A stretch of DNA of 64,000 nt from Bacteroidia bacterium. GTDB taxonomy: Bacteria > Bacteroidota > Bacteroidia > SpSt-205. The stretch's first letter is position 1. Each line of letters begins with the position of its first letter. The translations under genes were made by a program, and so were the position numbers. Location: the NCBI GenBank assembly GCA_026003215.1, contig BPGV01000001.1, forward strand, positions 919,001 to 983,000. The letters are read 5' to 3'. Under the pieces are notes generated by a model, which saw nothing but the letters and a program-made list of their open reading frames with translations, was not told where the DNA came from and ran no database searches. Shown piece after piece: positions 1 to 64,000 of this stretch.

Positions 1-245
1 ATCGCCGTCATCTTGACCGTCAGCGCCAGCCAAGCCCCTATCACCGTCCCCACCAAGAACCCCACGGCTATCCACTCATACCGAACTATCCCCTTGTAAA
101 ACAGCGTAGCTACGCCCCCTATCAGCATCCCTACCGCCCCAATAAGATTGCCTACACGGGCCGTTCGCGGCGAACCCAACAGTTTTATCGCCACAATAAA
201 AGAGACCGACGCTATGAGGTACGCTACCTGAATGAAGCCTTCCAT
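1..245 (-). CDS. pntB: NAD(P) transhydrogenase subunit beta (partial, N-terminus only)
   Basis: This is the amino-terminal part of the membrane beta subunit of proton-translocating NAD(P) transhydrogenase, which moves hydride between NADH and NADP+ at the expense of the proton gradient. The reverse strand reads an ATG at 245 followed by MEGFIQVAYLIASVSF and about 81 codons of hydrophobic segments, including SPRTARVGNLIGAVGM, a typical start of the family. The rest of the protein, including the NADP-binding domain, lies beyond the window edge. It starts one base after the stop of the preceding pntAB-type subunit and is clearly co-transcribed with the two alpha-subunit genes. Function rests on family resemblance plus context. 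Confidence 0.88.
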   Translation of the reverse strand, partial: MEGFIQVAYLIASVSFIVAIKLLGSPRTARVGNLIGAVGMLIGGVATLFYKGIVRYEWIAVGFLVGTVIGAWLALTVKMTA

Positions 246-246
246 C

Positions 247-525
247 TTATCGCCGTTTGAACATCCTCAGCATTCTATCCGTTACCCAAAAGCCCCCCAC
301 TACATTCAGCGTAGCGAGTACCACCGCCGCAGTGCCCAAAACTGCAAGGGTAGGCGTGCTCATTTCTCCCGCTATCACAATAGCCCCGATCAAAGTCACA
401 CCCGAAATCGCATTAGAGCCCGACATAAGCGGCGTATGCAAAGTGGGAGGTACCTTACTGATAAGCTCAAACCCTAAAAAGGCAGAGAGCGTAAAAACAA
501 ACACAGCAAAAAGGAGTTCTGTCAT
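247..525 (-). CDS. pntAB: NAD(P) transhydrogenase subunit alpha, membrane part (PntAB type)
   Basis: A 92-residue protein made almost entirely of three membrane segments, matching the short C-terminal membrane half of PntA that many bacteria encode as a separate subunit. The motif GFELISKVPPTLHTPLMSG near residues 18-36 is the conserved membrane-entry signature of this family. The ATG at 525 is chosen because it begins at MTELLFAVFVF and lies 2 bases after the stop of the soluble alpha subunit; the frame extends further upstream but would overlap that gene. It sits between the soluble alpha and the beta subunit in the usual three-gene order. The split PntA is a normal arrangement, not a broken gene. 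Confidence 0.9.
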   Translation of the reverse strand: MTELLFAVFVFTLSAFLGFELISKVPPTLHTPLMSGSNAISGVTLIGAIVIAGEMSTPTLAVLGTAAVVLATLNVVGGFWVTDRMLRMFKRR

Positions 526-527
526 AG

Positions 528-1643
528 TTATGCGGGTTGTAGGGTAGATTGTCCTTGCCAGAGGATACAAGTGACGCGTAGGATCTCATCCTCGGTGTGG
601 AGACGAGGCGCCTCGGCCTTACGACCAAAAAGCCCCAGAAACTCAGTGAAGTTTCGGCTCAGCATCTGAGAAGCATGGACGGGCAAAGTAGCGGGCAGAT
701 TGAGCGGGGCAATCAGGGTGACGCCCTCTAAAGTCTGGGTTTCGCCCGGACGGGTTTCCTCGCAGTTTCCGCCGGTTTCGGCGGCTAAATCCACAATCAC
801 GGAGCCGGGTTTCATGGCTTTGCGCATGTCAGCGGTGATAAGCTTAGGTGCAGGACGCCCTGGCACCGCCGCCGTGGTAATCACGATATCGGCTCGAGCC
901 ACATACGCCGCTAAGGCCTCGCGTTGGCGGGCCTGTTCCTCAGGGGTAAGCTCGCGGGCATAGCCGCCGGCCCCTTCCCCCCTCCCATCCAACGTCAGGG
1001 GAAGAAACTTAGCGCCGAGGCTTTCCACCTGTTCCTTGGCGGCGGGACGAATGTCGTAGCCTTCTACTTGGGCTCCTAAGCGCCGCGCCGTGGCAATAGC
1101 TTGGAGGCCCGCCACCCCAGCCCCGATAACCAGCACCCGAGCCGGGGTAAGGGTACCCGCCGCCGTGGTCAGCATAGGAAAAACCCGCACAAAATGGTTG
1201 GCCGCCAGAAGCACTGCCTTATACCCCGCTAAAGCCGCCATAGAGGAGAGCACATCCATGCTTTGGGCGCGGGTGATGCGTGGAAGGCGCTCTAAAGCAT
1301 ATACGGTCCAGCCCTTTTGCGCAAGCACCTCCACCGCACGAGGAAACCGCCACGCTTGCAGTATTCCTACGAGCGCTTTCTGCTGCGGCCACTGGGCCAG
1401 CTCAGCCTCCGAGGGCATATGGAGGGTCAGGACTATATCCACCGCAGCCAGCACCTCTTGCGCAGTAGCGCGAAGGGTAGCCCCCGCCTCTTCATACGCT
1501 TTATCGGGGGTGAAGCTCCCCAGCCCGGCTCCAGCCTCCACTACTACCGTAAAACCCCGCTCTTGGAGCCGCTTCACTCCCTCAGGGAGAAGAGCTACCC
1601 GCTGCTCGCCCGGCACCCGCTCCCGAAGCACACCGACTTTCAT
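528..1643 (-). CDS. pntAA: NAD(P) transhydrogenase subunit alpha, soluble NAD-binding part
   Basis: A 371-residue NAD(H)-binding domain of proton-pumping transhydrogenase, related to alanine dehydrogenase. It begins MKVGVLRERVPGEQRVALLP, the usual family start, has the conserved RAQSMDVLSSMA stretch near residues 125-136 and a Rossmann nucleotide site VIGAGVAGLQA around 172-182. The ATG at 1643 is favoured over the longer frame because it starts the conserved domain and because a TATATTTG box (read on this strand) lies 7 bases upstream. It is the first gene of the pntAA-pntAB-pntB operon and is divergent from a glycosyltransferase whose start codon is only 45 bases away. Confidence 0.93.
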   Translation of the reverse strand: MKVGVLRERVPGEQRVALLPEGVKRLQERGFTVVVEAGAGLGSFTPDKAYEEAGATLRATAQEVLAAVDIVLTLHMPSEAELAQWPQQKALVGILQAWRFPRAVEVLAQKGWTVYALERLPRITRAQSMDVLSSMAALAGYKAVLLAANHFVRVFPMLTTAAGTLTPARVLVIGAGVAGLQAIATARRLGAQVEGYDIRPAAKEQVESLGAKFLPLTLDGRGEGAGGYARELTPEEQARQREALAAYVARADIVITTAAVPGRPAPKLITADMRKAMKPGSVIVDLAAETGGNCEETRPGETQTLEGVTLIAPLNLPATLPVHASQMLSRNFTEFLGLFGRKAEAPRLHTEDEILRVTCILWQGQSTLQPA

Positions 1644-1650
1644 GCCACCG

Positions 1651-1658
1651 CAAATATA
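1651..1658 (-). promoter_or_regulatory. -7 promoter box of the pnt operon
   Basis: Reads TATATTTG on the minus strand, an exact match to the Bacteroidota TAnnTTTG element, 7 bases before the pntAA ATG. Confidence 0.65.
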
Positions 1659-1675
1659 AGGCACCCGCCAAAGCG

Positions 1676-1683
1676 TACTTTTG
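1676..1683 (+). promoter_or_regulatory. -7 promoter box of the glycosyltransferase operon
   Basis: TACTTTTG lies 5 bases before the GTG start at 1689 and only 17 bases from the oppositely oriented pnt box, so the two operons share one tiny divergent promoter region. Confidence 0.6.
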
Positions 1684-1688
1684 CCGCC

Positions 1689-2861
1689 GTGGCTCTTATC
1701 CGAGTATTGCACCTAGCCCGCGTCATCAACCGCTATGACTTTATAGACACGATTGTCCGACACCTCCCCCGCGACCGCTTCGCCCCAGAGGTAGCTACCT
1801 TGGAGCCCCAAGCCAATATCCAAGAGCCCCAGTACGCAGAAATAGGCCTCCCGCACCACCTCATCCCCGTGCCCGGGTATAAAGCCTATCCCGCCTACCT
1901 TAGAGCGGCTTGGCAGCTTAGCCGCCTCCTGCGCAAAAGGCAAACACACATCCTCCACACGCACCACTATTGGGAAGGCTTCGTAGGGGCCCTGGCCAAA
2001 AAACTCTACCCCAACTTCCACCTGGTGGTACATCGCCACTATACGGAAGATATCCAGCGGCTACCTCGCCCTAAGAGAGCCGTGCTTGAGCGCCTGGAAA
2101 AATGGACATACAAGCAAGCCCAAGCTTTGGTAGTACCCACCGACACTATGGCCCTATTTGTAAAAAGAACCCACACCCGCTTGCCTCCCCTACATGTTAT
2201 TCCTTATGGCTTTGAGTTTGAATCGGAAAAGTATAAACCTTTATCCGCATCCTTGCGTGAAAGTGTTAGAAAGGGGTATGCCCTCTCCGATTCTCATATT
2301 GTTATAGCCAACTTTGCTTCACACCGCTATCAGAAAGGGCAACATCTACTTTTGGAGGCTTTTGCCCGACTGCGTAAAGACCTTCCACAAGCCGTACTCT
2401 GGCTGGTGGGGCGCGGGCCGGACACAGAAAACTTGCGCTTGTTGGCCCAAAAACTGGGCTTACTTTCCCCCGCGGAGCAGCCAGCCTGTTTGTTTTTAGG
2501 CTGGAAAACAGGCGAGGAAGTGTATGCGCTTATGGGAGCCGCTGATATTATAGCGCATCCTACTTTTTCGGAAGCCTTCCCGCAAGTGATGGTAGAAGCC
2601 CTTATGCAAGAACGCGCGCTTGTCATCACACCTGTCTCCGGCGCAAAAGAATGGCTCAAACCCCAAGAACACGCTTGGATCGTACCGATTGGCCAGGTGG
2701 AGCCGCTGTACGAAGGGCTACGCACACTGGCAGAAAACCCTTCCCTCCGTCAGAAGTTAGGCCAAGCAGGACGGAAGCACCTCCAAGCCCATCTTTCCTA
2801 CCAGGCCATCAATCCCCACTACGAAGCCCTTTATACCCAGCTATGCTTCCTGTCAGCGTGA
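1689..2861 (+). CDS. Glycosyltransferase family 4
   Basis: A 390-residue GT-B glycosyltransferase, probably transferring a sugar from a nucleotide-sugar during cell-surface glycan assembly. The N-terminal half begins VALIRVLHLARVINRYDF. The C-terminal half has the donor-site features of family GT4: the IPYGFE loop near 171-176, YQKGQHLLLEAFARL near 214-228, and the EX7E motif EAFPQVMVE at 295-303. The GTG at 1689 is chosen because homology begins there and a TACTTTTG box lies just upstream; the frame is open further back but only as antisense of pntAA. The following family-2 glycosyltransferase starts inside its last 19 bases, so the two are translationally coupled. Donor and acceptor cannot be told from sequence. 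Confidence 0.88.
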   Translation: MALIRVLHLARVINRYDFIDTIVRHLPRDRFAPEVATLEPQANIQEPQYAEIGLPHHLIPVPGYKAYPAYLRAAWQLSRLLRKRQTHILHTHHYWEGFVGALAKKLYPNFHLVVHRHYTEDIQRLPRPKRAVLERLEKWTYKQAQALVVPTDTMALFVKRTHTRLPPLHVIPYGFEFESEKYKPLSASLRESVRKGYALSDSHIVIANFASHRYQKGQHLLLEAFARLRKDLPQAVLWLVGRGPDTENLRLLAQKLGLLSPAEQPACLFLGWKTGEEVYALMGAADIIAHPTFSEAFPQVMVEALMQERALVITPVSGAKEWLKPQEHAWIVPIGQVEPLYEGLRTLAENPSLRQKLGQAGRKHLQAHLSYQAINPHYEALYTQLCFLSA

Positions 2862-3854
2862 TCATCCCTGCCCGTAATGAAGCCAGCAACATAGGGCGTC
2901 TCTTAGAAAGCCTTACTACCCAAGACCCGCCGCCCGGCGAAATCCTCGTAATAGATGCAGGCTCCACGGATGACACGGGAAAGATTGCCCGCGCCTATGG
3001 CGCTACGGTGACTACGCGTCGATAGGGCCTACCCGGGCCAAGCCCGCAATATCGGCGCTGCCCATGCGCATTACGACCTATTAGCCTTTTGGGATGCCAG
3101 TATGTGGGTAGCGCCAGGCACCTTAGCTAAGCTTGCCTCGCCCCTCTTGGCGGAGGAAGCAGACCTGGTGCAAGGTCATTTAGAAATCCGCCCGCTCACG
3201 CGCATCTCTACGCTCACTTTTTTAGTACTAACGCCGCCTTACACGCATGTTTTGCCTACGGGTCCTCTGTATGCCCCACCAGTGGCTTGTACCGCCCTGC
3301 ACAAGGCCTTCTGGGAAAAGGTAGGAGGCTTCCGACCTTGGCGTGCACGAGAGGATAGCGACTTTCGCAAGCGGGTGGAAGCGGCTGGGGCCCGCGTGCA
3401 CTTCTGTCCAGAAGCCCTCTCCTACTGGGAGCCCGCCGAAACCCTCGCTTCGCTCCTCCTTAAAGTACGACTCTACGGCCGACACAATCTCCTGTCCGGT
3501 GCCCCCATGGAATGGTACAGCAACCTTGCACGCATATATGGCTCGTATCTCCTCCTTAGCCTATTGGCTGGAAGCTGGGGAGGTCTTTCCGTAGGAGCCC
3601 TTACTGCCCTGGGCAGCATAAGTATAGGGGCTTTTCTACGCACCCTCCGCAAAGCCCTACGCTTCGGACCCTATTTGAAAAGCAAACGCCTACTTCACCC
3701 TTTCTCCTCTCGTACTCTCGCTGAAGCGGCTTTACTCCTTCTTCTTACGGATTGGGCTTCCTTCGTAGGTGCAGGAGAATGGCTCCTCAAAGACAAGCTC
3801 GGCCTGGCCCCCGAGCGCTTCCCTGAGCCAGTCCTCCAAACTGCCGAACTTTGA
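2843..3854 (+). pseudogene. Glycosyltransferase family 2, interrupted by a frameshift
   Basis: The gene starts at ATG 2843 inside the end of the upstream glycosyltransferase and reads MLPVSVIIPARNEASNIG, the classic family-2 nucleotide-sugar entry, with VIDAGSTDDT as the DXD-like region near residues 39-48. This frame stops at 3023-3025. The same protein continues in the +1 frame from about 3015 as RAYPGQARNIGAAHA and runs to 3854, with FRPWRAREDSDFRKR in the catalytic core and hydrophobic segments near the C-terminus. The joint product would be about 336 residues, normal for the family. A single-base indel at about 3009-3023 explains the break. No homopolymer is present there, so it could be a real mutation or an assembly error. 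The rest of the gene shows no decay. Confidence 0.78.
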
Positions 3855-4525
3855 CCGTGCGCCGCGTGCTGATTGCCCCTTCGCTTTTGGCGGCTGACTT
3901 CGGCCACTTAGCCGAGGAAATCGCTGCCTTAGAACGCTTAGACATAGACTGGCTCCACTGCGACATCATGGATGGCGCCTTCGTGCCCAATATTTCCTTC
4001 GGCCTGCCTGTTTTAGAAGCTATACGAAAATACAGCCACAAGCCCCTCGACGTGCACCTGATGATACAAGCGCCCGAGCTATACATAGAACGGTTTATAG
4101 AAGCGGGGGCAGACATACTGACCTTCCACTGGGAAGCTACACCGCATCCGGACAGGTTGGTACAGCGCATTCATGCGTTGGGCAAGAAAGCCGGTATTGC
4201 CCTAAACCCCGCCACCCCCGTGGAGGTTTTACAGGATATTTTACCCGAAATAGACCTTGTCTGCGTCATGAGCGTCAATCCGGGTTTTGGCGGTCAACAG
4301 TTTATCCCCTATGTGGCTCACAAGGTCAGGCGTTTAGCGGCTCTGCGCGCCGAGGTTCAAGCTTCTGCGCTCATAGAAATAGATGGCGGCATAACCCCCG
4401 AAACCGCCGCTTGGGTTCCTGAAGCCGATGTACTCGTAGCAGGAAATAGCCTGGTGCGAGCCTCTGACAAAGCAGCCATCCTCTCCGCCCTCCGTCAAGC
4501 CCATACCAAGCGGTGGGAAGTGTAA
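3851..4525 (+). CDS. rpe: Ribulose-phosphate 3-epimerase
   Basis: A TIM-barrel enzyme of 224 residues that interconverts ribulose 5-phosphate and xylulose 5-phosphate in the pentose phosphate pathway. Diagnostic segments are IAPSLLAADFGHL at the N-terminus, HCDIMDGAFVPNISFG around residues 37-52 with metal-binding His and catalytic Asp, VMSVNPGFGGQ near 140-150, and EIDGGI near 176 followed by VLVAGNSLV, the phosphate-binding end. The start is either the TTG at 3851, which overlaps the preceding stop as TTGA, or the GTG at 3857. It is the third gene of the glycosyltransferase operon; its metabolic link to them is not obvious. Confidence 0.94.
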   Translation: MTVRRVLIAPSLLAADFGHLAEEIAALERLDIDWLHCDIMDGAFVPNISFGLPVLEAIRKYSHKPLDVHLMIQAPELYIERFIEAGADILTFHWEATPHPDRLVQRIHALGKKAGIALNPATPVEVLQDILPEIDLVCVMSVNPGFGGQQFIPYVAHKVRRLAALRAEVQASALIEIDGGITPETAAWVPEADVLVAGNSLVRASDKAAILSALRQAHTKRWEV

Positions 4526-4534
4526 GTTTTTCTT

Positions 4535-4542
4535 TACCTTTG
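4535..4542 (+). promoter_or_regulatory. -7 promoter box
   Basis: TACCTTTG, an exact consensus match, 4 bases before the ATG at 4547. Confidence 0.65.
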
Positions 4543-4546
4543 ACCT

Positions 4547-5329
4547 ATGAAACGCTTTGGACAAATGGTCCTGTGTGCAGGGCTCCTCTTACCCTTTTTA
4601 TGGGCACAAGAAGACACCCTACAAGTAGAAGGGGACGCCCAGGTGTATACCCTTCCCCCCTCTCCTAAAAAGGCCAAGTGGGGTTGGCAAAGCTACCAAG
4701 AGATAGCGTACAATCAACTTTTAGGCATCCCCGATACCTTGCGCAACTCCGTAGAAGGGCTCGGCTCTATCAAAATCAACCTAAGCTGGCTCCCGCACCT
4801 GCGTATTGGGTCGGCTTTTTATGTAGGGTTGGGGTTTGGCTTGGCTATACGCGAGACCCGCTTTGAGGAACCGGTGAGCCTTTTTCGCACAGCAGATAAC
4901 CGCTTAGGTTATGCCATAGACAGCCTGCCCGAATCCGTACGCGCTAAAAGCAAACTTCAGCTGGGCTACTTCCGCATCCCCCTCGAAATCGGTATCCTCT
5001 ACAAGAAGTTCAACTTCGCTGTATTTGGGTATGGCGAGGCGCTCCTATCGGCCAAACATAAGCGGAAATACCGAGATAATGAGGGATTGAGCCGTGCTAT
5101 ATTTTATGGAAATCGTATTTTCCACACGGAACCCTTCCAATATGGGGTAGGGGCTCGCATAGGATATAAAGGGATAGGGGTTTTTGCCACCTATAACCTC
5201 TCTACGCTTTGGCAGGCACAAAAAGGACCGGCCAATGTACGAGCTATGCAAGCAGGCCTGTATTTTTTTGAAACACTCCAAGGTAAAAAAAGCAGCAAGA
5301 AGACCCGCCTCACGGCTACAAGCTTCTAA
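4547..5329 (+). CDS. Outer-membrane beta-barrel protein of unknown function
   Basis: A 260-residue exported protein. The signal peptide MKRFGQMVLCAGLLLPFLWA ends in a type I site followed by Gln. The mature part has alternating short strands rich in Tyr, Phe and Gly, such as GSAFYVGLGFGLAIRET near 85-101 and GVGARIGYKGIGVFATYNL near 200-218, the look of an 8-12-strand outer-membrane barrel. I do not recognise a named family beyond porin-like barrels. It has its own -7 box and is followed without a gap by pcm (TAAATG junction), so the two are co-transcribed; no functional link is apparent. Confidence 0.7.
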   Translation: MKRFGQMVLCAGLLLPFLWAQEDTLQVEGDAQVYTLPPSPKKAKWGWQSYQEIAYNQLLGIPDTLRNSVEGLGSIKINLSWLPHLRIGSAFYVGLGFGLAIRETRFEEPVSLFRTADNRLGYAIDSLPESVRAKSKLQLGYFRIPLEIGILYKKFNFAVFGYGEALLSAKHKRKYRDNEGLSRAIFYGNRIFHTEPFQYGVGARIGYKGIGVFATYNLSTLWQAQKGPANVRAMQAGLYFFETLQGKKSSKKTRLTATSF

Positions 5330-5977
5330 ATGCCGATACCCCCAGAGCTGGATCCTCCTCGCTTCCAAGGGCTGCGTCGTAAGCTCATAGAAAGCTTAGA
5401 AAAAAAAGGCATAAAAGACCGGGCGGTACTGTCGGCTATGGGGCGCGTGCCGCGCCATTTGTTTGTAGACCCCACTTTTCTTGAACACGCTTACGAAGAC
5501 CGGGCCCTTCCCATTGCCTGCGGGCAAACCATTAGCCAACCCTATACGGTGGCTTATCAAACCGAGCTCTTACAGGTACAGCCCGGCCAAAAAGTCCTGG
5601 AAATCGGCACAGGGTCGGGGTACCAGTGTGCTATCTTGTGCGAGCTGGGCGCCGAGGTCTTTTCCATAGAATTGGAAAAGGCCCTCTACGAACAAGCTAA
5701 AAAAACCTTAGCTCGGTTAGGGTACCGTCCGCATTTGCGATGGGGGAACGGGCGCTTGGGCTGGCCTACGTACGCGCCATTTGATCGTATCTTGCTTACC
5801 GCTGGCGCAGCGGTTATACCGCCAGCCCTTGTTGAGCAGCTTGCGGAAGGAGGGCGTCTCGTAGCCCCCTTAGGTCCAGGCTCTACCCAAACCATGGTCG
5901 TCCTTACCAAAGAAAACGGCCAAATCCACCGCGCCGAGAAAGGCTACTTCCGCTTCGTACCCTTGCGGGATGAGTAG
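5330..5977 (+). CDS. pcm: Protein-L-isoaspartate O-methyltransferase
   Basis: A 215-residue SAM-dependent methyltransferase that starts the repair of isoaspartyl residues in aged proteins. Recognisable family segments are RVPRHLFVDP near residues 39-48, ALPIACGQTISQPYTVA near 60-76, which forms the substrate site, and LEIGTGSGYQCAIL near 87-100, the SAM-binding motif I, followed by FSIELE as motif post-I. It ends normally with a strand-rich C-terminus. Its ATG directly follows the stop codon of the upstream barrel gene, implying coupled translation. Confidence 0.93.
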   Translation: MPIPPELDPPRFQGLRRKLIESLEKKGIKDRAVLSAMGRVPRHLFVDPTFLEHAYEDRALPIACGQTISQPYTVAYQTELLQVQPGQKVLEIGTGSGYQCAILCELGAEVFSIELEKALYEQAKKTLARLGYRPHLRWGNGRLGWPTYAPFDRILLTAGAAVIPPALVEQLAEGGRLVAPLGPGSTQTMVVLTKENGQIHRAEKGYFRFVPLRDE

Positions 5978-5988
5978 GTAAAAAGTCG

Positions 5989-5996
5989 TACCTTCG
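5989..5996 (+). promoter_or_regulatory. -7 promoter box of the VGIGT gene array
   Basis: TACCTTCG (one mismatch, C for T at position 7) lies 5 bases before the ATG at 6002. Confidence 0.55.
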
Positions 5997-6001
5997 ACCC
6001 G

Positions 6002-7219
6002 ATGCGTTCCTTAACATTCTTAGGCTTGCTGGGGCTGTACGCGCAGAACGTGGGTATAGGTACAGCTACCCCCACAGAACGACTTCATGTAGCTGGGGGA
6101 GCGGTTCGCGTAGAGGGCATAAGTGGTACAGGGGCCGCATTAGTGGGACTGGATGCAGCGGGCGTGACGGAAAGGGTCCCTTTTTCGGGAAGTGCGGGGG
6201 ACTTTTTCCGAGGGGATGGCACCTGGGGGCCCGACCCCGGCGACTGGAATCTCCTGGGAAACGCAAGTACAGATCCCACTATTCATGCCCTTGGCACCAC
6301 AGACGCCCAGCAGCTCCGCCTCCGTACCAACAACACCGAACGCATACGCCTCCAAGTAGATGGGCGCATCCTCATCGGCACCACTATTCCCCTCTCCACT
6401 AACGCCGTCCTCCAAGTCCAAGGAGGGAGCACAAACCGCGCTGTCTACGGCTGGAAAAGCTCCAGCAATGGCACTTCCGTAGTGCTGGGCGTAGCTACCC
6501 AAGGGGGAAGCTTCCGAGCAGGAGCAGTAGGCTATGCGGCCCAAGCTACCAACACCGGCTCCCCTTGTAACCCTTGTCGCGGGGTGGGGTTAGTCGGTAT
6601 GGTGGGAGTGACAGATTTCCTCCACTGGGAGCTGGGCCCCGGTATCGTCGGCACAGGCCCAAACTACGGCATAGTAGCCTACGCTGAAAACACCACCGGC
6701 GACCGAGCCGCCGGCCGCTTTGAAGCCCCCACGAACGGTGACATAGTGCGCTCCTTGGTGGCCGCTTATATAGGGAGCACCCTCTACAAAATCTACGGCC
6801 GCATCGTAGGCAGCGGAACTATCCCCGGCACCTCTACCCTTATAGCCGATAAAAATGGCCAGCTTTACGCCTTAGTCTGCCCAGAAGCTCCAGAAATCTT
6901 TTTCCTGGACCGGGGGGAAGGTCAACTCCTGCACGGAGAAGCCTACATCGCTTTTGACCCTGCTCTGGCCTTCAACTTATATGTGGATGAGCGCTACCCC
7001 TTGTATGTCTTCCTGCAGGCAGTGGATGAAGATTGCGGACTCTATGTAACCGAGCGCAGCCGTAAGGGCTTTCGCGTACGAAGCACCCAACCTGACTGTA
7101 ATACGCGGTTTTACTGGTGGGCGGTCGGCCGACGCAACGATAGCTATACCCCCGATAAGATCCGCACCTCTCGCCATGTAGGCGTGCGCCTGCCCCTTGC
7201 ACCCGAAGAAAACCCTTGA
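6002..7219 (+). CDS. Exported tail-fibre-like surface protein, VGIGT family, copy 1
   Basis: The first of three tandem paralogues, 405 residues. A very short signal peptide MRSLTFLGLLGLYA is followed by Gln and the motif NVGIGTATPTERLHV, which in Bacteroidota marks trimeric tail-fibre or adhesin-like exported proteins. Next come GTGA and DFFRGDGTWG motifs, a GTTDAQQLRLRTNNTERIRL block near 97-116, a glycine-rich middle with several Gly-Val-Gly turns, and a C-terminal domain with APE at the entry and GLYVTERSRKGFRVRS. That C-terminal block resembles a domain often found at the ends of such fibre proteins. It shares an operon with the next two genes, 5 bases apart. The role is unknown; surface adhesion or structure is an inference. 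Confidence 0.72.
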   Translation: MRSLTFLGLLGLYAQNVGIGTATPTERLHVAGGAVRVEGISGTGAALVGLDAAGVTERVPFSGSAGDFFRGDGTWGPDPGDWNLLGNASTDPTIHALGTTDAQQLRLRTNNTERIRLQVDGRILIGTTIPLSTNAVLQVQGGSTNRAVYGWKSSSNGTSVVLGVATQGGSFRAGAVGYAAQATNTGSPCNPCRGVGLVGMVGVTDFLHWELGPGIVGTGPNYGIVAYAENTTGDRAAGRFEAPTNGDIVRSLVAAYIGSTLYKIYGRIVGSGTIPGTSTLIADKNGQLYALVCPEAPEIFFLDRGEGQLLHGEAYIAFDPALAFNLYVDERYPLYVFLQAVDEDCGLYVTERSRKGFRVRSTQPDCNTRFYWWAVGRRNDSYTPDKIRTSRHVGVRLPLAPEENP

Positions 7220-7224
7220 TACCT

Positions 7225-8442
7225 ATGCGCAGTACCCTACTCATTATAGCGGCTTGCTTCTTGTGGGGACAATCCACGAATGTGGGCATCGGCACCACCA
7301 CGCCGACTCATCGTTTGCATTTGAGTTCGGGTACCCTCCGGGTAGAAAACCTCTCTGGTACAGGTACGGTGCTGGCCCAGACCGATGCCCAAGGTGTGCT
7401 GGGACGCTTCCCGGCCGCCTCAGACCCCAAACACCTTTTGCGGGGCAATGCTACCTGGGGAAGCGACGCTACAGACTGGAAGCTCTTAGGCAATAGCGGC
7501 ACAGACCCTACCACCCACTTTGTGGGAACCACTGACGCCCAGGACTTCCGCCTCATAGTGAATAACCAAACCAGCTGGCGCATCCTCAGCACGGGTGAGC
7601 ACTGGATAGGCCGCTGGACTACCGCCACCCTCAATAATGCCCGCGTAAGCATAGACGCCCCCTCTGGCTGGATAGCCGTGCATGCCCAAGTGACTGGAGG
7701 ACAGCGCCCAGCTATCCGCGGCACCGTCGGAGATAACTCCGCTGGCCCCGCCGTGGGTGCTATCAATACAGCCTCAGATGGATGGGGGGCCTTCGGCATA
7801 GGGGGCGGGACTACCTTAGGCACCCCACCCAATACCGGGGGAGGCGCCTACGGGGCCGGACCCGTGGCTGGCGTGGTAGGTAGCTATACCGGCACAGATG
7901 CCAGCACTCGGGCAGGCGGCGCCTTCGCTTTAAGAGACGGAAGCAGCACCTACCAGTGGGTGTATGTCGCTGGCTACGAAGGCGTCAACCAACGGAAAAT
8001 ATATGGCGCTGGTACTGTCTCCTCCACCGTCGTAGACCCCGCCTCGGGTCAGGGCTACATCGTATTTGCCCCCGAAGCGCCGGAGGTGCTCTTTTGGGAC
8101 CAAGGCCGTTTCCTCCTCACCCAATCCAGTCAATGGGTTCCGCTGGATACGCTCCTGCGCCAGCATATAGCCCCGCCGTTCTCCGTGTGGCTACAACCCT
8201 GGGGTGATATCACGCTCACCGTCCGGGAGGTCACAGCCGAGGGCTTCCGTGTGGAGACCGCTCAGCCCCTCACCCAGCCCGTAGAAGTGTCTTTCCTCTT
8301 CCAAGCGCGGCGAAAAGGGACATCCGACAGCCCCTTCCACGAAGAGCGCCTCCCCGCCGTAGAACCCACCCGCTTCTTTACGCCCTTCCAGCCTGTCACG
8401 ACCTACTACACCCCAGCCGAACTCCAAGACCCTGCAAAATAA
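7225..8442 (+). CDS. Exported tail-fibre-like surface protein, VGIGT family, copy 2
   Basis: The second paralogue, also 405 residues. The ATG at 7225 begins a signal peptide MRSTLLIIAACFLWG followed by Gln and NVGIGTTTPTHRLHL. It shares with copy 1 the blocks RVENLSGTGTVL, HLLRGNATWGSD and GTTDAQDFRL in the first 115 residues and APEAPEVLF plus EGFRVETAQP in the C-terminal domain; the middle, rich in Gly and Thr, has diverged strongly. An in-frame TTG at 7216 exists but the ATG gives the better signal peptide. The DNA copies are too divergent to be a recent duplication. Confidence 0.72.
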   Translation: MRSTLLIIAACFLWGQSTNVGIGTTTPTHRLHLSSGTLRVENLSGTGTVLAQTDAQGVLGRFPAASDPKHLLRGNATWGSDATDWKLLGNSGTDPTTHFVGTTDAQDFRLIVNNQTSWRILSTGEHWIGRWTTATLNNARVSIDAPSGWIAVHAQVTGGQRPAIRGTVGDNSAGPAVGAINTASDGWGAFGIGGGTTLGTPPNTGGGAYGAGPVAGVVGSYTGTDASTRAGGAFALRDGSSTYQWVYVAGYEGVNQRKIYGAGTVSSTVVDPASGQGYIVFAPEAPEVLFWDQGRFLLTQSSQWVPLDTLLRQHIAPPFSVWLQPWGDITLTVREVTAEGFRVETAQPLTQPVEVSFLFQARRKGTSDSPFHEERLPAVEPTRFFTPFQPVTTYYTPAELQDPAK

Positions 8443-8451
8443 CCCACGCCT

Positions 8452-9609
8452 ATGCGTACTTGGCTACTTACCTGTGTGAGTATAGGGCTTGCGCAAAATG
8501 TAGGGATAGGAACGACATCCCCTTCTCACCGCTTGCATATAGCGGATATTTCGGCTACAGACAAAGGGCTATTGCGGGTAGAGGCGCTATCTTCGCCGTA
8601 TGGGAGCTTAGGTACCTTCTCGCCCACCGGCGTCTTAGGAAAAGTAGATAAAACCAACAACCCCACTCACCTCCTGCGTGGGGATTTAACCTTTGGCCCG
8701 GATGAAACCGATTGGCGCCTCATAGGCAACGCGGGCACTAACGCCACGACCCACTTTTTAGGCACCACGGATAATCAGCCCCTGGTTTTCCGCACCGACA
8801 ATACCGAACGCATGCGCCTCCTTACCGATGGTCGTATTTGGATAGGTACCACCGCTGACCTTACCCCAGCTAATAACACCGTCAATATTCGTTCTGCGGA
8901 TGCTACCGGCGCCCGGGCGCTTACCGCCCGTTCCGATACGATAGGCCTGTACGGCGAGGTCACGGCCGACCTGGGGCCTGGCATCGCAGGCGTGTATAGT
9001 CCTACGGCTACTGGAGGGATAGGGTTTTTCGCCCGAGGCAACGCGCTGAACACCTTCCCTACCACCATAAACCCGGCAGGTTTTGTGGCCCAAGGCACTA
9101 TCCGGGGGATAATGGGCGTTGCACGCTCTACCACCGAAACGCCACGTATGGGTGGGTACTTCACCAATAACGCAGCTACAACCTATTCTCGAGTGGCTGC
9201 CTATGACGGCACAAATGCCTACAAGGTACAGGGCACAGGTACCGTAAATACCGTCATTCACGATGGCGCAGGAGGCGTACGGCTGCTCACCGCTCCAGAA
9301 GCGCCGCAGTTTGTCTTTCAAGACTTCGGCCAGGCCCAACTGCAAGACGGACAAGCCTACATCCCCATTGAATCCAAACTCCTCCCCCATATCCGCATAG
9401 ACGAGATCCAAGTATGGGTTACTCCCTTAGCGCCATGCAGGGGCTTATATGTGCAAAAAGACCCAACAGGTAGAGGCTTTTATGTGCGAGCGCGGGCGGG
9501 CAGCCCGGCAGATATACCCTTCATGTGGGCGTGGAGTGCCCCTGTTCGGGGGTGGAACCGTTTCCCTCGGGTTTCTCCCCTGCCAAAGACCGGACGCGGC
9601 CAGCCCTAA
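8452..9609 (+). CDS. Exported tail-fibre-like surface protein, VGIGT family, copy 3
   Basis: The third paralogue, 385 residues. Signal peptide MRTWLLTCVSIGLA is followed by Gln and NVGIGTTSPSHRLHI. Shared blocks are HLLRGDLTFGPDETDW and GTTDNQPLVFRTDNTERMRL in the first 125 residues, TAPEAPQFVFQDFG before the C-terminal domain, and RGFYVRARAGSP within it. It begins 9 bases after copy 2. Its last 89 bases overlap, tail to tail, the 3' end of the amino-acid permease on the other strand, and no terminator hairpin is visible between them. Confidence 0.72.
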   Translation: MRTWLLTCVSIGLAQNVGIGTTSPSHRLHIADISATDKGLLRVEALSSPYGSLGTFSPTGVLGKVDKTNNPTHLLRGDLTFGPDETDWRLIGNAGTNATTHFLGTTDNQPLVFRTDNTERMRLLTDGRIWIGTTADLTPANNTVNIRSADATGARALTARSDTIGLYGEVTADLGPGIAGVYSPTATGGIGFFARGNALNTFPTTINPAGFVAQGTIRGIMGVARSTTETPRMGGYFTNNAATTYSRVAAYDGTNAYKVQGTGTVNTVIHDGAGGVRLLTAPEAPQFVFQDFGQAQLQDGQAYIPIESKLLPHIRIDEIQVWVTPLAPCRGLYVQKDPTGRGFYVRARAGSPADIPFMWAWSAPVRGWNRFPRVSPLPKTGRGQP

Positions 9610-11257
9610 GCCCCGAATGCCCATACCCATACCCAAAATACAACCCCAATCCCACCGCCGTCCATAGCCCCAGTCGTATCCAATTTTCCACATCCAGCTC
9701 CACGATTAGGTATAAGGCACTCAGCAGCCCAAGCATGGGTAGGAGGGAAAGATTATACCGCACAATGAAAAAACCTACAATCCCGACCAGCAGGAGGAAT
9801 ACACGATACTTCCACAGCGGCCCCCCCTGCGATAAATCCCCCAATGCAACAAAACCTTTGGGGTTCAAGCTATACGCCCAAAAGAGGCCCAAAAGTACCA
9901 TAAGGAGAAAAGGCCACCGACCGGGCACCTTCGGGACACGAAAGCGAGGCGCATACCCTACGGGCGGTTTATGATGGAGGTACGCCACCCCAGCACTCAC
10001 CACAGCAAATGCCATGAGCGTGCCCATGCTCGTCATATCCACCACCGCATGCAGCGAAGAGAAAAAGAGCGGAATCGCCACCGCTAAGCCTGTAAGCAGG
10101 GTAGCAATATGAGGCGTCTGGAAGCGCGGATGCACCCGCCCCAGAGCCGAAGGCAGCAAGCCATCCCGACTCATAGCGTACCATATCCGAGGCTGCCCTA
10201 TTTGAAAGACCAGTAGTACGCTGGCCATAGCAATTACTGCACTCACGGCGACTACCCCCATGAGGAAGCGTCGCCACCCTTCGCTAAGGGGAAGGTGCCC
10301 AAGCACATACGCCAAGGGGTCGGGGACCGAGAGTTCCTTGTACGGCGCCAAGCCTGTAAGTACCAACGCCACCCCTACATACAAAAGGGTGCATAGCGCC
10401 AAAGAAAGAAACATCGCCAGGGGTAAGTCTCGCTTGGGGTTGCGCGCTTCCTCCGCCGTGGTAGATAACGCATCAAAACCAATATAGGCAAAGAAAACCG
10501 CGCCCACGCCCCGCATCATACCGGCAAAACCATTCGGCATAAAATCCTCCCAGCGCGCAGGATCTACAAACCAAGCCCCCACAGCTATCACGAGGAGCAC
10601 AGCGCCTATTTTGAGGGCCACGAGGAGGTTATTCGCAAGGCGGCTTTCTTGAATACCGATATACGCTATCAGCGTAACAAGCGCCGTAATGCCCAAAGCG
10701 GGGAGGTTCAGGATGAGCGGCACGCCCAGGAGTCGGGGCGCGGCTTGCCACGCTTCGTAGGCAGCGCGGAAAGTAGGGTCGCCCGTAGCGAGAAACTGCT
10801 GGGCTTCTCGCCAGAGAGAAAGCGGGTCTTGGACCCAATACAAGGGCAAGGGCACACCCCAGCTGGCTAAAAGCGCCTGAAAGTAACCTGACCACGAGAT
10901 AGCCACGGCAATATTGCCCACCGCATACTCCAGCACGAGCATCCAGCCTACCATCCAGGCGATTACTTCGCCAAAGACCACATAAGTGTACGTATAGGCG
11001 CTACCCGAGAGCGGCACGCTGGAAGCCATCTCCGCATACGAAAGCGCCGACAGGCCGGCCACAATAGCCCCTATCACAAATACAAGGGTGACAGAGCTGC
11101 CGGCCATGGCGGCCGCCTCGCCTATGGTGCTAAAGATACCCGCCCCAATCACTGCAGCCACTCCTATCGCTGTAAGATCTACCACCGAAAGCACGCGACG
11201 CAACCGGGGGGCCGGGGCTTCCTCCACCGGCTTGCGCCGGAAAAGCTGGGCAATCAC
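9521..11257 (-). CDS. APC-superfamily amino-acid permease
   Basis: A 578-residue secondary transporter of the amino acid/polyamine/organocation family, probably importing cationic or neutral amino acids by proton symport. It has about 12 or more membrane helices. Family marks are VVDLTAIGVAAVIGAGIFST near residues 28-47 (unwound helix 1), SALSYAEMASSVPLSGSAY near 90-108, and FFAYIGFDALSTTAEEARNP near 270-289 (helix 6). The GTG start at 11257 overlaps the citrate synthase stop as GTGA. The C-terminal 25 or so residues are hydrophilic and encoded in the 89-bp overlap with copy 3 of the VGIGT genes. A paralogue is encoded at 32045-33529. The substrate is uncertain. Confidence 0.88.
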   Translation of the reverse strand: MIAQLFRRKPVEEAPAPRLRRVLSVVDLTAIGVAAVIGAGIFSTIGEAAAMAGSSVTLVFVIGAIVAGLSALSYAEMASSVPLSGSAYTYTYVVFGEVIAWMVGWMLVLEYAVGNIAVAISWSGYFQALLASWGVPLPLYWVQDPLSLWREAQQFLATGDPTFRAAYEAWQAAPRLLGVPLILNLPALGITALVTLIAYIGIQESRLANNLLVALKIGAVLLVIAVGAWFVDPARWEDFMPNGFAGMMRGVGAVFFAYIGFDALSTTAEEARNPKRDLPLAMFLSLALCTLLYVGVALVLTGLAPYKELSVPDPLAYVLGHLPLSEGWRRFLMGVVAVSAVIAMASVLLVFQIGQPRIWYAMSRDGLLPSALGRVHPRFQTPHIATLLTGLAVAIPLFFSSLHAVVDMTSMGTLMAFAVVSAGVAYLHHKPPVGYAPRFRVPKVPGRWPFLLMVLLGLFWAYSLNPKGFVALGDLSQGGPLWKYRVFLLLVGIVGFFIVRYNLSLLPMLGLLSALYLIVELDVENWIRLGLWTAVGLGLYFGYGYGHSGLRAGRVRSLAGEKPEGNGSTPEQGHSTPT

Positions 11258-12540
11258 CCGCGCTTAGCTATCGGCACATATTCACGCACCGCAGGCCCCG
11301 TGTAAATCTGCCGAGGCCGCACAATCGGCTCCCCAGCTTTGCGCATCTCCCACCATTGGGCCAGCCACCCCGCGAGCCGCCCAAACGCAAACATCACCGT
11401 AAACATCTCCACCGGTATCCCAATCGCCCGATAAATAATCCCCGAATAAAAATCCACATTCGGATATAGCCGCCGTTCTATAAAATAGGGGTCACTTAGC
11501 GCGACTTCTTCCAGTTTCTTGGCAATATCCAGCACCGGATCATGGATGCCTAAAGCGTTGAGGACTTGGTCTGCTGCTTGCTTGATAATCTTGGCTCGCG
11601 GGTCAAAGTTTTTATACACTCGGTGTCCAAAGCCCATGAGACGGAAAGGATCGTTTTTATCTTTGGCTTTATCTACCCATTTTTGCACATTACCGCCATC
11701 TGCCTTTATCATTTCCAGCATTTCTATAACCTCTTGGTTAGCCCCTCCATGAAGCGGCCCCCACAAAGCACATATCCCCGCGGATACTGAAGCGTAAATA
11801 TTGGCCAACGAGGAACCTACCGCGCGTACCGTACTGGTAGAGCAGTTTTGCTCATGGTCGGCATGCAAAATCAATAGTTTATCCAACGCATCTACCACAT
11901 GCGGGTCCGGCTCATAATCATAGGTAGGCATGCCAAACATCATATACAGGAAGTTTTCCACATAGCCACGTTCATTCCGCGGATAAATGTACGGATGACC
12001 CTTGCGTTTTTTGTAAATCCATGCTATCAGGGTGGGAACCTTGGCCAGTAGCCGAATGATATTTCGTTCTATCACCTCATCAGGTGCATAAGGATCCAAC
12101 GACTCGGGATAAAAAGACGACAGCGAACATACCACCGAAGCTAAGATTCCCATGGGGTGCGCGGAAGAAGGGAACCCATCAAAAAACTTTTTGATGTCTT
12201 CATGGATCAGGGTGCGTTCTTTGATTCGGGCTTCAAAGTTTTCCAGCTGCGCACGGGTGGGTAACTCCCCGTAAATCAAGAGATAGGCGACCTCCAGATA
12301 AGTAGAAAACTCGGCCAGCTGCTCTATGGGATACCCCCGATAGCGCAAGATTCCCTGTTCCCCATCTATGAAGGTAATGCCACTGATAGTGGCGCCAGTG
12401 TTTTTGTAGCCCACATCCAAGGTAATGTAGCCCGTGCGATCACGGAGCTTAGAGATGTCTATGGCTTTTTCGCCTTCGGTGCCGACGATGACATCCAGTT
12501 CGTGGGTCTGCCCCTCTATCTGAAGTAGGACTTTTTCCAT
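11254..12540 (-). CDS. gltA: Citrate synthase
   Basis: Condenses acetyl-CoA and oxaloacetate to citrate, the first step of the TCA cycle. The protein is 428 residues, the length of hexameric bacterial type citrate synthases. Visible catalytic segments are ILHADHEQNCSTSTVRAVGS with the active-site His, LHGGANQ, MGFGHRVYKNFDPRA with the second His, and YPNVDFYSG with the catalytic Asp. The ATG at 12540 begins MEKVLLQIEG, and a TATTTTCG box lies 4 bases upstream. It is divergent from bioD with 33 bases between the start codons, and is followed by a translationally coupled amino-acid permease. Confidence 0.96.
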   Translation of the reverse strand: MEKVLLQIEGQTHELDVIVGTEGEKAIDISKLRDRTGYITLDVGYKNTGATISGITFIDGEQGILRYRGYPIEQLAEFSTYLEVAYLLIYGELPTRAQLENFEARIKERTLIHEDIKKFFDGFPSSAHPMGILASVVCSLSSFYPESLDPYAPDEVIERNIIRLLAKVPTLIAWIYKKRKGHPYIYPRNERGYVENFLYMMFGMPTYDYEPDPHVVDALDKLLILHADHEQNCSTSTVRAVGSSLANIYASVSAGICALWGPLHGGANQEVIEMLEMIKADGGNVQKWVDKAKDKNDPFRLMGFGHRVYKNFDPRAKIIKQAADQVLNALGIHDPVLDIAKKLEEVALSDPYFIERRLYPNVDFYSGIIYRAIGIPVEMFTVMFAFGRLAGWLAQWWEMRKAGEPIVRPRQIYTGPAVREYVPIAKRG

Positions 12541-12544
12541 GCGG

Positions 12545-12552
12545 CGAAAATA
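12545..12552 (-). promoter_or_regulatory. -7 promoter box of gltA
   Basis: Reads TATTTTCG on the minus strand (one mismatch, C for T), 4 bases before the gltA ATG. Confidence 0.58.
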
Positions 12553-12561
12553 CGGACAAAA

Positions 12562-12569
12562 TACCTTTG
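12562..12569 (+). promoter_or_regulatory. -7 promoter box of bioD
   Basis: TACCTTTG lies 4 bases before the bioD ATG and 9 bases from the oppositely oriented gltA box. Confidence 0.65.
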
Positions 12570-12573
12570 GGGC

Positions 12574-13182
12574 ATGCAAGGCCTGATTGTGACGGGCATT
12601 CACACCGATGCGGGAAAAACCGTAGTGGCGGCCGCCCTTACCGCAGGGTTAGGCTGGACCTATTGGAAACCCGTACAAACCGGCACGCCCACCGACAGCG
12701 AACGCTTGCAAGCCTATGGCCTGCCCACCCTACCCGAGCGCTACCGCCTCCAGCTACCTGCCGCCCCCCTTGTGGCCGCCCAAGCCGAAAATATTTCCAT
12801 AGACTGGACCTATCTCAGCAGCCCCCCTCCGCAAAGCCATATAATCATTGAAGGCGCCGGCGGCCTCTTTGTGCCCATTACCTCAAAGTATTTTATGATA
12901 GACCTTTTTGCCGCCTGGAAGCTCCCCCTGGTGCTGGTAGTGCGCCCCTACCTCGGCGCCATGAACCATACTTGGCTCTCCATAGAGGCTATCCAACGAC
13001 GGGGACTTCCCTTCCTCGGGATTATCTTATGTGGGACCACAGGCGATGTCAGTGAAACGTACTTCCGAGAAACTTTTTCTCCGCTGGGGGAAATCCCATG
13101 GGATCCCCAAGCTCATCCGATCGCTCTCTATCAGGAAAGCGGCTTAGCCGAAACACTCCCCCCTCTATTGGGACTGCGCTAA
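12574..13182 (+). CDS. bioD: Dethiobiotin synthetase
   Basis: ATP-dependent enzyme that closes the ureido ring of dethiobiotin, the penultimate step of biotin synthesis. The 202-residue protein has the P-loop-like GIHTDAGKTVVAAAL near residues 6-20, YWKPVQTGTPTDSE near 30-43 with the catalytic Lys, and IIEGAGGLFVPI near 91-102. It is a little shorter than the 220-230 residues common in the family but all core motifs are present. No other biotin gene is adjacent. Biotin would be needed by the AccB protein encoded at 62382-62888. Confidence 0.92.
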   Translation: MQGLIVTGIHTDAGKTVVAAALTAGLGWTYWKPVQTGTPTDSERLQAYGLPTLPERYRLQLPAAPLVAAQAENISIDWTYLSSPPPQSHIIIEGAGGLFVPITSKYFMIDLFAAWKLPLVLVVRPYLGAMNHTWLSIEAIQRRGLPFLGIILCGTTGDVSETYFRETFSPLGEIPWDPQAHPIALYQESGLAETLPPLLGLR

Positions 13183-13188
13183 AAAGCC

Positions 13189-13196
13189 TACCTTTG
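13189..13196 (+). promoter_or_regulatory. -7 promoter box
   Basis: TACCTTTG, 4 bases before the ATG at 13201. A TTG at 13168-13170, 18 bases upstream of the box, could be a -33 element. Confidence 0.62.
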
Positions 13197-13200
13197 TCCT

Positions 13201-14091
13201 ATGCTACTGTACATTCTCTTGGGCATTTTAGCCCTTCTCCTCCTTTCCAGCATCAAAGTCCTGCCCGAATACCAACGGTTAGTGGTGCTGCGCTTAGGCC
13301 GAGCCCTTCCCCAAGCTAAGGGACCCGGCCTGGTAATCGTCATCCCCATCATTGACACCCCCATCCGCGTAGACCTGCGTGAGCGCATTATGGAAATCCC
13401 CAAACAAACGTGTATCACCCGAGATAATGCCCCCATCTCCATAGACTTTCTAATCTACCTGCAAATCGTCGATCCGCTGGCCTCCGTGGTGAATGTGCAA
13501 AATGTCTTTCAAGCTACGGAAGGGCTGGCAACGACGACCTTGCGGGCGGTGATTGGGGATATTGCCTTAGACGATGTGCTCTCCAAACGCGACGAGATAA
13601 ACCAAAAACTGCGCATTAAACTGGACGAAGTAACCCATCGTTGGGGCGTCCAAGTGAATGCCGTAGAAATAAAAGAAATCCTGCCCCCCGCTGAAGTTCA
13701 AGAGTCCATGACCAAACAAATGGCTGCTGAACGGAATCGCCGCGCCATGGTCACCGAAGCTGAAGGGAGCAAACAAGCCCAAATCCTGCGCGCCGAAGGC
13801 GAAAAAACCGCCCGCATTTTGGAAGCCGAAGCCCACAAAGAATCCCTCATCCTCAAAGCCGAAGCCCAACGAGAGGCCCAGCTCTTAGAAGCCGAAGGCT
13901 ATGCCCTCGCCCTCCAAAAAATCAGCGAAGCCGCCCGCCAACTGGACCAAAATACCCTCCTCCTCCAATACTTGGAAACCCTCAAAAACCTTGGCCACTC
14001 CACCTCTACTAAATGGATCCTACCCGTGGAAGTGACCGGCTTAGCACGGCAGGTGGGGGAGCTCGTCCAGAACCGCCCTACCTCCAAGTAA
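13201..14091 (+). CDS. SPFH/band 7 (stomatin-like) membrane protein
   Basis: A 296-residue membrane-anchored protein of the stomatin/prohibitin/QmcA group, thought to organise membrane microdomains and often linked to membrane proteases. Residues 1-20 form an N-terminal anchor (MLLYILLGILALLLLSS). The SPFH domain follows, with EYQRLVVLRLGRAL near 24-37, GPGLVIVIPIIDT near 41-53 and LRERIMEIPKQ. Residues about 165-245 form an Ala/Glu-rich coiled coil with repeated AEG and AEA steps. A partner NfeD-like protein, often adjacent, is absent here. It has its own -7 box and is followed by a lipoprotein gene 49 bases downstream. Confidence 0.88.
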   Translation: MLLYILLGILALLLLSSIKVLPEYQRLVVLRLGRALPQAKGPGLVIVIPIIDTPIRVDLRERIMEIPKQTCITRDNAPISIDFLIYLQIVDPLASVVNVQNVFQATEGLATTTLRAVIGDIALDDVLSKRDEINQKLRIKLDEVTHRWGVQVNAVEIKEILPPAEVQESMTKQMAAERNRRAMVTEAEGSKQAQILRAEGEKTARILEAEAHKESLILKAEAQREAQLLEAEGYALALQKISEAARQLDQNTLLLQYLETLKNLGHSTSTKWILPVEVTGLARQVGELVQNRPTSK

Positions 14092-14140
14092 GCGCCAAGC
14101 CTTAAACCTCCCCTCATCTCCCCTACTCTTATTTCTTAGT

Positions 14141-14986
14141 ATGAAAACCCATCGTCTAACCCTGGGAACGCTCCTTCTCGGAGCGGTAACATTCTTGTAC
14201 TTAGGGGGATGCAAAAAGAAAGAGACTTTTGACCCCACCGCCTTTCAGGAAGCCGCAGAAGACAACGCCCGCGTAGAAGCTGAGCAAAACTTTGTAGGGG
14301 ATGCTGTGGATAACCAAGCAGAAAATGCAGGTAACCGTCGCATAGCCGGTACGGACTCCACCTATCTGCCGGCGTGTGCCATCGTGACCTACGACAGTAG
14401 CCAGCGTCGCCTTACCATAAACTTCGGTTCTACCAACTGCCTGTGTCGGGATGGTGTCTACCGGCGCGGGAAAATCCTCGTAACCTTCTCCGGACCCCAG
14501 TGGCCCGCCGCAGGCGCCCGCGCCTACATAACCACCGACAGCTTCTTTGTCAACGACAATCAGCACATCGTGCAAAAAATCCTCTTCAACGAAGGCATAA
14601 ATAGCGCAGGCGAACGTATTATACGAGACACCGTACAAAATCATCAGGTTATCACCCCGAATGGCACCATCCAGTGGAGTGCTAAGCGTACCTTGCGCCA
14701 AACCGCCGGCCAAAATACCTGGCAGCGCTGGGATGACATCTGGTTGATAGAGGGGAGCGGACAAGGCACCTCCCGGCGCGGTAATCCCTTCACTACCCAG
14801 ATTTTAGACCCTATCAAGATCGTAGGCTCGTGTATCTTCCGTGTGCCGGTAAAAGGTATCTGGCAGCTCTCTACCCAAAATCATACCGTCAAAGTCAACT
14901 ACGACCCCTACAATAACGAAGCCTGCGACCGCGTAGCCTCCGTCCAAGTAGATAACCAAAACCCTGTGAATGTAACCATCCGCTAA
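14141..14986 (+). CDS. Lipoprotein of unknown function
   Basis: A 281-residue secreted lipoprotein. The signal MKTHRLTLGTLLLGAVTFLYLGGC ends in a lipobox with Cys at about residue 24, followed by KKKETFDP. The mature part is rich in Asn, Thr and strands, with CAIVTYDSS near 86-94, NCLCRDGVYRRGKILVTFSG near 105-124 and several Cys residues. The overall look is of the uncharacterised exported lipoproteins common in Bacteroidota; I do not recognise a named domain. It is followed by a strong terminator. The upstream 49-base gap has no clear -7 box, so it may be read from the SPFH promoter. Confidence 0.65.
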   Translation: MKTHRLTLGTLLLGAVTFLYLGGCKKKETFDPTAFQEAAEDNARVEAEQNFVGDAVDNQAENAGNRRIAGTDSTYLPACAIVTYDSSQRRLTINFGSTNCLCRDGVYRRGKILVTFSGPQWPAAGARAYITTDSFFVNDNQHIVQKILFNEGINSAGERIIRDTVQNHQVITPNGTIQWSAKRTLRQTAGQNTWQRWDDIWLIEGSGQGTSRRGNPFTTQILDPIKIVGSCIFRVPVKGIWQLSTQNHTVKVNYDPYNNEACDRVASVQVDNQNPVNVTIR

Positions 14987-15006
14987 CAAATCCTAACCAG
15001 ATTGAG

Positions 15007-15040
15007 GCCCTGACCCCAAGGGTCAGGGCTTTTTATTTTT
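15007..15040 (+). terminator. Rho-independent terminator
   Basis: A perfect 10-bp stem, GCCCTGACCC (15007-15016) pairing with GGGTCAGGGC (15020-15029) around a 3-base loop, followed by TTTTTATTTTT. It ends the bioD-SPFH-lipoprotein run and lies against the 3' end of the convergent flippase gene. The other strand lacks a U-tract after the hairpin. Confidence 0.9.
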
Positions 15041-16583
15041 AGGGTAGGTACTTCTTGAGGAAGGTCAAGCCCAAAGAGTCCAAGGCCATTTCAACTTCTT
15101 GTCTATCAAGGCCTCGTTTGTAGATAATAGCTAAGATCCCTATCCAAAAAAGGCCGCTTCCAAGGATGACTTGCCAGAGGAGCGGAAGCTCCCGTAAAAC
15201 CCATAGGTACAGGCAAGCCCACATCCCTGCCCAAAAAAGTACGAGCATAGCCCCTCGGCGTTGCAAGGCCGCAAGCCCTTCTCGGATCTCCCCGATAGAA
15301 AAGCCTACGGCTAACCCTATAAGCCCTATTCCCTCTGCTATGCCTTTCAAGCCCCACATTTGCGCTAAGCCTATCATACCCCACGCTTTTACCATGCCGT
15401 AAGCGATAGGCATATACACAAGCATAAGCAGGGCATAAAGAAGCGCCACTTTATAAGGCGCTCCTTGCGCATGTACCCACGAGTTACCTAACTGTCCGAA
15501 AGCCTGGAAAAGTCCCCCCCACATGAGCCATATCCAAACAAAGGTAGTCTTTTCCGCAAACGCCGGTCCCATCCATACCGAGAGTAACGGCTTACCTCCC
15601 ATCGTCAAAAAGAGGGTCAAAGGAAAAAGAAGCAGCCATACATAGCGAAAAATGCGTTTAAATAGGGCCCGTGCGCGTTCTCTTTCGCTGCGAGCGTACA
15701 GCGTACTTAGCTCCGAGAGCAAAGTACCCCCAAAAGCCCCCGGCACCAGCACAAAACGCGAAGCCAAAGAATGAGGCACACTAAAATAGGGCACTTCAGC
15801 CACCCCTACATACCGCCCCATGAGTATCCGCTCCCATTGAGCTAATATGCGTGTCAGCATGCCCGACAAAAAGACAGCCCAGCTAAAACCCCATATTTTC
15901 TTGAAGGCCTTCCAGCTAAACCAAATCCTGTGCATAAGGTAGGGCATGAAACGAGAGGCAATAAAAATATTAGTGCTGCACACTAAGCCATCTACGAGTA
16001 GATATACGCTTACGACCCCGATAAGACCATATCCCCCCAGTGCGACCCCTACACCGCCTAAGGCCTTGAGCAGGGTGCTTACCGTAGAAAGCCTGCCATA
16101 TATGTCAAATCGCCCGTGTGACGTAGCTACGGTCGCCGGCACTCCCCCCAAAAAGTTGATAAAGAAAGACAAGGCGCTTATCCTAAGCGCCCACACTGCC
16201 TGAGAGATATAAGGAAGGGGCGTATGAAAGAAATCCACCATAAGCCCCTCAGCCGCGAGCCATACACCTGCCGCACCTATAAGCCCGAATATCCCCTGGA
16301 TACTCCATGCGGTGCCCACCAAAGCATACGCCTCTCGCGTATGGCCTGTCGCCAGTGCCGCAGAAGTATGGCGGATACAGGTATAGGTTATCCCTAAGTC
16401 CAGCAGCTCCGCATAGGCGATAACAGTACCTATTAGGATCAGGGTACCATACAGGGTTCCCCCCAAAGTGTGGTAAAAAATAGGCGCTGTCCCCAGCGCC
16501 ACCACCAGTTGGGTTCCCGTAGAAATGAAGCTCCATAAGGTGCCCTGAGCCAGACGCTTAGCCAGAGGGGGCTGAGTAGCCAT
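15039..16583 (-). CDS. Polysaccharide/lipid-linked oligosaccharide flippase (Wzx/MATE-like)
   Basis: A 514-residue integral membrane protein with about 12-14 predicted helices, of the MOP exporter superfamily that flips lipid-linked sugars across the inner membrane. The start MATQPPLAKRLAQGTLWSF leads into helix 1, and GTAPIFYHTLGGTLYGTLIL near residues 36-55 resembles the first repeat of Wzx proteins. The ATG at 16583 is preferred over the longer frame, whose extra residues run into the tmRNA gene. A consensus box lies 16 bases upstream. It may serve the glycans made by the glycosyltransferases in this window, but the genes are not adjacent. Confidence 0.8.
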   Translation of the reverse strand: MATQPPLAKRLAQGTLWSFISTGTQLVVALGTAPIFYHTLGGTLYGTLILIGTVIAYAELLDLGITYTCIRHTSAALATGHTREAYALVGTAWSIQGIFGLIGAAGVWLAAEGLMVDFFHTPLPYISQAVWALRISALSFFINFLGGVPATVATSHGRFDIYGRLSTVSTLLKALGGVGVALGGYGLIGVVSVYLLVDGLVCSTNIFIASRFMPYLMHRIWFSWKAFKKIWGFSWAVFLSGMLTRILAQWERILMGRYVGVAEVPYFSVPHSLASRFVLVPGAFGGTLLSELSTLYARSERERARALFKRIFRYVWLLLFPLTLFLTMGGKPLLSVWMGPAFAEKTTFVWIWLMWGGLFQAFGQLGNSWVHAQGAPYKVALLYALLMLVYMPIAYGMVKAWGMIGLAQMWGLKGIAEGIGLIGLAVGFSIGEIREGLAALQRRGAMLVLFWAGMWACLYLWVLRELPLLWQVILGSGLFWIGILAIIYKRGLDRQEVEMALDSLGLTFLKKYLP

Positions 16584-16599
16584 ACGCGCGGATAGGGAG

Positions 16600-16607
16600 C
16601 AAAGGTA
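16600..16607 (-). promoter_or_regulatory. -7 promoter box of the flippase gene
   Basis: Reads TACCTTTG on the minus strand, 16 bases before the ATG at 16583, a longer spacing than for most genes here. Confidence 0.55.
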
Positions 16608-16634
16608 ACGGCCTGCCCTTTGGCATAGAAGTTG

Positions 16635-16642
16635 TATATTTG
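16635..16642 (+). promoter_or_regulatory. -7 promoter box of tmRNA
   Basis: TATATTTG, 9 bases before the mature tmRNA 5' end at 16652. This non-coding gene gives an internal reference for where transcription begins after a box. Confidence 0.7.
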
Positions 16643-16651
16643 TGAAACCTT

Positions 16652-16995
16652 GGGGGTGACCGGATTTGACAGCTAAGGGAACGGGAAGGCGCATGCGGGG
16701 TTCGCTGTCCTCCTCGCAAAAGGGCAGCCATATAAGAAGTGCCGAAACTTCTTACGCGCTCGCTGCCTAATATAGGCAGCGCGGGGAAGGGAAGCCCCGC
16801 CTGAGGCGGAACTTCTCCCGTCGGTAATATCAGGCTTGGGCGGAGGCAGTCCCGGCCTTCGCCGACAGGAAGGGACTGCGGAAGCGAGCGGAACTGCCCC
16901 TGGTTCCCCGCTTCCTAAGGTGCCGCAGGGGCTAAGCATGTAGGGCCTTTCCAGGTACCTTAGACTGGACGCGGGTTCGACTCCCGCCACCTCCA
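16652..16995 (+). ncRNA. ssrA: Transfer-messenger RNA (tmRNA)
   Basis: A one-piece tmRNA of about 344 nt that rescues stalled ribosomes. The 5' end GGGGGTGACCGGATTTGACA and the 3' end with T-loop GGTTCGACTCCCGCC are typical. GGGGGTG (16652-16658) pairs with CACCTCC (16988-16994), leaving A16995 as discriminator; CCA is not encoded. The tag frame at 16741-16770 reads GCC GAA ACT TCT TAC GCG CTC GCT GCC TAA, giving the degradation tag AETSYALAA, close to other bacterial tags ending ALAA. The tag stop lies in the loop of the expected hairpin GCTGCC/GGCAGC. The exact 5' resume codon is inferred by analogy. Confidence 0.95.
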
Positions 16996-16998
16996 CTT

Positions 16999-17763
16999 GT
17001 GCGTGTATGGGTATGGGGGATTGCCCTCCTCGGCGTAGGCGTGGGCATGACCGCTTATTTCTTCCCCGTGACTCAAGAGTGTTTTTTGTGCCCCCCAACA
17101 AAAGAAGCGTGGTTAGGTACGGACCCCTTAGGTAGGGACATAGCCGTGCGGCTTTTGCGGGCATGGAGCCTGACCACCGGTATAGCACTGGGGGCAGCTA
17201 TGCTGAGCACGGGCTTGGGGACAATCGTAGGGCTCGTGGCGGGTAGCCAACGAGGCATCTTGGATAGCCTGCTCCTAATAGGCGTGCAAACCCTATGGGT
17301 GGTGCCAGCCCTTCTGTGGGCAGCCTTGCTGGCTTTCGTCGGTGGCAAAAACTGGCTCACCCTGATAACCGCTATCGGGCTAAGCACCTGGGTAGAAACA
17401 GCCCGCCTTATCCGTATAGAGACCCAGAAACTTTGGCGCTTCGCTTTTGTAGAAGCCGGACGCGCCTTAGGCCTGCCACACAAGCGCCTCCTGCGGCGGC
17501 ATGTACTCCCTAACCTTTGGCCTATTGTACGCACCCAGTTTTTGCAAGTCTTTGCCACCGCTACCCTTATAGAAGCTGGTCTGAGCTTCGTCGGCTTAGG
17601 TCCCACCGGCGAAAATGTAAGCTTAGGTACCCTCCTCTTTGAGTCTATTCAATGGCTTACCCTCCCCCAGGGCCTCGTGCAGGGTCTCCTGGCCGGGACC
17701 TTGTTGAGCGGAACGGTATTTGCCGTATATTCGCTTACTGGCTATGGGCGCGACTCTTTCTGA
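16999..17763 (+). CDS. ABC transporter permease, dipeptide/nickel (DppC-like) family
   Basis: A 254-residue inner-membrane permease of the binding-protein-dependent type. It has an N-terminal helix, then LGTDPLGRDIAVRLLRAW near residues 38-55, the usual OppC/DppC entry segment, and the EAA loop near 152-171, EAGRALGLPHKRLLRRHVLP, which contacts the ATPase. About six helices are expected. The GTG at 16999 lies only 4 bases after the mature tmRNA end, with no -7 box in the usual place, so it is probably expressed by read-through from the tmRNA promoter. The partner permease, ATPases and binding protein are not in this window. The next gene starts inside its last 20 bases. Confidence 0.85.
   Translation: MRVWVWGIALLGVGVGMTAYFFPVTQECFLCPPTKEAWLGTDPLGRDIAVRLLRAWSLTTGIALGAAMLSTGLGTIVGLVAGSQRGILDSLLLIGVQTLWVVPALLWAALLAFVGGKNWLTLITAIGLSTWVETARLIRIETQKLWRFAFVEAGRALGLPHKRLLRRHVLPNLWPIVRTQFLQVFATATLIEAGLSFVGLGPTGENVSLGTLLFESIQWLTLPQGLVQGLLAGTLLSGTVFAVYSLTGYGRDSF
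17726..17733 (+). promoter_or_regulatory. Possible -7 promoter box inside the permease gene
   Basis: TATATTCG (one mismatch) lies 10 bases before the phosphatase ATG at 17744, within the preceding reading frame. Confidence 0.4.
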
Positions 17764-19072
17764 AATCCCCCAGGGCTTCTCGGTAGAGGAGCTTATTCGC
17801 CAGCTGGAAATCAAGCGCGGCGAAGTAGAAGCCCTCCAAGAGGTCGTCCGCCTATTAGCCCCAAATGTCCGGGACACAGCGCTCCTGGTCTCTGTAGCTT
17901 CCATTTTGCGCAGCCGCTTCGGGGTAGAGCGGCTCGCCTACATCCATACCTTCACGCCCAATCATACGCCTAAACTGGCTTACTTCCACAACTTCCCCAG
18001 CATCTCTCAAGAAGCGCTGCGCGAAGCGGTCACTTATACCACTACAAGCGCTCCCAAAGCCGGGAGCTTCCTCGCCCACATGGGCGTGGAGATTGTGATG
18101 CCACTGGGACGCTTCATAGGACCCTCCGCTCGCGTACGCGTAGTGGAACCGCGCGCCTGGTGGCTCTTGGGCCGCTTCGCCGACACCGAAGAAGAAAAAG
18201 CCAGTGACCTCCTCTACTTAGAAATCATCGGCATGCTCATCACCGTCTATCTGGAAAATGCTTTCTTCCAAGCCCAGCAGCACCAAGCCGAAATCCTCAA
18301 GCTCCAGCAACAAGCCTATGAACAAGAGCTCTCTTTAGCTTCGCGCATCCAGCGCCGTATCCTCTCCACGGCCAACCCCGCCGTACATCCCCGCTTAGAG
18401 ATTGCTACTTTCCACCTCCCCCATAAAGGCGTAGGGGGAGACCTCTTTGACTTTATCCGCTTGGGGGAAAACCGAATCCTTTTCTATATCGGGGATGTGT
18501 CCGGCAAAGGCATCTCGGCCGCCCTCATCATGTCTAACCTCCAAGGCCAAATCCGTTCCCTGGCCGAACTCAATATTCCGCTCTCAACCCTTCTGGCACA
18601 GCTTCACCGTCGCCTCCTCCAACTATACGGCGAGGAAGATAATGGGTTTGTCACCCTCTTTCTGGGGCTTATAGAAATAGACAGTACTGGGCAAGCCCAC
18701 CTTTCCTACTTCAACGCGGGGCACCCGCCCGTGCTGGTGCTAAAACCCGGCGTGCTCCAAGAGCTTCCCGCTAATCTCCCTATGCTCGGCATAGATATCC
18801 CGGGCTTGCCGGAGATAGCCTCTCTACCCCCTGCCCAAGCAACCCTCGCTTCTGGCGATCTTTTCTTGGCTTATACGGATGGACTGATAGAACAGCTCAA
18901 CCCCCAAGGCCACCCCCTCGGCCTGGAAAGCCTCAAAGGCCACCTGCAAAACTTCTCTGGGAAAAGCGCAGAGGCCCTCCTCGCCTACACGGAAAACTTA
19001 CTCAATGCCCACCGCGGTGACCTGCCCTTAGAAGACGATACCAGCCTCATCACATGTCACCTGCTTCCTTAG
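17744..19072 (+). CDS. RsbU/SpoIIE-type serine phosphatase with N-terminal sensor region
   Basis: A 442-residue PP2C-like phosphatase of the kind that dephosphorylates anti-anti-sigma (STAS) proteins in partner switching. Residues about 1-170 form a GAF-like sensor region, 175-205 a coiled linker, and the rest the SpoIIE domain. Metal-binding and core motifs are intact: GVGGDLFDF near 227-235, IGDVSGKGISAALIM near 248-262, FNAGHPPVLVL near 323-333, LAYTDGLIEQ near 374-383 and EDDTSLITCHL at the end. The ATG at 17744 lies within the permease end. It heads an operon with a peroxiredoxin-like and a universal-stress protein. A STAS protein is encoded at 29524-29886; pairing is a guess. Confidence 0.87.
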   Translation: MGATLSEIPQGFSVEELIRQLEIKRGEVEALQEVVRLLAPNVRDTALLVSVASILRSRFGVERLAYIHTFTPNHTPKLAYFHNFPSISQEALREAVTYTTTSAPKAGSFLAHMGVEIVMPLGRFIGPSARVRVVEPRAWWLLGRFADTEEEKASDLLYLEIIGMLITVYLENAFFQAQQHQAEILKLQQQAYEQELSLASRIQRRILSTANPAVHPRLEIATFHLPHKGVGGDLFDFIRLGENRILFYIGDVSGKGISAALIMSNLQGQIRSLAELNIPLSTLLAQLHRRLLQLYGEEDNGFVTLFLGLIEIDSTGQAHLSYFNAGHPPVLVLKPGVLQELPANLPMLGIDIPGLPEIASLPPAQATLASGDLFLAYTDGLIEQLNPQGHPLGLESLKGHLQNFSGKSAEALLAYTENLLNAHRGDLPLEDDTSLITCHLLP

Positions 19073-19587
19073 AAAAGACCCTCGCCACTTACACCCACCC
19101 GCTTACGGGCGAGAACCTTCCCGCCGCTACCCTCCCCGACCTCCTCAAAAGTACTCCCCTGCTATGGTTACAGTTCCTGCGGCACCTGGGGTGCATCTTT
19201 TGCAAAGGACTCGTCCAAGATACACGAACCTTCATTGAAAAGTGGGACAGGGGCCCCAAACCTCTTCTTGTTTTTATACACCCAAACACCTTAGAAGAAG
19301 GAAAAGCGTTCTTTGCTCGCTTTTATCCGGGGGCCGTGCATATTGCGGACCCAGAGCTTCGGTTGTATCGCCTTTTTAAGGTAGGCCGAGCGAAGCCTCT
19401 CCTCCAGTTACACCCCCGTAATCTCCTCCACTTCCTCTCCCTCACAAAACGAGGCCTCACCAACGATAGACCTACGGCTGACCCGCTTGTACTCCAGGCC
19501 TCGCTGCTCTTCCGAGAAGGTAAGCTTATCTGGAGCTACTATGCCAAACGACTTAGCGATGTTCCCGACTGGAGAAAATACCCTTAA
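19054..19587 (+). CDS. Peroxiredoxin-like (AhpC/TSA-2 type) protein
   Basis: A 177-residue thioredoxin-fold protein. The motif RHLGCIFCKGL near residues 43-53 gives a CXXC pair after a hydrophobic strand, as in the AhpC-TSA_2 (peroxiredoxin-like 2) group. PLLVFIHPNTLEEGKAFFARF near 69-89 and IADPELRLYRLFKVGRA near 96-112 follow the order of that fold. No signal peptide is seen, so it should act in the cytosol, perhaps in redox defence; the substrate is unknown. Its ATG overlaps the phosphatase end by 19 bases and its own end overlaps the next gene by 47 bases. Confidence 0.72.
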   Translation: MSPASLEKTLATYTHPLTGENLPAATLPDLLKSTPLLWLQFLRHLGCIFCKGLVQDTRTFIEKWDRGPKPLLVFIHPNTLEEGKAFFARFYPGAVHIADPELRLYRLFKVGRAKPLLQLHPRNLLHFLSLTKRGLTNDRPTADPLVLQASLLFREGKLIWSYYAKRLSDVPDWRKYP

Positions 19588-20431
19588 GGTTCTGGCGCCA
19601 TTGGCGCTGGATTCTTCTAATGAAGAGGACATTCTTTTGAGCTTTCATCATCTTTTCCGGGGGATGAGTGGGCCTGCCCACCTGCGCCTCTATCATGCCA
19701 TCACTGCAGAAAGGCTGCGATTCTCTCCCACAGCTGGCGAGAGCTTCCTCCACCAGTTCCAAACCCTACGAGAAGAATCAGAAAAGCAGTTACGCACCTA
19801 CACGAGCCTCCTACAGGAACGCGCCCCCGCCCATCTGCAAGTAGATTTCTGGGTAGAAAGTCAGGATGTGGCTTCCCCGGCGGAAGAGATAGCCCAATAC
19901 CTCTTACGCGAAGCCTTTTCCCTCTTGGTAGTGACCTTCAAGCAACGCCGCCGGTGGGAACGGTTCTTTGGGACTACGGCCCTGTGGGACATTTTGGAAA
20001 CCGCGCCTATTCCCATGCTTGTCTTGCCTGCACCTCTTACTATCCCACCTAAACGCATCCTGTGGGCAGGCGCGCTCTCTGCCGAAGAGTTTCCCCTCCT
20101 TCATCCCCTCATTCAACTGGTCAAAACCCTCAAGGCTACCCTCTACTGCGCTAAAATCAGTACGCCTTACGCCTTCACCACCCACCGAAGCTTCCAAAGG
20201 CATGTGCTGGCCATGTGTGACTATATCATAGACCACATAGACCCCGACTTCGTGCCCGAAGAGTGCTTGCTGTACGCAGACAAGGATTTGGGAGAAGGCA
20301 TCCTGCACGCCACCCAGGACTTCCTTATGGATGTCGTAGCCCTCTCCGCCAATGAAGCCTTGGACTGGAAAGTATTAGATAAACTGCTGAGCCAACAGGT
20401 ACCCCTCCTGCTCTTGCGGCACAAAGGATAG
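19541..20431 (+). CDS. Tandem universal-stress-protein-like protein
   Basis: About 296 residues, two USP-like alpha/beta halves. The first half has VLAPLALDSSNEEDILLSF near residues 17-35 and AFSLLVVTFKQRRRWERFFG near 122-141, followed by ETAPIPMLVLPAP, which is the usual closing strand of a USP domain. The second half begins KRILWAGALSAEEF and ends VPLLLLRHKG. The canonical ATP-binding GX2GX9G(S/T) motif is not evident, so it may be a non-nucleotide-binding member. The start is ATG 19541 or 19559, both inside the preceding gene. It is the last gene of the phosphatase operon. Confidence 0.65.
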   Translation: MPNDLAMFPTGENTLKVLAPLALDSSNEEDILLSFHHLFRGMSGPAHLRLYHAITAERLRFSPTAGESFLHQFQTLREESEKQLRTYTSLLQERAPAHLQVDFWVESQDVASPAEEIAQYLLREAFSLLVVTFKQRRRWERFFGTTALWDILETAPIPMLVLPAPLTIPPKRILWAGALSAEEFPLLHPLIQLVKTLKATLYCAKISTPYAFTTHRSFQRHVLAMCDYIIDHIDPDFVPEECLLYADKDLGEGILHATQDFLMDVVALSANEALDWKVLDKLLSQQVPLLLLRHKG

Positions 20432-20453
20432 CCTCCTTCTGCGCGGACCCTCG

Positions 20454-20461
20454 TAGTTTTG
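20454..20461 (+). promoter_or_regulatory. -7 promoter box of the SDR-DUF1015-maf operon
   Basis: TAGTTTTG, 4 bases before the ATG at 20466. Confidence 0.62.
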
Positions 20462-20465
20462 CGGT

Positions 20466-21323
20466 ATGGAAACATGGCTCATCACTGGGGCCGGTCGGGG
20501 GATCGGCCGAGCTATCGCTGAGGTCGCCTTAGAAGCGGGACACGTCGTTATCCCCACAGCCCGCCGGCCGGATACCCTCTCCGACCTCAAAAAAGCGTAC
20601 CCTGAACGGTGCTTCCCTTCCCCCCTGGATGTACGTGAGCGCACGCAAGCCTTCGCGCTGGCCCAAATCCTCGCCAGCCAAAACCGCTCGCCTACCGTCC
20701 TCGTCAATAACGCCGGCTATGGGTTAGTCGGCGCCTTAGAAGAGCTGCCCGAGGAGGCCATCCGCCGCCAAGTAGAGACTAATCTCCTTGGGGTCATTTG
20801 GGTCACCCAAGCCTTCCTCCCCACTATGCGGGAAAAAAAACATGGGTTCATTTTCAATATCTCGTCTATTGCAGGCTATTTTGGCTTCAAAGGCAGTACC
20901 CTGTACAACGCCACCAAGTTTGCGGTCACAGGGCTCAGTGAAGCCTTAGCCCAAGAAGTCGCCCCCTGGAACATCTACGTCTGCAACGTGGCGCCGGGGC
21001 CCTATCGTACCGACTGGGCGGGCAGTTCCTTGGAAAAGGCCCCCTCCTTAGCCCAGGTAGACCCTCAGAGCCCCTACTACGAGCTGCATGCCCTCATGGC
21101 AGAGCGTTATGCCCAAATGGATAGGCAACAGCCCGGCGACCCCAAGCATATTGCGCGCGTGCTTCTCTCCTGCGTACAAATGGGCTGGGCCCCCAAGCAC
21201 CTCATCTTAGGCGATGAAGCCCGCCAAACCTGGGAAAAGTACCTCCCGCTGCGCCAGTTTCCCGAGCTTCAGTTTATCGGTCATAGGGAGACTGCTCCTG
21301 TGCCCCCCTCGCCTACTCCATGA
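20466..21323 (+). CDS. Short-chain dehydrogenase/reductase
   Basis: A 285-residue classical SDR, an NAD(P)-dependent oxidoreductase with unknown substrate. The cofactor motif TGAGRGIGRAIAEVAL is at residues 7-22, NNAGYGLVGALEEL near 79-92, the catalytic Ser in NISSIAGYFG near 134-143, and YNATKFAVTGLSEAL near 149-163 with the YXXXK dyad. ARRPDT after the second strand suggests NADP preference because of the basic residues. Its stop overlaps the next start as ATGA, so it is coupled to a DUF1015 gene. Confidence 0.9.
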   Translation: METWLITGAGRGIGRAIAEVALEAGHVVIPTARRPDTLSDLKKAYPERCFPSPLDVRERTQAFALAQILASQNRSPTVLVNNAGYGLVGALEELPEEAIRRQVETNLLGVIWVTQAFLPTMREKKHGFIFNISSIAGYFGFKGSTLYNATKFAVTGLSEALAQEVAPWNIYVCNVAPGPYRTDWAGSSLEKAPSLAQVDPQSPYYELHALMAERYAQMDRQQPGDPKHIARVLLSCVQMGWAPKHLILGDEARQTWEKYLPLRQFPELQFIGHRETAPVPPSPTP

Positions 21324-22456
21324 TCCAACCCTTCCGAGCGTGGGTATACCGCACACAGCCGCGCGTCGCCCCCGTCATAGATGCCCTATCCCCCACCGAA
21401 CTCCAAGCCCTCCGAGCAGACCCTTTCCAAGCTATCCATATCGCTTTCCCTACGCATCCTTCTGACCTACCCCACCTCTGGCAAAAATGGCTCCAAGAAT
21501 CCGTACTCACCCCCGAACCCCTGCCCGTTATGTACGCTTATAGCCAGACCTTTTACCGATACGGAGAGCGCGCCATCCCCCACCAACGCATAGGGATAAT
21601 TGCTGCCCTTCCGACCGCTACGACGCTCTTGCCCCACGAAGCGGTCCTACCGGAACGCATACTGGGCCTCCAGACAGCACTTGCCGCGCTCCCTGTTCAA
21701 ACTACCCCCATCCATGTATTAGCGGCTGGGGCCTGGGAAAACCTACGCCCGCTGCTTCAAGCGTACTTGAGCTGCCCGCGTTTCTCTGCTGCCAGCTCCG
21801 ACGGCGTCATGCACCGCTGGAGCCCCATTCACCACCGAGGCCACCAAGAGCACATAGCCCAAAGCCTCCCTCAAGGCCCCTTTTTTATCGCCGATGGGCA
21901 CCACCGCTGGCAAGCTATCCTGCGGCAACAGTTACCTTACTTCTTGGCGTACATCACACCCACCGATGACCCCAGTCTGTATATCGCTCCTACCCACCGC
22001 TTCCTCCCCCATCCGCACATAGATTTGGCTAAACGCATGGAAAAACACTTTAGCCTCCACCCGACCGCGGCACGCGTTCCCTTGTGGGCTGAAGTACAAG
22101 GCCTTAAGCATGCCATAGGCATAGTAGCGCCTGGAGGGAAAGCTTGGACTGCTCGCCTCCGCCCCCCTTATTGGAGCTACCTGCAGGAGAGGCCGCTTGT
22201 CGCTTGGGTCCATGAGTGGGTACTCCAGGGACTTCCCGTGCAGTTTTCTCGGGAGCCGGCCCCGCTGGTAGAAGCCGCGCACCGAGGGGAAGGTTGGGCC
22301 TGTTTGCTACCTCCTTTAGACATAGCGTATGTATGGCAAGCCGCCCAACAGGGCAACCCTCTCCCGGCCAAAGCCACTTATTTTTTCCCCAAAGTACTCA
22401 GTGGCCTTTGTTTCGCCTATGAAGATAGTGTTAGCGTCGGCCTCCCCGCGGCGTAA
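21320..22456 (+). CDS. DUF1015 family protein
   Basis: A 378-residue protein of the DUF1015 family (SerK-like free serine kinase relatives are known in this superfamily). Characteristic segments are RAWVYRTQPRVAPVIDAL near residues 6-23, VMYAYSQTF near 71-79, FFIADGHHRWQAILRQQ near 190-206, and the paired His-His-Arg that marks the family. The C-terminal half is divergent. The function here is not established; some homologues phosphorylate serine. It is coupled upstream by ATGA overlap and overlaps the Maf gene by 38 bases downstream. Confidence 0.82.
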   Translation: MIQPFRAWVYRTQPRVAPVIDALSPTELQALRADPFQAIHIAFPTHPSDLPHLWQKWLQESVLTPEPLPVMYAYSQTFYRYGERAIPHQRIGIIAALPTATTLLPHEAVLPERILGLQTALAALPVQTTPIHVLAAGAWENLRPLLQAYLSCPRFSAASSDGVMHRWSPIHHRGHQEHIAQSLPQGPFFIADGHHRWQAILRQQLPYFLAYITPTDDPSLYIAPTHRFLPHPHIDLAKRMEKHFSLHPTAARVPLWAEVQGLKHAIGIVAPGGKAWTARLRPPYWSYLQERPLVAWVHEWVLQGLPVQFSREPAPLVEAAHRGEGWACLLPPLDIAYVWQAAQQGNPLPAKATYFFPKVLSGLCFAYEDSVSVGLPAA

Positions 22457-23003
22457 GGCGCTGCTGAGCCTACTCCCCTGGCCCGTAGAAGTACGGCCTA
22501 CCCATGTCCCCGAAGACGGCTTAGACCACCTCTCCCCGGCCCAGCAAGCAATGGCCTTAGCCGCAAGAAAAGTCAGCCCCCTCCTGCCTACGCTCCTGCA
22601 GGAGGAAGTAGCTATCGCCGCCGATACACTTGTGATTCTGGAAGGCACTCGCTTAGGGAAACCCCAAACCTCCGAGGAGGCGGAGCAGTTTCTGCGGCGG
22701 CTTTCCGGCCGCTGGCACACCGTCTATACCGGCGTCGCCGTGGCCACCACCCGCCACCTCTGGACTTTTTACGAGGAGACCGGGGTACGCTTCCGGCCCC
22801 TACCGGACGCTCTTATAAAAGTCTACATAGAAACAGGCTCATCCATGGATAAAGCTGGTGGTTATGGGGCACAAGACCTTATCGGTGTAGCAGGCATAGA
22901 GCAGATTATAGGTGACTTCTATACTGTCATGGGGCTGCCTGTGCAAAAACTAACTCTATTTTTGGAACGGCTTTTTGGGGCGGACTTATATAAGTCTGCC
23001 TAA
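22419..23003 (+). CDS. maf: Maf-family nucleotide pyrophosphatase
   Basis: A 194-residue house-cleaning nucleoside triphosphate pyrophosphatase that hydrolyses dTTP/UTP or modified nucleotides. It begins MKIVLASASPRRKALLSLL, the Maf signature with the SXSPRR loop, and continues with VAIAADTLVILEGTRLGKP near residues 64-82 and SGRWHTVYTGVAV near 97-109. GGYGAQDLIGVAGIEQIIGD near 146-165 corresponds to the conserved C-terminal stretch. The ATG at 22419 is inside the DUF1015 gene. Third gene of the operon. Confidence 0.93.
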   Translation: MKIVLASASPRRKALLSLLPWPVEVRPTHVPEDGLDHLSPAQQAMALAARKVSPLLPTLLQEEVAIAADTLVILEGTRLGKPQTSEEAEQFLRRLSGRWHTVYTGVAVATTRHLWTFYEETGVRFRPLPDALIKVYIETGSSMDKAGGYGAQDLIGVAGIEQIIGDFYTVMGLPVQKLTLFLERLFGADLYKSA

Positions 23004-23013
23004 GGCAAATCCT

Positions 23014-23021
23014 TACCTTTG
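23014..23021 (+). promoter_or_regulatory. -7 promoter box of the TPR-phosphatase gene
   Basis: TACCTTTG, 7 bases before the GTG start at 23029. Confidence 0.62.
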
Positions 23022-23028
23022 CTTAGCT

Positions 23029-25791
23029 GTGCATCGTCTGGTGTATCTGACCGCCCTACTCATAGCGATAGGGCAGGGGCAAACCTCCCGGGAGATAGAC
23101 TCCCTCCAAAAAGTCGTGCAAGACCGCAATACTCCTGATACTACTCAGCTCACAGCCTACATCGTATTAGCTAAGCTCTACCTGAACATTGAACCCGGCA
23201 CCGCGCTGGAGTATGCTCGTAAGGCTTTTCCCCTGGCTCAGAGGGTCAAAGATACCCGAAAGCAAGCCCTGACACTGTATTATCAAGCAGCAGCATTCTA
23301 TTACCTCAATGCCCAAGACCGTTCAGGGCGGCTCCTGGCCAAAGCCGAAAGTCTCCTTTCTAAAACCGCCGCAGATACCGGCCTCAAAGTACAAATGTTG
23401 AATCTAAAAGCCTTGTTAGCCGAGACCCAGGGAGCGCAAGTAGAAGCCAAAGCCTACTATGAAAAAGCCTTAGAACTATCCCAGACCAGTTCTTCTATCC
23501 CCCTACGCTGCCTGAGCCTCATCAACTTAGCCGAGTTTTATCTCCACTTGCAGCTGTATGAACTCGCCGAAGAATACATACAGCAAGCTATTCAATTAGC
23601 CCGACAGTACAAGCTGAGCGAGTATGAAAGGAACGCCCTAAAAACCCTTTACCTTATCCGTATACGGCAAGGCAAGCTCCAAGAGGCTTTAGCTATTCAA
23701 AAGGAAATACTGGCTATTGCTCGAGGCTCGGGCATTCCTGAATGGATCAAAGATGCCTATGGATTTGCTATTACAGCCGCTATCCAGAGTAAAGCGTTTC
23801 AGAGTCAAGCGGACAGCCTTTTGCTAGAAGCCCAAGCCGCCCTTGCTCCGCATCCTCGCCTGTGGGCCGAGCTTCTCAACTGGGTAGCTGCCGAGGGCTT
23901 CTCAGCCGTCGGTGCCCTCACTCGCGCTAAAGACCTCTATCAAAACGCCCTCGCCATAGCCGAAAGTGAAAAAGATACCGCACTGGCTATACAAACTCTC
24001 CTGAACTTAGCGGGAATCTATACCCGGCAAGCTTTGTACCCCCAAGCCATGGAACACCTCCTTAAAGCCCGCCGCATGGCCGAGGAGCGTAACGATACCA
24101 CGCTCATTCCCCTTATCTGGACTAATCTCGGTGAGATCTACGTCGAACAAGAGGAGTGGCAAAAAGCTTTGGAGGCCTTTAGCCAAGCCGCCAACTACGC
24201 TTTAGTCGCTCGAGACCGGTCCCTACCCCATAAAATAGCAGCCAATCTCGCCGTAGTCTACGCTAAACTGGGCCAATATGACAATGCTCGTAACCTCCTG
24301 CACGAATCCAAAATCCTCGCCGAAGAAGCCGAAGATTGGCACTCCGCCGCCAACACTTATCTCAACCTGGCCCGCATGGACTTGGACCAAAACTTATTGG
24401 ACTCCGCCTTGACCGACCTAAAAGAAGCCCAACGTTATGCCCAAAAAAGCGGTGACCCTTACATGCTCGCTAATGTCTCTCTCTTGCGCGGAGAAATCCT
24501 ACTCAAAAAAAGCGCTTACACCCAAGCCGCCCACGAGTACGAAAAAGCTCGTCAACTGTTAGAACCCTTAGAAGCTTATAGTACCCTCGCCGAAGTATAT
24601 GATAAGCTCATCTATATTTACGGACAGCTTCGCCAATACGATAAAGCCTATGCGCTCTTCGGCCCGCTGCTGGAAGCCACCAAACGGCTTTCTAACGAAG
24701 AAAACGCCCGCGCCCTCACCCGCATGGAGCTGGAATACCAACACCAAAAAGAAAACGAAGCCCGCCGACGAGAGTTAGAAGCAGAAAAGCTCCGCGCAGA
24801 AAAAGCGCGTCAGATTACCTGGGTCATTATCATAAGTGCCACCCTTATCCTCATTGCTGCAGGCATAATCCTGTGGATCCAATACCAAGCCAATAAGCGC
24901 GAAAAAGAGATAAATGCCGAACTCGCCGCTCGAAATCGCCTCATAGAAGAACAAAAAGCTCTCTTAGAAGAAAAAAATGAAGCCTTAGAACGAGCCAAAC
25001 GCGATATTGAAGAAAGTATCCTCTATGCTCGCCGCATACAAATGGCTATTCTACCGGATCTCACGCCTTTTTATGAGCGTTTTCCAGAGTCTTTTGTGCT
25101 TTATTTACCCCGAGATGTGGTAAGTGGAGACTTTTACTATTTCCATCCGATTTCTCCTTATGAAAGCCTTCTGGCGGTAGCTGATTGTACAGGTCATGGC
25201 GTGCCTGGGGCCTTCATGAGCATGATTGGGACCACACTGCTCAACCGCATCGCCCAAGAAGAAGGGCCTAAGGACCCTGCCTTCCTCCTCCAGCGGCTGG
25301 ATGAAGAGCTGGCTCTCACCCTCCACCAGACCCTCAGCCAAGAAAAAATCAAAGATGGCATGGATATCGCCTTGTGCCTGATCGACTCCCAGAAGCATAC
25401 CCTACGCTTTGCTGGCGCCCGGCGGCCCCTTTTCGTTTTCACCCAAGACGGCGAGTTCATAGAACTCAAAGGCTCCCGCCGCAGCATCGGCGGAGACATC
25501 CTCCAACGAGAAATCCCCTTTGAAAGTCATACCCTCACGCTCCAGGCCCACACCAGTTTTTATCTTTTTACCGATGGGATCGTAGATCAGTTTGGCTGGG
25601 AGACACAACCCGACACTCCGCCCCGCAGATGCAAATTTATGAACCGACGCTTACGCGAACTACTCAGTACGATACGGACCCTCCCCGCCCACCTACAAAA
25701 ACAGCGGATAGAAGATGCCCTCGCTGCCTGGCGAGGCGATATTGAACAAATAGATGATATATGTATCGTTGGGGTGCGTTATATAGCCTAA
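23029..25791 (+). CDS. TPR-containing membrane SpoIIE-type phosphatase
   Basis: A 920-residue signalling protein. A GTG-started signal sequence VHRLVYLTALLIAIGQG precedes Gln. Residues about 20-590 are tetratricopeptide repeats, seen as recurring Ala/Leu/Tyr helical pairs, predicted to lie in the periplasm. A membrane helix WVIIISATLILIAAGIILWI near 604-623 is followed by a charged coiled coil (630-680) and a cytosolic SpoIIE/PP2C domain with VVSGDFYYFHPI, VADCTGHGVPGAFMSMIG, FTDGIVDQFG and IDDICIVGVRY. The layout suggests a transmembrane sensor that controls a STAS-type partner. The 3' end overlaps the PorV/PorQ-like gene by 31 bases. GTG is chosen because of the -7 box and because it begins the signal peptide. 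Confidence 0.87.
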   Translation: MHRLVYLTALLIAIGQGQTSREIDSLQKVVQDRNTPDTTQLTAYIVLAKLYLNIEPGTALEYARKAFPLAQRVKDTRKQALTLYYQAAAFYYLNAQDRSGRLLAKAESLLSKTAADTGLKVQMLNLKALLAETQGAQVEAKAYYEKALELSQTSSSIPLRCLSLINLAEFYLHLQLYELAEEYIQQAIQLARQYKLSEYERNALKTLYLIRIRQGKLQEALAIQKEILAIARGSGIPEWIKDAYGFAITAAIQSKAFQSQADSLLLEAQAALAPHPRLWAELLNWVAAEGFSAVGALTRAKDLYQNALAIAESEKDTALAIQTLLNLAGIYTRQALYPQAMEHLLKARRMAEERNDTTLIPLIWTNLGEIYVEQEEWQKALEAFSQAANYALVARDRSLPHKIAANLAVVYAKLGQYDNARNLLHESKILAEEAEDWHSAANTYLNLARMDLDQNLLDSALTDLKEAQRYAQKSGDPYMLANVSLLRGEILLKKSAYTQAAHEYEKARQLLEPLEAYSTLAEVYDKLIYIYGQLRQYDKAYALFGPLLEATKRLSNEENARALTRMELEYQHQKENEARRRELEAEKLRAEKARQITWVIIISATLILIAAGIILWIQYQANKREKEINAELAARNRLIEEQKALLEEKNEALERAKRDIEESILYARRIQMAILPDLTPFYERFPESFVLYLPRDVVSGDFYYFHPISPYESLLAVADCTGHGVPGAFMSMIGTTLLNRIAQEEGPKDPAFLLQRLDEELALTLHQTLSQEKIKDGMDIALCLIDSQKHTLRFAGARRPLFVFTQDGEFIELKGSRRSIGGDILQREIPFESHTLTLQAHTSFYLFTDGIVDQFGWETQPDTPPRRCKFMNRRLRELLSTIRTLPAHLQKQRIEDALAAWRGDIEQIDDICIVGVRYIA

Positions 25792-26846
25792 TAGGGCTAA
25801 ACCTCCTGTGGGGACAGGTCAAGTACAGCAATGAGTTTTTGAAGATTGGCGTAGGTGCGCGCGCTGCTGCCTTAGGCAACGCCCAAGTGGCCAGCAGCGA
25901 AGATGTCACCGCAGCTTATTGGAATCCCGCCGCCCTCCTCACGCTGCCCTCGTATCCCCAGCTGGCCCTCATGCATAGCGAATACTTCGCCAGCGTAGCC
26001 AAATACGACTATGGCGCCTTAGCCTTCCCTATCCAAGAAAATCGCCGCTTCGCCATAAGCTTTATACGGTTGGGGATTGACGACATCCCGAATACCCTCC
26101 GTTTTTATGATGGTTCCTCCTACGATTTTTCGCGCATCACCAAGTTTTCCGTGGCCGACATGGCTCTATATCTCTCCTATGCGCAACCGCTGCGCGATAC
26201 CACCCTCTCTATCGGCGGTTCTGTAAAGGTCATACACCGGGTCTTAGGACCATTTGCTACAGCGTGGGGATTTGGTCTGGACATGGGGCTCCTCTACCGA
26301 AAAGGACCTTGGCGCTTGGGAGCCGCCCTCTATGATGCGACCTCTACCTTCAACGCTTGGACCTTCAATACCGAAACCTTTGAAGAAGCCTTTCTCCTGA
26401 CAGGCAACGCTATCCCCCAAAACTCTATTGAATGGACCCGCCCCAGCGCTCGGATAGGCGCTGCTGTGCACTTGTGGCCAGAAAAACGCTTTTCGGTGGT
26501 GCCCACAGCCGATATGGTCATTTTCACAGATGGCCCCCGAAATACCCTTCTGCCCGGTCGTCCCCTTAGCGCTGACCTTAGCCTCGGTACCGAAGTGCGC
26601 TACCGCTCATGGGTAGCCCTCCGCATAGGCCTGACTAACTTCCAAAAAATGCGCCGCTGGGATGGCCGTTCGTACCTCACCTTCTACCCTACCGCAGGTA
26701 TAGGCATCCATGTATGGTACTTCACGATTGATTACGCCTTAGCGAACTTTACGGGGTTTTCGCAGGGGCTGTACTCCCATCTTATCTCGCTGCGGGTAGA
26801 TTTAGCGCCTACGCTTACTCGGCGTATTTTCGCTAAGGGCGGGTAA
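25761..26846 (+). CDS. PorV/PorQ-family outer-membrane protein
   Basis: A 361-residue outer-membrane barrel of the PorV/PorQ family, associated with the type IX secretion system, where PorV shuttles cargo to the cell surface. A signal peptide MYRWGALYSLIGLNLLWG precedes Gln. The family signature follows directly: LKIGVGARAAALGNAQVA near residues 27-44, then AYWNPAALL. The remainder is strand-rich. It starts within the end of the TPR-phosphatase gene, so the two are co-expressed. Whether it is the true PorV or a paralogue cannot be decided here. Confidence 0.82.
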   Translation: MYRWGALYSLIGLNLLWGQVKYSNEFLKIGVGARAAALGNAQVASSEDVTAAYWNPAALLTLPSYPQLALMHSEYFASVAKYDYGALAFPIQENRRFAISFIRLGIDDIPNTLRFYDGSSYDFSRITKFSVADMALYLSYAQPLRDTTLSIGGSVKVIHRVLGPFATAWGFGLDMGLLYRKGPWRLGAALYDATSTFNAWTFNTETFEEAFLLTGNAIPQNSIEWTRPSARIGAAVHLWPEKRFSVVPTADMVIFTDGPRNTLLPGRPLSADLSLGTEVRYRSWVALRIGLTNFQKMRRWDGRSYLTFYPTAGIGIHVWYFTIDYALANFTGFSQGLYSHLISLRVDLAPTLTRRIFAKGG

Positions 26847-28278
26847 TCCGCAAGGCTATCGGCGGCAAATACACCTCCTTGCACCCGTAGCGCAGACTCA
26901 CGATAGGCTGCACCACATAGAAACCGGGCTCGCCGTAGACGTGGGTTATTTCTTGTTCTTCGATGAAAGTGCCATTGCCCAAGTCCCAAACTACCTTTTC
27001 TATGGGGAATCCGCCTGCCCCCTCTATCCAAAAACGAATAGGCTGACCAGCCTTTTCTTTACCTGAGATTGCATCGGTACGCCCCCGCAGGGGCAAAGAG
27101 TCACAAGGTACAGCCCAGAGTTTCACGCCCCATGCATCTTTTCCTGTGGGTAAGTCCCCGAAGCGATTTTCTTTGGTTGCCATCAGAAGCCATTCTTTAC
27201 CGCCTACGGATAAGAAAGCCATGCCATACTCATCCTGAGGGCCGCCAAAGCCCCGTTCCCACAAGAGACGGCCTTCTGGCGAAAGAGCTGCAAGCCACAC
27301 ATCCTCACCGCCGCGCTGCTCCGCCACAGAAAGTTCATACCCATATTGCACCCCCACCCCATAAATCGTCCTGTCTACCCCCATCGCTAAGCCCAGGACC
27401 TTCCCCTTGAGGGGGCTGTGGTCCCAAACCTTTTCCCATACGACCCGCCCTTGCATATCCAGCATACTTACACCCCAGCGGTCCCCATACCGCCCCCCTA
27501 CAACAATCTGCCCAGCATTGGTGGGCAAGAGCGCAAAAAGCTGAGAAGGAAACCGATGAAACTGGAAAACCGTACGCCAATACACCTGTCCCAAATAGTC
27601 CACCCCAGCCACAAAAGGCTTATAGCTTTCTTCCCCTATGCAGGCATAGTAGGAAGTGCCCGGCAGCGGACGTATGCGTCGCAGGAGGCTGGGGGCCTTA
27701 CCCCAACGCCGCATTTGCAGCACTTCCCCTGTTTGCGCTTGGATGACCTGAATCACCGCTTGCATGCCTACTGCAGGCTCCTCCCACGAAACGCCCGCCA
27801 CCAACAAGGTACGATAAGGGGTAGTACATATCGACAGGGCCATATCTATGTAGGGGCTGCCCCAGCGCTTCTGCCAAAGAAGGCGGCCGGTATGCTTCTC
27901 TACCGCCCCCACCCAAAAGTCGGCCCTACGCTCCACGGGGAGTTCCTCCGGGTGGCTGAGGGCAGAACCGCTCGCCCCACAGAAATACACCACACTATCT
28001 TGCACATACAGGTCCTCTATCCGGTCCGGCCCCATTCCCCCCGGTGTGAGCTGCCAAATCACCTCCCCAGCCGAGTTAATCGCCCCTATCCACCCATCCG
28101 GGAGGGACTCCTTCGTGGGGAGGACATACCCCCCTATAAACACTTGACCTCCTTCATCTACGATCGCTACCGTGGGGATTTGCTCGCCCGCTCCCCCCAC
28201 AAAAAACTGGCGCTCCCGCAGCAAATAATACCCCTGTGCCCACAAAAGCCCCCCTAAAAAGCATAGCAGCTGGCGCAC
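26833..28278 (-). CDS. Exported beta-propeller protein with C-terminal PKD domain
   Basis: A 481-residue exported protein. The GTG-started signal peptide VRQLLCFLGGLLWA precedes Gln. Residues about 20-385 show repeated blocks of the type VFIGGYVL, GRLLWQKRWG, GRVVWEKVW and GRLLWERGFGG, each ending in Trp-rich strands, as in quinoprotein-like or WD-like propellers. Residues about 395-478 resemble a PKD domain, with VVWDLGNGTFIEEQEITHVY and PGFYVVQPIVSLRYGC. It lacks an obvious T9SS sorting domain. The role is unknown; surface binding is possible. Its 3' end overlaps the PorV/PorQ-like gene by 14 bases, tail to tail. Confidence 0.7.
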   Translation of the reverse strand: MRQLLCFLGGLLWAQGYYLLRERQFFVGGAGEQIPTVAIVDEGGQVFIGGYVLPTKESLPDGWIGAINSAGEVIWQLTPGGMGPDRIEDLYVQDSVVYFCGASGSALSHPEELPVERRADFWVGAVEKHTGRLLWQKRWGSPYIDMALSICTTPYRTLLVAGVSWEEPAVGMQAVIQVIQAQTGEVLQMRRWGKAPSLLRRIRPLPGTSYYACIGEESYKPFVAGVDYLGQVYWRTVFQFHRFPSQLFALLPTNAGQIVVGGRYGDRWGVSMLDMQGRVVWEKVWDHSPLKGKVLGLAMGVDRTIYGVGVQYGYELSVAEQRGGEDVWLAALSPEGRLLWERGFGGPQDEYGMAFLSVGGKEWLLMATKENRFGDLPTGKDAWGVKLWAVPCDSLPLRGRTDAISGKEKAGQPIRFWIEGAGGFPIEKVVWDLGNGTFIEEQEITHVYGEPGFYVVQPIVSLRYGCKEVYLPPIALRITRP

Positions 28279-28282
28279 TCGG

Positions 28283-28290
28283 CAAATCTA
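28283..28290 (-). promoter_or_regulatory. -7 promoter box of the propeller gene
   Basis: Reads TAGATTTG on the minus strand, 4 bases before the GTG start at 28278. Confidence 0.65.
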
Positions 28291-28293
28291 CGA

Positions 28294-28301
28294 TAGCTTT
28301 G
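28294..28301 (+). promoter_or_regulatory. -7 promoter box of bshB1
   Basis: TAGCTTTG, 7 bases before the ATG at 28309 and just 3 bases from the opposite-facing box of the propeller gene. Confidence 0.65.
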
Positions 28302-28308
28302 TGCGCTC

Positions 28309-29010
28309 ATGGGTAGGATAGTTATGGCCATAATGGCCCATCCCGATGATGCGGAGCTTAGCTGTGGGGGCACCCTCCTACGCTGGCAAGCCGAAGGGGC
28401 TGAGATTGTGCTGGTAGACCTTACCGCCGGCCAACTGGGCACCCGTGGCAACGCCGCCCTCCGCTATAAAGAAGCGCAAGCGGCTGCCCGCATCCTGAGA
28501 CCCCTCGCCCGCCTCTGCCTCGGATGGGAAGATGGCTTCTTCGCAGACACCCCCGCCACTCAACGGGAACTCATCCGCCTTTTACGGCAATACCGCCCGC
28601 ATATCGTGCTTACGAATGCCCTACATGACCGCCACCCGGACCACGGACGAGCCGCACGCCTGGTAGAAAAAGCCGCTTTCCTGAGCGGTCTGCGTCGCAT
28701 TTCTACAGAGTATCCCCCCTTCCGCCCCCAAAAACTCCTCTTTGCTATCCAAGACCGCTGGCAAACCCCCTCCCTCGTAGTAGATATTACCCCCTTTTGG
28801 GAGAAAAAACTGGAGCTGATTGCCGCCTACTCCAGCCAGTTTTTTGTCAAACCCAACGACCCCGATCCCCCTTCTTACCTCACCCGCTCTACCTTCTTTC
28901 CCCACTTAGAGGCCCGCGCCCGCGAAATGGGCCACTTCATCGGGGTGCCTTTCGGAGAAGGCTTCGTGTCGCGGGCCCCCCTCGCCGCGCCCCCTTTCCC
29001 GTACCTCTAA
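28309..29010 (+). CDS. bshB1: Bacillithiol biosynthesis deacetylase BshB1
   Basis: A 233-residue zinc-dependent LmbE-family deacetylase that removes acetate from GlcNAc-malate in bacillithiol synthesis, a thiol cofactor of Bacteroidota and Firmicutes. The zinc site is visible as MAHPDDAELSCGGTL near residues 9-23 and HDRHPDHGRAARLVEKAAF near 105-123. LTAGQLGTRGN near 38-48 and the C-terminal HFIGVPFGEGF match BshB1 rather than sugar-lactam deacetylases. The next gene, a Fur-type regulator, has its own -7 box. Other bsh genes are not in this window. Confidence 0.92.
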   Translation: MGRIVMAIMAHPDDAELSCGGTLLRWQAEGAEIVLVDLTAGQLGTRGNAALRYKEAQAAARILRPLARLCLGWEDGFFADTPATQRELIRLLRQYRPHIVLTNALHDRHPDHGRAARLVEKAAFLSGLRRISTEYPPFRPQKLLFAIQDRWQTPSLVVDITPFWEKKLELIAAYSSQFFVKPNDPDPPSYLTRSTFFPHLEARAREMGHFIGVPFGEGFVSRAPLAAPPFPYL

Positions 29011-29032
29011 AGGCACTCCCCCAAAACTTGTT

Positions 29033-29040
29033 TATATTTG
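29033..29040 (+). promoter_or_regulatory. -7 promoter box of the fur-like gene
   Basis: TATATTTG, 4 bases before the GTG start at 29045. Confidence 0.65.
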
Positions 29041-29044
29041 TGCA

Positions 29045-29527
29045 GTGTCTCCTCCTGCAGTGACCCAACAGGCCCAAGATATATTAGAAGCGTATCTTTC
29101 TCAAAAGGGCCTCCGCCGCACCGAAGAAAGACGCCACATCCTACAAGCTATCTATGAAGAGCTTTCGCATTTTGATGCAGATACTTTACACAGGCACCTA
29201 ACCCAAAAGGGCCTCCGCATAAGTCGAGCCACCGTCTACAATACGCTGGACCTTTTAGTGGAATGCGGCTTGGTCAAACGCTATCATTTCAGCGAAGGGC
29301 CTACCCTCTACGAACGCAGCTTAGGCCGGCGGCAGCATGACCACCTCTTATGCTTAGACTGCGGAGATATACACGAGTTTTGCGACCCCCAGCTTGGCCC
29401 TATCATAGAAGGGGTAGCCCAGCTTTTCCAGATGCGTCCCACCCGCCACGAACTCATTATTTATGCCCACTGTACCAAAACGCACTGCCCAAACCGCACC
29501 AAAAATCCTACCTTTGCCACAAAATGA
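29045..29527 (+). CDS. Fur-family transcriptional regulator
   Basis: A 160-residue metal- or peroxide-sensing repressor of the Fur/PerR family. The winged-helix half carries GLRRTEERRHILQAIYE near residues 20-36 and SRATVYNTLDLLVECGLV near 60-77, the recognition helix. The dimerisation half has the metal motif HDHLLCLDCGDIHEFCDP near 99-116 and a second Cys pair in HCTKTHCP near 141-148. These fit either Fur or PerR; the sequence does not settle the signal. It starts with GTG, and its stop overlaps the next gene as ATGA. Confidence 0.9.
   Translation: MSPPAVTQQAQDILEAYLSQKGLRRTEERRHILQAIYEELSHFDADTLHRHLTQKGLRISRATVYNTLDLLVECGLVKRYHFSEGPTLYERSLGRRQHDHLLCLDCGDIHEFCDPQLGPIIEGVAQLFQMRPTRHELIIYAHCTKTHCPNRTKNPTFATK
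29509..29516 (+). promoter_or_regulatory. Possible -7 promoter box for the STAS gene
   Basis: TACCTTTG inside the end of the fur-like gene, 7 bases before the STAS ATG, which would let the STAS gene be expressed separately. Confidence 0.5.
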
Positions 29528-29886
29528 GCTTCAATCCTGACCTCAATATGACTTATACGCAGGAAAGCCACGGGGATGTTATTGTATTTCGTCTCGAGGG
29601 AAGCCTCATGGGCGACTCCACCCAACAGCAGTTCAAAGAAAACCTCCTACGACTTTTAGACGCTGGCCAAAAAAAGTTTATTTTAGACCTTTCCGCCGTA
29701 CGAAATGTCAATAGTTCCGGCTTAGGCTCGCTGATTACACTTTTCTCGCGCACCCGCTCTGCCGGCGGCGACCTCATCCTCGCAAATGTCCCTGCTAATG
29801 TGCGTAACCTCCTCCATATTACCCGCCTGGATACCGTTTTTACTATCAAAGAAAAGGTAGAAGAAGCCCTTGAAAGCCTGAAATAA
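29524..29886 (+). CDS. STAS-domain anti-sigma factor antagonist
   Basis: A 120-residue STAS protein of the SpoIIAA/RsbV kind, a partner-switch regulator controlled by serine phosphorylation. It has GDVIVFRLEGSLMGDST near residues 14-30, FILDLSAVRNVNSSGLGSL near 50-68 with the phosphorylatable Ser in NSSGLG, and LLHITRLDTVFTI near 97-109. It overlaps the fur-like gene by 4 bases and precedes purA by 1 base. No RsbW-type kinase is in the window, but two SpoIIE phosphatases are (17744-19072 and 23029-25791), so those are possible partners. Confidence 0.9.
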   Translation: MSFNPDLNMTYTQESHGDVIVFRLEGSLMGDSTQQQFKENLLRLLDAGQKKFILDLSAVRNVNSSGLGSLITLFSRTRSAGGDLILANVPANVRNLLHITRLDTVFTIKEKVEEALESLK

Positions 29887-29887
29887 A

Positions 29888-31063
29888 GTGCTCCGGGTAG
29901 ATGTCGTCCTGGGGCTCCAATGGGGCGACGAAGGAAAAGGCAAAATCGTAGATGCCTTAGCCGGGCGTTATCCTGTAGTAGCCCGCTTCCAAGGGGGGCC
30001 CAACGCCGGGCACACCCTTTACTACAACGGTCAGAAAATCGTCCTTCACCAAATCCCGGCGGGTATTTTTCATCCAGCGGTTTTATGCCTGATGGGGGAT
30101 GGATTGGTCCTGGACCCCGAGGTGCTCTTAAGAGAAGTCCAAGGCCTGCGCGCCTTAGGGTTAGCCCCCGAAGAGCGCCTCTATATTGGCGAACGGGCTC
30201 ACCTTATCCTCCCCGTCCACCGCTGGCTTGAAAGCGTCTCCGAAGAAGGCGAAAAAATAGGCACCACTCGGCGGGGCATAGGCCCGGCGTATGCAGATAG
30301 ATATGCGCGCCGAGGCTTGCCCGTGCATGCCATAGAAGCGCCGGACTTCCGCCGGCAAGTGCAGCGGCTGACCGCCTACCACGAAGCGCGTTTCCCCGAC
30401 CGAGAACCCCTCCCCATACCGGACACCTTCTGGGAGGGCATAGAACTGCTGCGCACGCTGCGGCGCGTACGCGTGTCGGAATGGCTTCCTCGCTTCCCGG
30501 CCGTCCTCGCTGAAGGGTCCCAAGGTACCCTGCTGGATATTTTCGCTGGAACCTACCCCTATGTAACCTCTTCCCATACCACGGTGGCGGGAGTCCTGGC
30601 TGGGCTTAGTGTGCCTGCGCAAGCTATCCGAGAAGTATACGGCGTCCTAAAAGCCTACACCACCCGCGTAGGTGAGGGGCCCTTCCCCACCGAAATCCAC
30701 GGAGAGCTGGCCGCTTGGCTGCAAGAACGAGGTCAAGAAAAGGGTTCCACTACGGGGCGACTGCGTCGCTGCGGCTGGCTGGACCTGGTCGCCCTTCGCT
30801 ACGCTATCCAAATCAACGGCGTGACCCGTCTCACCCTCACCAAAGCCGATGTCCTATGCGGCCTCCCCGAAGTCAAGGTGCGCACGGGCGGCACCGATGA
30901 CGCCCCTACTTATACCACCCTCCCGGGCTGGCAAAGCCTCTCCGACCCTGCCTTCCAAGCCTTCCTTACCTTCATAGAAGAGCAAACCGGCGTCCCCATC
31001 TGCGCTATCTCTACTGGCCCCCACCGCCACGAATGGCTGGAAAGAATGCCCCTCTCTTCCTAA
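29888..31063 (+). CDS. purA: Adenylosuccinate synthase
   Basis: GTP-dependent enzyme that joins IMP and aspartate on the route to AMP. The 391-residue protein has GLQWGDEGKGKIVDAL near residues 9-24 (P-loop with catalytic Asp), GGPNAGHTLYYNGQK near 37-51 with the catalytic His, IGTTRRGIGPAYADRYAR near 123-140, and TKADVLCGL near 318-326. It is shorter than the usual 420-430 residues. A GTG start at 29888, 1 base after the STAS stop, indicates coupled translation. A DNA methyltransferase gene follows after 3 bases. Confidence 0.95.
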   Translation: MLRVDVVLGLQWGDEGKGKIVDALAGRYPVVARFQGGPNAGHTLYYNGQKIVLHQIPAGIFHPAVLCLMGDGLVLDPEVLLREVQGLRALGLAPEERLYIGERAHLILPVHRWLESVSEEGEKIGTTRRGIGPAYADRYARRGLPVHAIEAPDFRRQVQRLTAYHEARFPDREPLPIPDTFWEGIELLRTLRRVRVSEWLPRFPAVLAEGSQGTLLDIFAGTYPYVTSSHTTVAGVLAGLSVPAQAIREVYGVLKAYTTRVGEGPFPTEIHGELAAWLQERGQEKGSTTGRLRRCGWLDLVALRYAIQINGVTRLTLTKADVLCGLPEVKVRTGGTDDAPTYTTLPGWQSLSDPAFQAFLTFIEEQTGVPICAISTGPHRHEWLERMPLSS

Positions 31064-31066
31064 GCC

Positions 31067-31999
31067 ATGGAAGCGCTTCGGCCTTACTTAGACCAGGTGC
31101 ATCATGCCGATGCACGGGAGTTCCTTGGCCAGCTCCCGGCCGAGAGCATAGATGCCGTGGTGACCGACCCGCCCTACTTCTTAGATAAGCTGGACGACAG
31201 TTGGACCCCCGAAAAAGCCACCCCTAAGTCCTACAAGCGCCAACAGGTGCAGCACCTCCCCCCAGGCATGCGCTTCGACCCTACCCAAGGCAAGCGGCTG
31301 TACGAATGGTACCTACCCATAGCCCAGCAGCTCTTCCGGCTCCTCAAGCCCGGCGGTTTCTTTTTCACCTTTGCCAGCCCACGCCTCTTTCATCGGGTAG
31401 CCTTGGCCGTAGAAGAGGCCGGCTTCTGGATACGCGACACCTTCTTGTGGATATATACCCAGAGCCAACCCAAAGCCATGGGCCTCCACCACTTTATTGA
31501 GCGGCTTCCCCTCCCCGCCGAAGCCAAACAAGCCCTCCACACCCGCCTCCATGGCTGGAAAACCCCCCAAGTCAAGTCGGTGTATGAGCCTATCATTGTG
31601 GCCCAAAAACCCTACACGGGTACCCTATTAGAAAACTTTCTCGCTTACCAGACGGGCCTTTTCCAGACCCGCATACCTGTAGGCCAGGGGATGTTCCCCG
31701 CAAACCTCCTCTTAGTGGAGGAGACGGAGACCGTGCTGGATAAGTACTTCCTCCTTCCCAAGGCCCGCGGCGAGCCGACCGACCATCCCACCGCTAAACC
31801 GGTCGCTCTGTGTCAATACCTGATTGAGCTCAGTACTGTTCCGCAAGCCGTTGTCCTGGACCCTTTTGCCGGCAGCGGGAGCACCCTCATAGCCGCCCTG
31901 CACAGCGGACGCCACTTCATCGGCATAGAAATAAACGAAGCTTACGTAGCCTTAGCCCGAAAACGCCTGCAAGAAGTCACGCCGCCGCTATTTGCCTGA
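31067..31999 (+). CDS. DNA methyltransferase (beta-class, DPPY motif)
   Basis: A 310-residue site-specific DNA methyltransferase, probably modifying the N6 of adenine. The catalytic motif IV TDPPYFLDKLDD comes first, near residues 34-45, and the SAM-binding motif I, VVLDPFAGSGSTLIAAL, near 262-278, comes last, followed by GRHFIGIEINEAYVALARKR. This order defines the beta class. PGGFFFTFASPRLFHR near 102-117 is also conserved. No restriction enzyme gene is adjacent, so it looks solitary. It sits in an operon behind purA. The recognition site cannot be predicted. Confidence 0.88.
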   Translation: MEALRPYLDQVHHADAREFLGQLPAESIDAVVTDPPYFLDKLDDSWTPEKATPKSYKRQQVQHLPPGMRFDPTQGKRLYEWYLPIAQQLFRLLKPGGFFFTFASPRLFHRVALAVEEAGFWIRDTFLWIYTQSQPKAMGLHHFIERLPLPAEAKQALHTRLHGWKTPQVKSVYEPIIVAQKPYTGTLLENFLAYQTGLFQTRIPVGQGMFPANLLLVEETETVLDKYFLLPKARGEPTDHPTAKPVALCQYLIELSTVPQAVVLDPFAGSGSTLIAALHSGRHFIGIEINEAYVALARKRLQEVTPPLFA

Positions 32000-32031
32000 A
32001 AGCTAAAGCGGTCCGTATCCCCCCACCTGCG

Positions 32032-32039
32032 TATTTTTG
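32032..32039 (+). promoter_or_regulatory. -7 promoter box of the APC permease gene
   Basis: TATTTTTG, 5 bases before the ATG at 32045. Confidence 0.62.
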
Positions 32040-32044
32040 GCCGC

Positions 32045-33529
32045 ATGGCCCAATCCAACTTCTGGCAAAGTCTATTTCGTACCAAGCCCGTAGAAGCCTA
32101 CCAAAAAGAAGCCGAACAGACAGGACTCCGCCGCGCCTTAGGCCGGTGGTCCCTCGTCTCCTTAGGCATCGGCGCGATTATTGGGGGCGGGATTTTCACG
32201 CTTACAGGTGTAGCCGCTAAACTCTACGCCGGCCCGGCCTTGGCTATCTCCTTTGTGCTGGCGGGCTTTGCGTGTCTCTTGGCGGCCTTAGCGTATGCCG
32301 AGTTTTCCAGCATCGTACCCGTAGAAGGTTCCGCTTATGCGTACTCTTACGCCACCGTAGGCGAGATCGTGGCCTGGTTCATCGGCTGGAATCTCATCTT
32401 AGAGTACATGATGGGCGCTACCACCGTGGCTGTAGCTTGGAGCGGCTACTTGGAGAAGCTCCTACACCTCTTCAACCTCCACCTGCCTTACTGGCTTACG
32501 AACGACCCCTTCACCGCCGCCAAAAAAGCCCAAGAACTCGGGGAGGCGGCCCCCGCTTTTGCCGTCAACCTCCCCGGCTTCCTTATTTCCTGGGTAGTGA
32601 CAGGCATACTCCTGCGCGGCATCAAAGAAACCGCCTCCACCAACAACATTATCGTCTTTATCAAAGTCGGGGCGGTGCTTTTTGTGATTTTAGCCGGTCT
32701 CTTTTACCTCAATCCCGACAACTGGCACCCCTTCATCCCTGCCCCAGAAACCGATGAGGCAGGAAATGTACATTACGGCTGGGCAGGTATATTTACGGCA
32801 GCTACGATTGTATTTTTTGCCTATATCGGCTTTGACGCCGTCTCCACCCAAGCCGGCGAAGCCATCAATCCCCGCAAGGACGTGCCTTTTGCCATCATCG
32901 CCTCCCTTTTGATTACTACCGTTCTCTACATCGCCGTATCCTTAGTGCTGACGGGCATGGTACCTTATAAAGAGCTGGACGAAAGGGCCCCTGTAGCCTC
33001 TGCCTTTGCCGGCGCAGGCGTGGGCTGGGCCACCTACATTATCACCCTGGCAGCCGTGGCGGGTCTTATTTCCGTGATGATGGTGATGCTTCTCGGGCAG
33101 ACCCGCATCTTCTTAGCCATGGCCAAAGACGGCCTCCTCCCTAAAAGCCTTTTCGGCTACATCCACCCTACCTACAAAACCCCTTTCCGAAGTACCCTCC
33201 TCGTCGGCGGTATCATCTCTGTGACCGCCGCCTTCGTTCCCATCGTAAATGTATCCGAGCTTACCAGCTTGGGAACCCTCTTAGCTTTCACGCTCGTATC
33301 CCTCTCTGTATTTATCTTGCGGATAAAGCGGCCTGACTTAGAGAGACCTTACAAAGCACCACTTTGGCCGCTTGTCTCGCTTGGAGGCGTAGCCGTGAAC
33401 ATCTTCCTGATGAGTCAGGCCCGCAAGGAAAATCTCCGCGCCTTTGCGATATGGGCGGTGATAGGACTTATGGTATATTTCCTTTACAGCCGCCGACAAA
33501 GCGCCCTCCAACGCAAGGCAACCGACTAA
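32045..33529 (+). CDS. APC-superfamily amino-acid permease (second copy)
   Basis: A 494-residue amino-acid transporter with 12 or so helices. Family marks are VSLGIGAIIGGGIFTLTGV near residues 37-55, AALAYAEFSSIVPVEGSAY near 82-100, and FFAYIGFDAVSTQAGEAINP near 259-278. It is clearly a paralogue of the 9521-11257 protein, sharing the WSGY and GSAY blocks, but lacks the long tail. Substrate unknown; the YggA- and CAT-type amino-acid transporters are the nearest look-alikes. It is followed, 13 bases on, by the pyrophosphatase gene, which has its own -7 box. Confidence 0.88.
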   Translation: MAQSNFWQSLFRTKPVEAYQKEAEQTGLRRALGRWSLVSLGIGAIIGGGIFTLTGVAAKLYAGPALAISFVLAGFACLLAALAYAEFSSIVPVEGSAYAYSYATVGEIVAWFIGWNLILEYMMGATTVAVAWSGYLEKLLHLFNLHLPYWLTNDPFTAAKKAQELGEAAPAFAVNLPGFLISWVVTGILLRGIKETASTNNIIVFIKVGAVLFVILAGLFYLNPDNWHPFIPAPETDEAGNVHYGWAGIFTAATIVFFAYIGFDAVSTQAGEAINPRKDVPFAIIASLLITTVLYIAVSLVLTGMVPYKELDERAPVASAFAGAGVGWATYIITLAAVAGLISVMMVMLLGQTRIFLAMAKDGLLPKSLFGYIHPTYKTPFRSTLLVGGIISVTAAFVPIVNVSELTSLGTLLAFTLVSLSVFILRIKRPDLERPYKAPLWPLVSLGGVAVNIFLMSQARKENLRAFAIWAVIGLMVYFLYSRRQSALQRKATD

Positions 33530-33534
33530 CTTTG
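33527..33534 (+). promoter_or_regulatory. -7 promoter box of hppA
   Basis: TAACTTTG, 8 bases before the ATG at 33543, overlapping the stop codon of the permease gene. Confidence 0.58.
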
Positions 33535-33542
33535 CGGCCGAT

Positions 33543-35636
33543 ATGGATTACCGTTTGCTGGTCCCCTTAGCCTTAGGCGGGATTGGGGTACTTTTTCTCC
33601 TGTGGCGCATTCGCTGGGTGCTCTCCCGCCCCGCCGGCGAAGCCAAAATGCAGCAAATTTCCAGCTATATTGCGCGCGGTGCTTTAGCCTTCCTGAAAGC
33701 TGAGTGGCGTATCCTGGCCATTTTCGCCGCTATCGTTGCGATCCTTTTAGCGTATAGTGGTACGCTTACTCCTGACTCGCATCCGCTTATTGGCGTAGCT
33801 TTTTTAGTGGGGGCTTTCACCTCCGCTCTGGCAGGCTACATAGGCATGCATGTAGCCACCCGAGCGAACGTGCGTACCACTCAAGCGGCTCGCACTTCCT
33901 TAGCGCAGGCCTTTGCTACTGCCTTTCATGGAGGCTCAGTAATGGGCATAGGGGTGGCCTCCTTGGCGGTATTAGGCTTAGGGGGGCTATTTGTGGTCTT
34001 ATATGGGCTTTTTGCGGGGGCCGATCCCCTCAGTCCAGAGCTGCGCCGCGTGATTGAAGTAGTGACAGGCTTTTCGTTGGGAGCGGAAAGCATAGCGCTT
34101 TTTGCCCGCGTGGGGGGCGGCATCTACACCAAAGCCGCAGATGTAGGGGCTGACCTCGTCGGCAAAGTAGAAGCCGGCATCCCCGAAGACGACCCCCGTA
34201 ATCCCGCCGTTATCGCTGATAACGTGGGCGATAATGTAGGCGATATTGCGGGTATGGGCGCCGACCTCTTTGGCTCTTACGTCGCCACTATCCTGGCGAC
34301 CATGGTGCTGGGTGCAGAAATGGTACAAAGTGCAAGCGGCTTAGGCCCCGTGGTGCTTCCGCTCCTCTTGGCAGGGACGGGGCTTTTCTTCTCTATGGTA
34401 GCGACTTTTTTTGTGCGCACGCGGGAGGGAGCTGATGCTACCGCCGTACAAAACGCCCTCAACCTCGGCAACTGGGGTGCTATCCTCCTGACCGTACTGG
34501 CCTCGTATGGATTAGTGCTCTGGACCTTCCCCACCCCTGCTGAGCTGCGTGGCCAGACAGTGACGCCCATACAAGTGTTTGGCGCAATCGGTATTGGCCT
34601 CGTGGTAGGGGCCCTCATGAGCTGGATTACCGAATACTACACGGGCATGGGCAAGCGTCCCGTCCGTTCTATTGTGCAGCGCTCTATTACGGGCCATGCC
34701 ACCAACGTGCTGGGCGGGTTAGCCGTAGGCATGGAGTCTACGGCGCTGCCAGCCCTCATCATGGCCGCGGGGATTGTAGGCGCCTATGCCTTAGCTGGCC
34801 TGTATGGCGTAGCTATCGCGGCTACGGGCATGATGAGTACTACCGCCATGCAGCTGACCATAGATGCCTTCGGCCCTATTGCCGATAACGCCGGCGGCAT
34901 CGCCGAGATGAGCGGCCTCCCCGAAGAGGTACGGGGCCGTACCGATATCTTGGATGCTGTCGGAAACACCACCGCTGCGATGGGGAAGGGCTTCGCGATT
35001 GCTTCGGCGGCGCTCACCGCCCTGGCGCTCTTCGCTGCCTATGTAGGGGTGGCAGGCATACAAGGTATAGACATCTACAAGGCGCCCGTATTAGCCGGCC
35101 TCTTGGTGGGGGCTATGGTACCTTTCCTCTTCTCTTCTTTGGCTATCTCTGCCGTAGGTCGGGCCGCTATGGACATGGTCAAGGAAGTGCGGCGGCAGTT
35201 CCGCGAGATCGCCGGCCTCATGGAAGGCCAAGCCGAACCCGAATACGAACGCTGCGTAGCTATCTCCACCCAAGCCGCCCTGCGTGAAATGATACTGCCG
35301 GGAGCCCTGGCGCTGATTATTCCGGCCATCGTTGGGCTCTCTTTCGGGGCAGAAGTGCTGGGAGGATACATGGCCGGCGTCACGGTAAGCGGCGTACTCC
35401 TGGGCCTTTTCCAAAGCAACGCCGGCGGCGCTTGGGACAACGCCAAAAAGTCCTTCGAAAAAGGTGTGGAAATAGACGGCCAAACCTACTATAAGAAGTC
35501 CGAACCCCACAAAGCCGCTGTTACAGGCGACACCGTAGGTGACCCCCTCAAAGACACCTCGGGCCCTTCCATGAACATCCTCGTCAAGCTCACGGGCATT
35601 GTGGCGCTGGTGCTGGCTCCTTATTTGGCTGCCTGA
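33543..35636 (+). CDS. hppA: Membrane-bound ion-pumping pyrophosphatase, K+-dependent type
   Basis: A 697-residue integral membrane enzyme, about 16 helices, that couples pyrophosphate hydrolysis to proton or sodium pumping. The catalytic loop [19 protein letters not shown] leads into [18 protein letters not shown] near residues 218-235, with the metal-binding Asp residues; a second Asp cluster is in [18 protein letters not shown] near the C-terminus. At residue 478 in [10 protein letters not shown] the key position is Ala, and Gly follows at 481, the pattern of K+-dependent enzymes (K+-independent ones have Lys and Thr). Proton or sodium specificity was not resolved. Its end overlaps the next gene by 38 bases. 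Confidence 0.95.
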
Positions 35637-37362
35637 GCTATCCGCCCAAATAGATACGGCTGGGGGGAGGGAGCCTACCCTTCCCCCAGTCTTTATTGAA
35701 GGGGAAGCTCCCCTTCGCCAAAAACGGTGGCGACGCGACTCCTTAGGCTGGCCGGCCGTCGGCCCCCATCTTATTCACCTCTTAGCCCAGACCGAAGGCG
35801 TCTACCTGCGCGACTACGGCGGACAAGGCAGCCTCAAAACCCTTTCCATCCGCGGCATGGGAGCCCCACTTAGCGCTATCACCTTGCAAGGCTTACCCTT
35901 GCGTGCACCCACCCTCGGGATTATCAACTTGGCGCCTTTCTACCTCTCTGGCCTGCAGGAAGTGATTTTTTCCCCAGGAGGGGACCTTTCCGCCTCACCC
36001 GGTGCCATAGGGACCCTCCACCTGCGCTGGAAGCCCATGACCCGCCGAGCGATGCTGGCCTGGCAAGCAGCCGCCTTCGGAGAAATAGCTGCCGAAGCCC
36101 TCCTGGAAAGGCCTCACCACCTCCTCCAAGCCGCGGCCCTCTCCACACGCAACGCTTACCCCTTCTCCGTGCCAGAAAAAGGCCGCCGAGAAGCTCCCTA
36201 CCGCTACCTCCAAGCTACCTACACCTACCATAAAAACCACCTGCACCTCACGAGCTGGTATTACCACAGTGAGCAGGAGATTCCTCCTCCTGTCGTGATA
36301 GGCGCCCCTACCGGTCCCCCAGAATACCTAACTCAAAGCCAACTTCTACACAGCGCCGAATACGCTACCCCTTCCTTTACGGTGCGCCTACAACACCACT
36401 ACGAAAGCCTATCCCACCAAGATGCCTGGCAGTTTCACTCGTGGAGCTACCTCCACACACTCCAAGGGCAGGTAGAAAAAACTTACACTCTTGCACCCCT
36501 CCGGCTTGCCACCTCTCTATACGCAGCGTGGGATTATGTGCGCAGCAATCGGATGGCGGTGGGGTTTGTGCCCTTCCCCACCATCCACCAAAGCGAAATA
36601 GCTTTTATTCAGACGCTGACCTATCCCCTGCCGAAAGGCTACCTCCGAGCTGAGGGCCGCGTGACAGCGCTTAGCCGCTTCCCGCCTCAGGGTTCCTGCC
36701 TCCTGCGAGCGCTATGGCATGGCATAGGGGTAGAAGTGCTGCGAGGCGTGCGCTTCCCCAGCCTGTGGGAGCGGTATTGGATAGGCTATGGTAATCCCAC
36801 CCTCCGTCCAGAAGAGTCGCTCCAAGCTCAACTCTTTTATGAAAAACAGCGAGGACCTTGGACGGTCTACGGGGCTATTTTCTGGGCGCAGACTCGCCAT
36901 CGTATTGTGACCCTGCCGCTCTCGCCCGTACGCTGGCAGGCCTACAGCCTCGGCTACGTAGAGAGCATAGGCGCTGAAGGCCGTATCACCTACGAGCATC
37001 GTTCCCTCCGCGCCTGGATAAGCGGGACGGCCTTAGCGGCGCGAGATTATTCCTTTACCTCGGGAACCCAGCTCCCTTATACGCCCCCTTATACCGCTGC
37101 GGGGGGCCTGGCATGGGGTAGGCAACCTTTTCTCCTCATAGCCCAAGCCCAATATGTGAGCTGGCGCCTCAGCAGTTTAGCGGCTATGCCTTCTGCTGTG
37201 CTCTCGCCTTATATCCTCCCCAGCCTCGCCCTCCGTTATTCCACCCCCTCCTACCGCATAGAAATAGGCGCCGAAAATCTAACCAATACTCCCTACCAGG
37301 TCCTCCAAGGCTACCCTATGCCGGGTAGGCGCGTCTACCTCCGCTGGGAAGCTACTTGGTGA
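35599..37362 (+). CDS. TonB-dependent outer-membrane receptor (BtuB/FepA-like)
   Basis: A 587-residue TonB-dependent receptor, which imports a ligand such as a cobalamin or metal chelate using inner-membrane energy. A TTG-started signal peptide [16 protein letters not shown] precedes Gln. The plug domain has [18 protein letters not shown] near residues 57-74, [20 protein letters not shown] near 78-97 and GSLG-like turns; a barrel follows and ends [20 protein letters not shown] and a C-terminal Trp. It is smaller than most SusC-type receptors. The start lies inside hppA. No other transporter parts are nearby, and the ligand is unknown. Confidence 0.85.
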
Positions 37363-37370
37363 CCCCTTGC

Positions 37371-37383
37371 AACTTTGAAAGTT
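37371..37383. promoter_or_regulatory. Short palindrome upstream of a T9SS cargo gene
   Basis: AACTTTGAAAGTT is a perfect inverted repeat around one base, ending 20 bases before the ATG at 37404 and followed by a T-run. It could be an operator or a weak terminator for the upstream receptor; its role is unknown. Confidence 0.35.
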
Positions 37384-37403
37384 CTTTTTTCGTATGTTGC
37401 AAT

Positions 37404-38717
37404 ATGAGACGCCCCGTCGTACTCCTATTCTCTCTCTGGCTGGGTACCGTAGGGGCACAGTGTCCTACTAACTTCCCCCCTCCCCCTTCGTGTGACAACT
37501 GCGATGGCTACTTAGATGCAAGCGACAATGGTAAAAACGTCGTCATCCCCGCTAACCGTACCTTCTGCATAAGAGCAGGAGTAACCGTATCTCCTGCCTC
37601 CCTGGACATTAGAAAAGACGCTACCCTCATCGTCTGTGGTACCCTCACTCTCACGGGGGACCTCAACCTGGGTAACAACGGCTCTTCGCTCTGGGTAGCG
37701 CCCGGCGGCACCCTAAACGCCTCCGGCCTGAACGCAAACGCCCAGACCAACATCTACAACTACGGGACCATGCACCTCGCGCACCTCAACCTAAACGGCA
37801 GTAATGCCGCCTTCTACAATATCGGCACAGGAGCTCAACTGCTTGTTCAAAACAGCATCAATGTAAATGCCGCTACCCAGTTTATCAACCATCAAGGCCT
37901 TGTACAAGCACAGTCCTTTACGCTCAACGGCACAGCCCAAGCCTGCCTCTCGGAGGGCGCCTGCCTCTCTGTCACCAACTTTACCAATAACGGCAATGGC
38001 GCCATCACTGTGACTGGCAGCGCCCCCGTAGCCCTTAGCTTTACAGGCACCGCCACCCTGAATGGAACCGTTACCAACTCTAACCTTCTGTATGTCTGCC
38101 AAGCGCCAGGTGCCACAACAAATAATCCAGGAAACTGGGGTAGCGCGCAGGTATACAGCAACTGCACTTCGGGGTGTGGTGTCCTCCCTATTGTCAAGCT
38201 CCATGTCCAGGGCGCCCTTACCCCCGAGGACGTACACCTTAGGTGGACCTGCGAAGGCGCTTGTGCTACACCTGCCTATTACACTATAGGCTTATATGAC
38301 GCAGGTCGGGTACAAGTCCTTACCCAGAGCCCTCACACAACCCTGCGCCTATCCAAGGCAACCCTTCCTGCACGCACGGAGTGGACCTTCCTGGTAAGCG
38401 GCTGGAGCGCCGCCGGCGAGAAGCTCGCCGAAGGCCATCTCACCCTCCAGGCAGAATCTCTCCACCTCACCGTATGGCCCAACCCCTTTACCGATAAACT
38501 GCACTACACCTATACGGGCACAACGCCTGCCCACCTTACCCTCTACAACGCCGCCGGAGCTATCGTAGCGCGCTTTACGCTCGAGCCAGGCAGTGGTACC
38601 TTACACGCAGACGACCACGGCCAAAGTATAGATGCCCTGCCCAAAGGCCTGTACCTGCTTACAGCTCATACCGACGCTTATGAACCCCTCACCCCTCCCT
38701 ACCGCTTGGTGAAATAA
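37404..38717 (+). CDS. Exported protein with T9SS C-terminal sorting domain
   Basis: A 437-residue secreted protein. Signal peptide MRRPVVLLFSLWLGTVGA is followed by Gln. Residues about 30-240 are rich in Asn, Thr, Gly and Leu in short repeating strands (LTLTGDLNLGNNGSSLWVA, LTLN-like steps), suggesting a beta-solenoid. Residues about 260-350 resemble an Ig-like fold. The last 80 residues, from LTVWPNPFTDKLHYTY to GLYLLTAHTD and a basic end, are a type A T9SS sorting domain, which directs the protein out and anchors or releases it at the surface. The exact ligand or role is unknown. Confidence 0.82.
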   Translation: MRRPVVLLFSLWLGTVGAQCPTNFPPPPSCDNCDGYLDASDNGKNVVIPANRTFCIRAGVTVSPASLDIRKDATLIVCGTLTLTGDLNLGNNGSSLWVAPGGTLNASGLNANAQTNIYNYGTMHLAHLNLNGSNAAFYNIGTGAQLLVQNSINVNAATQFINHQGLVQAQSFTLNGTAQACLSEGACLSVTNFTNNGNGAITVTGSAPVALSFTGTATLNGTVTNSNLLYVCQAPGATTNNPGNWGSAQVYSNCTSGCGVLPIVKLHVQGALTPEDVHLRWTCEGACATPAYYTIGLYDAGRVQVLTQSPHTTLRLSKATLPARTEWTFLVSGWSAAGEKLAEGHLTLQAESLHLTVWPNPFTDKLHYTYTGTTPAHLTLYNAAGAIVARFTLEPGSGTLHADDHGQSIDALPKGLYLLTAHTDAYEPLTPPYRLVK

Positions 38718-38740
38718 GCCATGTCTCTTAAATTAGCGGC

Positions 38741-40240
38741 ATGTCACGCCACCTCACTTATACCTTGGGAATAATAAGTATGGGAATGGCCTCTCATCTT
38801 TTGGGAGGCTACCTTTCTTATGAATGCCTCGGAAATGTAGGCGGAGACACTCGCTATAAGGTATGGCTTACTGTATATCGCGATTGCGATGGGGTCTCTT
38901 TAGCTATCCCGCCCACCCTCTACTGGCAATCTACGCAATGTAGCACCCAAAGTAGTATCTCTATGCAAGTAGTGGCAGGCTATCCTCAGGTCCTCAATAC
39001 GTGCTGCTCTTCGTCAGCCATTCCTTGTCAGACTTCTTCTATTAGGATCCCTTGTATGCGCATAGAAGTTTGGCGATTTTCCGTAGAGATCCAACTGCCT
39101 AATGGCTGTGGAAATGATTGGATTGTATGGTACACAGACTGCTGCCTTAGTGGTGGGATAGATAATATAGACCTACCCGCCTCCCGTGGTCTCACCCTAT
39201 ATACCACCATAGACAACACCCTTACCCCTTGCAATAACTCCCCTATTCCTACCGCTCCTTTACCTTTTCTTGGTTGTTTTGCCCAAGAGGCATTTATAGA
39301 GGTCCACGCTTATGACAGAGATAGTGACCAAGTATCGCTGTCTCTGGCACCGGTATATGATCAAAGCCCTTCAACCTACCTCCCTCTCTCTTCTCTTTCC
39401 TATTTCTCTCCTGTTCCCTATGCACAAGGTTTTAGTCCAAACATTCCTTTCACCACCACTTCGGGGTATATATGGATAAATACGCTATGGAACTTTATAC
39501 CCGCTAGTCCTATTCGTTCGCTGGTAGCATTCAAAATAGAAGAGTATCGTAATGCGGTCAAAATAAGTGAAGGTACGCATGTAGGCTTGTTTGTATTTCA
39601 CCCATGCAGTGTCACTTCTCGGTTGCAGGCGCATGCGGGGTTGGACAATGCCCCTTCTATCCTGTATAACCCCTATATTCCTGCTACTTATACTTTTACT
39701 CTACCGGTTGACACCCAACTGCACTGCCTGAGCATTCAGCTTAGCGATAGTGCCCTTCCGCCGCCTGAAAATACCTTATTCATAGAAGTTCTAGAGGCCC
39801 CAGGAACTGTTACTCTCTCCCAGAACAATACCCCTACCCCACTCTTGCAAGTATGCTGGAATCCCGCTTTTTCCGATCAAGGGGAGCATCCCATTGTCCT
39901 GCGGGTATGGAACAATCGCTGCCCTTCAAGAACTGCAAGGGACATAGTATACCTACTGCGCATAACCGAACCTTCTACTACCTCTATCTCTACCTTTCTT
40001 TCTCCCTTTGTGATAGTTCCCAATCCTACCTCCGGTCCAGTGCAGTTATGCTGGTCTGGAACCGAGAAAGTGTTGATAAAAATTTACACTTCGGAGGGTC
40101 GCCTTTTAGGAGAAACCACCTTGCCCCCAGGGGGGAAGCACCTCCTGCGAAACTTGGAAGACCAACCCCACGGCATCTATTTCTTTCAAATCATTACCAC
40201 CCAAACCCAGAGACAGTTCCCTGTGATCAAACTCCCTTAG
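38741..40240 (+). CDS. Exported adhesin-like protein with T9SS C-terminal sorting domain
   Basis: A 499-residue surface protein. The signal peptide ends near GMA and the mature part begins SHLLGGYLSYECLGNVGG, the opening of many large Bacteroidota adhesins and gliding-related proteins, followed by YKVWLTVYRDCDG. It is rich in Cys and aromatic residues. The C-terminus carries FVIVPNPTSGPVQLCW and HGIYFFQIITT, a T9SS type A sorting domain. Unlike other exported proteins here it lacks Gln at the first mature position. By eye its codons are more A/T rich than its neighbours, which may mean recent acquisition. Its 3' end overlaps the YceI gene by 4 bases tail to tail. Confidence 0.78.
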   Translation: MSRHLTYTLGIISMGMASHLLGGYLSYECLGNVGGDTRYKVWLTVYRDCDGVSLAIPPTLYWQSTQCSTQSSISMQVVAGYPQVLNTCCSSSAIPCQTSSIRIPCMRIEVWRFSVEIQLPNGCGNDWIVWYTDCCLSGGIDNIDLPASRGLTLYTTIDNTLTPCNNSPIPTAPLPFLGCFAQEAFIEVHAYDRDSDQVSLSLAPVYDQSPSTYLPLSSLSYFSPVPYAQGFSPNIPFTTTSGYIWINTLWNFIPASPIRSLVAFKIEEYRNAVKISEGTHVGLFVFHPCSVTSRLQAHAGLDNAPSILYNPYIPATYTFTLPVDTQLHCLSIQLSDSALPPPENTLFIEVLEAPGTVTLSQNNTPTPLLQVCWNPAFSDQGEHPIVLRVWNNRCPSRTARDIVYLLRITEPSTTSISTFLSPFVIVPNPTSGPVQLCWSGTEKVLIKIYTSEGRLLGETTLPPGGKHLLRNLEDQPHGIYFFQIITTQTQRQFPVIKLP

Positions 40241-40779
40241 GTAGGCTTATACACCCCTTCAAACTGCACCTGTACTTCCTCAGCGATTTTTTGCCAGAGG
40301 AGCCGCGGTATTTCAATCTTATAGTCCGCTGGCCGAACGAAAAACTTTCCTGTAAGGCGAAGTCGCCCCTCGGGTAACACCTCGTACACCCCACTAATGA
40401 GGGCCTCCCGCCGCACCCCATGTATCTCCAACAAACCGCGCGCACTCACCGCATAAGTACCCGGCGCTTGATACGGAAACGGCGCCACCAGCTTCCCCCA
40501 GAAATACGCATACGGATACTTCTCGCTCTCCATGTAGTTCTCGTTAAAGTGCTCCTCCATAAGTTTATTCGGGAAGCTAAAGCTCCGTATCTTTACCCGC
40601 ACATACACCGAGTCCGTCCCAAAATCCACATGACTGTAACAACCCTTGGCGTTTTCGGCTGATATTTTTTCCAGAGGAGCATCTGAATAGAAAGAGATTT
40701 TCAGCGTCTCTGCCACATACCGCTGCCCAAAGGCTAAGGCCCCAAACGTTATAGCCCAAAGTCTATTCCTTAGGTACAT
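40237..40779 (-). CDS. YceI-like periplasmic protein
   Basis: A 180-residue exported protein. The ATG at 40779 begins a signal peptide MYLRNRLWAITFGALAFG followed by Gln. The mature part shows the order expected of YceI lipocalin-like barrels: ISFYSDAPLEKISAENAKG near residues 28-46, RIRSFSF-like strand IRSFSFPNKLMEEHFNENYM near 61-80, then HGVRREALISGVYEVLPEGR and LTGKFFVRPADYKIEIP. YceI proteins bind isoprenoid-like lipids, but the ligand here is unknown. It is the last gene of a three-gene operon with a DUF5777 barrel and a cytochrome c lipoprotein; its start lies inside the DUF5777 gene. Confidence 0.8.
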   Translation of the reverse strand: MYLRNRLWAITFGALAFGQRYVAETLKISFYSDAPLEKISAENAKGCYSHVDFGTDSVYVRVKIRSFSFPNKLMEEHFNENYMESEKYPYAYFWGKLVAPFPYQAPGTYAVSARGLLEIHGVRREALISGVYEVLPEGRLRLTGKFFVRPADYKIEIPRLLWQKIAEEVQVQFEGVYKPT

Positions 40780-41641
40780 ACTCAGGTCCTCCTTGGAAGG
40801 AAAAAATGCGTGAGATGTTGAAGCCCACCCGCAGAATCGGGAAGGTCGTAAGTAAGGTTTGGTTCTCGCTGAGGCCGGCCGCATTCGTGAGGCCTAACTG
40901 AAAGACATGGCCGCCTGTTTCTATTTCTACGCCAGCACTCCAGGGGATTTGGTAGGTAGGCAAGGCCTCTTCCATCTCTTGGAGGGGCAAAGCGCCTTCA
41001 GCAATCAAGGTGAGCCGAGCAGTGACCTTGAACCGCGCCATGGGCATGACCCAAAACCAATCATTAGGCGCCTGTGCCGTAAGCGCCATATTTTGGTGAA
41101 GCCAGAGTAGCCCAATTAGGGCGGAAAAGCGCCGGGAAAACTTCCGTGCAATCAAAAGCTGATGTAGGTATTCCAGCCTATTTACGAAAGTGGTATAACG
41201 CAAGGGGTCTTTTTGTTCGGTGAGGAAGGCCTGGCTTAGCCACGTCACACTGACAGGAATCCCCTTGGGGGCCGTTTGGCGCAAAAGGCGAATCTTGGCG
41301 TAGCCATCCCACCACTTGCCTATGCCGGTGCGTTCTATTCCCAGCTCCAACCCAGGCAGCACACTGTAGCCGAAGCTTAGCCGCACGTCAGCCCCCGCAT
41401 CTATCCCGAAGAAGTTCGCATAGCCCTGGCGCAGATCCCCGAAACGGTGCGCCACCCGAAACTCTAAATGCTTGGGCGCGGGGATTTCCGTGGTGTGGAA
41501 GTTATACAAGCGCGTGCCCTTGAAGGTAGCCAGCACCGGCTCGGGCGGCTCCTCAGGCGGCTGAGCCCATAGTAGGCTTAGGGGGCTGAGGAGGGCAAGC
41601 CTTAGGAGTTTTACTGCTCGGGGTAGCCGAGGTCTATCCAT
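40763..41641 (-). CDS. DUF5777-family beta-barrel protein
   Basis: A 292-residue outer-membrane-type barrel. The signal region MDRPRLPRAVKLLRLALLS leads to a cleavage site LLWA before Gln. The mature part begins with LATFKGTRLYNFHTTEIPA and HLEFRVAHRFGDLRQGYAN near residues 59-77, the diagnostic DUF5777 segment, and then GIDAGADVRLSFGYSVLPG. The family is uncharacterised but repeatedly found beside cytochrome c and YceI genes in Bacteroidota, as here. The start overlaps the cytochrome c gene by 31 bases and the end overlaps YceI by 17 bases, so all three are co-translated. Confidence 0.82.
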   Translation of the reverse strand: MDRPRLPRAVKLLRLALLSPLSLLWAQPPEEPPEPVLATFKGTRLYNFHTTEIPAPKHLEFRVAHRFGDLRQGYANFFGIDAGADVRLSFGYSVLPGLELGIERTGIGKWWDGYAKIRLLRQTAPKGIPVSVTWLSQAFLTEQKDPLRYTTFVNRLEYLHQLLIARKFSRRFSALIGLLWLHQNMALTAQAPNDWFWVMPMARFKVTARLTLIAEGALPLQEMEEALPTYQIPWSAGVEIETGGHVFQLGLTNAAGLSENQTLLTTFPILRVGFNISRIFSFQGGPEYVPKE

Positions 41642-41964
41642 CGGTTGAGCTTAGCTAAGGTGCACTCGTCTAACTTACCGCTGGGGGGCATTTGACCGCG
41701 GCTCATGGCCTCATACCACCTGCCGCTTTCAGCCGAAGCGCGCACTTGGGCATAGGTCTCTAAGGCAAGGCTTGCTGAAGGACTGCTGCCGCCATGGCAG
41801 CTGGTGCAATGCTGACGCATTACATCCGCTACATACCCCTGATAAGTAATGCGGAGGGTATCTACCCCCGCGCAGTTTGAGGCCGTAGGGGCAGGTTTGT
41901 CTTTTTTACAGCTAAGCAGCCCTACAAGGGCAAGTACGGCCCCCCATCCTATAATGGCCCGCAT
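41611..41964 (-). CDS. Cytochrome c lipoprotein
   Basis: A 117-residue exported haem protein. The signal MRAIIGWGAVLALVGLLSC ends in a lipobox, with Cys at residue 19, followed by KKDKPAP. A single haem site CTSCHGG lies near residues 53-59, and MPPSGKLDECTLAKLNRWID near 92-111 has the Met and the helix typical of small cytochromes of the planctomycete/Bacteroidota type. It probably passes electrons at the membrane surface. It heads the operon with DUF5777 and YceI, and a TACACTTG box lies 5 bases upstream. Confidence 0.87.
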   Translation of the reverse strand: MRAIIGWGAVLALVGLLSCKKDKPAPTASNCAGVDTLRITYQGYVADVMRQHCTSCHGGSSPSASLALETYAQVRASAESGRWYEAMSRGQMPPSGKLDECTLAKLNRWIDLGYPEQ

Positions 41965-41969
41965 AGGTG

Positions 41970-41977
41970 CAAGTGTA
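41970..41977 (-). promoter_or_regulatory. -7 promoter box of the cytochrome c operon
   Basis: Reads TACACTTG on the minus strand (one mismatch), 5 bases before the ATG at 41964. Confidence 0.5.
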
Positions 41978-41991
41978 ACAAAATACCCCCC

Positions 41992-42897
41992 TCAGACCAG
42001 GACCTCTGGAGAAGCTTGCCGGAGTTTCGCAAGGGAGTCTGCGAGACGAGCGCGCAAAACCTCCGAGGCGGAGAGGAGGGGGAGGCGGGTCCAAGGTTCA
42101 ATAAGGCCCATTTCTGCCAAGAGTCCCTTGATGCCGGTAGGGTTCCCTTCGGCGAAACACAAGCGCATGAGCGGGAGGAGGCTTACTTCCAGGTGCCGGG
42201 TGGTAGCGAGGTCTCCTTGTCGGGCAGCCTCTACGAGCTGTTTTATCGCTCGGGGGAGGGCGTTCCCCAGGACCGAAATAAGCCCCACATATCCCATGAG
42301 GATAGCCGGTGCAGCCAGCACATCATCACCGGAGAGGAGCTGAAAGCCGGGCGGTACTTGCCCATATAACTCCATGCCTTGAATAAGGTCTAAGGAGGCG
42401 TCTTTGAGCGCGAGGATTTGGCCCGGAAAGTCCTGCGCTAAGCGCACCACAATGGTAGGGGGGAGATGTACCCCTGTGCGCACGGGCACATTGTAGAGGA
42501 TGATAGGCCGAGGGCTGCGTTCCGCTAAGTACGCATAATGGGCATACAGGCCTTCGGCATGGGGCTTATTGTAGTAGGGTGTGACGGAGAGAAAGGCTTT
42601 TACGGGGAAGTGGTGGGCATACAAGCGCATTTCTTCAGCAACGGCGCGGGTGTCGTAGCCGCCGGCCCCTACAACGATAGGGACGCGTTCCCCCACCTCC
42701 TCAAAGAGGATTTCAATCACCCGCAGGCGCTCGGGAAGGGTCTGTGTGACGGCTTCGCCGGTGGTGCCTAAGGCTACCAGATAATCGGCCCCGTTCTCTA
42801 CGATGTAGTGGGCCAAGCGTCTTAGCGCAGGCTCATCTAAGCTGCCATCCTGCTTGAAGGGCGTAGCCATAGCCACGCCTAAACCTGAGCAGTCCAT
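41992..42897 (-). CDS. dapA: 4-hydroxy-tetrahydrodipicolinate synthase
   Basis: Condenses pyruvate with aspartate semialdehyde at the branch to lysine and diaminopimelate. The 301-residue TIM barrel has the expected sites: GTTGEAVTQTLPERLRVIE near residues 43-61, YNVPVRTGVHLPP near 134-146 with the catalytic Tyr, and ILALKDASLDL near 160-170 with the Schiff-base Lys. The start MDCSGLGVAMATPF is normal. A TATCTTAG sequence (weak box) lies 8 bases upstream. No other lysine gene is adjacent. Confidence 0.95.
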   Translation of the reverse strand: MDCSGLGVAMATPFKQDGSLDEPALRRLAHYIVENGADYLVALGTTGEAVTQTLPERLRVIEILFEEVGERVPIVVGAGGYDTRAVAEEMRLYAHHFPVKAFLSVTPYYNKPHAEGLYAHYAYLAERSPRPIILYNVPVRTGVHLPPTIVVRLAQDFPGQILALKDASLDLIQGMELYGQVPPGFQLLSGDDVLAAPAILMGYVGLISVLGNALPRAIKQLVEAARQGDLATTRHLEVSLLPLMRLCFAEGNPTGIKGLLAEMGLIEPWTRLPLLSASEVLRARLADSLAKLRQASPEVLV

Positions 42898-42927
42898 ACT
42901 CGGGGCTAAGATAAAGATTTTAGGGCT

Positions 42928-45840
42928 TCACAAAATGTCTATCCACACCCCGGCATAGACCATGCGCCCGATATAGGGGGCGCCATACGCTTGGAAGAAG
43001 CGGCGACCTAAGAGATTGGTACCGCCGACTTTGTAGGTGATCTCGGGGGTGGCGGCGGGGCGCCAGCTGAGTTGTCCATCTAAGGTCCCATATCCCGGCA
43101 CATACCCCGTAAACTGCGGTGAACCTTCAAACCAAAACCCATGCACCCACCGCCATGTGACCGCAAAACCCAAGTAACGGATATCCCGCCCCCCAATCGG
43201 CACAATCAGATCCCGCGCACTGAAGCCTATATTATACTTATGGGGAGGGGTATTGAAGGCTGGAATAATCGGGTCATTATGCGGGGGGATTTCTCGGAAA
43301 ACCTGGCGACCCAGCATGCGGTTGAAAAAGCGCGCCATGTCATTCATCTGAGCACCGCCTTTATTGAGCACAGCCCAAGTATAACTGCCCGAGAAGGTGT
43401 ATTTTTTCGCAAAGTAATAGTAGATGCCGATAGAAAAGCCTTGAGTGGTAACTATCTGGGAGGCATTTGCTGAGAGACGGTATATCTGGACGGGACGCCC
43501 TGTCACTAAGTCCGGAATCGTAGAGACCAGTCGGAAGCCGAGGAAGTTCCAGTACCAGCTAAAAAAATACCCGGCATCCACAAAGAGGCGATTTTTCCAT
43601 ATGCCTTTATAGCCTACTTCTATGGTGCGGAGGCGCTCGGGTCGCACCCCCGGCACATAAATCGGCCGGAGGTAGGTGGTATCCCCTGTCGCGGTGAAGT
43701 TATACAGGTTTTCCAAGGGGATAATATCCCCCATACCTTGGTAGTTGCCTTTGAGGATGGCGCGGCCTACATTGTAATAGAGGTACTGGTCTTGGAGGGT
43801 GGGATACCGCAGCGCAGAAGTGTAAGCCAGCCGTACCGTATGGAAACGCCTTACCTCGTAAGTCGCCATGAGGGCAGGGGAGTAAATAAAGTTGTACTTG
43901 AGCGCATTGCGCACTTTTTCTAAGGAGAAACGGTTTAGGAGATTTCGCTCTCGGACGAAGTTTTGCTGGACATCGGCTCGTAGCGCTAAGCCTACTTTGA
44001 GGCGATCTTCTTTTAGCCAGCGAGTCTCTAAGTGCGCGAAAGCTCCCCACTCATAAAGGGTGATACGCCGATAGCCTTTCGTAGGGTCGTTGAGGTCTAT
44101 CAAAGTATCGGCAAAGATGGTACCGTAGGACTTAGGCAAGTATCGGCGATAGTTGGCCCCCCAGTGGAGGGTGAGATGGGGATTAGGGTTCCATTCGTGC
44201 CCGCCCTGCAAGTGCACCAGCGAAGAATTATCCACAAAGCGGCTCCCCCCCGCTAAAAAGCTCGGATTAGAAATGATACGCCGAAAAACCGCATTAAACT
44301 CCGGCGTCCCTGGCTCTAAGCGCGTCCGGCAGGTATCGCAGAAAAAGGGGTTACCCTGACTATCGGCAAAAGCCCGCGCTATCTGGTGCCACACATAGAG
44401 CGAATCCCGGTATTTCTCTAAGATGCGCTGATATTGCTCCGAGAAGTTTGGATTGTTGATAAAAGTGCTGGGGAAATCTGGATCCTGTCGCAGCCGCTGG
44501 CTATAGGGCAAAAAAGCTGCTTGATAATCCAACGACCAACGCACGGAGGGTTTGACATAGTTTTGCAAAAGAAGGGCTGTAAAAACGATATCATACGATT
44601 TTCCGGCATCTTCGGTAGTGTGGTAGGCTCGTAGATAAAAGTTTTTGCCTTTGAGCTCGGCCTTATGCTGGAAAAAGAGGATATCTCGTATGCTATATCG
44701 GTTATCGCCTTGATAGACGGTGGTACCTGTGCCGAAGTTTGCGGTATATTCGGCGCGTAGGTTTGGGGTAATCTTATAGTATAGGCCGCCGGAGAGTTTT
44801 ATACTTTTGACTTGATAATCCACGAGTTCTCTTTCCCAATAGCCTGTACGATGATAAATGCCTAAACCTGGAAAAAAGTACTGGCTATACGCAGAGTTAT
44901 TGAAGTTATTGGAGCGGGGGTCGGGATTTTCGTCACCATAGCGGTTGACGGCGTCGTACCCGCCCGGATTGTCTTTGCCTACGAGCGATTGGGTGGTAGG
45001 GGCATCATTATCGGCGGGCCAATCCTGCGCTTTCATAAAAGAACCTGTGATTTTAAAGGCCCACCTTTCAGCAGGACCGATAACCTCTGCAAAACGGAAA
45101 GCGGTCTCTACGAGGGAACGGTTCCCTACCTTGAAGCTCACTGAGGTGCCCGGATGCAGGAAAGGGTCCTTTAGATGCATGAGGATAACGCCGTTGAAAG
45201 CGTTAGGGCCGTACAAAGCCGATTGGGCGCCTACCACCAGTTCCACGGTTTGGATATCCAGTTCTGAGGCACCTACGAAGTTGCCCAGGGAAAAGTTGAG
45301 GCCGGGGGCTTGGTTGTCCATGCCATCTACGATTTGCAGGGTACGGACCGGCCGTGTGCTATTGAAGCCGCGCGTATTGATAATCTTGAAGCCTAAACTG
45401 GCTGTAGTAATATCTACGCCTTTGAGATTGGCTAAGTTTTCATAAAAATCGGGTGAAGGACTTTCACGCACAGCGATAGCGTCCATGGTTTCTACGGTGA
45501 GCGGGGACTCTTGCTGTTTCTGGCTTATGCGGATATCTACGATCTCCACGGTTTGTTGAAGGACTTCTTTCTCGCCGAGGGCAATACGGAGCGGCTTGAA
45601 GGCAGAGACTATGACTTTGGTGGTGTCATAGCCTACATAGGTCAGTATGAGGGTAATCGGGAGCCGTTCCCGCACCATGAGGGAAAATTGGCCTTGCTCA
45701 TCCGTGAGGACACCAGTGGTCGTACCTTGTATGCGCACGGTAGCACCTGGGAGGGGTTCACCGGTAGCGCCATCTACTACAGTACCCCTGAGCACCTGGG
45801 CCCATAACCACCCCATGCAGCCTAATAGCCAAAACCGCAT
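42928..45840 (-). CDS. TonB-dependent receptor with carboxypeptidase-regulatory domain
   Basis: A 970-residue outer-membrane receptor of the CarboxypepD_reg-plug-barrel type. The ATG at 45840 starts MRFWLLGCMGWLWA, followed by Gln. Residues about 18-100 form the regulatory-like domain (VVDGATGEPLPGATVRIQG), then a plug with VDITTASLGFKIINTRGFNS near residues 148-167 and QIVDGMDNQAPG, followed by a long barrel ending GGTNLLGRRFFQAYGAPYIG. The ligand is unknown. A terminator of the upstream gene lies 38 bases before the start. A longer frame exists but the extra residues include no signal-like sequence. No SusD-type partner is next to it. Confidence 0.87.
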   Translation of the reverse strand: MRFWLLGCMGWLWAQVLRGTVVDGATGEPLPGATVRIQGTTTGVLTDEQGQFSLMVRERLPITLILTYVGYDTTKVIVSAFKPLRIALGEKEVLQQTVEIVDIRISQKQQESPLTVETMDAIAVRESPSPDFYENLANLKGVDITTASLGFKIINTRGFNSTRPVRTLQIVDGMDNQAPGLNFSLGNFVGASELDIQTVELVVGAQSALYGPNAFNGVILMHLKDPFLHPGTSVSFKVGNRSLVETAFRFAEVIGPAERWAFKITGSFMKAQDWPADNDAPTTQSLVGKDNPGGYDAVNRYGDENPDPRSNNFNNSAYSQYFFPGLGIYHRTGYWERELVDYQVKSIKLSGGLYYKITPNLRAEYTANFGTGTTVYQGDNRYSIRDILFFQHKAELKGKNFYLRAYHTTEDAGKSYDIVFTALLLQNYVKPSVRWSLDYQAAFLPYSQRLRQDPDFPSTFINNPNFSEQYQRILEKYRDSLYVWHQIARAFADSQGNPFFCDTCRTRLEPGTPEFNAVFRRIISNPSFLAGGSRFVDNSSLVHLQGGHEWNPNPHLTLHWGANYRRYLPKSYGTIFADTLIDLNDPTKGYRRITLYEWGAFAHLETRWLKEDRLKVGLALRADVQQNFVRERNLLNRFSLEKVRNALKYNFIYSPALMATYEVRRFHTVRLAYTSALRYPTLQDQYLYYNVGRAILKGNYQGMGDIIPLENLYNFTATGDTTYLRPIYVPGVRPERLRTIEVGYKGIWKNRLFVDAGYFFSWYWNFLGFRLVSTIPDLVTGRPVQIYRLSANASQIVTTQGFSIGIYYYFAKKYTFSGSYTWAVLNKGGAQMNDMARFFNRMLGRQVFREIPPHNDPIIPAFNTPPHKYNIGFSARDLIVPIGGRDIRYLGFAVTWRWVHGFWFEGSPQFTGYVPGYGTLDGQLSWRPAATPEITYKVGGTNLLGRRFFQAYGAPYIGRMVYAGVWIDIL

Positions 45841-45877
45841 CTCCGCAAAGTAGTCAAAAAGTACGCTACGCTTATAC

Positions 45878-45911
45878 AAAAAGGGGCCCTTCCTACGCAT
45901 GGAAGAGCCCC
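45878..45911 (-). terminator. Rho-independent terminator of the small barrel gene
   Basis: On the minus strand a GC-rich hairpin, stem 45883-45893 with 45901-45911 (one mismatch, 7-base loop), is followed by a run of five T. It ends the 45938-46708 gene before the large receptor gene. Confidence 0.75.
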
Positions 45912-45937
45912 CTAAGGACACCGCTGAGCTGCTCCGC

Positions 45938-46708
45938 TCAGAACCAGAAAATCAGGTTAAACTGGAGGTTACTTAGACGACCTTTGAGGTTTTTATACGG
46001 CTGGAGGTCTTTGATGTTCTGATAGTCAAATTTGAGGTCCTTATCAAAAAAGTTGATAAGGCCATGGTTGTAGAGGACGGTAAAATCTATGGTGCCGACG
46101 CCTTCTATTTCTACATCTACGCCAGCGCCCCCAGAAGCCACCGCAAAGAAAGTCCCGAAATGCTGCCCTGTACGCGTGCGATCCTGGTCAATAAAGTCGG
46201 CAGAGACGATTACTCTATCAGAGTTTGTAGAGGAACCCACGCGCACATCCACTTGCCCACCTAAGAGCGCTTTAGCCCGAATAGGCGTGGTACCGAGCGG
46301 GTTTGTACGCATCTTGATCCATACAGGGACGTTGATAGTAGTCACCCGATAAGTGACTGTGGTAGCAGAAGCGAGGCCGGTGCTATCCAGCCGGAGGAGG
46401 GTGTCAGCCCCACTGCTGGTGTTACCAGGAATACCGTAGGCAGGCTTGAACTCCATTTTCCCCCCCCCTGAGCCTATACCTGCCCCTAAGAGAAAGGCCA
46501 CATTATCGGAGAAGCCGAAGCTCAGCATCAGGCCCCCGCCAAAGTTGAATACACCCGAGCTGGCCAGACTACGTACCGTACGCCCAGACGAGTCTACGCT
46601 AAAAAAGCCTAATCCCGGAGCCACACGGAGGCCAAACTTTACGCCTTCTTGTGCATACAGGCCCCCTATCAGGGCCATTCCTACGAGGGTTATCCTAAGG
46701 GTACGCAT
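45938..46708 (-). CDS. Outer-membrane beta-barrel (porin-like) protein
   Basis: A 256-residue exported barrel. The signal peptide MRTLRITLVGMALIGGLYA precedes Gln. The mature part starts VKFGLRVAPGLGFFSVDSS near residues 24-42 and has strand pairs such as LMLSFGFSDNVAFLLGAGIG near 63-82 and IKMRTNPLGTTPIRAKALLG near 133-152; it closes with Phe, as barrels usually do. It resembles the PorT/OmpW-like small barrels of the outer membrane but no named family is certain. It has a consensus box upstream and a terminator downstream, so it is monocistronic. Confidence 0.75.
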   Translation of the reverse strand: MRTLRITLVGMALIGGLYAQEGVKFGLRVAPGLGFFSVDSSGRTVRSLASSGVFNFGGGLMLSFGFSDNVAFLLGAGIGSGGGKMEFKPAYGIPGNTSSGADTLLRLDSTGLASATTVTYRVTTINVPVWIKMRTNPLGTTPIRAKALLGGQVDVRVGSSTNSDRVIVSADFIDQDRTRTGQHFGTFFAVASGGAGVDVEIEGVGTIDFTVLYNHGLINFFDKDLKFDYQNIKDLQPYKNLKGRLSNLQFNLIFWF

Positions 46709-46716
46709 ATCAAGGT

Positions 46717-46724
46717 CAAAGGTA
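46717..46724 (-). promoter_or_regulatory. -7 promoter box of the small barrel gene
   Basis: Reads TACCTTTG on the minus strand, 8 bases before the ATG at 46708. Confidence 0.6.
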
Positions 46725-46732
46725 AAGAAAAC

Positions 46733-49153
46733 CTATTGAACGCGCAGAATACATTGTACGGCAAAGCTCCGCTGTTCATTCAAAGTACCCGGAAGGGTGG
46801 TATAAATGCGATTGAAGGCATTCAAGATATGGAAAGACCAGCGCGCTTTACCTGTGTCGTACGCTACAATAAAGTCCCATACCGTGTAGGGCTTAGACGC
46901 ATACGCTCGGAAAAACTCTTCTAATCCCCCAAGCTGTTGTGGCGGTTGGGGATTAGGCCGAGCCCCTAACAAGAAAAAGAGCTTATCTACATTTGTAATT
47001 GGACTGGAATAGCGAAAGTTTGTCGTCAATGACACAGAGCCATAGCCTATCTCAAAAATAGAGCGAACTATTTGCTTATTGCGGTATTTGAGGGTGTAAG
47101 GGATGTCGCGCCCCATGGCATATTGGGGGGTTCCTGGCTGCGGATTCGTTAGGGCGGTACTAAGCACCGCAAAAGCGCCTGCGATGGTATTCATTGTATC
47201 CAGTTCTCTCGCACCATCCGGATTGATAGGCTCTATGAGCGTAGCGCCTCCACTAAAAGACGCAAAGAATTTACTTTTCTCAAACCGAAAGCCCCAGATA
47301 GGTTCTACCCCTTGGATATACGCACGAGAGAGGTTTATCGCGGAGAAAGGCAAGCCCGGGTAGCCCGCCAGCACAGCATCTATATTTACTTGGAACTCTA
47401 CCATATCTCGGAAATCCATCCGGAAGACAGACACATCTACGAAACCCTTGAAAGACTCGCCCACCTTGAAGTATTGGCGGAGGCCTACCTCTGCGCTATA
47501 GCCGCGCTCTACTTTTACAAAGGGGTTAGGAATGACGGTGATACCCCCTGCCCCAGTAGTGGTAAAGCGCTCGGCCACTGAGGGGCTACGCAGCCCCTGC
47601 CCAATAGAAGCCCTGAGCGTAGTACCCTGAAACGGCGTAAACGTAAGCCCCCCCCGAAATATTGGCTCCCTAATCGTAACTATACGCACTGGGAGGGGAT
47701 TCTCACCCTTGACCACACGGCCCGCTTTTATCTGCAAGCTGGTATCCCCTTCTATGTCTTCATACTGATAGCGCACACCGGCACTGAGGTGAAACTTCCA
47801 TATATCTATTTCGGCCTGGGCAAAAGCTGCGGCTTGCCGCCCGCGCGCCCGGCCAAAGACTTCTTTCGCATAGACGCGGTTTTCGGTGTAGTTGGCCCCT
47901 ACGATTACTTTACCCCACTTTTGGAGATTGTGGATGTACTGATAATCGTAGTAATGCAAAGTGGCTCCCCCTGATTGCGGGGTACTCAGGTCATTGACGG
48001 TCTTATAATGACGCCCCCGCAGCCAGTGTCTATGCCCCTTAGGGGTGAGGTAAGAAATAAACGGATCCACCATATAGCGCTGCAAAAGCTGATAGGTAAG
48101 AAAGCCTTCACCTGGGTCTAACGCCCGCGTAGGGAAGCTATCCCACGCAATATAAGTGGCGCTGGAGTCTATATTCGCTTGGAGAGTGACGCCATATTGC
48201 AAACCTTCCAGAAAGGGAGCGTTATGCTTGATGGATATCCAGGTACGGGCCCGCTTGGAGAAGCCTTCCCGACGAAAGCCCGTATCATTAATAAGGTCTA
48301 AAAGCGTGGTAACCTCCCAGGTGTTGATGCGCTGTGCATGGACGATATGCGCGGCGGACACCGAGGCCGAACTGCGCCCATCCCAATCACCTACCGGCTC
48401 GCGAGGCGCATCATATATCTGATGCTGCAATCGTACCACTGTACGCGGTTCAAACTTCACCTCCTCTGAGACAACGTTGATAAGCCCCCCCAGGGCTCCC
48501 GTCCCATATAGCACCGAAGATGCCCCCTTCACGATTTCAATCTGCTTGACATTATCCACGGGGATAAGGTCAAACTGCGTACTCAGCCGGTCGGGACTCA
48601 TCATGGGTAGCCCATCTAAAAGCAAGAGTACCCGCGACCCGGCCCCATACGTATAGCCACTGCTACCCCGGATGCTGGGTTGGTCTTTATTCGTAGAAAC
48701 GCCTGGGGTTTGTTCCAGTGCCTTGATGGGGTCGTTGGAGACCAGGTTTTCTATTTGGCGCGGCCGAACAAAGTCCATGGAGACGCTCACCTGCTCTATC
48801 CTCTGCTCATACCGAGAAGCAGAGACAACCACCTCTTGGAGCATGGTGTTTTTCGGCATGAGTGGAATATCTACCACCAGCTCTTCCTTATCCGGCGGAA
48901 TGCGCACGAGGTAAGATTTTTCTTCGTAACCCTCGTAAGTGACTTGGATTTTGACGGTCGGGGCGCGATTCACCTGCACTTGGAAGCGTCCTTCCAAGTC
49001 GGTGAGGGCGCCGGTTTCCCCATCCCCTATCACGACCTTAGCCCCGATAAGGGGCTCACGCGTGGCTTCATCCGTGACTTTACCTTTGATAGTGACTTTT
49101 TGGGCCCAAGCCCAGCCCAGCACCAGCGTAAGCAGAAATACAAATCGGCTCAT
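46733..49153 (-). CDS. TonB-dependent receptor with carboxypeptidase-regulatory domain
   Basis: An 806-residue outer-membrane receptor. The ATG at 49153 begins MSRFVFLLTLVLGWAWA, followed by Gln. A CarboxypepD_reg domain (KVTDEATREPLIGAKVVIG) covers residues about 20-100; the plug has NDPIKALEQTPGVSTNKDQP near 144-163, IRGSSGYTYGAGSRVLLLLD near 166-185 and IEIVKGASSVLYGTGALGG near 209-227, where ASSVLYG is a receptor signature. A barrel follows and ends near the C-terminus with strand residues. The ligand is unknown; the layout is like siderophore or vitamin receptors. A TATTTTCG box lies 5 bases upstream. Confidence 0.87.
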   Translation of the reverse strand: MSRFVFLLTLVLGWAWAQKVTIKGKVTDEATREPLIGAKVVIGDGETGALTDLEGRFQVQVNRAPTVKIQVTYEGYEEKSYLVRIPPDKEELVVDIPLMPKNTMLQEVVVSASRYEQRIEQVSVSMDFVRPRQIENLVSNDPIKALEQTPGVSTNKDQPSIRGSSGYTYGAGSRVLLLLDGLPMMSPDRLSTQFDLIPVDNVKQIEIVKGASSVLYGTGALGGLINVVSEEVKFEPRTVVRLQHQIYDAPREPVGDWDGRSSASVSAAHIVHAQRINTWEVTTLLDLINDTGFRREGFSKRARTWISIKHNAPFLEGLQYGVTLQANIDSSATYIAWDSFPTRALDPGEGFLTYQLLQRYMVDPFISYLTPKGHRHWLRGRHYKTVNDLSTPQSGGATLHYYDYQYIHNLQKWGKVIVGANYTENRVYAKEVFGRARGRQAAAFAQAEIDIWKFHLSAGVRYQYEDIEGDTSLQIKAGRVVKGENPLPVRIVTIREPIFRGGLTFTPFQGTTLRASIGQGLRSPSVAERFTTTGAGGITVIPNPFVKVERGYSAEVGLRQYFKVGESFKGFVDVSVFRMDFRDMVEFQVNIDAVLAGYPGLPFSAINLSRAYIQGVEPIWGFRFEKSKFFASFSGGATLIEPINPDGARELDTMNTIAGAFAVLSTALTNPQPGTPQYAMGRDIPYTLKYRNKQIVRSIFEIGYGSVSLTTNFRYSSPITNVDKLFFLLGARPNPQPPQQLGGLEEFFRAYASKPYTVWDFIVAYDTGKARWSFHILNAFNRIYTTLPGTLNEQRSFAVQCILRVQ

Positions 49154-49158
49154 CGGGA

Positions 49159-49166
49159 CGAAAATA
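49159..49166 (-). promoter_or_regulatory. -7 promoter box of the TonB receptor gene
   Basis: Reads TATTTTCG on the minus strand (one mismatch), 5 bases before the ATG at 49153. Confidence 0.55.
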
Positions 49167-49197
49167 AGGCTTTTAGCCCTCACGCAAGCCGCCCTTT

Positions 49198-49989
49198 TCA
49201 GGGATACTCGTAAAAGCCCTTTCCGGCTTTTCGGCCGGTGTGGCCCGCAGCTACCTTTTGCGTTTGAAGCCAAGAAGGACGAAAGCGTGGCACCTGCCAC
49301 AGCCCTTGCCATACCGCCTGCGTAACCGCATGATTTACATCTATCCCAATAAAGTCCATCAGCCGAAAAGGCCCCATCCGGAAACCCAATCCCTCCATCA
49401 GCTTATCTATACCCTCGGGCTGGATATCTCCTCGCTCAGCCAACCGCAACGCTTCCACATAGTAGGGGCGAGCCACCCGATTCACAATAAAGCCCGGCAT
49501 ATCGGGGGCCATAATCGGGGTCTTCCCCACTGTGCTAAGCACGCATAAGCTCTTTTGTACCACCTCCTCTCTGCTAAAGGCAGTGGGTATTACCTCCACG
49601 AGGGGCATTCTCGGCGCAGGATTGAAAAAATGCCACCCTAAAAACTGCCCCCGATACGGTAGCTCCCGAGCGAGTGCATGCACACTCAGCGCAGAAGTAT
49701 TGGTAGCTACGATAGTTTGCGCTGTTATGCGGTCGGTCAGCTGACTTAGTACCGCTCTCTTAAGGGCTATATCTTCGGGCACAGCCTCAATCACATAAGC
49801 TGGCAAAGCATCCGAAGGCATTTCACCCGCTATCTCTACGGAGAGACGCTTTTCGGCAAAAAAGGCTTCTGCCCGGGTGCGCGCCTCTGTAAGGGGCTCT
49901 ATGACGGTAACGAGAAAGCCTTGAGAAGCAAAAACCTCGGCGATGCCTCTTCCCATCGTGCCCGCGCCCAGAATCCATACGTTTTCCAT
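49198..49989 (-). CDS. 3-hydroxyacyl-CoA (3-hydroxybutyryl-CoA) dehydrogenase
   Basis: A 263-residue NAD-dependent dehydrogenase of fatty-acid or butanoate metabolism. The NAD site WILGAGTMGRGIAEVFASQG occupies residues 4-23, with the catalytic segment HFFNPAPRMPLVEVIPT near 124-140 and GFIVNRVARPYYVEALRL near 169-186. The C-terminal helical domain has IDKLMEGLGFRMGPFRLMDF. It is slightly shorter than typical members (about 280-290). The ATG at 49989 begins MENVWILGAG; a TACCTTTG box lies 4 bases upstream. It is divergent from tdk with 45 bases between starts. Confidence 0.93.
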   Translation of the reverse strand: MENVWILGAGTMGRGIAEVFASQGFLVTVIEPLTEARTRAEAFFAEKRLSVEIAGEMPSDALPAYVIEAVPEDIALKRAVLSQLTDRITAQTIVATNTSALSVHALARELPYRGQFLGWHFFNPAPRMPLVEVIPTAFSREEVVQKSLCVLSTVGKTPIMAPDMPGFIVNRVARPYYVEALRLAERGDIQPEGIDKLMEGLGFRMGPFRLMDFIGIDVNHAVTQAVWQGLWQVPRFRPSWLQTQKVAAGHTGRKAGKGFYEYP

Positions 49990-49993
49990 ACAG

Positions 49994-50001
49994 CAAAGGT
50001 A
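49994..50001 (-). promoter_or_regulatory. -7 promoter box of the hydroxyacyl-CoA dehydrogenase gene
   Basis: Reads TACCTTTG on the minus strand, 4 bases before the ATG at 49989. Confidence 0.65.
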
Positions 50002-50021
50002 CCCTACCCGGCGGTATAGGC

Positions 50022-50029
50022 TATTTTTG
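50022..50029 (+). promoter_or_regulatory. -7 promoter box of tdk
   Basis: TATTTTTG, 5 bases before the ATG at 50035. Confidence 0.62.
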
Positions 50030-50034
50030 CCGAC

Positions 50035-50610
50035 ATGGAACCGCTTTTTCCGGATGGGGCAGGCTGGATTGAGGTTATCTGTGGGGGGATGTTTTCTGGC
50101 AAGACAGAGGAGCTTCTGCGACGCATCCGGCGGGCGCAGATTGCAGGGCAACGCATCCGCCTCTTTAAGCCCGACCATGACACCCGTTACCATCCCACCG
50201 CTATCGTGTCACACGACCAGACCTTATTGGAAGCCCAACCGGTACCTAACTCTGACGCTATTTACCTGCTGAGCACCGACGCCCAAGTAGTAGGTATAGA
50301 TGAAGCCCAGTTTTTTGACAAAGGCATCGTCACCGTGGTGGACCGTCTGGCCGACGAAGGCAAACGGGTAATCATTGCAGGTTTAGACATGGACTATCTG
50401 GGGCGACCCTTTGGTCCTATGCCATATCTCATGGCTATTGCCGAGTTTATCACGAAGCTTCACGCAGTATGTGTGCGTACCGGCGGCCTGGCTCACTACT
50501 CCCATCGCCGCATACCTGAGGGAGACACCGTCCAAGTAGGAGGAAAAGAACTCTATGAGCCCGTCTCGCGGCAAGTCTTCCGACACTTACGGAAGCAGCT
50601 CTCCCAGTAG
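50035..50610 (+). CDS. tdk: Thymidine kinase (type II), reduced zinc site
   Basis: A 191-residue kinase that phosphorylates thymidine for salvage. The P-loop EVICGGMFSGKTEELLRRI is at residues 13-31, VVGIDEAQFF near 84-93 carries the catalytic Glu, and GLDMDYLGRPFGPMPYLMAI near 112-131 is the lasso region entry. In the usual enzyme four Cys residues bind structural zinc; here only the first remains, in AVCVRTGG near 143-150, while the second Cys of that pair and both Cys of the C-terminal pair (after GGKELYEP) are absent. The protein is otherwise complete, so it may fold without zinc. The alkyltransferase-like gene starts inside its end. Confidence 0.93.
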   Translation: MEPLFPDGAGWIEVICGGMFSGKTEELLRRIRRAQIAGQRIRLFKPDHDTRYHPTAIVSHDQTLLEAQPVPNSDAIYLLSTDAQVVGIDEAQFFDKGIVTVVDRLADEGKRVIIAGLDMDYLGRPFGPMPYLMAIAEFITKLHAVCVRTGGLAHYSHRRIPEGDTVQVGGKELYEPVSRQVFRHLRKQLSQ

Positions 50611-50998
50611 CCGCCCCCTCCCCTTAATAGAAAAGATATGGTGGGTAGTACGGGCTATCCCCCCAGGACGAGTAACTACCTACGGGGCTATTGCCCAGTA
50701 TTTAGGCCTCACTCGGGGAGCCCGCCTGGTTGGCCATGCCTTGAACCTTAGCCACAAAGCCTTCCCTCCAGTACCAGCTCATCGTGTCGTCAATCGGACA
50801 GGCCTTCTCACTGGAAAGTTTCACTTCCCTACGCACACTGCTATGCAAGAGCGGTTAGAATCAGAAGGCATACCTGTAAAAAACGATCAAGTACAGAACT
50901 TTACCCAGTATTTTTGGGATCCTTGTGCGCATCTACCCTGGCCAGAGGTCTTTTTCAGTCAGGTGTATGACGAGCCGCCGCCTCCACAAAAGCCTTGA
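50555..50998 (+). CDS. Alkyltransferase-like protein (MGMT fold without active Cys)
   Basis: A 147-residue protein with the DNA-binding half of O6-alkylguanine-DNA alkyltransferase: IPPGRVTTYGAIAQYLGL near residues 35-52 and ARLVGHALNLSHKAFPPVPAH near 56-76. Where the repair enzyme has PCHRV, this protein has PAHRV, so the alkyl-accepting Cys is replaced by Ala. That marks it as an ATL protein, which binds alkylated bases and recruits nucleotide excision repair in other bacteria (there with Trp or Ala). The ATG at 50555 is the only in-frame start and lies within tdk. The 3' end overlaps pyrG by 44 bases tail to tail. Confidence 0.85.
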   Translation: MSPSRGKSSDTYGSSSPSSRPLPLIEKIWWVVRAIPPGRVTTYGAIAQYLGLTRGARLVGHALNLSHKAFPPVPAHRVVNRTGLLTGKFHFPTHTAMQERLESEGIPVKNDQVQNFTQYFWDPCAHLPWPEVFFSQVYDEPPPPQKP

Positions 50999-52559
50999 AG
51001 AGCGGATGCGGCACCTCTACCCGGCTCTGAAACTCCGGATGAAACTGCACCCCAATAAAGAAGGGGTGCCCACGCAGCTCCACAATTTCAACCAAGTCTT
51101 TTTCCGGGTAGCGCCCACTTACCACCAGGCCAGCCTCTTCTAAGGTAGAGCGGTATTGGTTGTTGACTTCGTAGCGGTGGCGATGGCGCTCGTAAATAAG
51201 GGGCGCCTGATATACTTTCCAGGCGAGGGTGCCTTTGCGTATCTCGCAGGGGTAAGCGCCTAAGCGCATGGTGCCGCCCTTGTCTCGGAGATGACGTTGC
51301 TCAGGCATGAGGTCTATCACCGGGTAAGGCGTGGAAGGGTCTATTTCCGTGGTATGGGCCTCTGTCCAGCCTAAGACATGCCGCGCAAACTCCACCACCG
51401 CCATTTGCATCCCCAGACATATCCCTAAGAAAGGAACGCCCCGGGTGCGGGCATACTGGATGGCCAAGATTTTACCGGCGATGCCGCGTTCGCCGAAGCC
51501 GGGCGCGACTAAGATACCCTGCAAGCCTAATAGCCGCCGTTCTGCATTTTCGGGGGTAAGGTCCGCCGAATGGATCCATTCTACCTCCACCCGCACGGAT
51601 TGCCACCCGCCTGCGTGCATTAGGGCTTCGTGAATAGATTTGTAGGCATCGTGCAGCTCTACGTACTTGCCTACGAGGCCAATACGCACCGTAGCTTGGG
51701 GATTTTGGAGCCGCTCTACGAAGGTAGCCCACTGAGAAAGATCCGGCTCACCCCGCAGAGGAAGCCTCAACCGCCGTAGAATAACCTCATCCAGCTTTTC
51801 CTTCCGCAGCTGGAAAAGCACCTGATAAATCAGCGGCACATCTAAAGCCTGAATAACCGCATTTTTAGGGACGTTGGTGTGGAGGGCAATTTTCGCCCGC
51901 ATTTCCTTGGGGATAGGCCGGCTGGTGCGGCAAACCAGCACATCCGGTTGCACCCCCGCTTGTTGAAGCTCTTTTACCGAATGCTGGGTGGGCTTGGTCT
52001 TAGTCTCCTGGGTAGCTTCCAGATAAACCAGCAGGGTAAGATGCACAAAGAGCACGCGGAGGGGCCCGAGTTCGTAATGCAGTTGCCGGGCGGCTTCTAT
52101 GTACGGAAGGGATTCAATATCGCCGACGGTACCGCCCAGTTCGGTAATGATGACATCGTACGGCTCTTTTTGGCTGAGGAGGGTAAAGCGGCGTTTGATT
52201 TCATCGGTGACGTGGGGGATAACCTGGACGGTTTTACCGAGGTACTCCCCGCGACGCTCGCGCTCTATGATGGTCTGGTAGATTTTACCTGTGGTGACGT
52301 TGTGGTCCCGGCTGGTGAGAATATTCAGGAAGCGTTCGTAGTGGCCTAAGTCCATGTCGGTTTCGGCACCGTCGTGGGTAACGAAGACTTCGCCGTGTTC
52401 GTAGGGGTTGAGGGTGCCGGGGTCTACATTGAGATAGGGGTCAAACTTTTGGAGGGTCACGCGGTAGCCGCGTGCCTGGAGAAGCTTCCCAAGGGAAGCC
52501 GCGAAAATGCCCTTCCCTAAGGAAGAAACTACCCCACCCGTAATGAAGATATAGCGCAT
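50955..52559 (-). CDS. pyrG: CTP synthase
   Basis: A 534-residue enzyme converting UTP to CTP with glutamine as nitrogen donor. It begins MRYIFITGGVVSSLGKGIFA (ammonia-ligase P-loop), has DPYLNVDPGTLNPYEHGEVF near residues 41-60, ELGGTVGDIESLPYIEAARQ near 140-159, and a glutaminase domain from about 290 with the nucleophile in FLGICLGMQMAVVEFAR near 375-391 and the HPEF catalytic His near 509. Full length for the family. It follows the binding-protein gene by 3 bases and so belongs to that operon; the 3' end overlaps the convergent ATL gene. Confidence 0.96.
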   Translation of the reverse strand: MRYIFITGGVVSSLGKGIFAASLGKLLQARGYRVTLQKFDPYLNVDPGTLNPYEHGEVFVTHDGAETDMDLGHYERFLNILTSRDHNVTTGKIYQTIIERERRGEYLGKTVQVIPHVTDEIKRRFTLLSQKEPYDVIITELGGTVGDIESLPYIEAARQLHYELGPLRVLFVHLTLLVYLEATQETKTKPTQHSVKELQQAGVQPDVLVCRTSRPIPKEMRAKIALHTNVPKNAVIQALDVPLIYQVLFQLRKEKLDEVILRRLRLPLRGEPDLSQWATFVERLQNPQATVRIGLVGKYVELHDAYKSIHEALMHAGGWQSVRVEVEWIHSADLTPENAERRLLGLQGILVAPGFGERGIAGKILAIQYARTRGVPFLGICLGMQMAVVEFARHVLGWTEAHTTEIDPSTPYPVIDLMPEQRHLRDKGGTMRLGAYPCEIRKGTLAWKVYQAPLIYERHRHRYEVNNQYRSTLEEAGLVVSGRYPEKDLVEIVELRGHPFFIGVQFHPEFQSRVEVPHPLFKAFVEAAARHTPD

Positions 52560-52562
52560 AGC

Positions 52563-53429
52563 TTATAGGAGAGGCGCCCAGAGTGTGCCTAAGTGTTGAT
52601 TGTACCGATAAGTCGGGGTGTAAGCCAGCTCGTAGAGGGCTTCGGCCGCAGCGATAAGGTATGGACTGGGGAAAAAGAAACCGGCGGTGCCCTTGAAGGC
52701 ATAGAGGCGCTTTTGCCTAAAAGCTTTGAGGTGCTGCACCTGTGGCAGGCGAGCCCACTGAGAGAGGGCTTCTCCGGCGGCCGAAAGCGAAGCGCCCGGA
52801 AAGGTCACGACTACCACATCGGGGTCGGCTTCTAAAAACCTTTCCCAGGACAGGAACCCCTCAGCAAAAGCCACGCGAAGGCCGGCCCACTCGGCCAGTT
52901 GGGTAGCCCATCTACCTATGCCATGGGGTATCTCGCCCGGCATAAGCAGCGACACAGACAGGCGCTCCGAAAGCACTTGACTCTTGTGCTGGAGAAAGTC
53001 TTTCCGGCGGAGTACCTCAGAAACCCAGCGGCGAGCTTGGTTAGCCACACCCAACACTTCTCCAATGTGAGGGACACGCTGAATATACTCCTCCCACGTA
53101 GACGCCTGGAAGGAAAATAGCTGAACCGGGTATCCCAACGCTTGCCGAAGGCGTCCCAAAAGCTCTTCCGCCCCTAAATCAGGCACTGAAAGCGTAAGCA
53201 TGGTAAAGAGGGCATCAGGACGCAGGCTGGACAGTACCGCAAAATCAGGGGGGTACGGACCGAGGTACTTTTCCCATTCAGCGGAGGTGCCCCCTCTCCG
53301 CGTGCATATCGGAAGCGCCATCACATAGGTAGAACCCTCACACAGATGACTACGCGCAATCAGAAGCCGTTCTTTACGCCATACGGAGAACCACTGGGTA
53401 GCCTCTGGCAGAAGGGAAGCCCATCGCAT
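52563..53429 (-). CDS. BtuF-like substrate-binding protein without signal peptide
   Basis: A 288-residue protein with the fold order of class III periplasmic binding proteins for cobalamin or siderophores (SLLPEATQWFSVW near residues 5-17, PDALFTMLTLSVPDLGAEE near 70-88, FLEADPDVVVVTFPG near 205-219, AFRQKRLYAFKGTAGFF near 238-254). It has no signal peptide or lipobox, so it is predicted to be cytosolic or to use an unusual export; related signal-less BtuF-like proteins occur in bacteria. No permease or ATPase is adjacent. It sits between an O-antigen ligase-like gene and pyrG, with gaps of 9 and 3 bases. Ligand unknown. Confidence 0.72.
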   Translation of the reverse strand: MRWASLLPEATQWFSVWRKERLLIARSHLCEGSTYVMALPICTRRGGTSAEWEKYLGPYPPDFAVLSSLRPDALFTMLTLSVPDLGAEELLGRLRQALGYPVQLFSFQASTWEEYIQRVPHIGEVLGVANQARRWVSEVLRRKDFLQHKSQVLSERLSVSLLMPGEIPHGIGRWATQLAEWAGLRVAFAEGFLSWERFLEADPDVVVVTFPGASLSAAGEALSQWARLPQVQHLKAFRQKRLYAFKGTAGFFFPSPYLIAAAEALYELAYTPTYRYNQHLGTLWAPLL

Positions 53430-53438
53430 GGGCCAAAG

Positions 53439-54659
53439 CTACGACTTGCGCGCCGTTAGTGTAGCCCATAATAGGCCCGTACCCCACAAAAAGGCTGTCA
53501 CCCCCACTTGCCGCTCCAAGAAGGCTTCCCCTTGCATGAGGAGCAGCCAATACACCAGCCATCCCGTCCATAGCCAGCCCAGCTTCTGCCTAAAAGCCAC
53601 CCCCCAAAAAAGCCCAAAGACAACCACCCCTACCACGCCCAAGCCCATCCCATACTCTACAAACTGATTATGGGGCAGGATATAAGTCTCTTTATCCCAC
53701 TTATAAGGTAGCTTGGGAATCTCCTGAGAGATAGCGGCAAAGTTATCCGCCATACCCACGCCGAAGAGGGGGCTTTTCTTAAAGGCGAGCCATGCAGCTT
53801 CTAAGGCAGCCAAGCGACGGCTAATAGAGCTGTGCGTGATGTAGCCTCCGGGCTTGTAGGTAGCTAAATCCCGCTGCATATTCACCCAACGCATGCGTAA
53901 GGTAGGCACCTTACACACAAGGAAGGGCAGCCCCAGCGCCATTCCCGCTAACGCCGTGAGGGTCCAAATCCAGCGTCGGCGGTCTCTCAGGCCCCACCAT
54001 ATCAGCAGTACAAGCGCGGTCCCATACACCGCCAAAAGCCCTGTACGCAAGGCCAGCCCATGCAGAACCCCCAGATGAATCAGCGCTAAGCCTAAACGTA
54101 CTTTGATTCCTCCCCACACAGGTAGGGCCAGGAGGAAAAGCAGAGCCATCCCCACTAACCCCGCATAATAAATATGCGACAGGCCTCCCAGTAGGGGGAC
54201 GTAGCCCCCATGGTAGATTTTGCTCAAAGCCCAGCTGGGATTGACCCACAGCCGATATAAACTACCTATACCCACAATCGCTAAGGCCAGCTGAAAGAGC
54301 AGGTGTATAGCCTTTTGCCCAACGACAGAAAGGCACTGCCAAGCAAAAACTGCCACCGGAAGCAGAAAAAGAAAAGGCACTTTGATACGCATTTCCACAA
54401 ACCACTGTGCTTTATCCTCGGTATAAAACCAGCTCAGAGCCTGAAGTAGGTAGAGAAACCCAAAGCTTAGGCTCATCCAACGCAGAGCCGAGCCTTCCCC
54501 CCAGAGGGGTTTCCAGGAGAAGCCGGTGGAGCGCTCCGTAAAGGGCAAAAGCAGCCCCAAAAAGCCCAATACCCCTACCCCTATGCTGATAAGGCTATGG
54601 GAAAAGGAAAGCCCCACCGCTACAAGGGCAAGCCCCACAAAGTATCCTGCCTTAAGCAC
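53439..54659 (-). CDS. O-antigen ligase/polymerase-like membrane protein
   Basis: About 406 residues with 10-12 membrane helices, resembling WaaL/Wzy proteins that join or polymerise surface polysaccharide. The periplasmic loop holds HSSISRRLAALEAAWLAFKK near residues 297-316, then SPLFGVGMADNFA near 317-329 and LPHNQFVEYGMGLGVVGVVV near 351-370; SPLFGVG and HNQF are the typical Wzy_C signature. The start is uncertain: a GTG at 54659 fits, with a near-consensus GATTTTTG 3 bases upstream and helix 1 soon after; longer frames overlap the HtrA start region. It heads the operon with the binding protein and pyrG. Confidence 0.78.
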   Translation of the reverse strand: MLKAGYFVGLALVAVGLSFSHSLISIGVGVLGFLGLLLPFTERSTGFSWKPLWGEGSALRWMSLSFGFLYLLQALSWFYTEDKAQWFVEMRIKVPFLFLLPVAVFAWQCLSVVGQKAIHLLFQLALAIVGIGSLYRLWVNPSWALSKIYHGGYVPLLGGLSHIYYAGLVGMALLFLLALPVWGGIKVRLGLALIHLGVLHGLALRTGLLAVYGTALVLLIWWGLRDRRRWIWTLTALAGMALGLPFLVCKVPTLRMRWVNMQRDLATYKPGGYITHSSISRRLAALEAAWLAFKKSPLFGVGMADNFAAISQEIPKLPYKWDKETYILPHNQFVEYGMGLGVVGVVVFGLFWGVAFRQKLGWLWTGWLVYWLLLMQGEAFLERQVGVTAFLWGTGLLWATLTARKS

Positions 54660-54693
54660 CCCCAAAAATCTGCTTTCTTTCGCTAAGATGGCG

Positions 54694-54701
54694 TACCTTT
54701 G
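54694..54701 (+). promoter_or_regulatory. -7 promoter box of the htrA-sucAB operon
   Basis: TACCTTTG; the ATG at 54727 is 25 bases downstream, while an in-frame GTG at 54703 directly follows the box. The longer spacing is unusual here and leaves the start ambiguous. Confidence 0.5.
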
Positions 54702-54726
54702 GGTGAAGTTTTGTTCCAAATCCTGT

Positions 54727-56139
54727 ATGCGCACCCTTCTGGGCAATGTAGTTGTGGCCGTGGTGGCCAGTCTTACGACTTGGTGGATCATACGGAAAAA
54801 GGACACGGGTTCTCCCCTCCCTCCTTCCCCGGCTTATATCCAACCCGCTAAGTGGGACATTCACCCTCCGGTGGATTTCACGGTAGCTGCGCAAATAGCC
54901 ATGCCGGCCGTAGTCCATATCCGCACCCGGGGGAACGCCGATATGCCGGCTTTTCATCGCTTTTTCCTGCCTGATGAAGAAGAGGACGGGGGCTTCATCC
55001 AAGGCACAGGCTCTGGCGTGATCATCCGCCCCGAAGGTTATATCGTAACTTGCAACCACGTGATTGAAAACGCCTCCCAAATCCAAGTCACCCTCTACGA
55101 TAACCGTTCCTTTCGGGCCAGCGTGGTGGGAACTGACCCCTCTACTGACTTAGCCCTCCTCAAGATAGAGGCGGAAGGGTTACCCTACATAGAGTTCGGC
55201 GACTCCGACCAACTGCGGGTAGGGGATTGGGTCTTAGCCGTAGGGAATCCTTTTAACCTCACTTCCACGGTCACAGCGGGCATCGTGAGCGCTAAGGGAC
55301 GCACCTTAGGTCTTTTGAAGGAAAAGTTCCGCGTAGAGTCGTTTATCCAGACAGATGCCGCCGTAAATCCCGGCAATAGCGGAGGCGCCTTAGTGAATAT
55401 TGAAGGCAAGCTCGTAGGCATAAATACCGCTATTGCCTCCATGACGGGGACTTTCGCGGGATATTCTTTTGCTGTGCCCGCCAATATCGCCAAAAAAGTC
55501 GTAGAGGACTTACGCCAATACGGAAAAGTACAGAGAGCGCTCCTCGGCGTTATGATAGAACCGCTCACCCCCGAAAAGCAAAAGGAGGTCGAAATCCCCG
55601 TCTCACAAGGGGCCTATATAGCGGATGTCTATGGTGGAAGTGCTGCCGAAGAAGCCGGCCTCCGATCCGGCGATGTCATCGTAGAAATAGAAGGCAAGCC
55701 TATACACAGCCCAGCCGAACTGACAGAAATCATTGCCCGCCACCGGCCAGGTGATAGAGTACGGGTGGTCTATTACCGTGGGCAAGAACGAAGAGAAGTG
55801 ACTGTTCGCCTCAAAGGACGTTCTTCAGAGGAAACAGAGGAAAGCACGGCTTCAGGGCATAGCTACCTCAAACAGTTGGGCGCCCAAGTGCGTCCGATTA
55901 CCGCCGCCGAGAAAAAAGAGTTGGGTGTTGCTCATGGGCTGAAAGTGATAGAAGTACGACCCGGACCGCTCCAAGAAGCTGGCGTGCGCCCAGGCTTCGT
56001 CATCACCCACATAGATAGACGCCCCGTCTCTACCCCCCAAGAAGCTGAAGAGGTACTCAACGGCATAGAAGGCGGCCTTCTGATAGAAGGGCTCTATCGT
56101 AAAGGAGAAAAAGCGTATTACGCCATCTCTACCGAATAA
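54727..56139 (+). CDS. HtrA/DegP-type serine protease with two PDZ domains
   Basis: A 470-residue envelope protease and chaperone. An N-terminal anchor (MRTLLGNVVVAVVASLTTWW) is followed by a trypsin-like domain: ITCNHVIENASQIQV-like segment YIVTCNHVIENAS with the catalytic His, STDLALLKIEAEGLP with Asp, and NPGNSGGALVNIEGK with Ser in GNSGG. Two PDZ domains follow, with AEEAGLRSGDVIVEIEGKP near residues 304-322 and GPLQEAGVRPGFVITHIDRR near 416-435. It begins the htrA-sucA-sucB-gldA run. The GTG at 54703 is an alternative start. Confidence 0.92.
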   Translation: MRTLLGNVVVAVVASLTTWWIIRKKDTGSPLPPSPAYIQPAKWDIHPPVDFTVAAQIAMPAVVHIRTRGNADMPAFHRFFLPDEEEDGGFIQGTGSGVIIRPEGYIVTCNHVIENASQIQVTLYDNRSFRASVVGTDPSTDLALLKIEAEGLPYIEFGDSDQLRVGDWVLAVGNPFNLTSTVTAGIVSAKGRTLGLLKEKFRVESFIQTDAAVNPGNSGGALVNIEGKLVGINTAIASMTGTFAGYSFAVPANIAKKVVEDLRQYGKVQRALLGVMIEPLTPEKQKEVEIPVSQGAYIADVYGGSAAEEAGLRSGDVIVEIEGKPIHSPAELTEIIARHRPGDRVRVVYYRGQERREVTVRLKGRSSEETEESTASGHSYLKQLGAQVRPITAAEKKELGVAHGLKVIEVRPGPLQEAGVRPGFVITHIDRRPVSTPQEAEEVLNGIEGGLLIEGLYRKGEKAYYAISTE

Positions 56140-56143
56140 TCCT

Positions 56144-58891
56144 ATGACCACGCCGGAATACCTTTTCCGAGCCGACCCTACCTACATAGAAGACCTTCTG
56201 CGACAGTATCAGCAAGACCCTACCAGTGTCCCTCCGGACTGGCAACGGTTTTTTGAAGGATACTTTACTGCCTTAGAAGGACGAGATGGGCTGCCCGCCG
56301 CCGGTCCTTCCCAAATTGAAAAAGAGTTTGGGGTGATCCTCCTAATCGCAGCCTACCGGAACGAAGGCCACTTTTACGCCCGTATAAATCCTTTGCTCTC
56401 CTACGAAGACCAAGAAAAAAAACTGGACGAGGCTTTCGCGCTCTCTAAGTTTGGCCTGAGTGAAAAGGACTTAGATACTGTCTTTCAAGCGGGTAAACAG
56501 GTAGGTTTAGGCCCAGCACCCTTACGCGAGATTATCGCCCACCTACGCCGGATCTACTGCTCTACCCTCGGCATAGAATACCGGTACATTCGGATACCGG
56601 AAATCTTAGCTTGGTTTGAAGATAAGTTAGAAAAACCCGCTAACGCACCAAGTTTCACCCCTCAAGAGCGAAAAACTATATTGCAATGGCTGTGCAATGC
56701 CACCACCTTTGAACGCTTCCTCCACCGGAAGTTTGTAGGACAAAAGCGCTTTTCCTTAGAGGGGAATGAAGCTATCATACCTGCTCTCTACGAACTGGTA
56801 GAAAAAGGGACCGGGCTGGGTATAGAAGAGTTTGTGTTTGGGATGGCCCACCGAGGCCGGCTGAATGTCCTGGCCAATATCTTGCAGAAGTCTTTCCACA
56901 CCATTTTTGGCGAGTTTGAAGGGAAAGGCATCGCTACGGACACTTTTGATGGAGATGTAAAGTATCACATGGGCTATTCCAGTGACCCCGTGATTGCCGG
57001 CAAGCGGGTCCATCTCTCCATGTTACCCAATCCTTCCCATTTAGAGGCTGTGGACCCAGTCGCCACTGGGGCTACCCGCGCGAAAATGGACCACCTCTAT
57101 GGGGGCACCCATGATAAGATCGTCCTCACCCTTATCCATGGCGATGCCGCTATCGCCGGGCAAGGTGTCGTCTATGAAACCCTCCAGATGTCGCTCCTGC
57201 CGGGCTACGAAGTAGGCGGCACCATCCATATCGTCCTGAATAACCAAATAGGCTTCACCACCGGCGAACGCCAAGCGCGCTCCAGCTACTATTGTACCGA
57301 TGTAGCCAAAGTGACCCTTTCGCCGGTATTCCACGTGAATGGAGAGGACCCAGAAGCTATCGTTCATGCTATCCGCTTAGCTATCGCCTTTCGCCAAGCC
57401 TTCAACCGAGATGTCTTTATAGACGTAGTGGGCTACCGAAAGCACGGCCACAATGAAGGGGATGAGCCCCGCTTCACCCAGCCCCTTATGTATAAACAGA
57501 TCGTCCAACGTCCTGCCCCTTTTGAGGTCTATGCCCAACGGCTTATCCAAGAAGGCCTCATCACCGAAGCCGAGGTCAAAGAAATGGAACGCACCCGTAA
57601 TGACTTCTACGAAAAACAGTTAGAAAAAGCCCGCACCGAAGAACCAGAAATAGATACCATACCTCGCCGTACCTGGCAAGGTATCCAGCTTTATGACGAC
57701 TACACTGTAGAACCCGACCCAGAAACACGCGTTCGCAAAGAAATCCTATCGTTTATCGCCCAGCAGGTGATGCACTTCCCCGAAGGCTTCCGACCTCATC
57801 CTACCGTAAAAAAAGTGTATGAATCTCGTTTGGAAGCTGTGCAGAAAGGTACAGGATTGGATTGGGGTACCGTAGAAATGCTCGCTTATGGCTCCCTCCT
57901 CCTGGAAAATAACCCGATACGCTTGACCGGACAAGACGTAGAACGAGGGACTTTTTCCCACCGTCATGCTGTCCTCGTGGATCAAGAAACCGAAGCTACT
58001 TTTGTGCCCCTGAATCACCTCTCGCATCGCCAAGCCCCCTTCTACATCTACAACTCGCCGCTCTCCGAGTATGCCGTATTAGGATTTGAGTATGGGTATG
58101 CGCTGGCTTCGCCCCACACCCTCGTGATATGGGAAGCGCAGTTTGGCGACTTTGCCAACGGCGCCCAAATCATTATTGACCAATACCTTTCTGCCGCCAA
58201 ATCCAAATGGGGCCGCCTCAATGGCATCACCCTTTACTTACCCCATGGCTACGAAGGCCAAGGACCGGAACATTCCAGCGCCCGCCCCGAACGCTTCCTC
58301 ATCTTAGCCGCACAGAATAACATGTACATCTGCAACTTCACCCATCCGGCAAACCTCTTCCATGCCTTGCGCCGGCAACTGCGCAGCTCCACCCGCCGAC
58401 CACTGATTATCTTCACCCCTAAAAGCCTGCTGCGTCATCCTGAATGCGTAGCTACCCTCAGCGACCTCACCGAGGGTCGGTTCCGCCCCGTATTGCCCGA
58501 CCCCGAAGTCTCCCCCGACCAAGCCCGCCGCCTCCTCCTATGCACGGGTAAAATCTTCTACGACCTCCTCCAAGCCCGCCGCGAACACCAAAAAAACGAT
58601 ACCGCTATCCTCCGCATAGAACAGCTGTACCCCTTCCCCGAAGAGGAGATCCGTCAAGCCCTTGCGGAACACCCCCACGTAGAAGAGCTCTACTGGGTGC
58701 AAGAAGAACCCGCAAACATGGGCTATTGGACCTTCATCCTGCGTAAGTTTACCGAGCATGGACTACCGCTCCCTAAGCTCATTTCCCGCCGAGAAGCTTC
58801 AAGCCCCGCCACCGGCTCGTATAGCCAGCACCTTCGCCAACAAAACTATATCTTGCGCCGCGCCTTAGATATCGTAGCCGAACGCGTATGA
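56144..58891 (+). CDS. sucA: 2-oxoglutarate dehydrogenase E1 component
   Basis: A 915-residue thiamine-diphosphate enzyme that decarboxylates 2-oxoglutarate in the TCA cycle. The N-terminal E2-binding segment ([20 protein letters not shown]) is present. [18 protein letters not shown] near residues 231-248 and [20 protein letters not shown] near 335-354 contribute to the active site, and [17 protein letters not shown] near 365-381 contains the ThDP-binding motif. In the C-terminal half, [17 protein letters not shown] near 640-656 and [15 protein letters not shown] near 706-720 are conserved. It is 4 bases after htrA, and its stop overlaps sucB as ATGA. Confidence 0.96.
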
Positions 58892-60117
58892 TAGAGATTC
58901 GTGTCCCCAGCCCCGGTGAATCCATTACCGAAGTCCTCTTAGATAAGTGGCACAAGCCCAACGGCAGTTGGGTAGAAAAAGATGAGCTAATAGCCGAGAT
59001 CCAATCCGATAAAGCGGCGCTGGAAGTATATGCCGAAGCCGCAGGCCAGTTAGAGATCCTCGTAGAAGCCGGCCAGCAAATCCCCGTGGGTACAGTGATA
59101 GCCCGCATCAATCCCGATGCGCAAAAGCCCCAACCCTCGGATACTCCCCAAGCCGCTACCCCTCCTACCACAAACAAAGCGCCTGACTCCGCCACGCCTA
59201 CCCCAGCGTCTCCTCCACCCCAAAAAGAACCCGTCATACTCCCGTCAGCTGCCCGCCTTCTGGCCGAAAAGGAGGTACCTCCGGCTCAGGTGGCAGGCAC
59301 CGGCCCAGGCGGCCGCATCACCAAAGCCGACGCCCTCCAAGCTACTACCGCCCCTCCTACCGATACACCGCAACCAACTATTACGCCTACTCCTTCCTTT
59401 GTAGGCCCTACCACAGACCGCCACGAGACCCGTAAAAAGCTCACACCCATCCGCCAAACCATCGCCCGACGCCTCCTCGCCGCCAAAAACCAAACCGCTA
59501 TGCTCACCACCTTCAACGAGGTGGATATGAGCCGTATCATGGATCTCCGAAAAGCCTACAAAGAAACCTTCCAAGAAAAGCACGGAATCAGCCTCGGCTT
59601 CATGAGTTTCTTTACCAAAGCCTGTGCTACAGCCCTCTTGGAGTTTCCCGAAGTCAATAGCCAACTGCATGAAGATGAGCTGGTCTATTTTTCCTACGTA
59701 GATATCAGCATCGCGGTAAGTACCGACAGAGGGCTGGTCGTGCCCGTCCTGCGTAACGCCCACCTACTCTCACTTGCCGAGATAGAGCGCATGATAGCAG
59801 ACTTAGCGGCACGCGCCCGTCAAAACAAAATCGCCATAGAGGAGATGCAGGGGGGTACCTTCACCATCACCAACGGCGGCGTATTTGGCTCGTTGTTTTC
59901 TACGCCCATCCTAAACCCCCCGCAAACAGCTATCCTGGGCATGCACAAGATACAAGAGCGCCCCGTCGTGGTAAATGGGCAAGTAGTAGTGCGGCCCATG
60001 ATGTATGTGGCGCTCTCGTACGACCACCGCGTGATCGATGGCAAGGAAGCCGTAAGCTTCCTCGTGCGCGTCAAAGAACTCTTAGAAGACCCTATCCGGC
60101 TGCTTCTGCAGGTGTAA
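58888..60117 (+). CDS. sucB: Dihydrolipoyllysine succinyltransferase (E2)
   Basis: The 409-residue E2 core of 2-oxoglutarate dehydrogenase. A single lipoyl domain covers residues 1-78 ([19 protein letters not shown]; lipoylated Lys in QSDKAALEV near 39-47). A Pro/Ala/Thr-rich linker follows, then a peripheral-subunit-binding domain near 113-150 ([19 protein letters not shown]), a second linker, and the acyltransferase with [19 protein letters not shown] near 330-348 and [13 protein letters not shown] near 376-388, which includes the catalytic His and Asp. Coupled to sucA by ATGA and to the next gene by TAATG. Confidence 0.95.
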
Positions 60118-61052
60118 TGCGCCTGAAAGTAGAAAACCTCACCAAAGCTTACGGGAAACAGCTTGCCCTTCAAGGCGTCTCTTTTACCTTAGAAGGCGCC
60201 GGCGTCTATGGGTACCTTGGCCCAAATGGCGCCGGCAAATCCACCACCTTTAAGATACTCACGGGGTACCTGCGGCCTACCGCGGGCAACGTGACCTTGG
60301 GCCCCTGGACCCTGCCCCAACATCTACGCCGTATCCAACAGCATATTGGCTACCTCCCCGAACATAACCCCTTGTACTTAGACCTGTATGTACGGGAATA
60401 CCTGCTTTTCCGCGGGCGACTATATGGGCTACGAGGTCGCACACTCCGCCAGCGGGTAGAGGACCTGATTGAACGCGTAGGCCTCACCCCAGAAGCCCAC
60501 AAGCCGATTGGAGCCCTCTCGCGGGGCTATAGACAACGCGTAGGCCTGGCCGCTGCCCTCCTCCATGACCCGCCCCTCCTCATCTTAGATGAACCTACCA
60601 GCGGCTTAGACCCTAACCAAGTGATAGAGATTCGGCAGCTTATCCGAGCGCTGGGACAAACCCATACCGTCATCTTCTCCTCGCACATCCTGGCCGAAGT
60701 GCAAGCCATAGCCGACCGCGTGCTCATCCTACATAAAGGCCAGCTCGTCTTAGATGCTCCCCTCACAGAGCTGGAAAAGCACTTAGGCCAGCAGGAGCTT
60801 ATCGTAGAAACGGAGAAACCCTTGCAATGGGACTTTCTCCCCCCAGCGGTACAGCTTAGCCCCTTAGGCCCTCTGGCATGGGCCGTACAAGGCCCCGCCG
60901 ATATAGACTTGCGCCGTCTTATCTCCCAAGCCGCTACCCAACAGCAGGTACCCCTCCTCCGCTTAGAAAAAAGACAACTGCCGCTGGAAGAGGTCTTCCA
61001 GCGGCTCACACGCCCCACCGAGACAGACCCCTCAGCGGCGCCAGTTCTCTAA
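60117..61052 (+). CDS. gldA: ABC transporter ATP-binding protein, GldA-like
   Basis: A 311-residue ATPase. The Walker A site [20 protein letters not shown] lies near residues 32-51, the signature [20 protein letters not shown] near 133-152, and Walker [16 protein letters not shown] near 153-167. [20 protein letters not shown] at the start and the C-terminal accessory domain fit GldA of the gliding/T9SS-associated ABC transporter. The permease partners GldF and GldG are not in the window, so this name is tentative. It shares an operon with sucAB, and its end overlaps accC by 21 bases tail to tail. Confidence 0.72.
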
Positions 61053-62378
61053 AAAGCGCGTATTGTAGCTTCCCCGACGGAAGTTTTCATCCCGCAGTAT
61101 CTCCTTCAAGATAGGTATCGTCGTTTTGAGCCCCGGCCCTTCAATGATAAACTCATCTAACGCGCGTAGCATCTTATTGATAACCTCTTCCCGCGAAAAG
61201 TCCGCCACTATAAGCTTAGCAATCATGGAGTCGTAATAGGGAGGAATAGTATAACCGGCATACACATGGGTGTCTACCCGTATGCCATGCCCCCCGGGCT
61301 TATGAAAATGTTCTACTCGGCCGGGGCTCGGACGAAAGTCATTATAAGGATCCTCGGCGTTTATGCGCACCTCCATAGCCCAGCGATTCTGGGGGAAGTA
61401 ATGCCGGCCGGACACAGGCACCCCCGCCGCTACCTTGATTTGCTCCTTGATAAGGTCAAAAAAGAATATCTCTTCTGTGACGGGATGCTCCACCTGAATG
61501 CGCGTATTCATCTCCATGAAATAAAACTCCCCGGTATCCTGGTCAAAAATAAACTCCACGGTGCCGGCACTCTCATAGCGGATGAACTTGGCTAAGCGGA
61601 CGGCGGCTTCCCCGAGCTGCTCGCGCAGCTCAGGCCTAATCACGGGGCTGGGGGCCTCCTCTATGAGCTTTTGGTGGCGGCGCTGTATGGTACAATCCCG
61701 CTCAGACAGGTGCGAGACATTCCCATATTGATCCCCTACTACCTGTATCTCAATGTGGCGGGGATTTTGGATGTACTTCTCCATGTAGAGGCCATCGTTG
61801 CCGAAAGCGGCCTTAGCTTCGGCGCGGGCAATATTCCAAGCGTCTTCCAGGTCTTCGGGTTTCCATACGACGCGCATGCCCTTGCCACCGCCGCCAGCCG
61901 TCGCCTTAAGAAGTACAGGATAGCCAATCTCCTGGGCAACTTTGCGCGCCTGAGAGAGGTTTTCCAAGACGCCCTCAGAGCCCGGTACTACGGGAACGCC
62001 GGCTTTTTTAGCGGTAGCTTTGGCGGTGGCTTTATCCCCCATCGCCGCTATCGCCTCCGGCGAGGGACCAATAAACTTCACCCCGTACTCTGCACAGATA
62101 CTGGCAAAATTCTCATTCTCCGAAAGGAACCCATACCCGGGATGCACAGCATCCGCCCCCGTCACCTCTACTGCCGACATGATGGCAGGAATATTAAGAT
62201 AGCTGTCTTTGCTGGCCGGCGGCCCAATACACACCGCTTCATCGGCAAAACGCACATGTAAGCTTTCCCTATCCGCCGTAGAATACACCGCCACCGTTGG
62301 GATCCCCAGCTCCTTGCACGTGCGGATAATCCGCAGCGCTATCTCGCCTCGGTTCGCTATGAGAATCTTCTTGAACAT
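61032..62378 (-). CDS. accC: Acetyl-CoA carboxylase biotin carboxylase subunit
   Basis: ATP-dependent carboxylation of biotin on AccB, the first half of acetyl-CoA carboxylase. The 448-residue protein starts [20 protein letters not shown], with the ATP-grasp glycine loop [15 protein letters not shown] near residues 157-171, [20 protein letters not shown] near 199-218 and [16 protein letters not shown] near 286-301, containing the catalytic residues. Full length for the family. Third gene of efp-accB-accC, 3 bases after accB. The 3' end overlaps the GldA-like gene. Confidence 0.96.
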
Positions 62379-62381
62379 AGC

Positions 62382-62888
62382 TCACTGTAGCGGCTCTACC
62401 TCAAAAAGCGGTTGGTCATATTCTACCGGCTGGCCGTCCTCTACCAAAATGCGCACAATCCGCCCGGCAATCTCCGATTGTATCTCGTTAAAGAGCTTCA
62501 TCGCCTCAATGATACATACCACCTGGCCTTTTTCAATTACGTCCCCGACCTTTACGAAAGGATCTTTATCGGGGCTGGGCCGCCTATAAAAAGTTCCCAC
62601 CATAGGCGAGCGTATGTATTCTGCTTTTTTCGGTGCAGAAGGTTCTGAAGCTTCTGGGGATTTCGCTTCGGCCTGCGGAGGGGAAGGGGGTTGCGGCCCT
62701 GTAGGTACCGTCACAGGCAACACCGGTGCAGCAGGCATAGGCGACACAGGCGTAGGCGACACCACAACCGGCGCTCCACCCACACCCCGCCGTATCGTGA
62801 GCCGAAACTCCCCTTCTTCTACAATCACTTCACTGAGGTCGGACTTACTGACAAACCGCAGCAGCTCTAAAATAGACTTGATATCCAT
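62382..62888 (-). CDS. accB: Acetyl-CoA carboxylase biotin carboxyl carrier protein
   Basis: A 168-residue carrier of the biotin group. Residues 1-38 form the N-terminal helical part ([20 protein letters not shown]); a Pro/Ala-rich linker near 40-85 follows; and the C-terminal biotinyl domain near 90-166 contains [20 protein letters not shown] and the biotin site EAMKLFNEI near 129-137, with the Lys in EAMK. It lies 5 bases after efp and 3 bases before accC. Biotin would come from a pathway including the bioD encoded in this window. Confidence 0.95.
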
Positions 62889-62893
62889 AGCCG

Positions 62894-63460
62894 TTATGCT
62901 TTGACGCGTTCTATGTATTCCTTTTTGCGGGTATCCACTTTGACTTTATCACCTACCTCAACAAAGAGCGGCACCTTGATACGCGCCCCCGAGGAAAGCA
63001 CCGCATTTTTCATAATATTTGTCACGCTATCCCCTTTGACGGCCATTTCGGCTTCTACGATTTCCAACACCACAAACTGGGGCAGTTCTACAAAAAGGAG
63101 GGTTTCCGTATCTGCATCCCAGAGCGCTTCACAACGCTGATTCTCGGTCAAAAACTCTACGCCTCGCACCTGCTCAGCCGAAGCCCCAAACTGCTCAAAA
63201 GTCTCCTCCTCCATGAAATAATACTGCGAACCATCGCTATACAAGTACTGGCAGGGCCGACGCTCTACGCGGACAGGCTCTATACGAGTACTTGAGGGAA
63301 AGTTTCGTTCAAATACGCGGCCGGTCACCACATTCTTTAGGCGGGTATAAACATACGGATTGCCTTTACCGGGCTTGACATGGAGAAACTCTACCACTTC
63401 GTACAGCTCATTCTCCAGGCGTAGTATCATGCCGTTGGAGATATCCACCGCTTGGGCCAT
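62894..63460 (-). CDS. efp: Elongation factor P
   Basis: A 188-residue translation factor that relieves stalling at polyproline stretches. The start [20 protein letters not shown] leads into the N-terminal domain; the loop [15 protein letters not shown] near residues 30-44 carries Lys at the tip, the position modified in many bacteria. [12 protein letters not shown] near 51-62 and the C-terminal OB-like domain ([19 protein letters not shown]) are present. The ATG at 63460 is chosen because the frame before it is unrelated. A weak, two-mismatch box lies 4 bases upstream. First gene of efp-accB-accC. Confidence 0.95.
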
Positions 63461-63510
63461 GCCGCGAAGATGGGAAAAATCTTTGCGATGCAGGGAACAC
63501 AGGTTTTTGT

Positions 63511-63518
63511 TACCTTTG
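63511..63518 (+). promoter_or_regulatory. -7 promoter box of the acyl-CoA dehydrogenase gene
   Basis: TACCTTTG, 5 bases before the ATG at 63524. Confidence 0.65.
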
Positions 63519-63523
63519 TGAGT

Positions 63524-64000
63524 ATGGCTCAAACCCTCACCCAACCGGAAGTGACACGCGGTGGCGCCTTCTTGACTCAAGCCACCCCAGCCGAGCGGGT
63601 ATTCATCCCCGAAGAATGGAGCGAAGAACAGCGCCAACTGGCCCAGCTCTGCGAGGACTTTTTAGAAAAGGAAATCTATCCCCGCTTAGATGAGATTGAC
63701 TACGGAGACCCCACCCAGATCATGCCCGAGCTGCTACGCAAGGCCGCAGAGTTAGGCCTACTCGGCTTGACGGTACCTGAAGAGTACGGCGGCTTAGGGA
63801 TGGACTTCCTTACGGGCATGCTCTTTACCGAGAAAATGGGGCCTTCCCATTCCTTTGCCGTAGCCCTCTTAGCCCACACCGGCATCGGAACCCTCCCTAT
63901 CCTCTACTTCGGCACCCCCGAACAAAAAGCTAAGTACCTCCCTAAGATTGTCACCGGCGAGCTCTTCGCCGCTTACTGCCTCACCGAACCCGGCTCCGGT
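63524..64000 (+). CDS. Acyl-CoA dehydrogenase (partial, N-terminus only)
   Basis: The first 159 residues of a flavin-dependent acyl-CoA dehydrogenase of fatty-acid oxidation; the rest lies beyond the window. It begins MAQTLTQPEVTRGGAFLT, then EEQRQLAQLCEDFLEKEIYP near residues 34-53, and ends at the FAD/substrate site YCLTEPGSG, a diagnostic motif of the family. LLGLTVPEEYGGLGMDFLTG near 79-98 is also conserved. It is divergent from efp, with 63 bases between starts. It may act together with the hydroxyacyl-CoA dehydrogenase encoded at 49198-49989. Confidence 0.92.
   Translation, partial: MAQTLTQPEVTRGGAFLTQATPAERVFIPEEWSEEQRQLAQLCEDFLEKEIYPRLDEIDYGDPTQIMPELLRKAAELGLLGLTVPEEYGGLGMDFLTGMLFTEKMGPSHSFAVALLAHTGIGTLPILYFGTPEQKAKYLPKIVTGELFAAYCLTEPGSG

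Follow-up and report, generated by a model that had tools for sequence, protein, structure and literature searches.

In the window (the whole stretch of DNA analyzed here, 64,000 nucleotides in length), two divergently oriented genes are separated by only 30 bases (28279–28308), bordered by the GTG start codon of one gene at 28278 on the minus strand and by the ATG start codon of the other at 28309 on the plus strand. This arrangement raises the question of whether promoters packed so tightly act as a switch between both genes, as was proposed in the initial annotation of the region, or whether they represent two transcription units sharing little space. The second reading is well favored by our analysis: the interval most probably holds two separate, back-to-back promoters of the primary-sigma class that are independent of each other at basal level, with their close packing being a by-product of a leaderless promoter style.

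The divergent interval and its conservation

The gene on the minus strand (26833–28278, GTG start) encodes a propeller/PKD protein of 481 amino acids featuring a PKD domain (Pfam PF00801, E-value 1.3e-05) and a PQQ_2 match under the Pfam cut-off; no match to it was found in NCBIfam. Based on a reading of its N-terminus, the protein appears to be secreted. The gene on the plus strand (28309–29010) represents bshB1, encoding the bacillithiol biosynthesis deacetylase BshB1 (233 amino acids; PIG-L, PF02585), which scored 236 bits against the NCBIfam model TIGR04001 and thus above the cut-off of 182.5. BshB1 was matched in 39 out of the 40 genomes searched (E ≤ 0.001, own genome included, one match being marginal), and genome G001, featuring no bshB1 match, lies outside the conservation figures given below. 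Further bacillithiol genes, namely bshA (408.7 bits) and bshC (273.1 bits, counted together with its frame neighbours), were found in the genome. A literature search for bshB1 promoters in Bacteroidetes returned no match.

Within the 30 bases, the −7 element TAnnTTTG, known as the core of Bacteroidetes primary-sigma (sigma-ABfr) promoters, occurs on both strands. The box assigned to the propeller gene, TAGATTTG, is located at 28283–28290 on the minus strand (the forward strand reading CAAATCTA) and ends 4 nt before the GTG, and the box assigned to bshB1, TAGCTTTG, is located at 28294–28301 on the plus strand and ends 7 nt before the ATG. Both are separated by the 3-bp gap CGA (28291–28293), in agreement with the letters and positions of two −7 boxes three bases apart given in the initial annotation. 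A sigma-70-type scan of 27800–29200 yielded a single weak site (29104–29076), which is irrelevant to the Bacteroidetes primary-sigma class. The next two genes after bshB1 each possess a TAnnTTTG of their own: the box at 29033–29040 is located 4 nt before the start of a gene that reads as a Fur-like regulator, and the box at 29509–29516, lying within the final part of the preceding gene, 7 nt before the start of a gene that reads as STAS-like.

In all ten genus members possessing bshB1 (the own genome and nine others), a propeller orthologue lies divergently beside the gene, its product being 51–61% identical in the nine other members and 46% identical in the sister genus (G011). The Bacteroidia MAGs of this genus (e.g., KatS3mg026 and the SKYB series) presumably originate from hot springs. 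Comparison of the propeller protein with 100 further bshB1 loci (flanks of up to 1.5–2.5 kb), which could miss more distant propeller relatives, resulted in six matches, all of them copies of known genus members.

Both boxes were present in every one of the ten genus members. The core letters (TA and TTTG) of the minus box were identical in 10/10 members and its NN bases were 81% identical, and all eight letters of the plus box, NN included, were identical in 10/10. Third positions in 11 fourfold codons of invariant BshB1 residues were, by comparison, only 25% identical and therefore saturated. Both boxes are almost certainly working promoters, since their core letters were retained while silent sites became saturated, and the values obtained for the cores and the plus-strand NN bases (100%), the minus-strand NN bases (81%), and the fourfold sites (25%) point to strong selection on the boxes while silent sites turned over. 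Five of the members have a 3-bp gap between the boxes, four have 4 bp, and one has 6 bp. The sister genus keeps the pair with a 3-bp gap, featuring TAGCTTTG on the propeller side and TACCTTTG on the bshB1 side.

The fixation of the NN bases deserves separate consideration. Both focal boxes carry G as the first N, fixed on both strands in 10/10 genus members, and this base was found in only 7 out of 60 boxes sampled from 292 kb (the window plus 19 further stretches). In Flavobacterium johnsoniae promoters, unlike in the focal boxes, G has been described as virtually absent at the N positions (PMC6847099). At L180, another closely spaced pair in the genome, the ten loci with upstream sequence differ in the NN bases of the plus box. 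NN conservation at the focal boxes may hence exceed what promoter function alone needs. One explanation would be that the inverted repeat formed by the boxes also serves as an operator for a regulator of both genes, a live but minor rival to which we assign a small probability. TAGC is invariant on the plus strand in 10/10 members, a C directly follows CAAANCTA in 10/10, and an inner CTAC...GTAG symmetry is present in 7/10, as would be expected for an operator. However, the sister genus features TACC in place of TAGC at bshB1, and a gap varying between 3 and 6 bp would change how the two halves of an operator are phased. Moreover, no plus-strand TAnnTTTG was found within 300 nt ahead of either the bshA or the bshC match; a box shared with these genes was thus not seen, and a common bacillithiol regulon signal was rejected as well.

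Predicted transcription starts and upstream contacts

For the probable promoters of F. johnsoniae, a spacing of 4–5 nt between the −7 box and the transcription start was reported (PMC6847099), and the starts at the focal locus were predicted from this spacing. For the propeller gene, the predicted start (box end plus 4 nt) is position 28278 on the minus strand, which is the first base of the GTG; for bshB1, it is 28306–28307 on the plus strand (box end plus 4–5 nt), which would leave 2–3 nt of leader. The propeller mRNA is accordingly predicted to be leaderless, starting at or within one base of the GTG, with the box being placed just where a start at the start codon would require it. By eye, the distance from this box to the start codon (GTG or ATG) is 4 nt in nine and 5 nt in two of the 11 family loci. 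The bshB1 mRNA is predicted to be near-leaderless, with a leader of about 0–4 nt; its box is located 5–8 nt before the ATG in the ten genus members, and an in-frame GTG is found 4 nt past the box in G011. The predicted minus-strand start is located one base outside 28279–28308, and, hence, the refutation proposed in the initial annotation, namely start sites mapping outside this interval, is a fragile one.

An in-frame ATG at 28324, conserved in 10/10 genus members, would lengthen the bshB1 leader to approximately 17 nt if it were the true start. However, BshB1 residues 4 and 5, which precede this ATG, are restricted to V, I, or L across the ten members, and this pattern favors the earlier start at 28309.

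As another consequence of the narrow spacing, the initial annotation placed any upstream promoter contacts inside the opposite coding sequence. This was correct with regard to position, as the predicted −33 regions fall near 28273 and 28311, although no specific contact is visible there: neither TTG nor TTTG was found 12–27 bp upstream of either focal box. Likewise, no −33 element appeared in the logo of the 60 sampled boxes located 3–8 nt before a start (292 kb). Because the focal boxes and the sampled promoters both lack this element, no specific upstream contact appears to be squeezed into the codons. The −33 element was not treated as defining for the promoter class, since it is missing from the sampled boxes too and far less apparent in F. 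johnsoniae. The focal locus resembles F. johnsoniae in this weak or absent −33 element and in a box placed such that the 4–5 nt spacing would reach the start codon; it differs in that its boxes abut the start codons, whereas leaders over 10 nt were reported there for 87% of the predicted transcripts with a probable promoter (PMC6847099).

The near inverted repeat CAAATCTA-CGA-TAGCTTTG could also be taken for a single bidirectional promoter as described by Warman and colleagues, in which one shared, symmetrical −10-type element fires in both directions. Nevertheless, the two boxes have no bases in common: they are complete and non-overlapping in 10/10 genus members, and the gap between them varies from 3 to 6 bp. 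In addition, the divergent starts are predicted to be about 28–30 bp apart, compared to the spacings of 10, 18, and 23 bp that are common at bidirectional promoters of Escherichia coli, where small variations are allowed (PMC12825309). A single shared element is regarded as very unlikely.

Returning to two separate promoters, the minus promoter would start a leaderless propeller/PKD mRNA and the plus promoter a bshB1 mRNA with a very short leader. With the box directly before the start codon and an upstream element lacking, about 30 bp would suffice for a divergent pair: 8 bp for each box, 4–8 nt for each start region, and a few bases between.

Box placement across the family

The placement of the focal boxes is repeated throughout the genome. 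In the 292-kb sample, TAnnTTTG ended 0–9 nt before a candidate start in 62 out of 208 script-called genes, compared to two for the reversed motif. Among 71 boxes counted, 33 were located exactly 4 nt before a start and four beyond 12 nt; distances were taken to the nearest candidate start and are biased towards short values, a bias that would not produce a peak at the single distance of 4 nt. The home-made gene caller misses genes (208 called in 292 kb), and it placed the bshB1 start at 28324; the intergenic lengths derived from it (29 divergent pairs) are rough. Within the window, examples of TAnnTTTG close to starts, mostly at exactly 4 nt, are found at 4535, 12562, 13189, 20454, and 50001.

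Counts of TANNTTTG-N4-ATG (both strands summed) exceeded the control about 8- to 95-fold in 12/12 family genomes, with 223 vs. 16 in the own genome (G000), 178 vs. 23 in the lowest (G009), and 190 vs. 2 in the highest (G007). The order-mate G012, represented by one genome of 77% completeness, reached 50 vs. 39 (1.3-fold). Among 47 other members of the class (G013–G059), 40 remained under about 2.6-fold. G051 showed 356 vs. 75; G020 reached 11-fold, within the family range, on small counts (32 vs. 3); and G028, G031, G040, G059, and G029 were roughly 3- to 4-fold enriched, the last on 12 vs. 4. G051, G020, G028, G031, G040, and G059 are perhaps separate leaderless lineages. Since the box is mostly located a few bases, and often exactly 4, before the starts, the family appears to be leaderless by default and is perhaps not alone in its class. 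The −7 box of the family would thus normally precede the start codon by about 4 nt, without a visible −33 element.

This would set the family apart from those Bacteroidetes that have been measured, which possess the same −7 box and use few leaderless mRNAs. For Bacteroides thetaiotaomicron, about 3.7% of the 5′ UTRs were reported to be under 10 nt, and for Flavobacterium psychrophilum, a fraction of 5.5% was given, the leaderless fraction measured in F. johnsoniae being low as well; by analogy, these low fractions argue against the leaderless reading. Leaderless genes of Deinococcus-Thermus and Actinobacteria resemble those predicted for the family in that the promoter box of many genes is found shortly ahead of the start codon; they differ in the box itself, as the underlying survey sought Pribnow-like boxes and the family features TAnnTTTG (PMC3160421). 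In that survey, 1 out of 37 Bacteroidetes/Chlorobi genomes was scored, and the search for Pribnow-like boxes was named as a limit for Bacteroidetes (PMC3160421). Among the literature matches listed for leaderless and divergent promoters, Bacteroidetes, and TAnnTTTG, there was no earlier report of the family's promoter style, and the matches listed for leaderless use in hot-spring Bacteroidota were off topic.

Compared to the switch, which is a minor possibility, the family's promoter style, compact and apparently leaderless, is a more interesting result. Bacteroidetes were described to lack Shine-Dalgarno sequences (PMC6847099), and, if RNA mapping agrees, the family would offer a natural system for studying how ribosomes of this kind cope with leaderless mRNA and how sites are divided among polymerases at many overlapping divergent promoters.

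Head-to-head pairs and possible polymerase exclusion

To what extent the focal pair is exceptional became apparent from the whole genome (2.27 Mb), in which CAAANNTA-N(0–30)-TANNTTTG identified 72 head-to-head pairs, compared to two for the reversed-pattern control. Considering ORFs of at least 60 amino acids and starts within 12 nt of a box, 49 of the 72 pairs had starts on both sides, 18 on one side, and five on neither. Gaps ranged from 1 to 30 bp, measuring exactly 3 bp in two pairs, up to 3 bp in six, and up to 6 bp in twelve, eight of these twelve having starts on both sides. A special 3-bp spacing was therefore rejected, as the gaps are spread over the whole range with no peak at 3. An excess of head-to-head pairs was present in 12/12 family genomes (31–72 pairs vs. 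0–4 for the control). The bshB1/propeller pair is not special in this respect, dozens of similar pairs being present in the genome. The window itself contains further head-to-head pairs at 1651–1683 (gap of 17 bp), 16600–16642 (27 bp), and 49994–50029 (20 bp), with the second of these lacking a start inside 12 nt on either side.

The tail-to-tail order occurred at 20 places in the genome (control, one); among the seven places checked, starts were found on both sides in none and on one side in three, and tail-to-tail boxes as a second promoter class were rejected on present evidence.

Conservation differs between the tight pairs, as deduced from two further examples. At L180, two boxes were kept in 8 out of 11 loci, 2–5 bp apart, the other three loci comprising two without a minus box under the strict pattern and one without upstream sequence. 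Some others are poorly kept, such as L179, where two boxes were retained in 3 out of 12 loci, one of these with a 32-bp gap.

At the focal locus, the upstream contact zone of either promoter extends over the opposite box and into the initial codons of the opposite gene, and for this reason two polymerases could not plausibly sit there together; considering the size and geometry of RNA polymerase, simultaneous binding is probably excluded on steric grounds. In this regard, the locus resembles the bidirectional promoters of E. coli, where divergent starts are likewise close enough for such exclusion, and differs from them in possessing two complete, non-overlapping boxes with starts predicted 28–30 bp apart (PMC12825309).

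From this geometry, the initial annotation had derived a possible mutually exclusive firing of the propeller gene and bshB1, and the overlap might have been conserved for that very reason. The retention of boxes 3–6 bp apart in 10/10 genus members and 3 bp apart in the sister genus would be in line with such a switch, as would the finding at E. coli bidirectional promoters that one direction, if substantially activated, could repress RNA from the other (PMC12825309). However, at none of the five E. coli promoters tested did basal transcription reach a level at which polymerases would compete (PMC12825309), L180 keeps its boxes just as closely spaced, and the arrangement is one of dozens, which suggests a general cause, i.e., starts beside the box and short divergent spacers, instead of a dedicated switch. 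Mutually exclusive firing is consequently not supported, and a switch maintained by selection is regarded as very unlikely. Since activation can repress the opposite RNA in E. coli, exclusion under strong activation of one direction is possible at the locus. Mutual help of the two promoters via negative supercoiling is also conceivable.

In view of the absence of basal competition at the E. coli promoters, the locus is best read as two independent promoters. Both genes would probably be transcribed independently at basal levels, with a single polymerase occupying the site at any time; strong activity in one direction would be needed for competition to have an effect. The locus would then be a well-conserved case of tight promoter packing between divergent genes, which is commonplace in this compact genome and belongs to its unusual promoter style. 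A more far-reaching interpretation, which we consider unlikely yet conceivable, assumes that the shift to leaderless transcription pressed dozens of divergent promoters together, with polymerase exclusion becoming a genome-wide means of controlling expression level and noise; the bshB1/propeller pair, with most of its NN bases fixed across the genus, would in that case be actively kept by selection.

At 12573–12603 and 54726–54734 in the window, the called 5′ ends of divergent genes overlap, these start calls being uncertain, and a promoter box may be located within the opposite gene.
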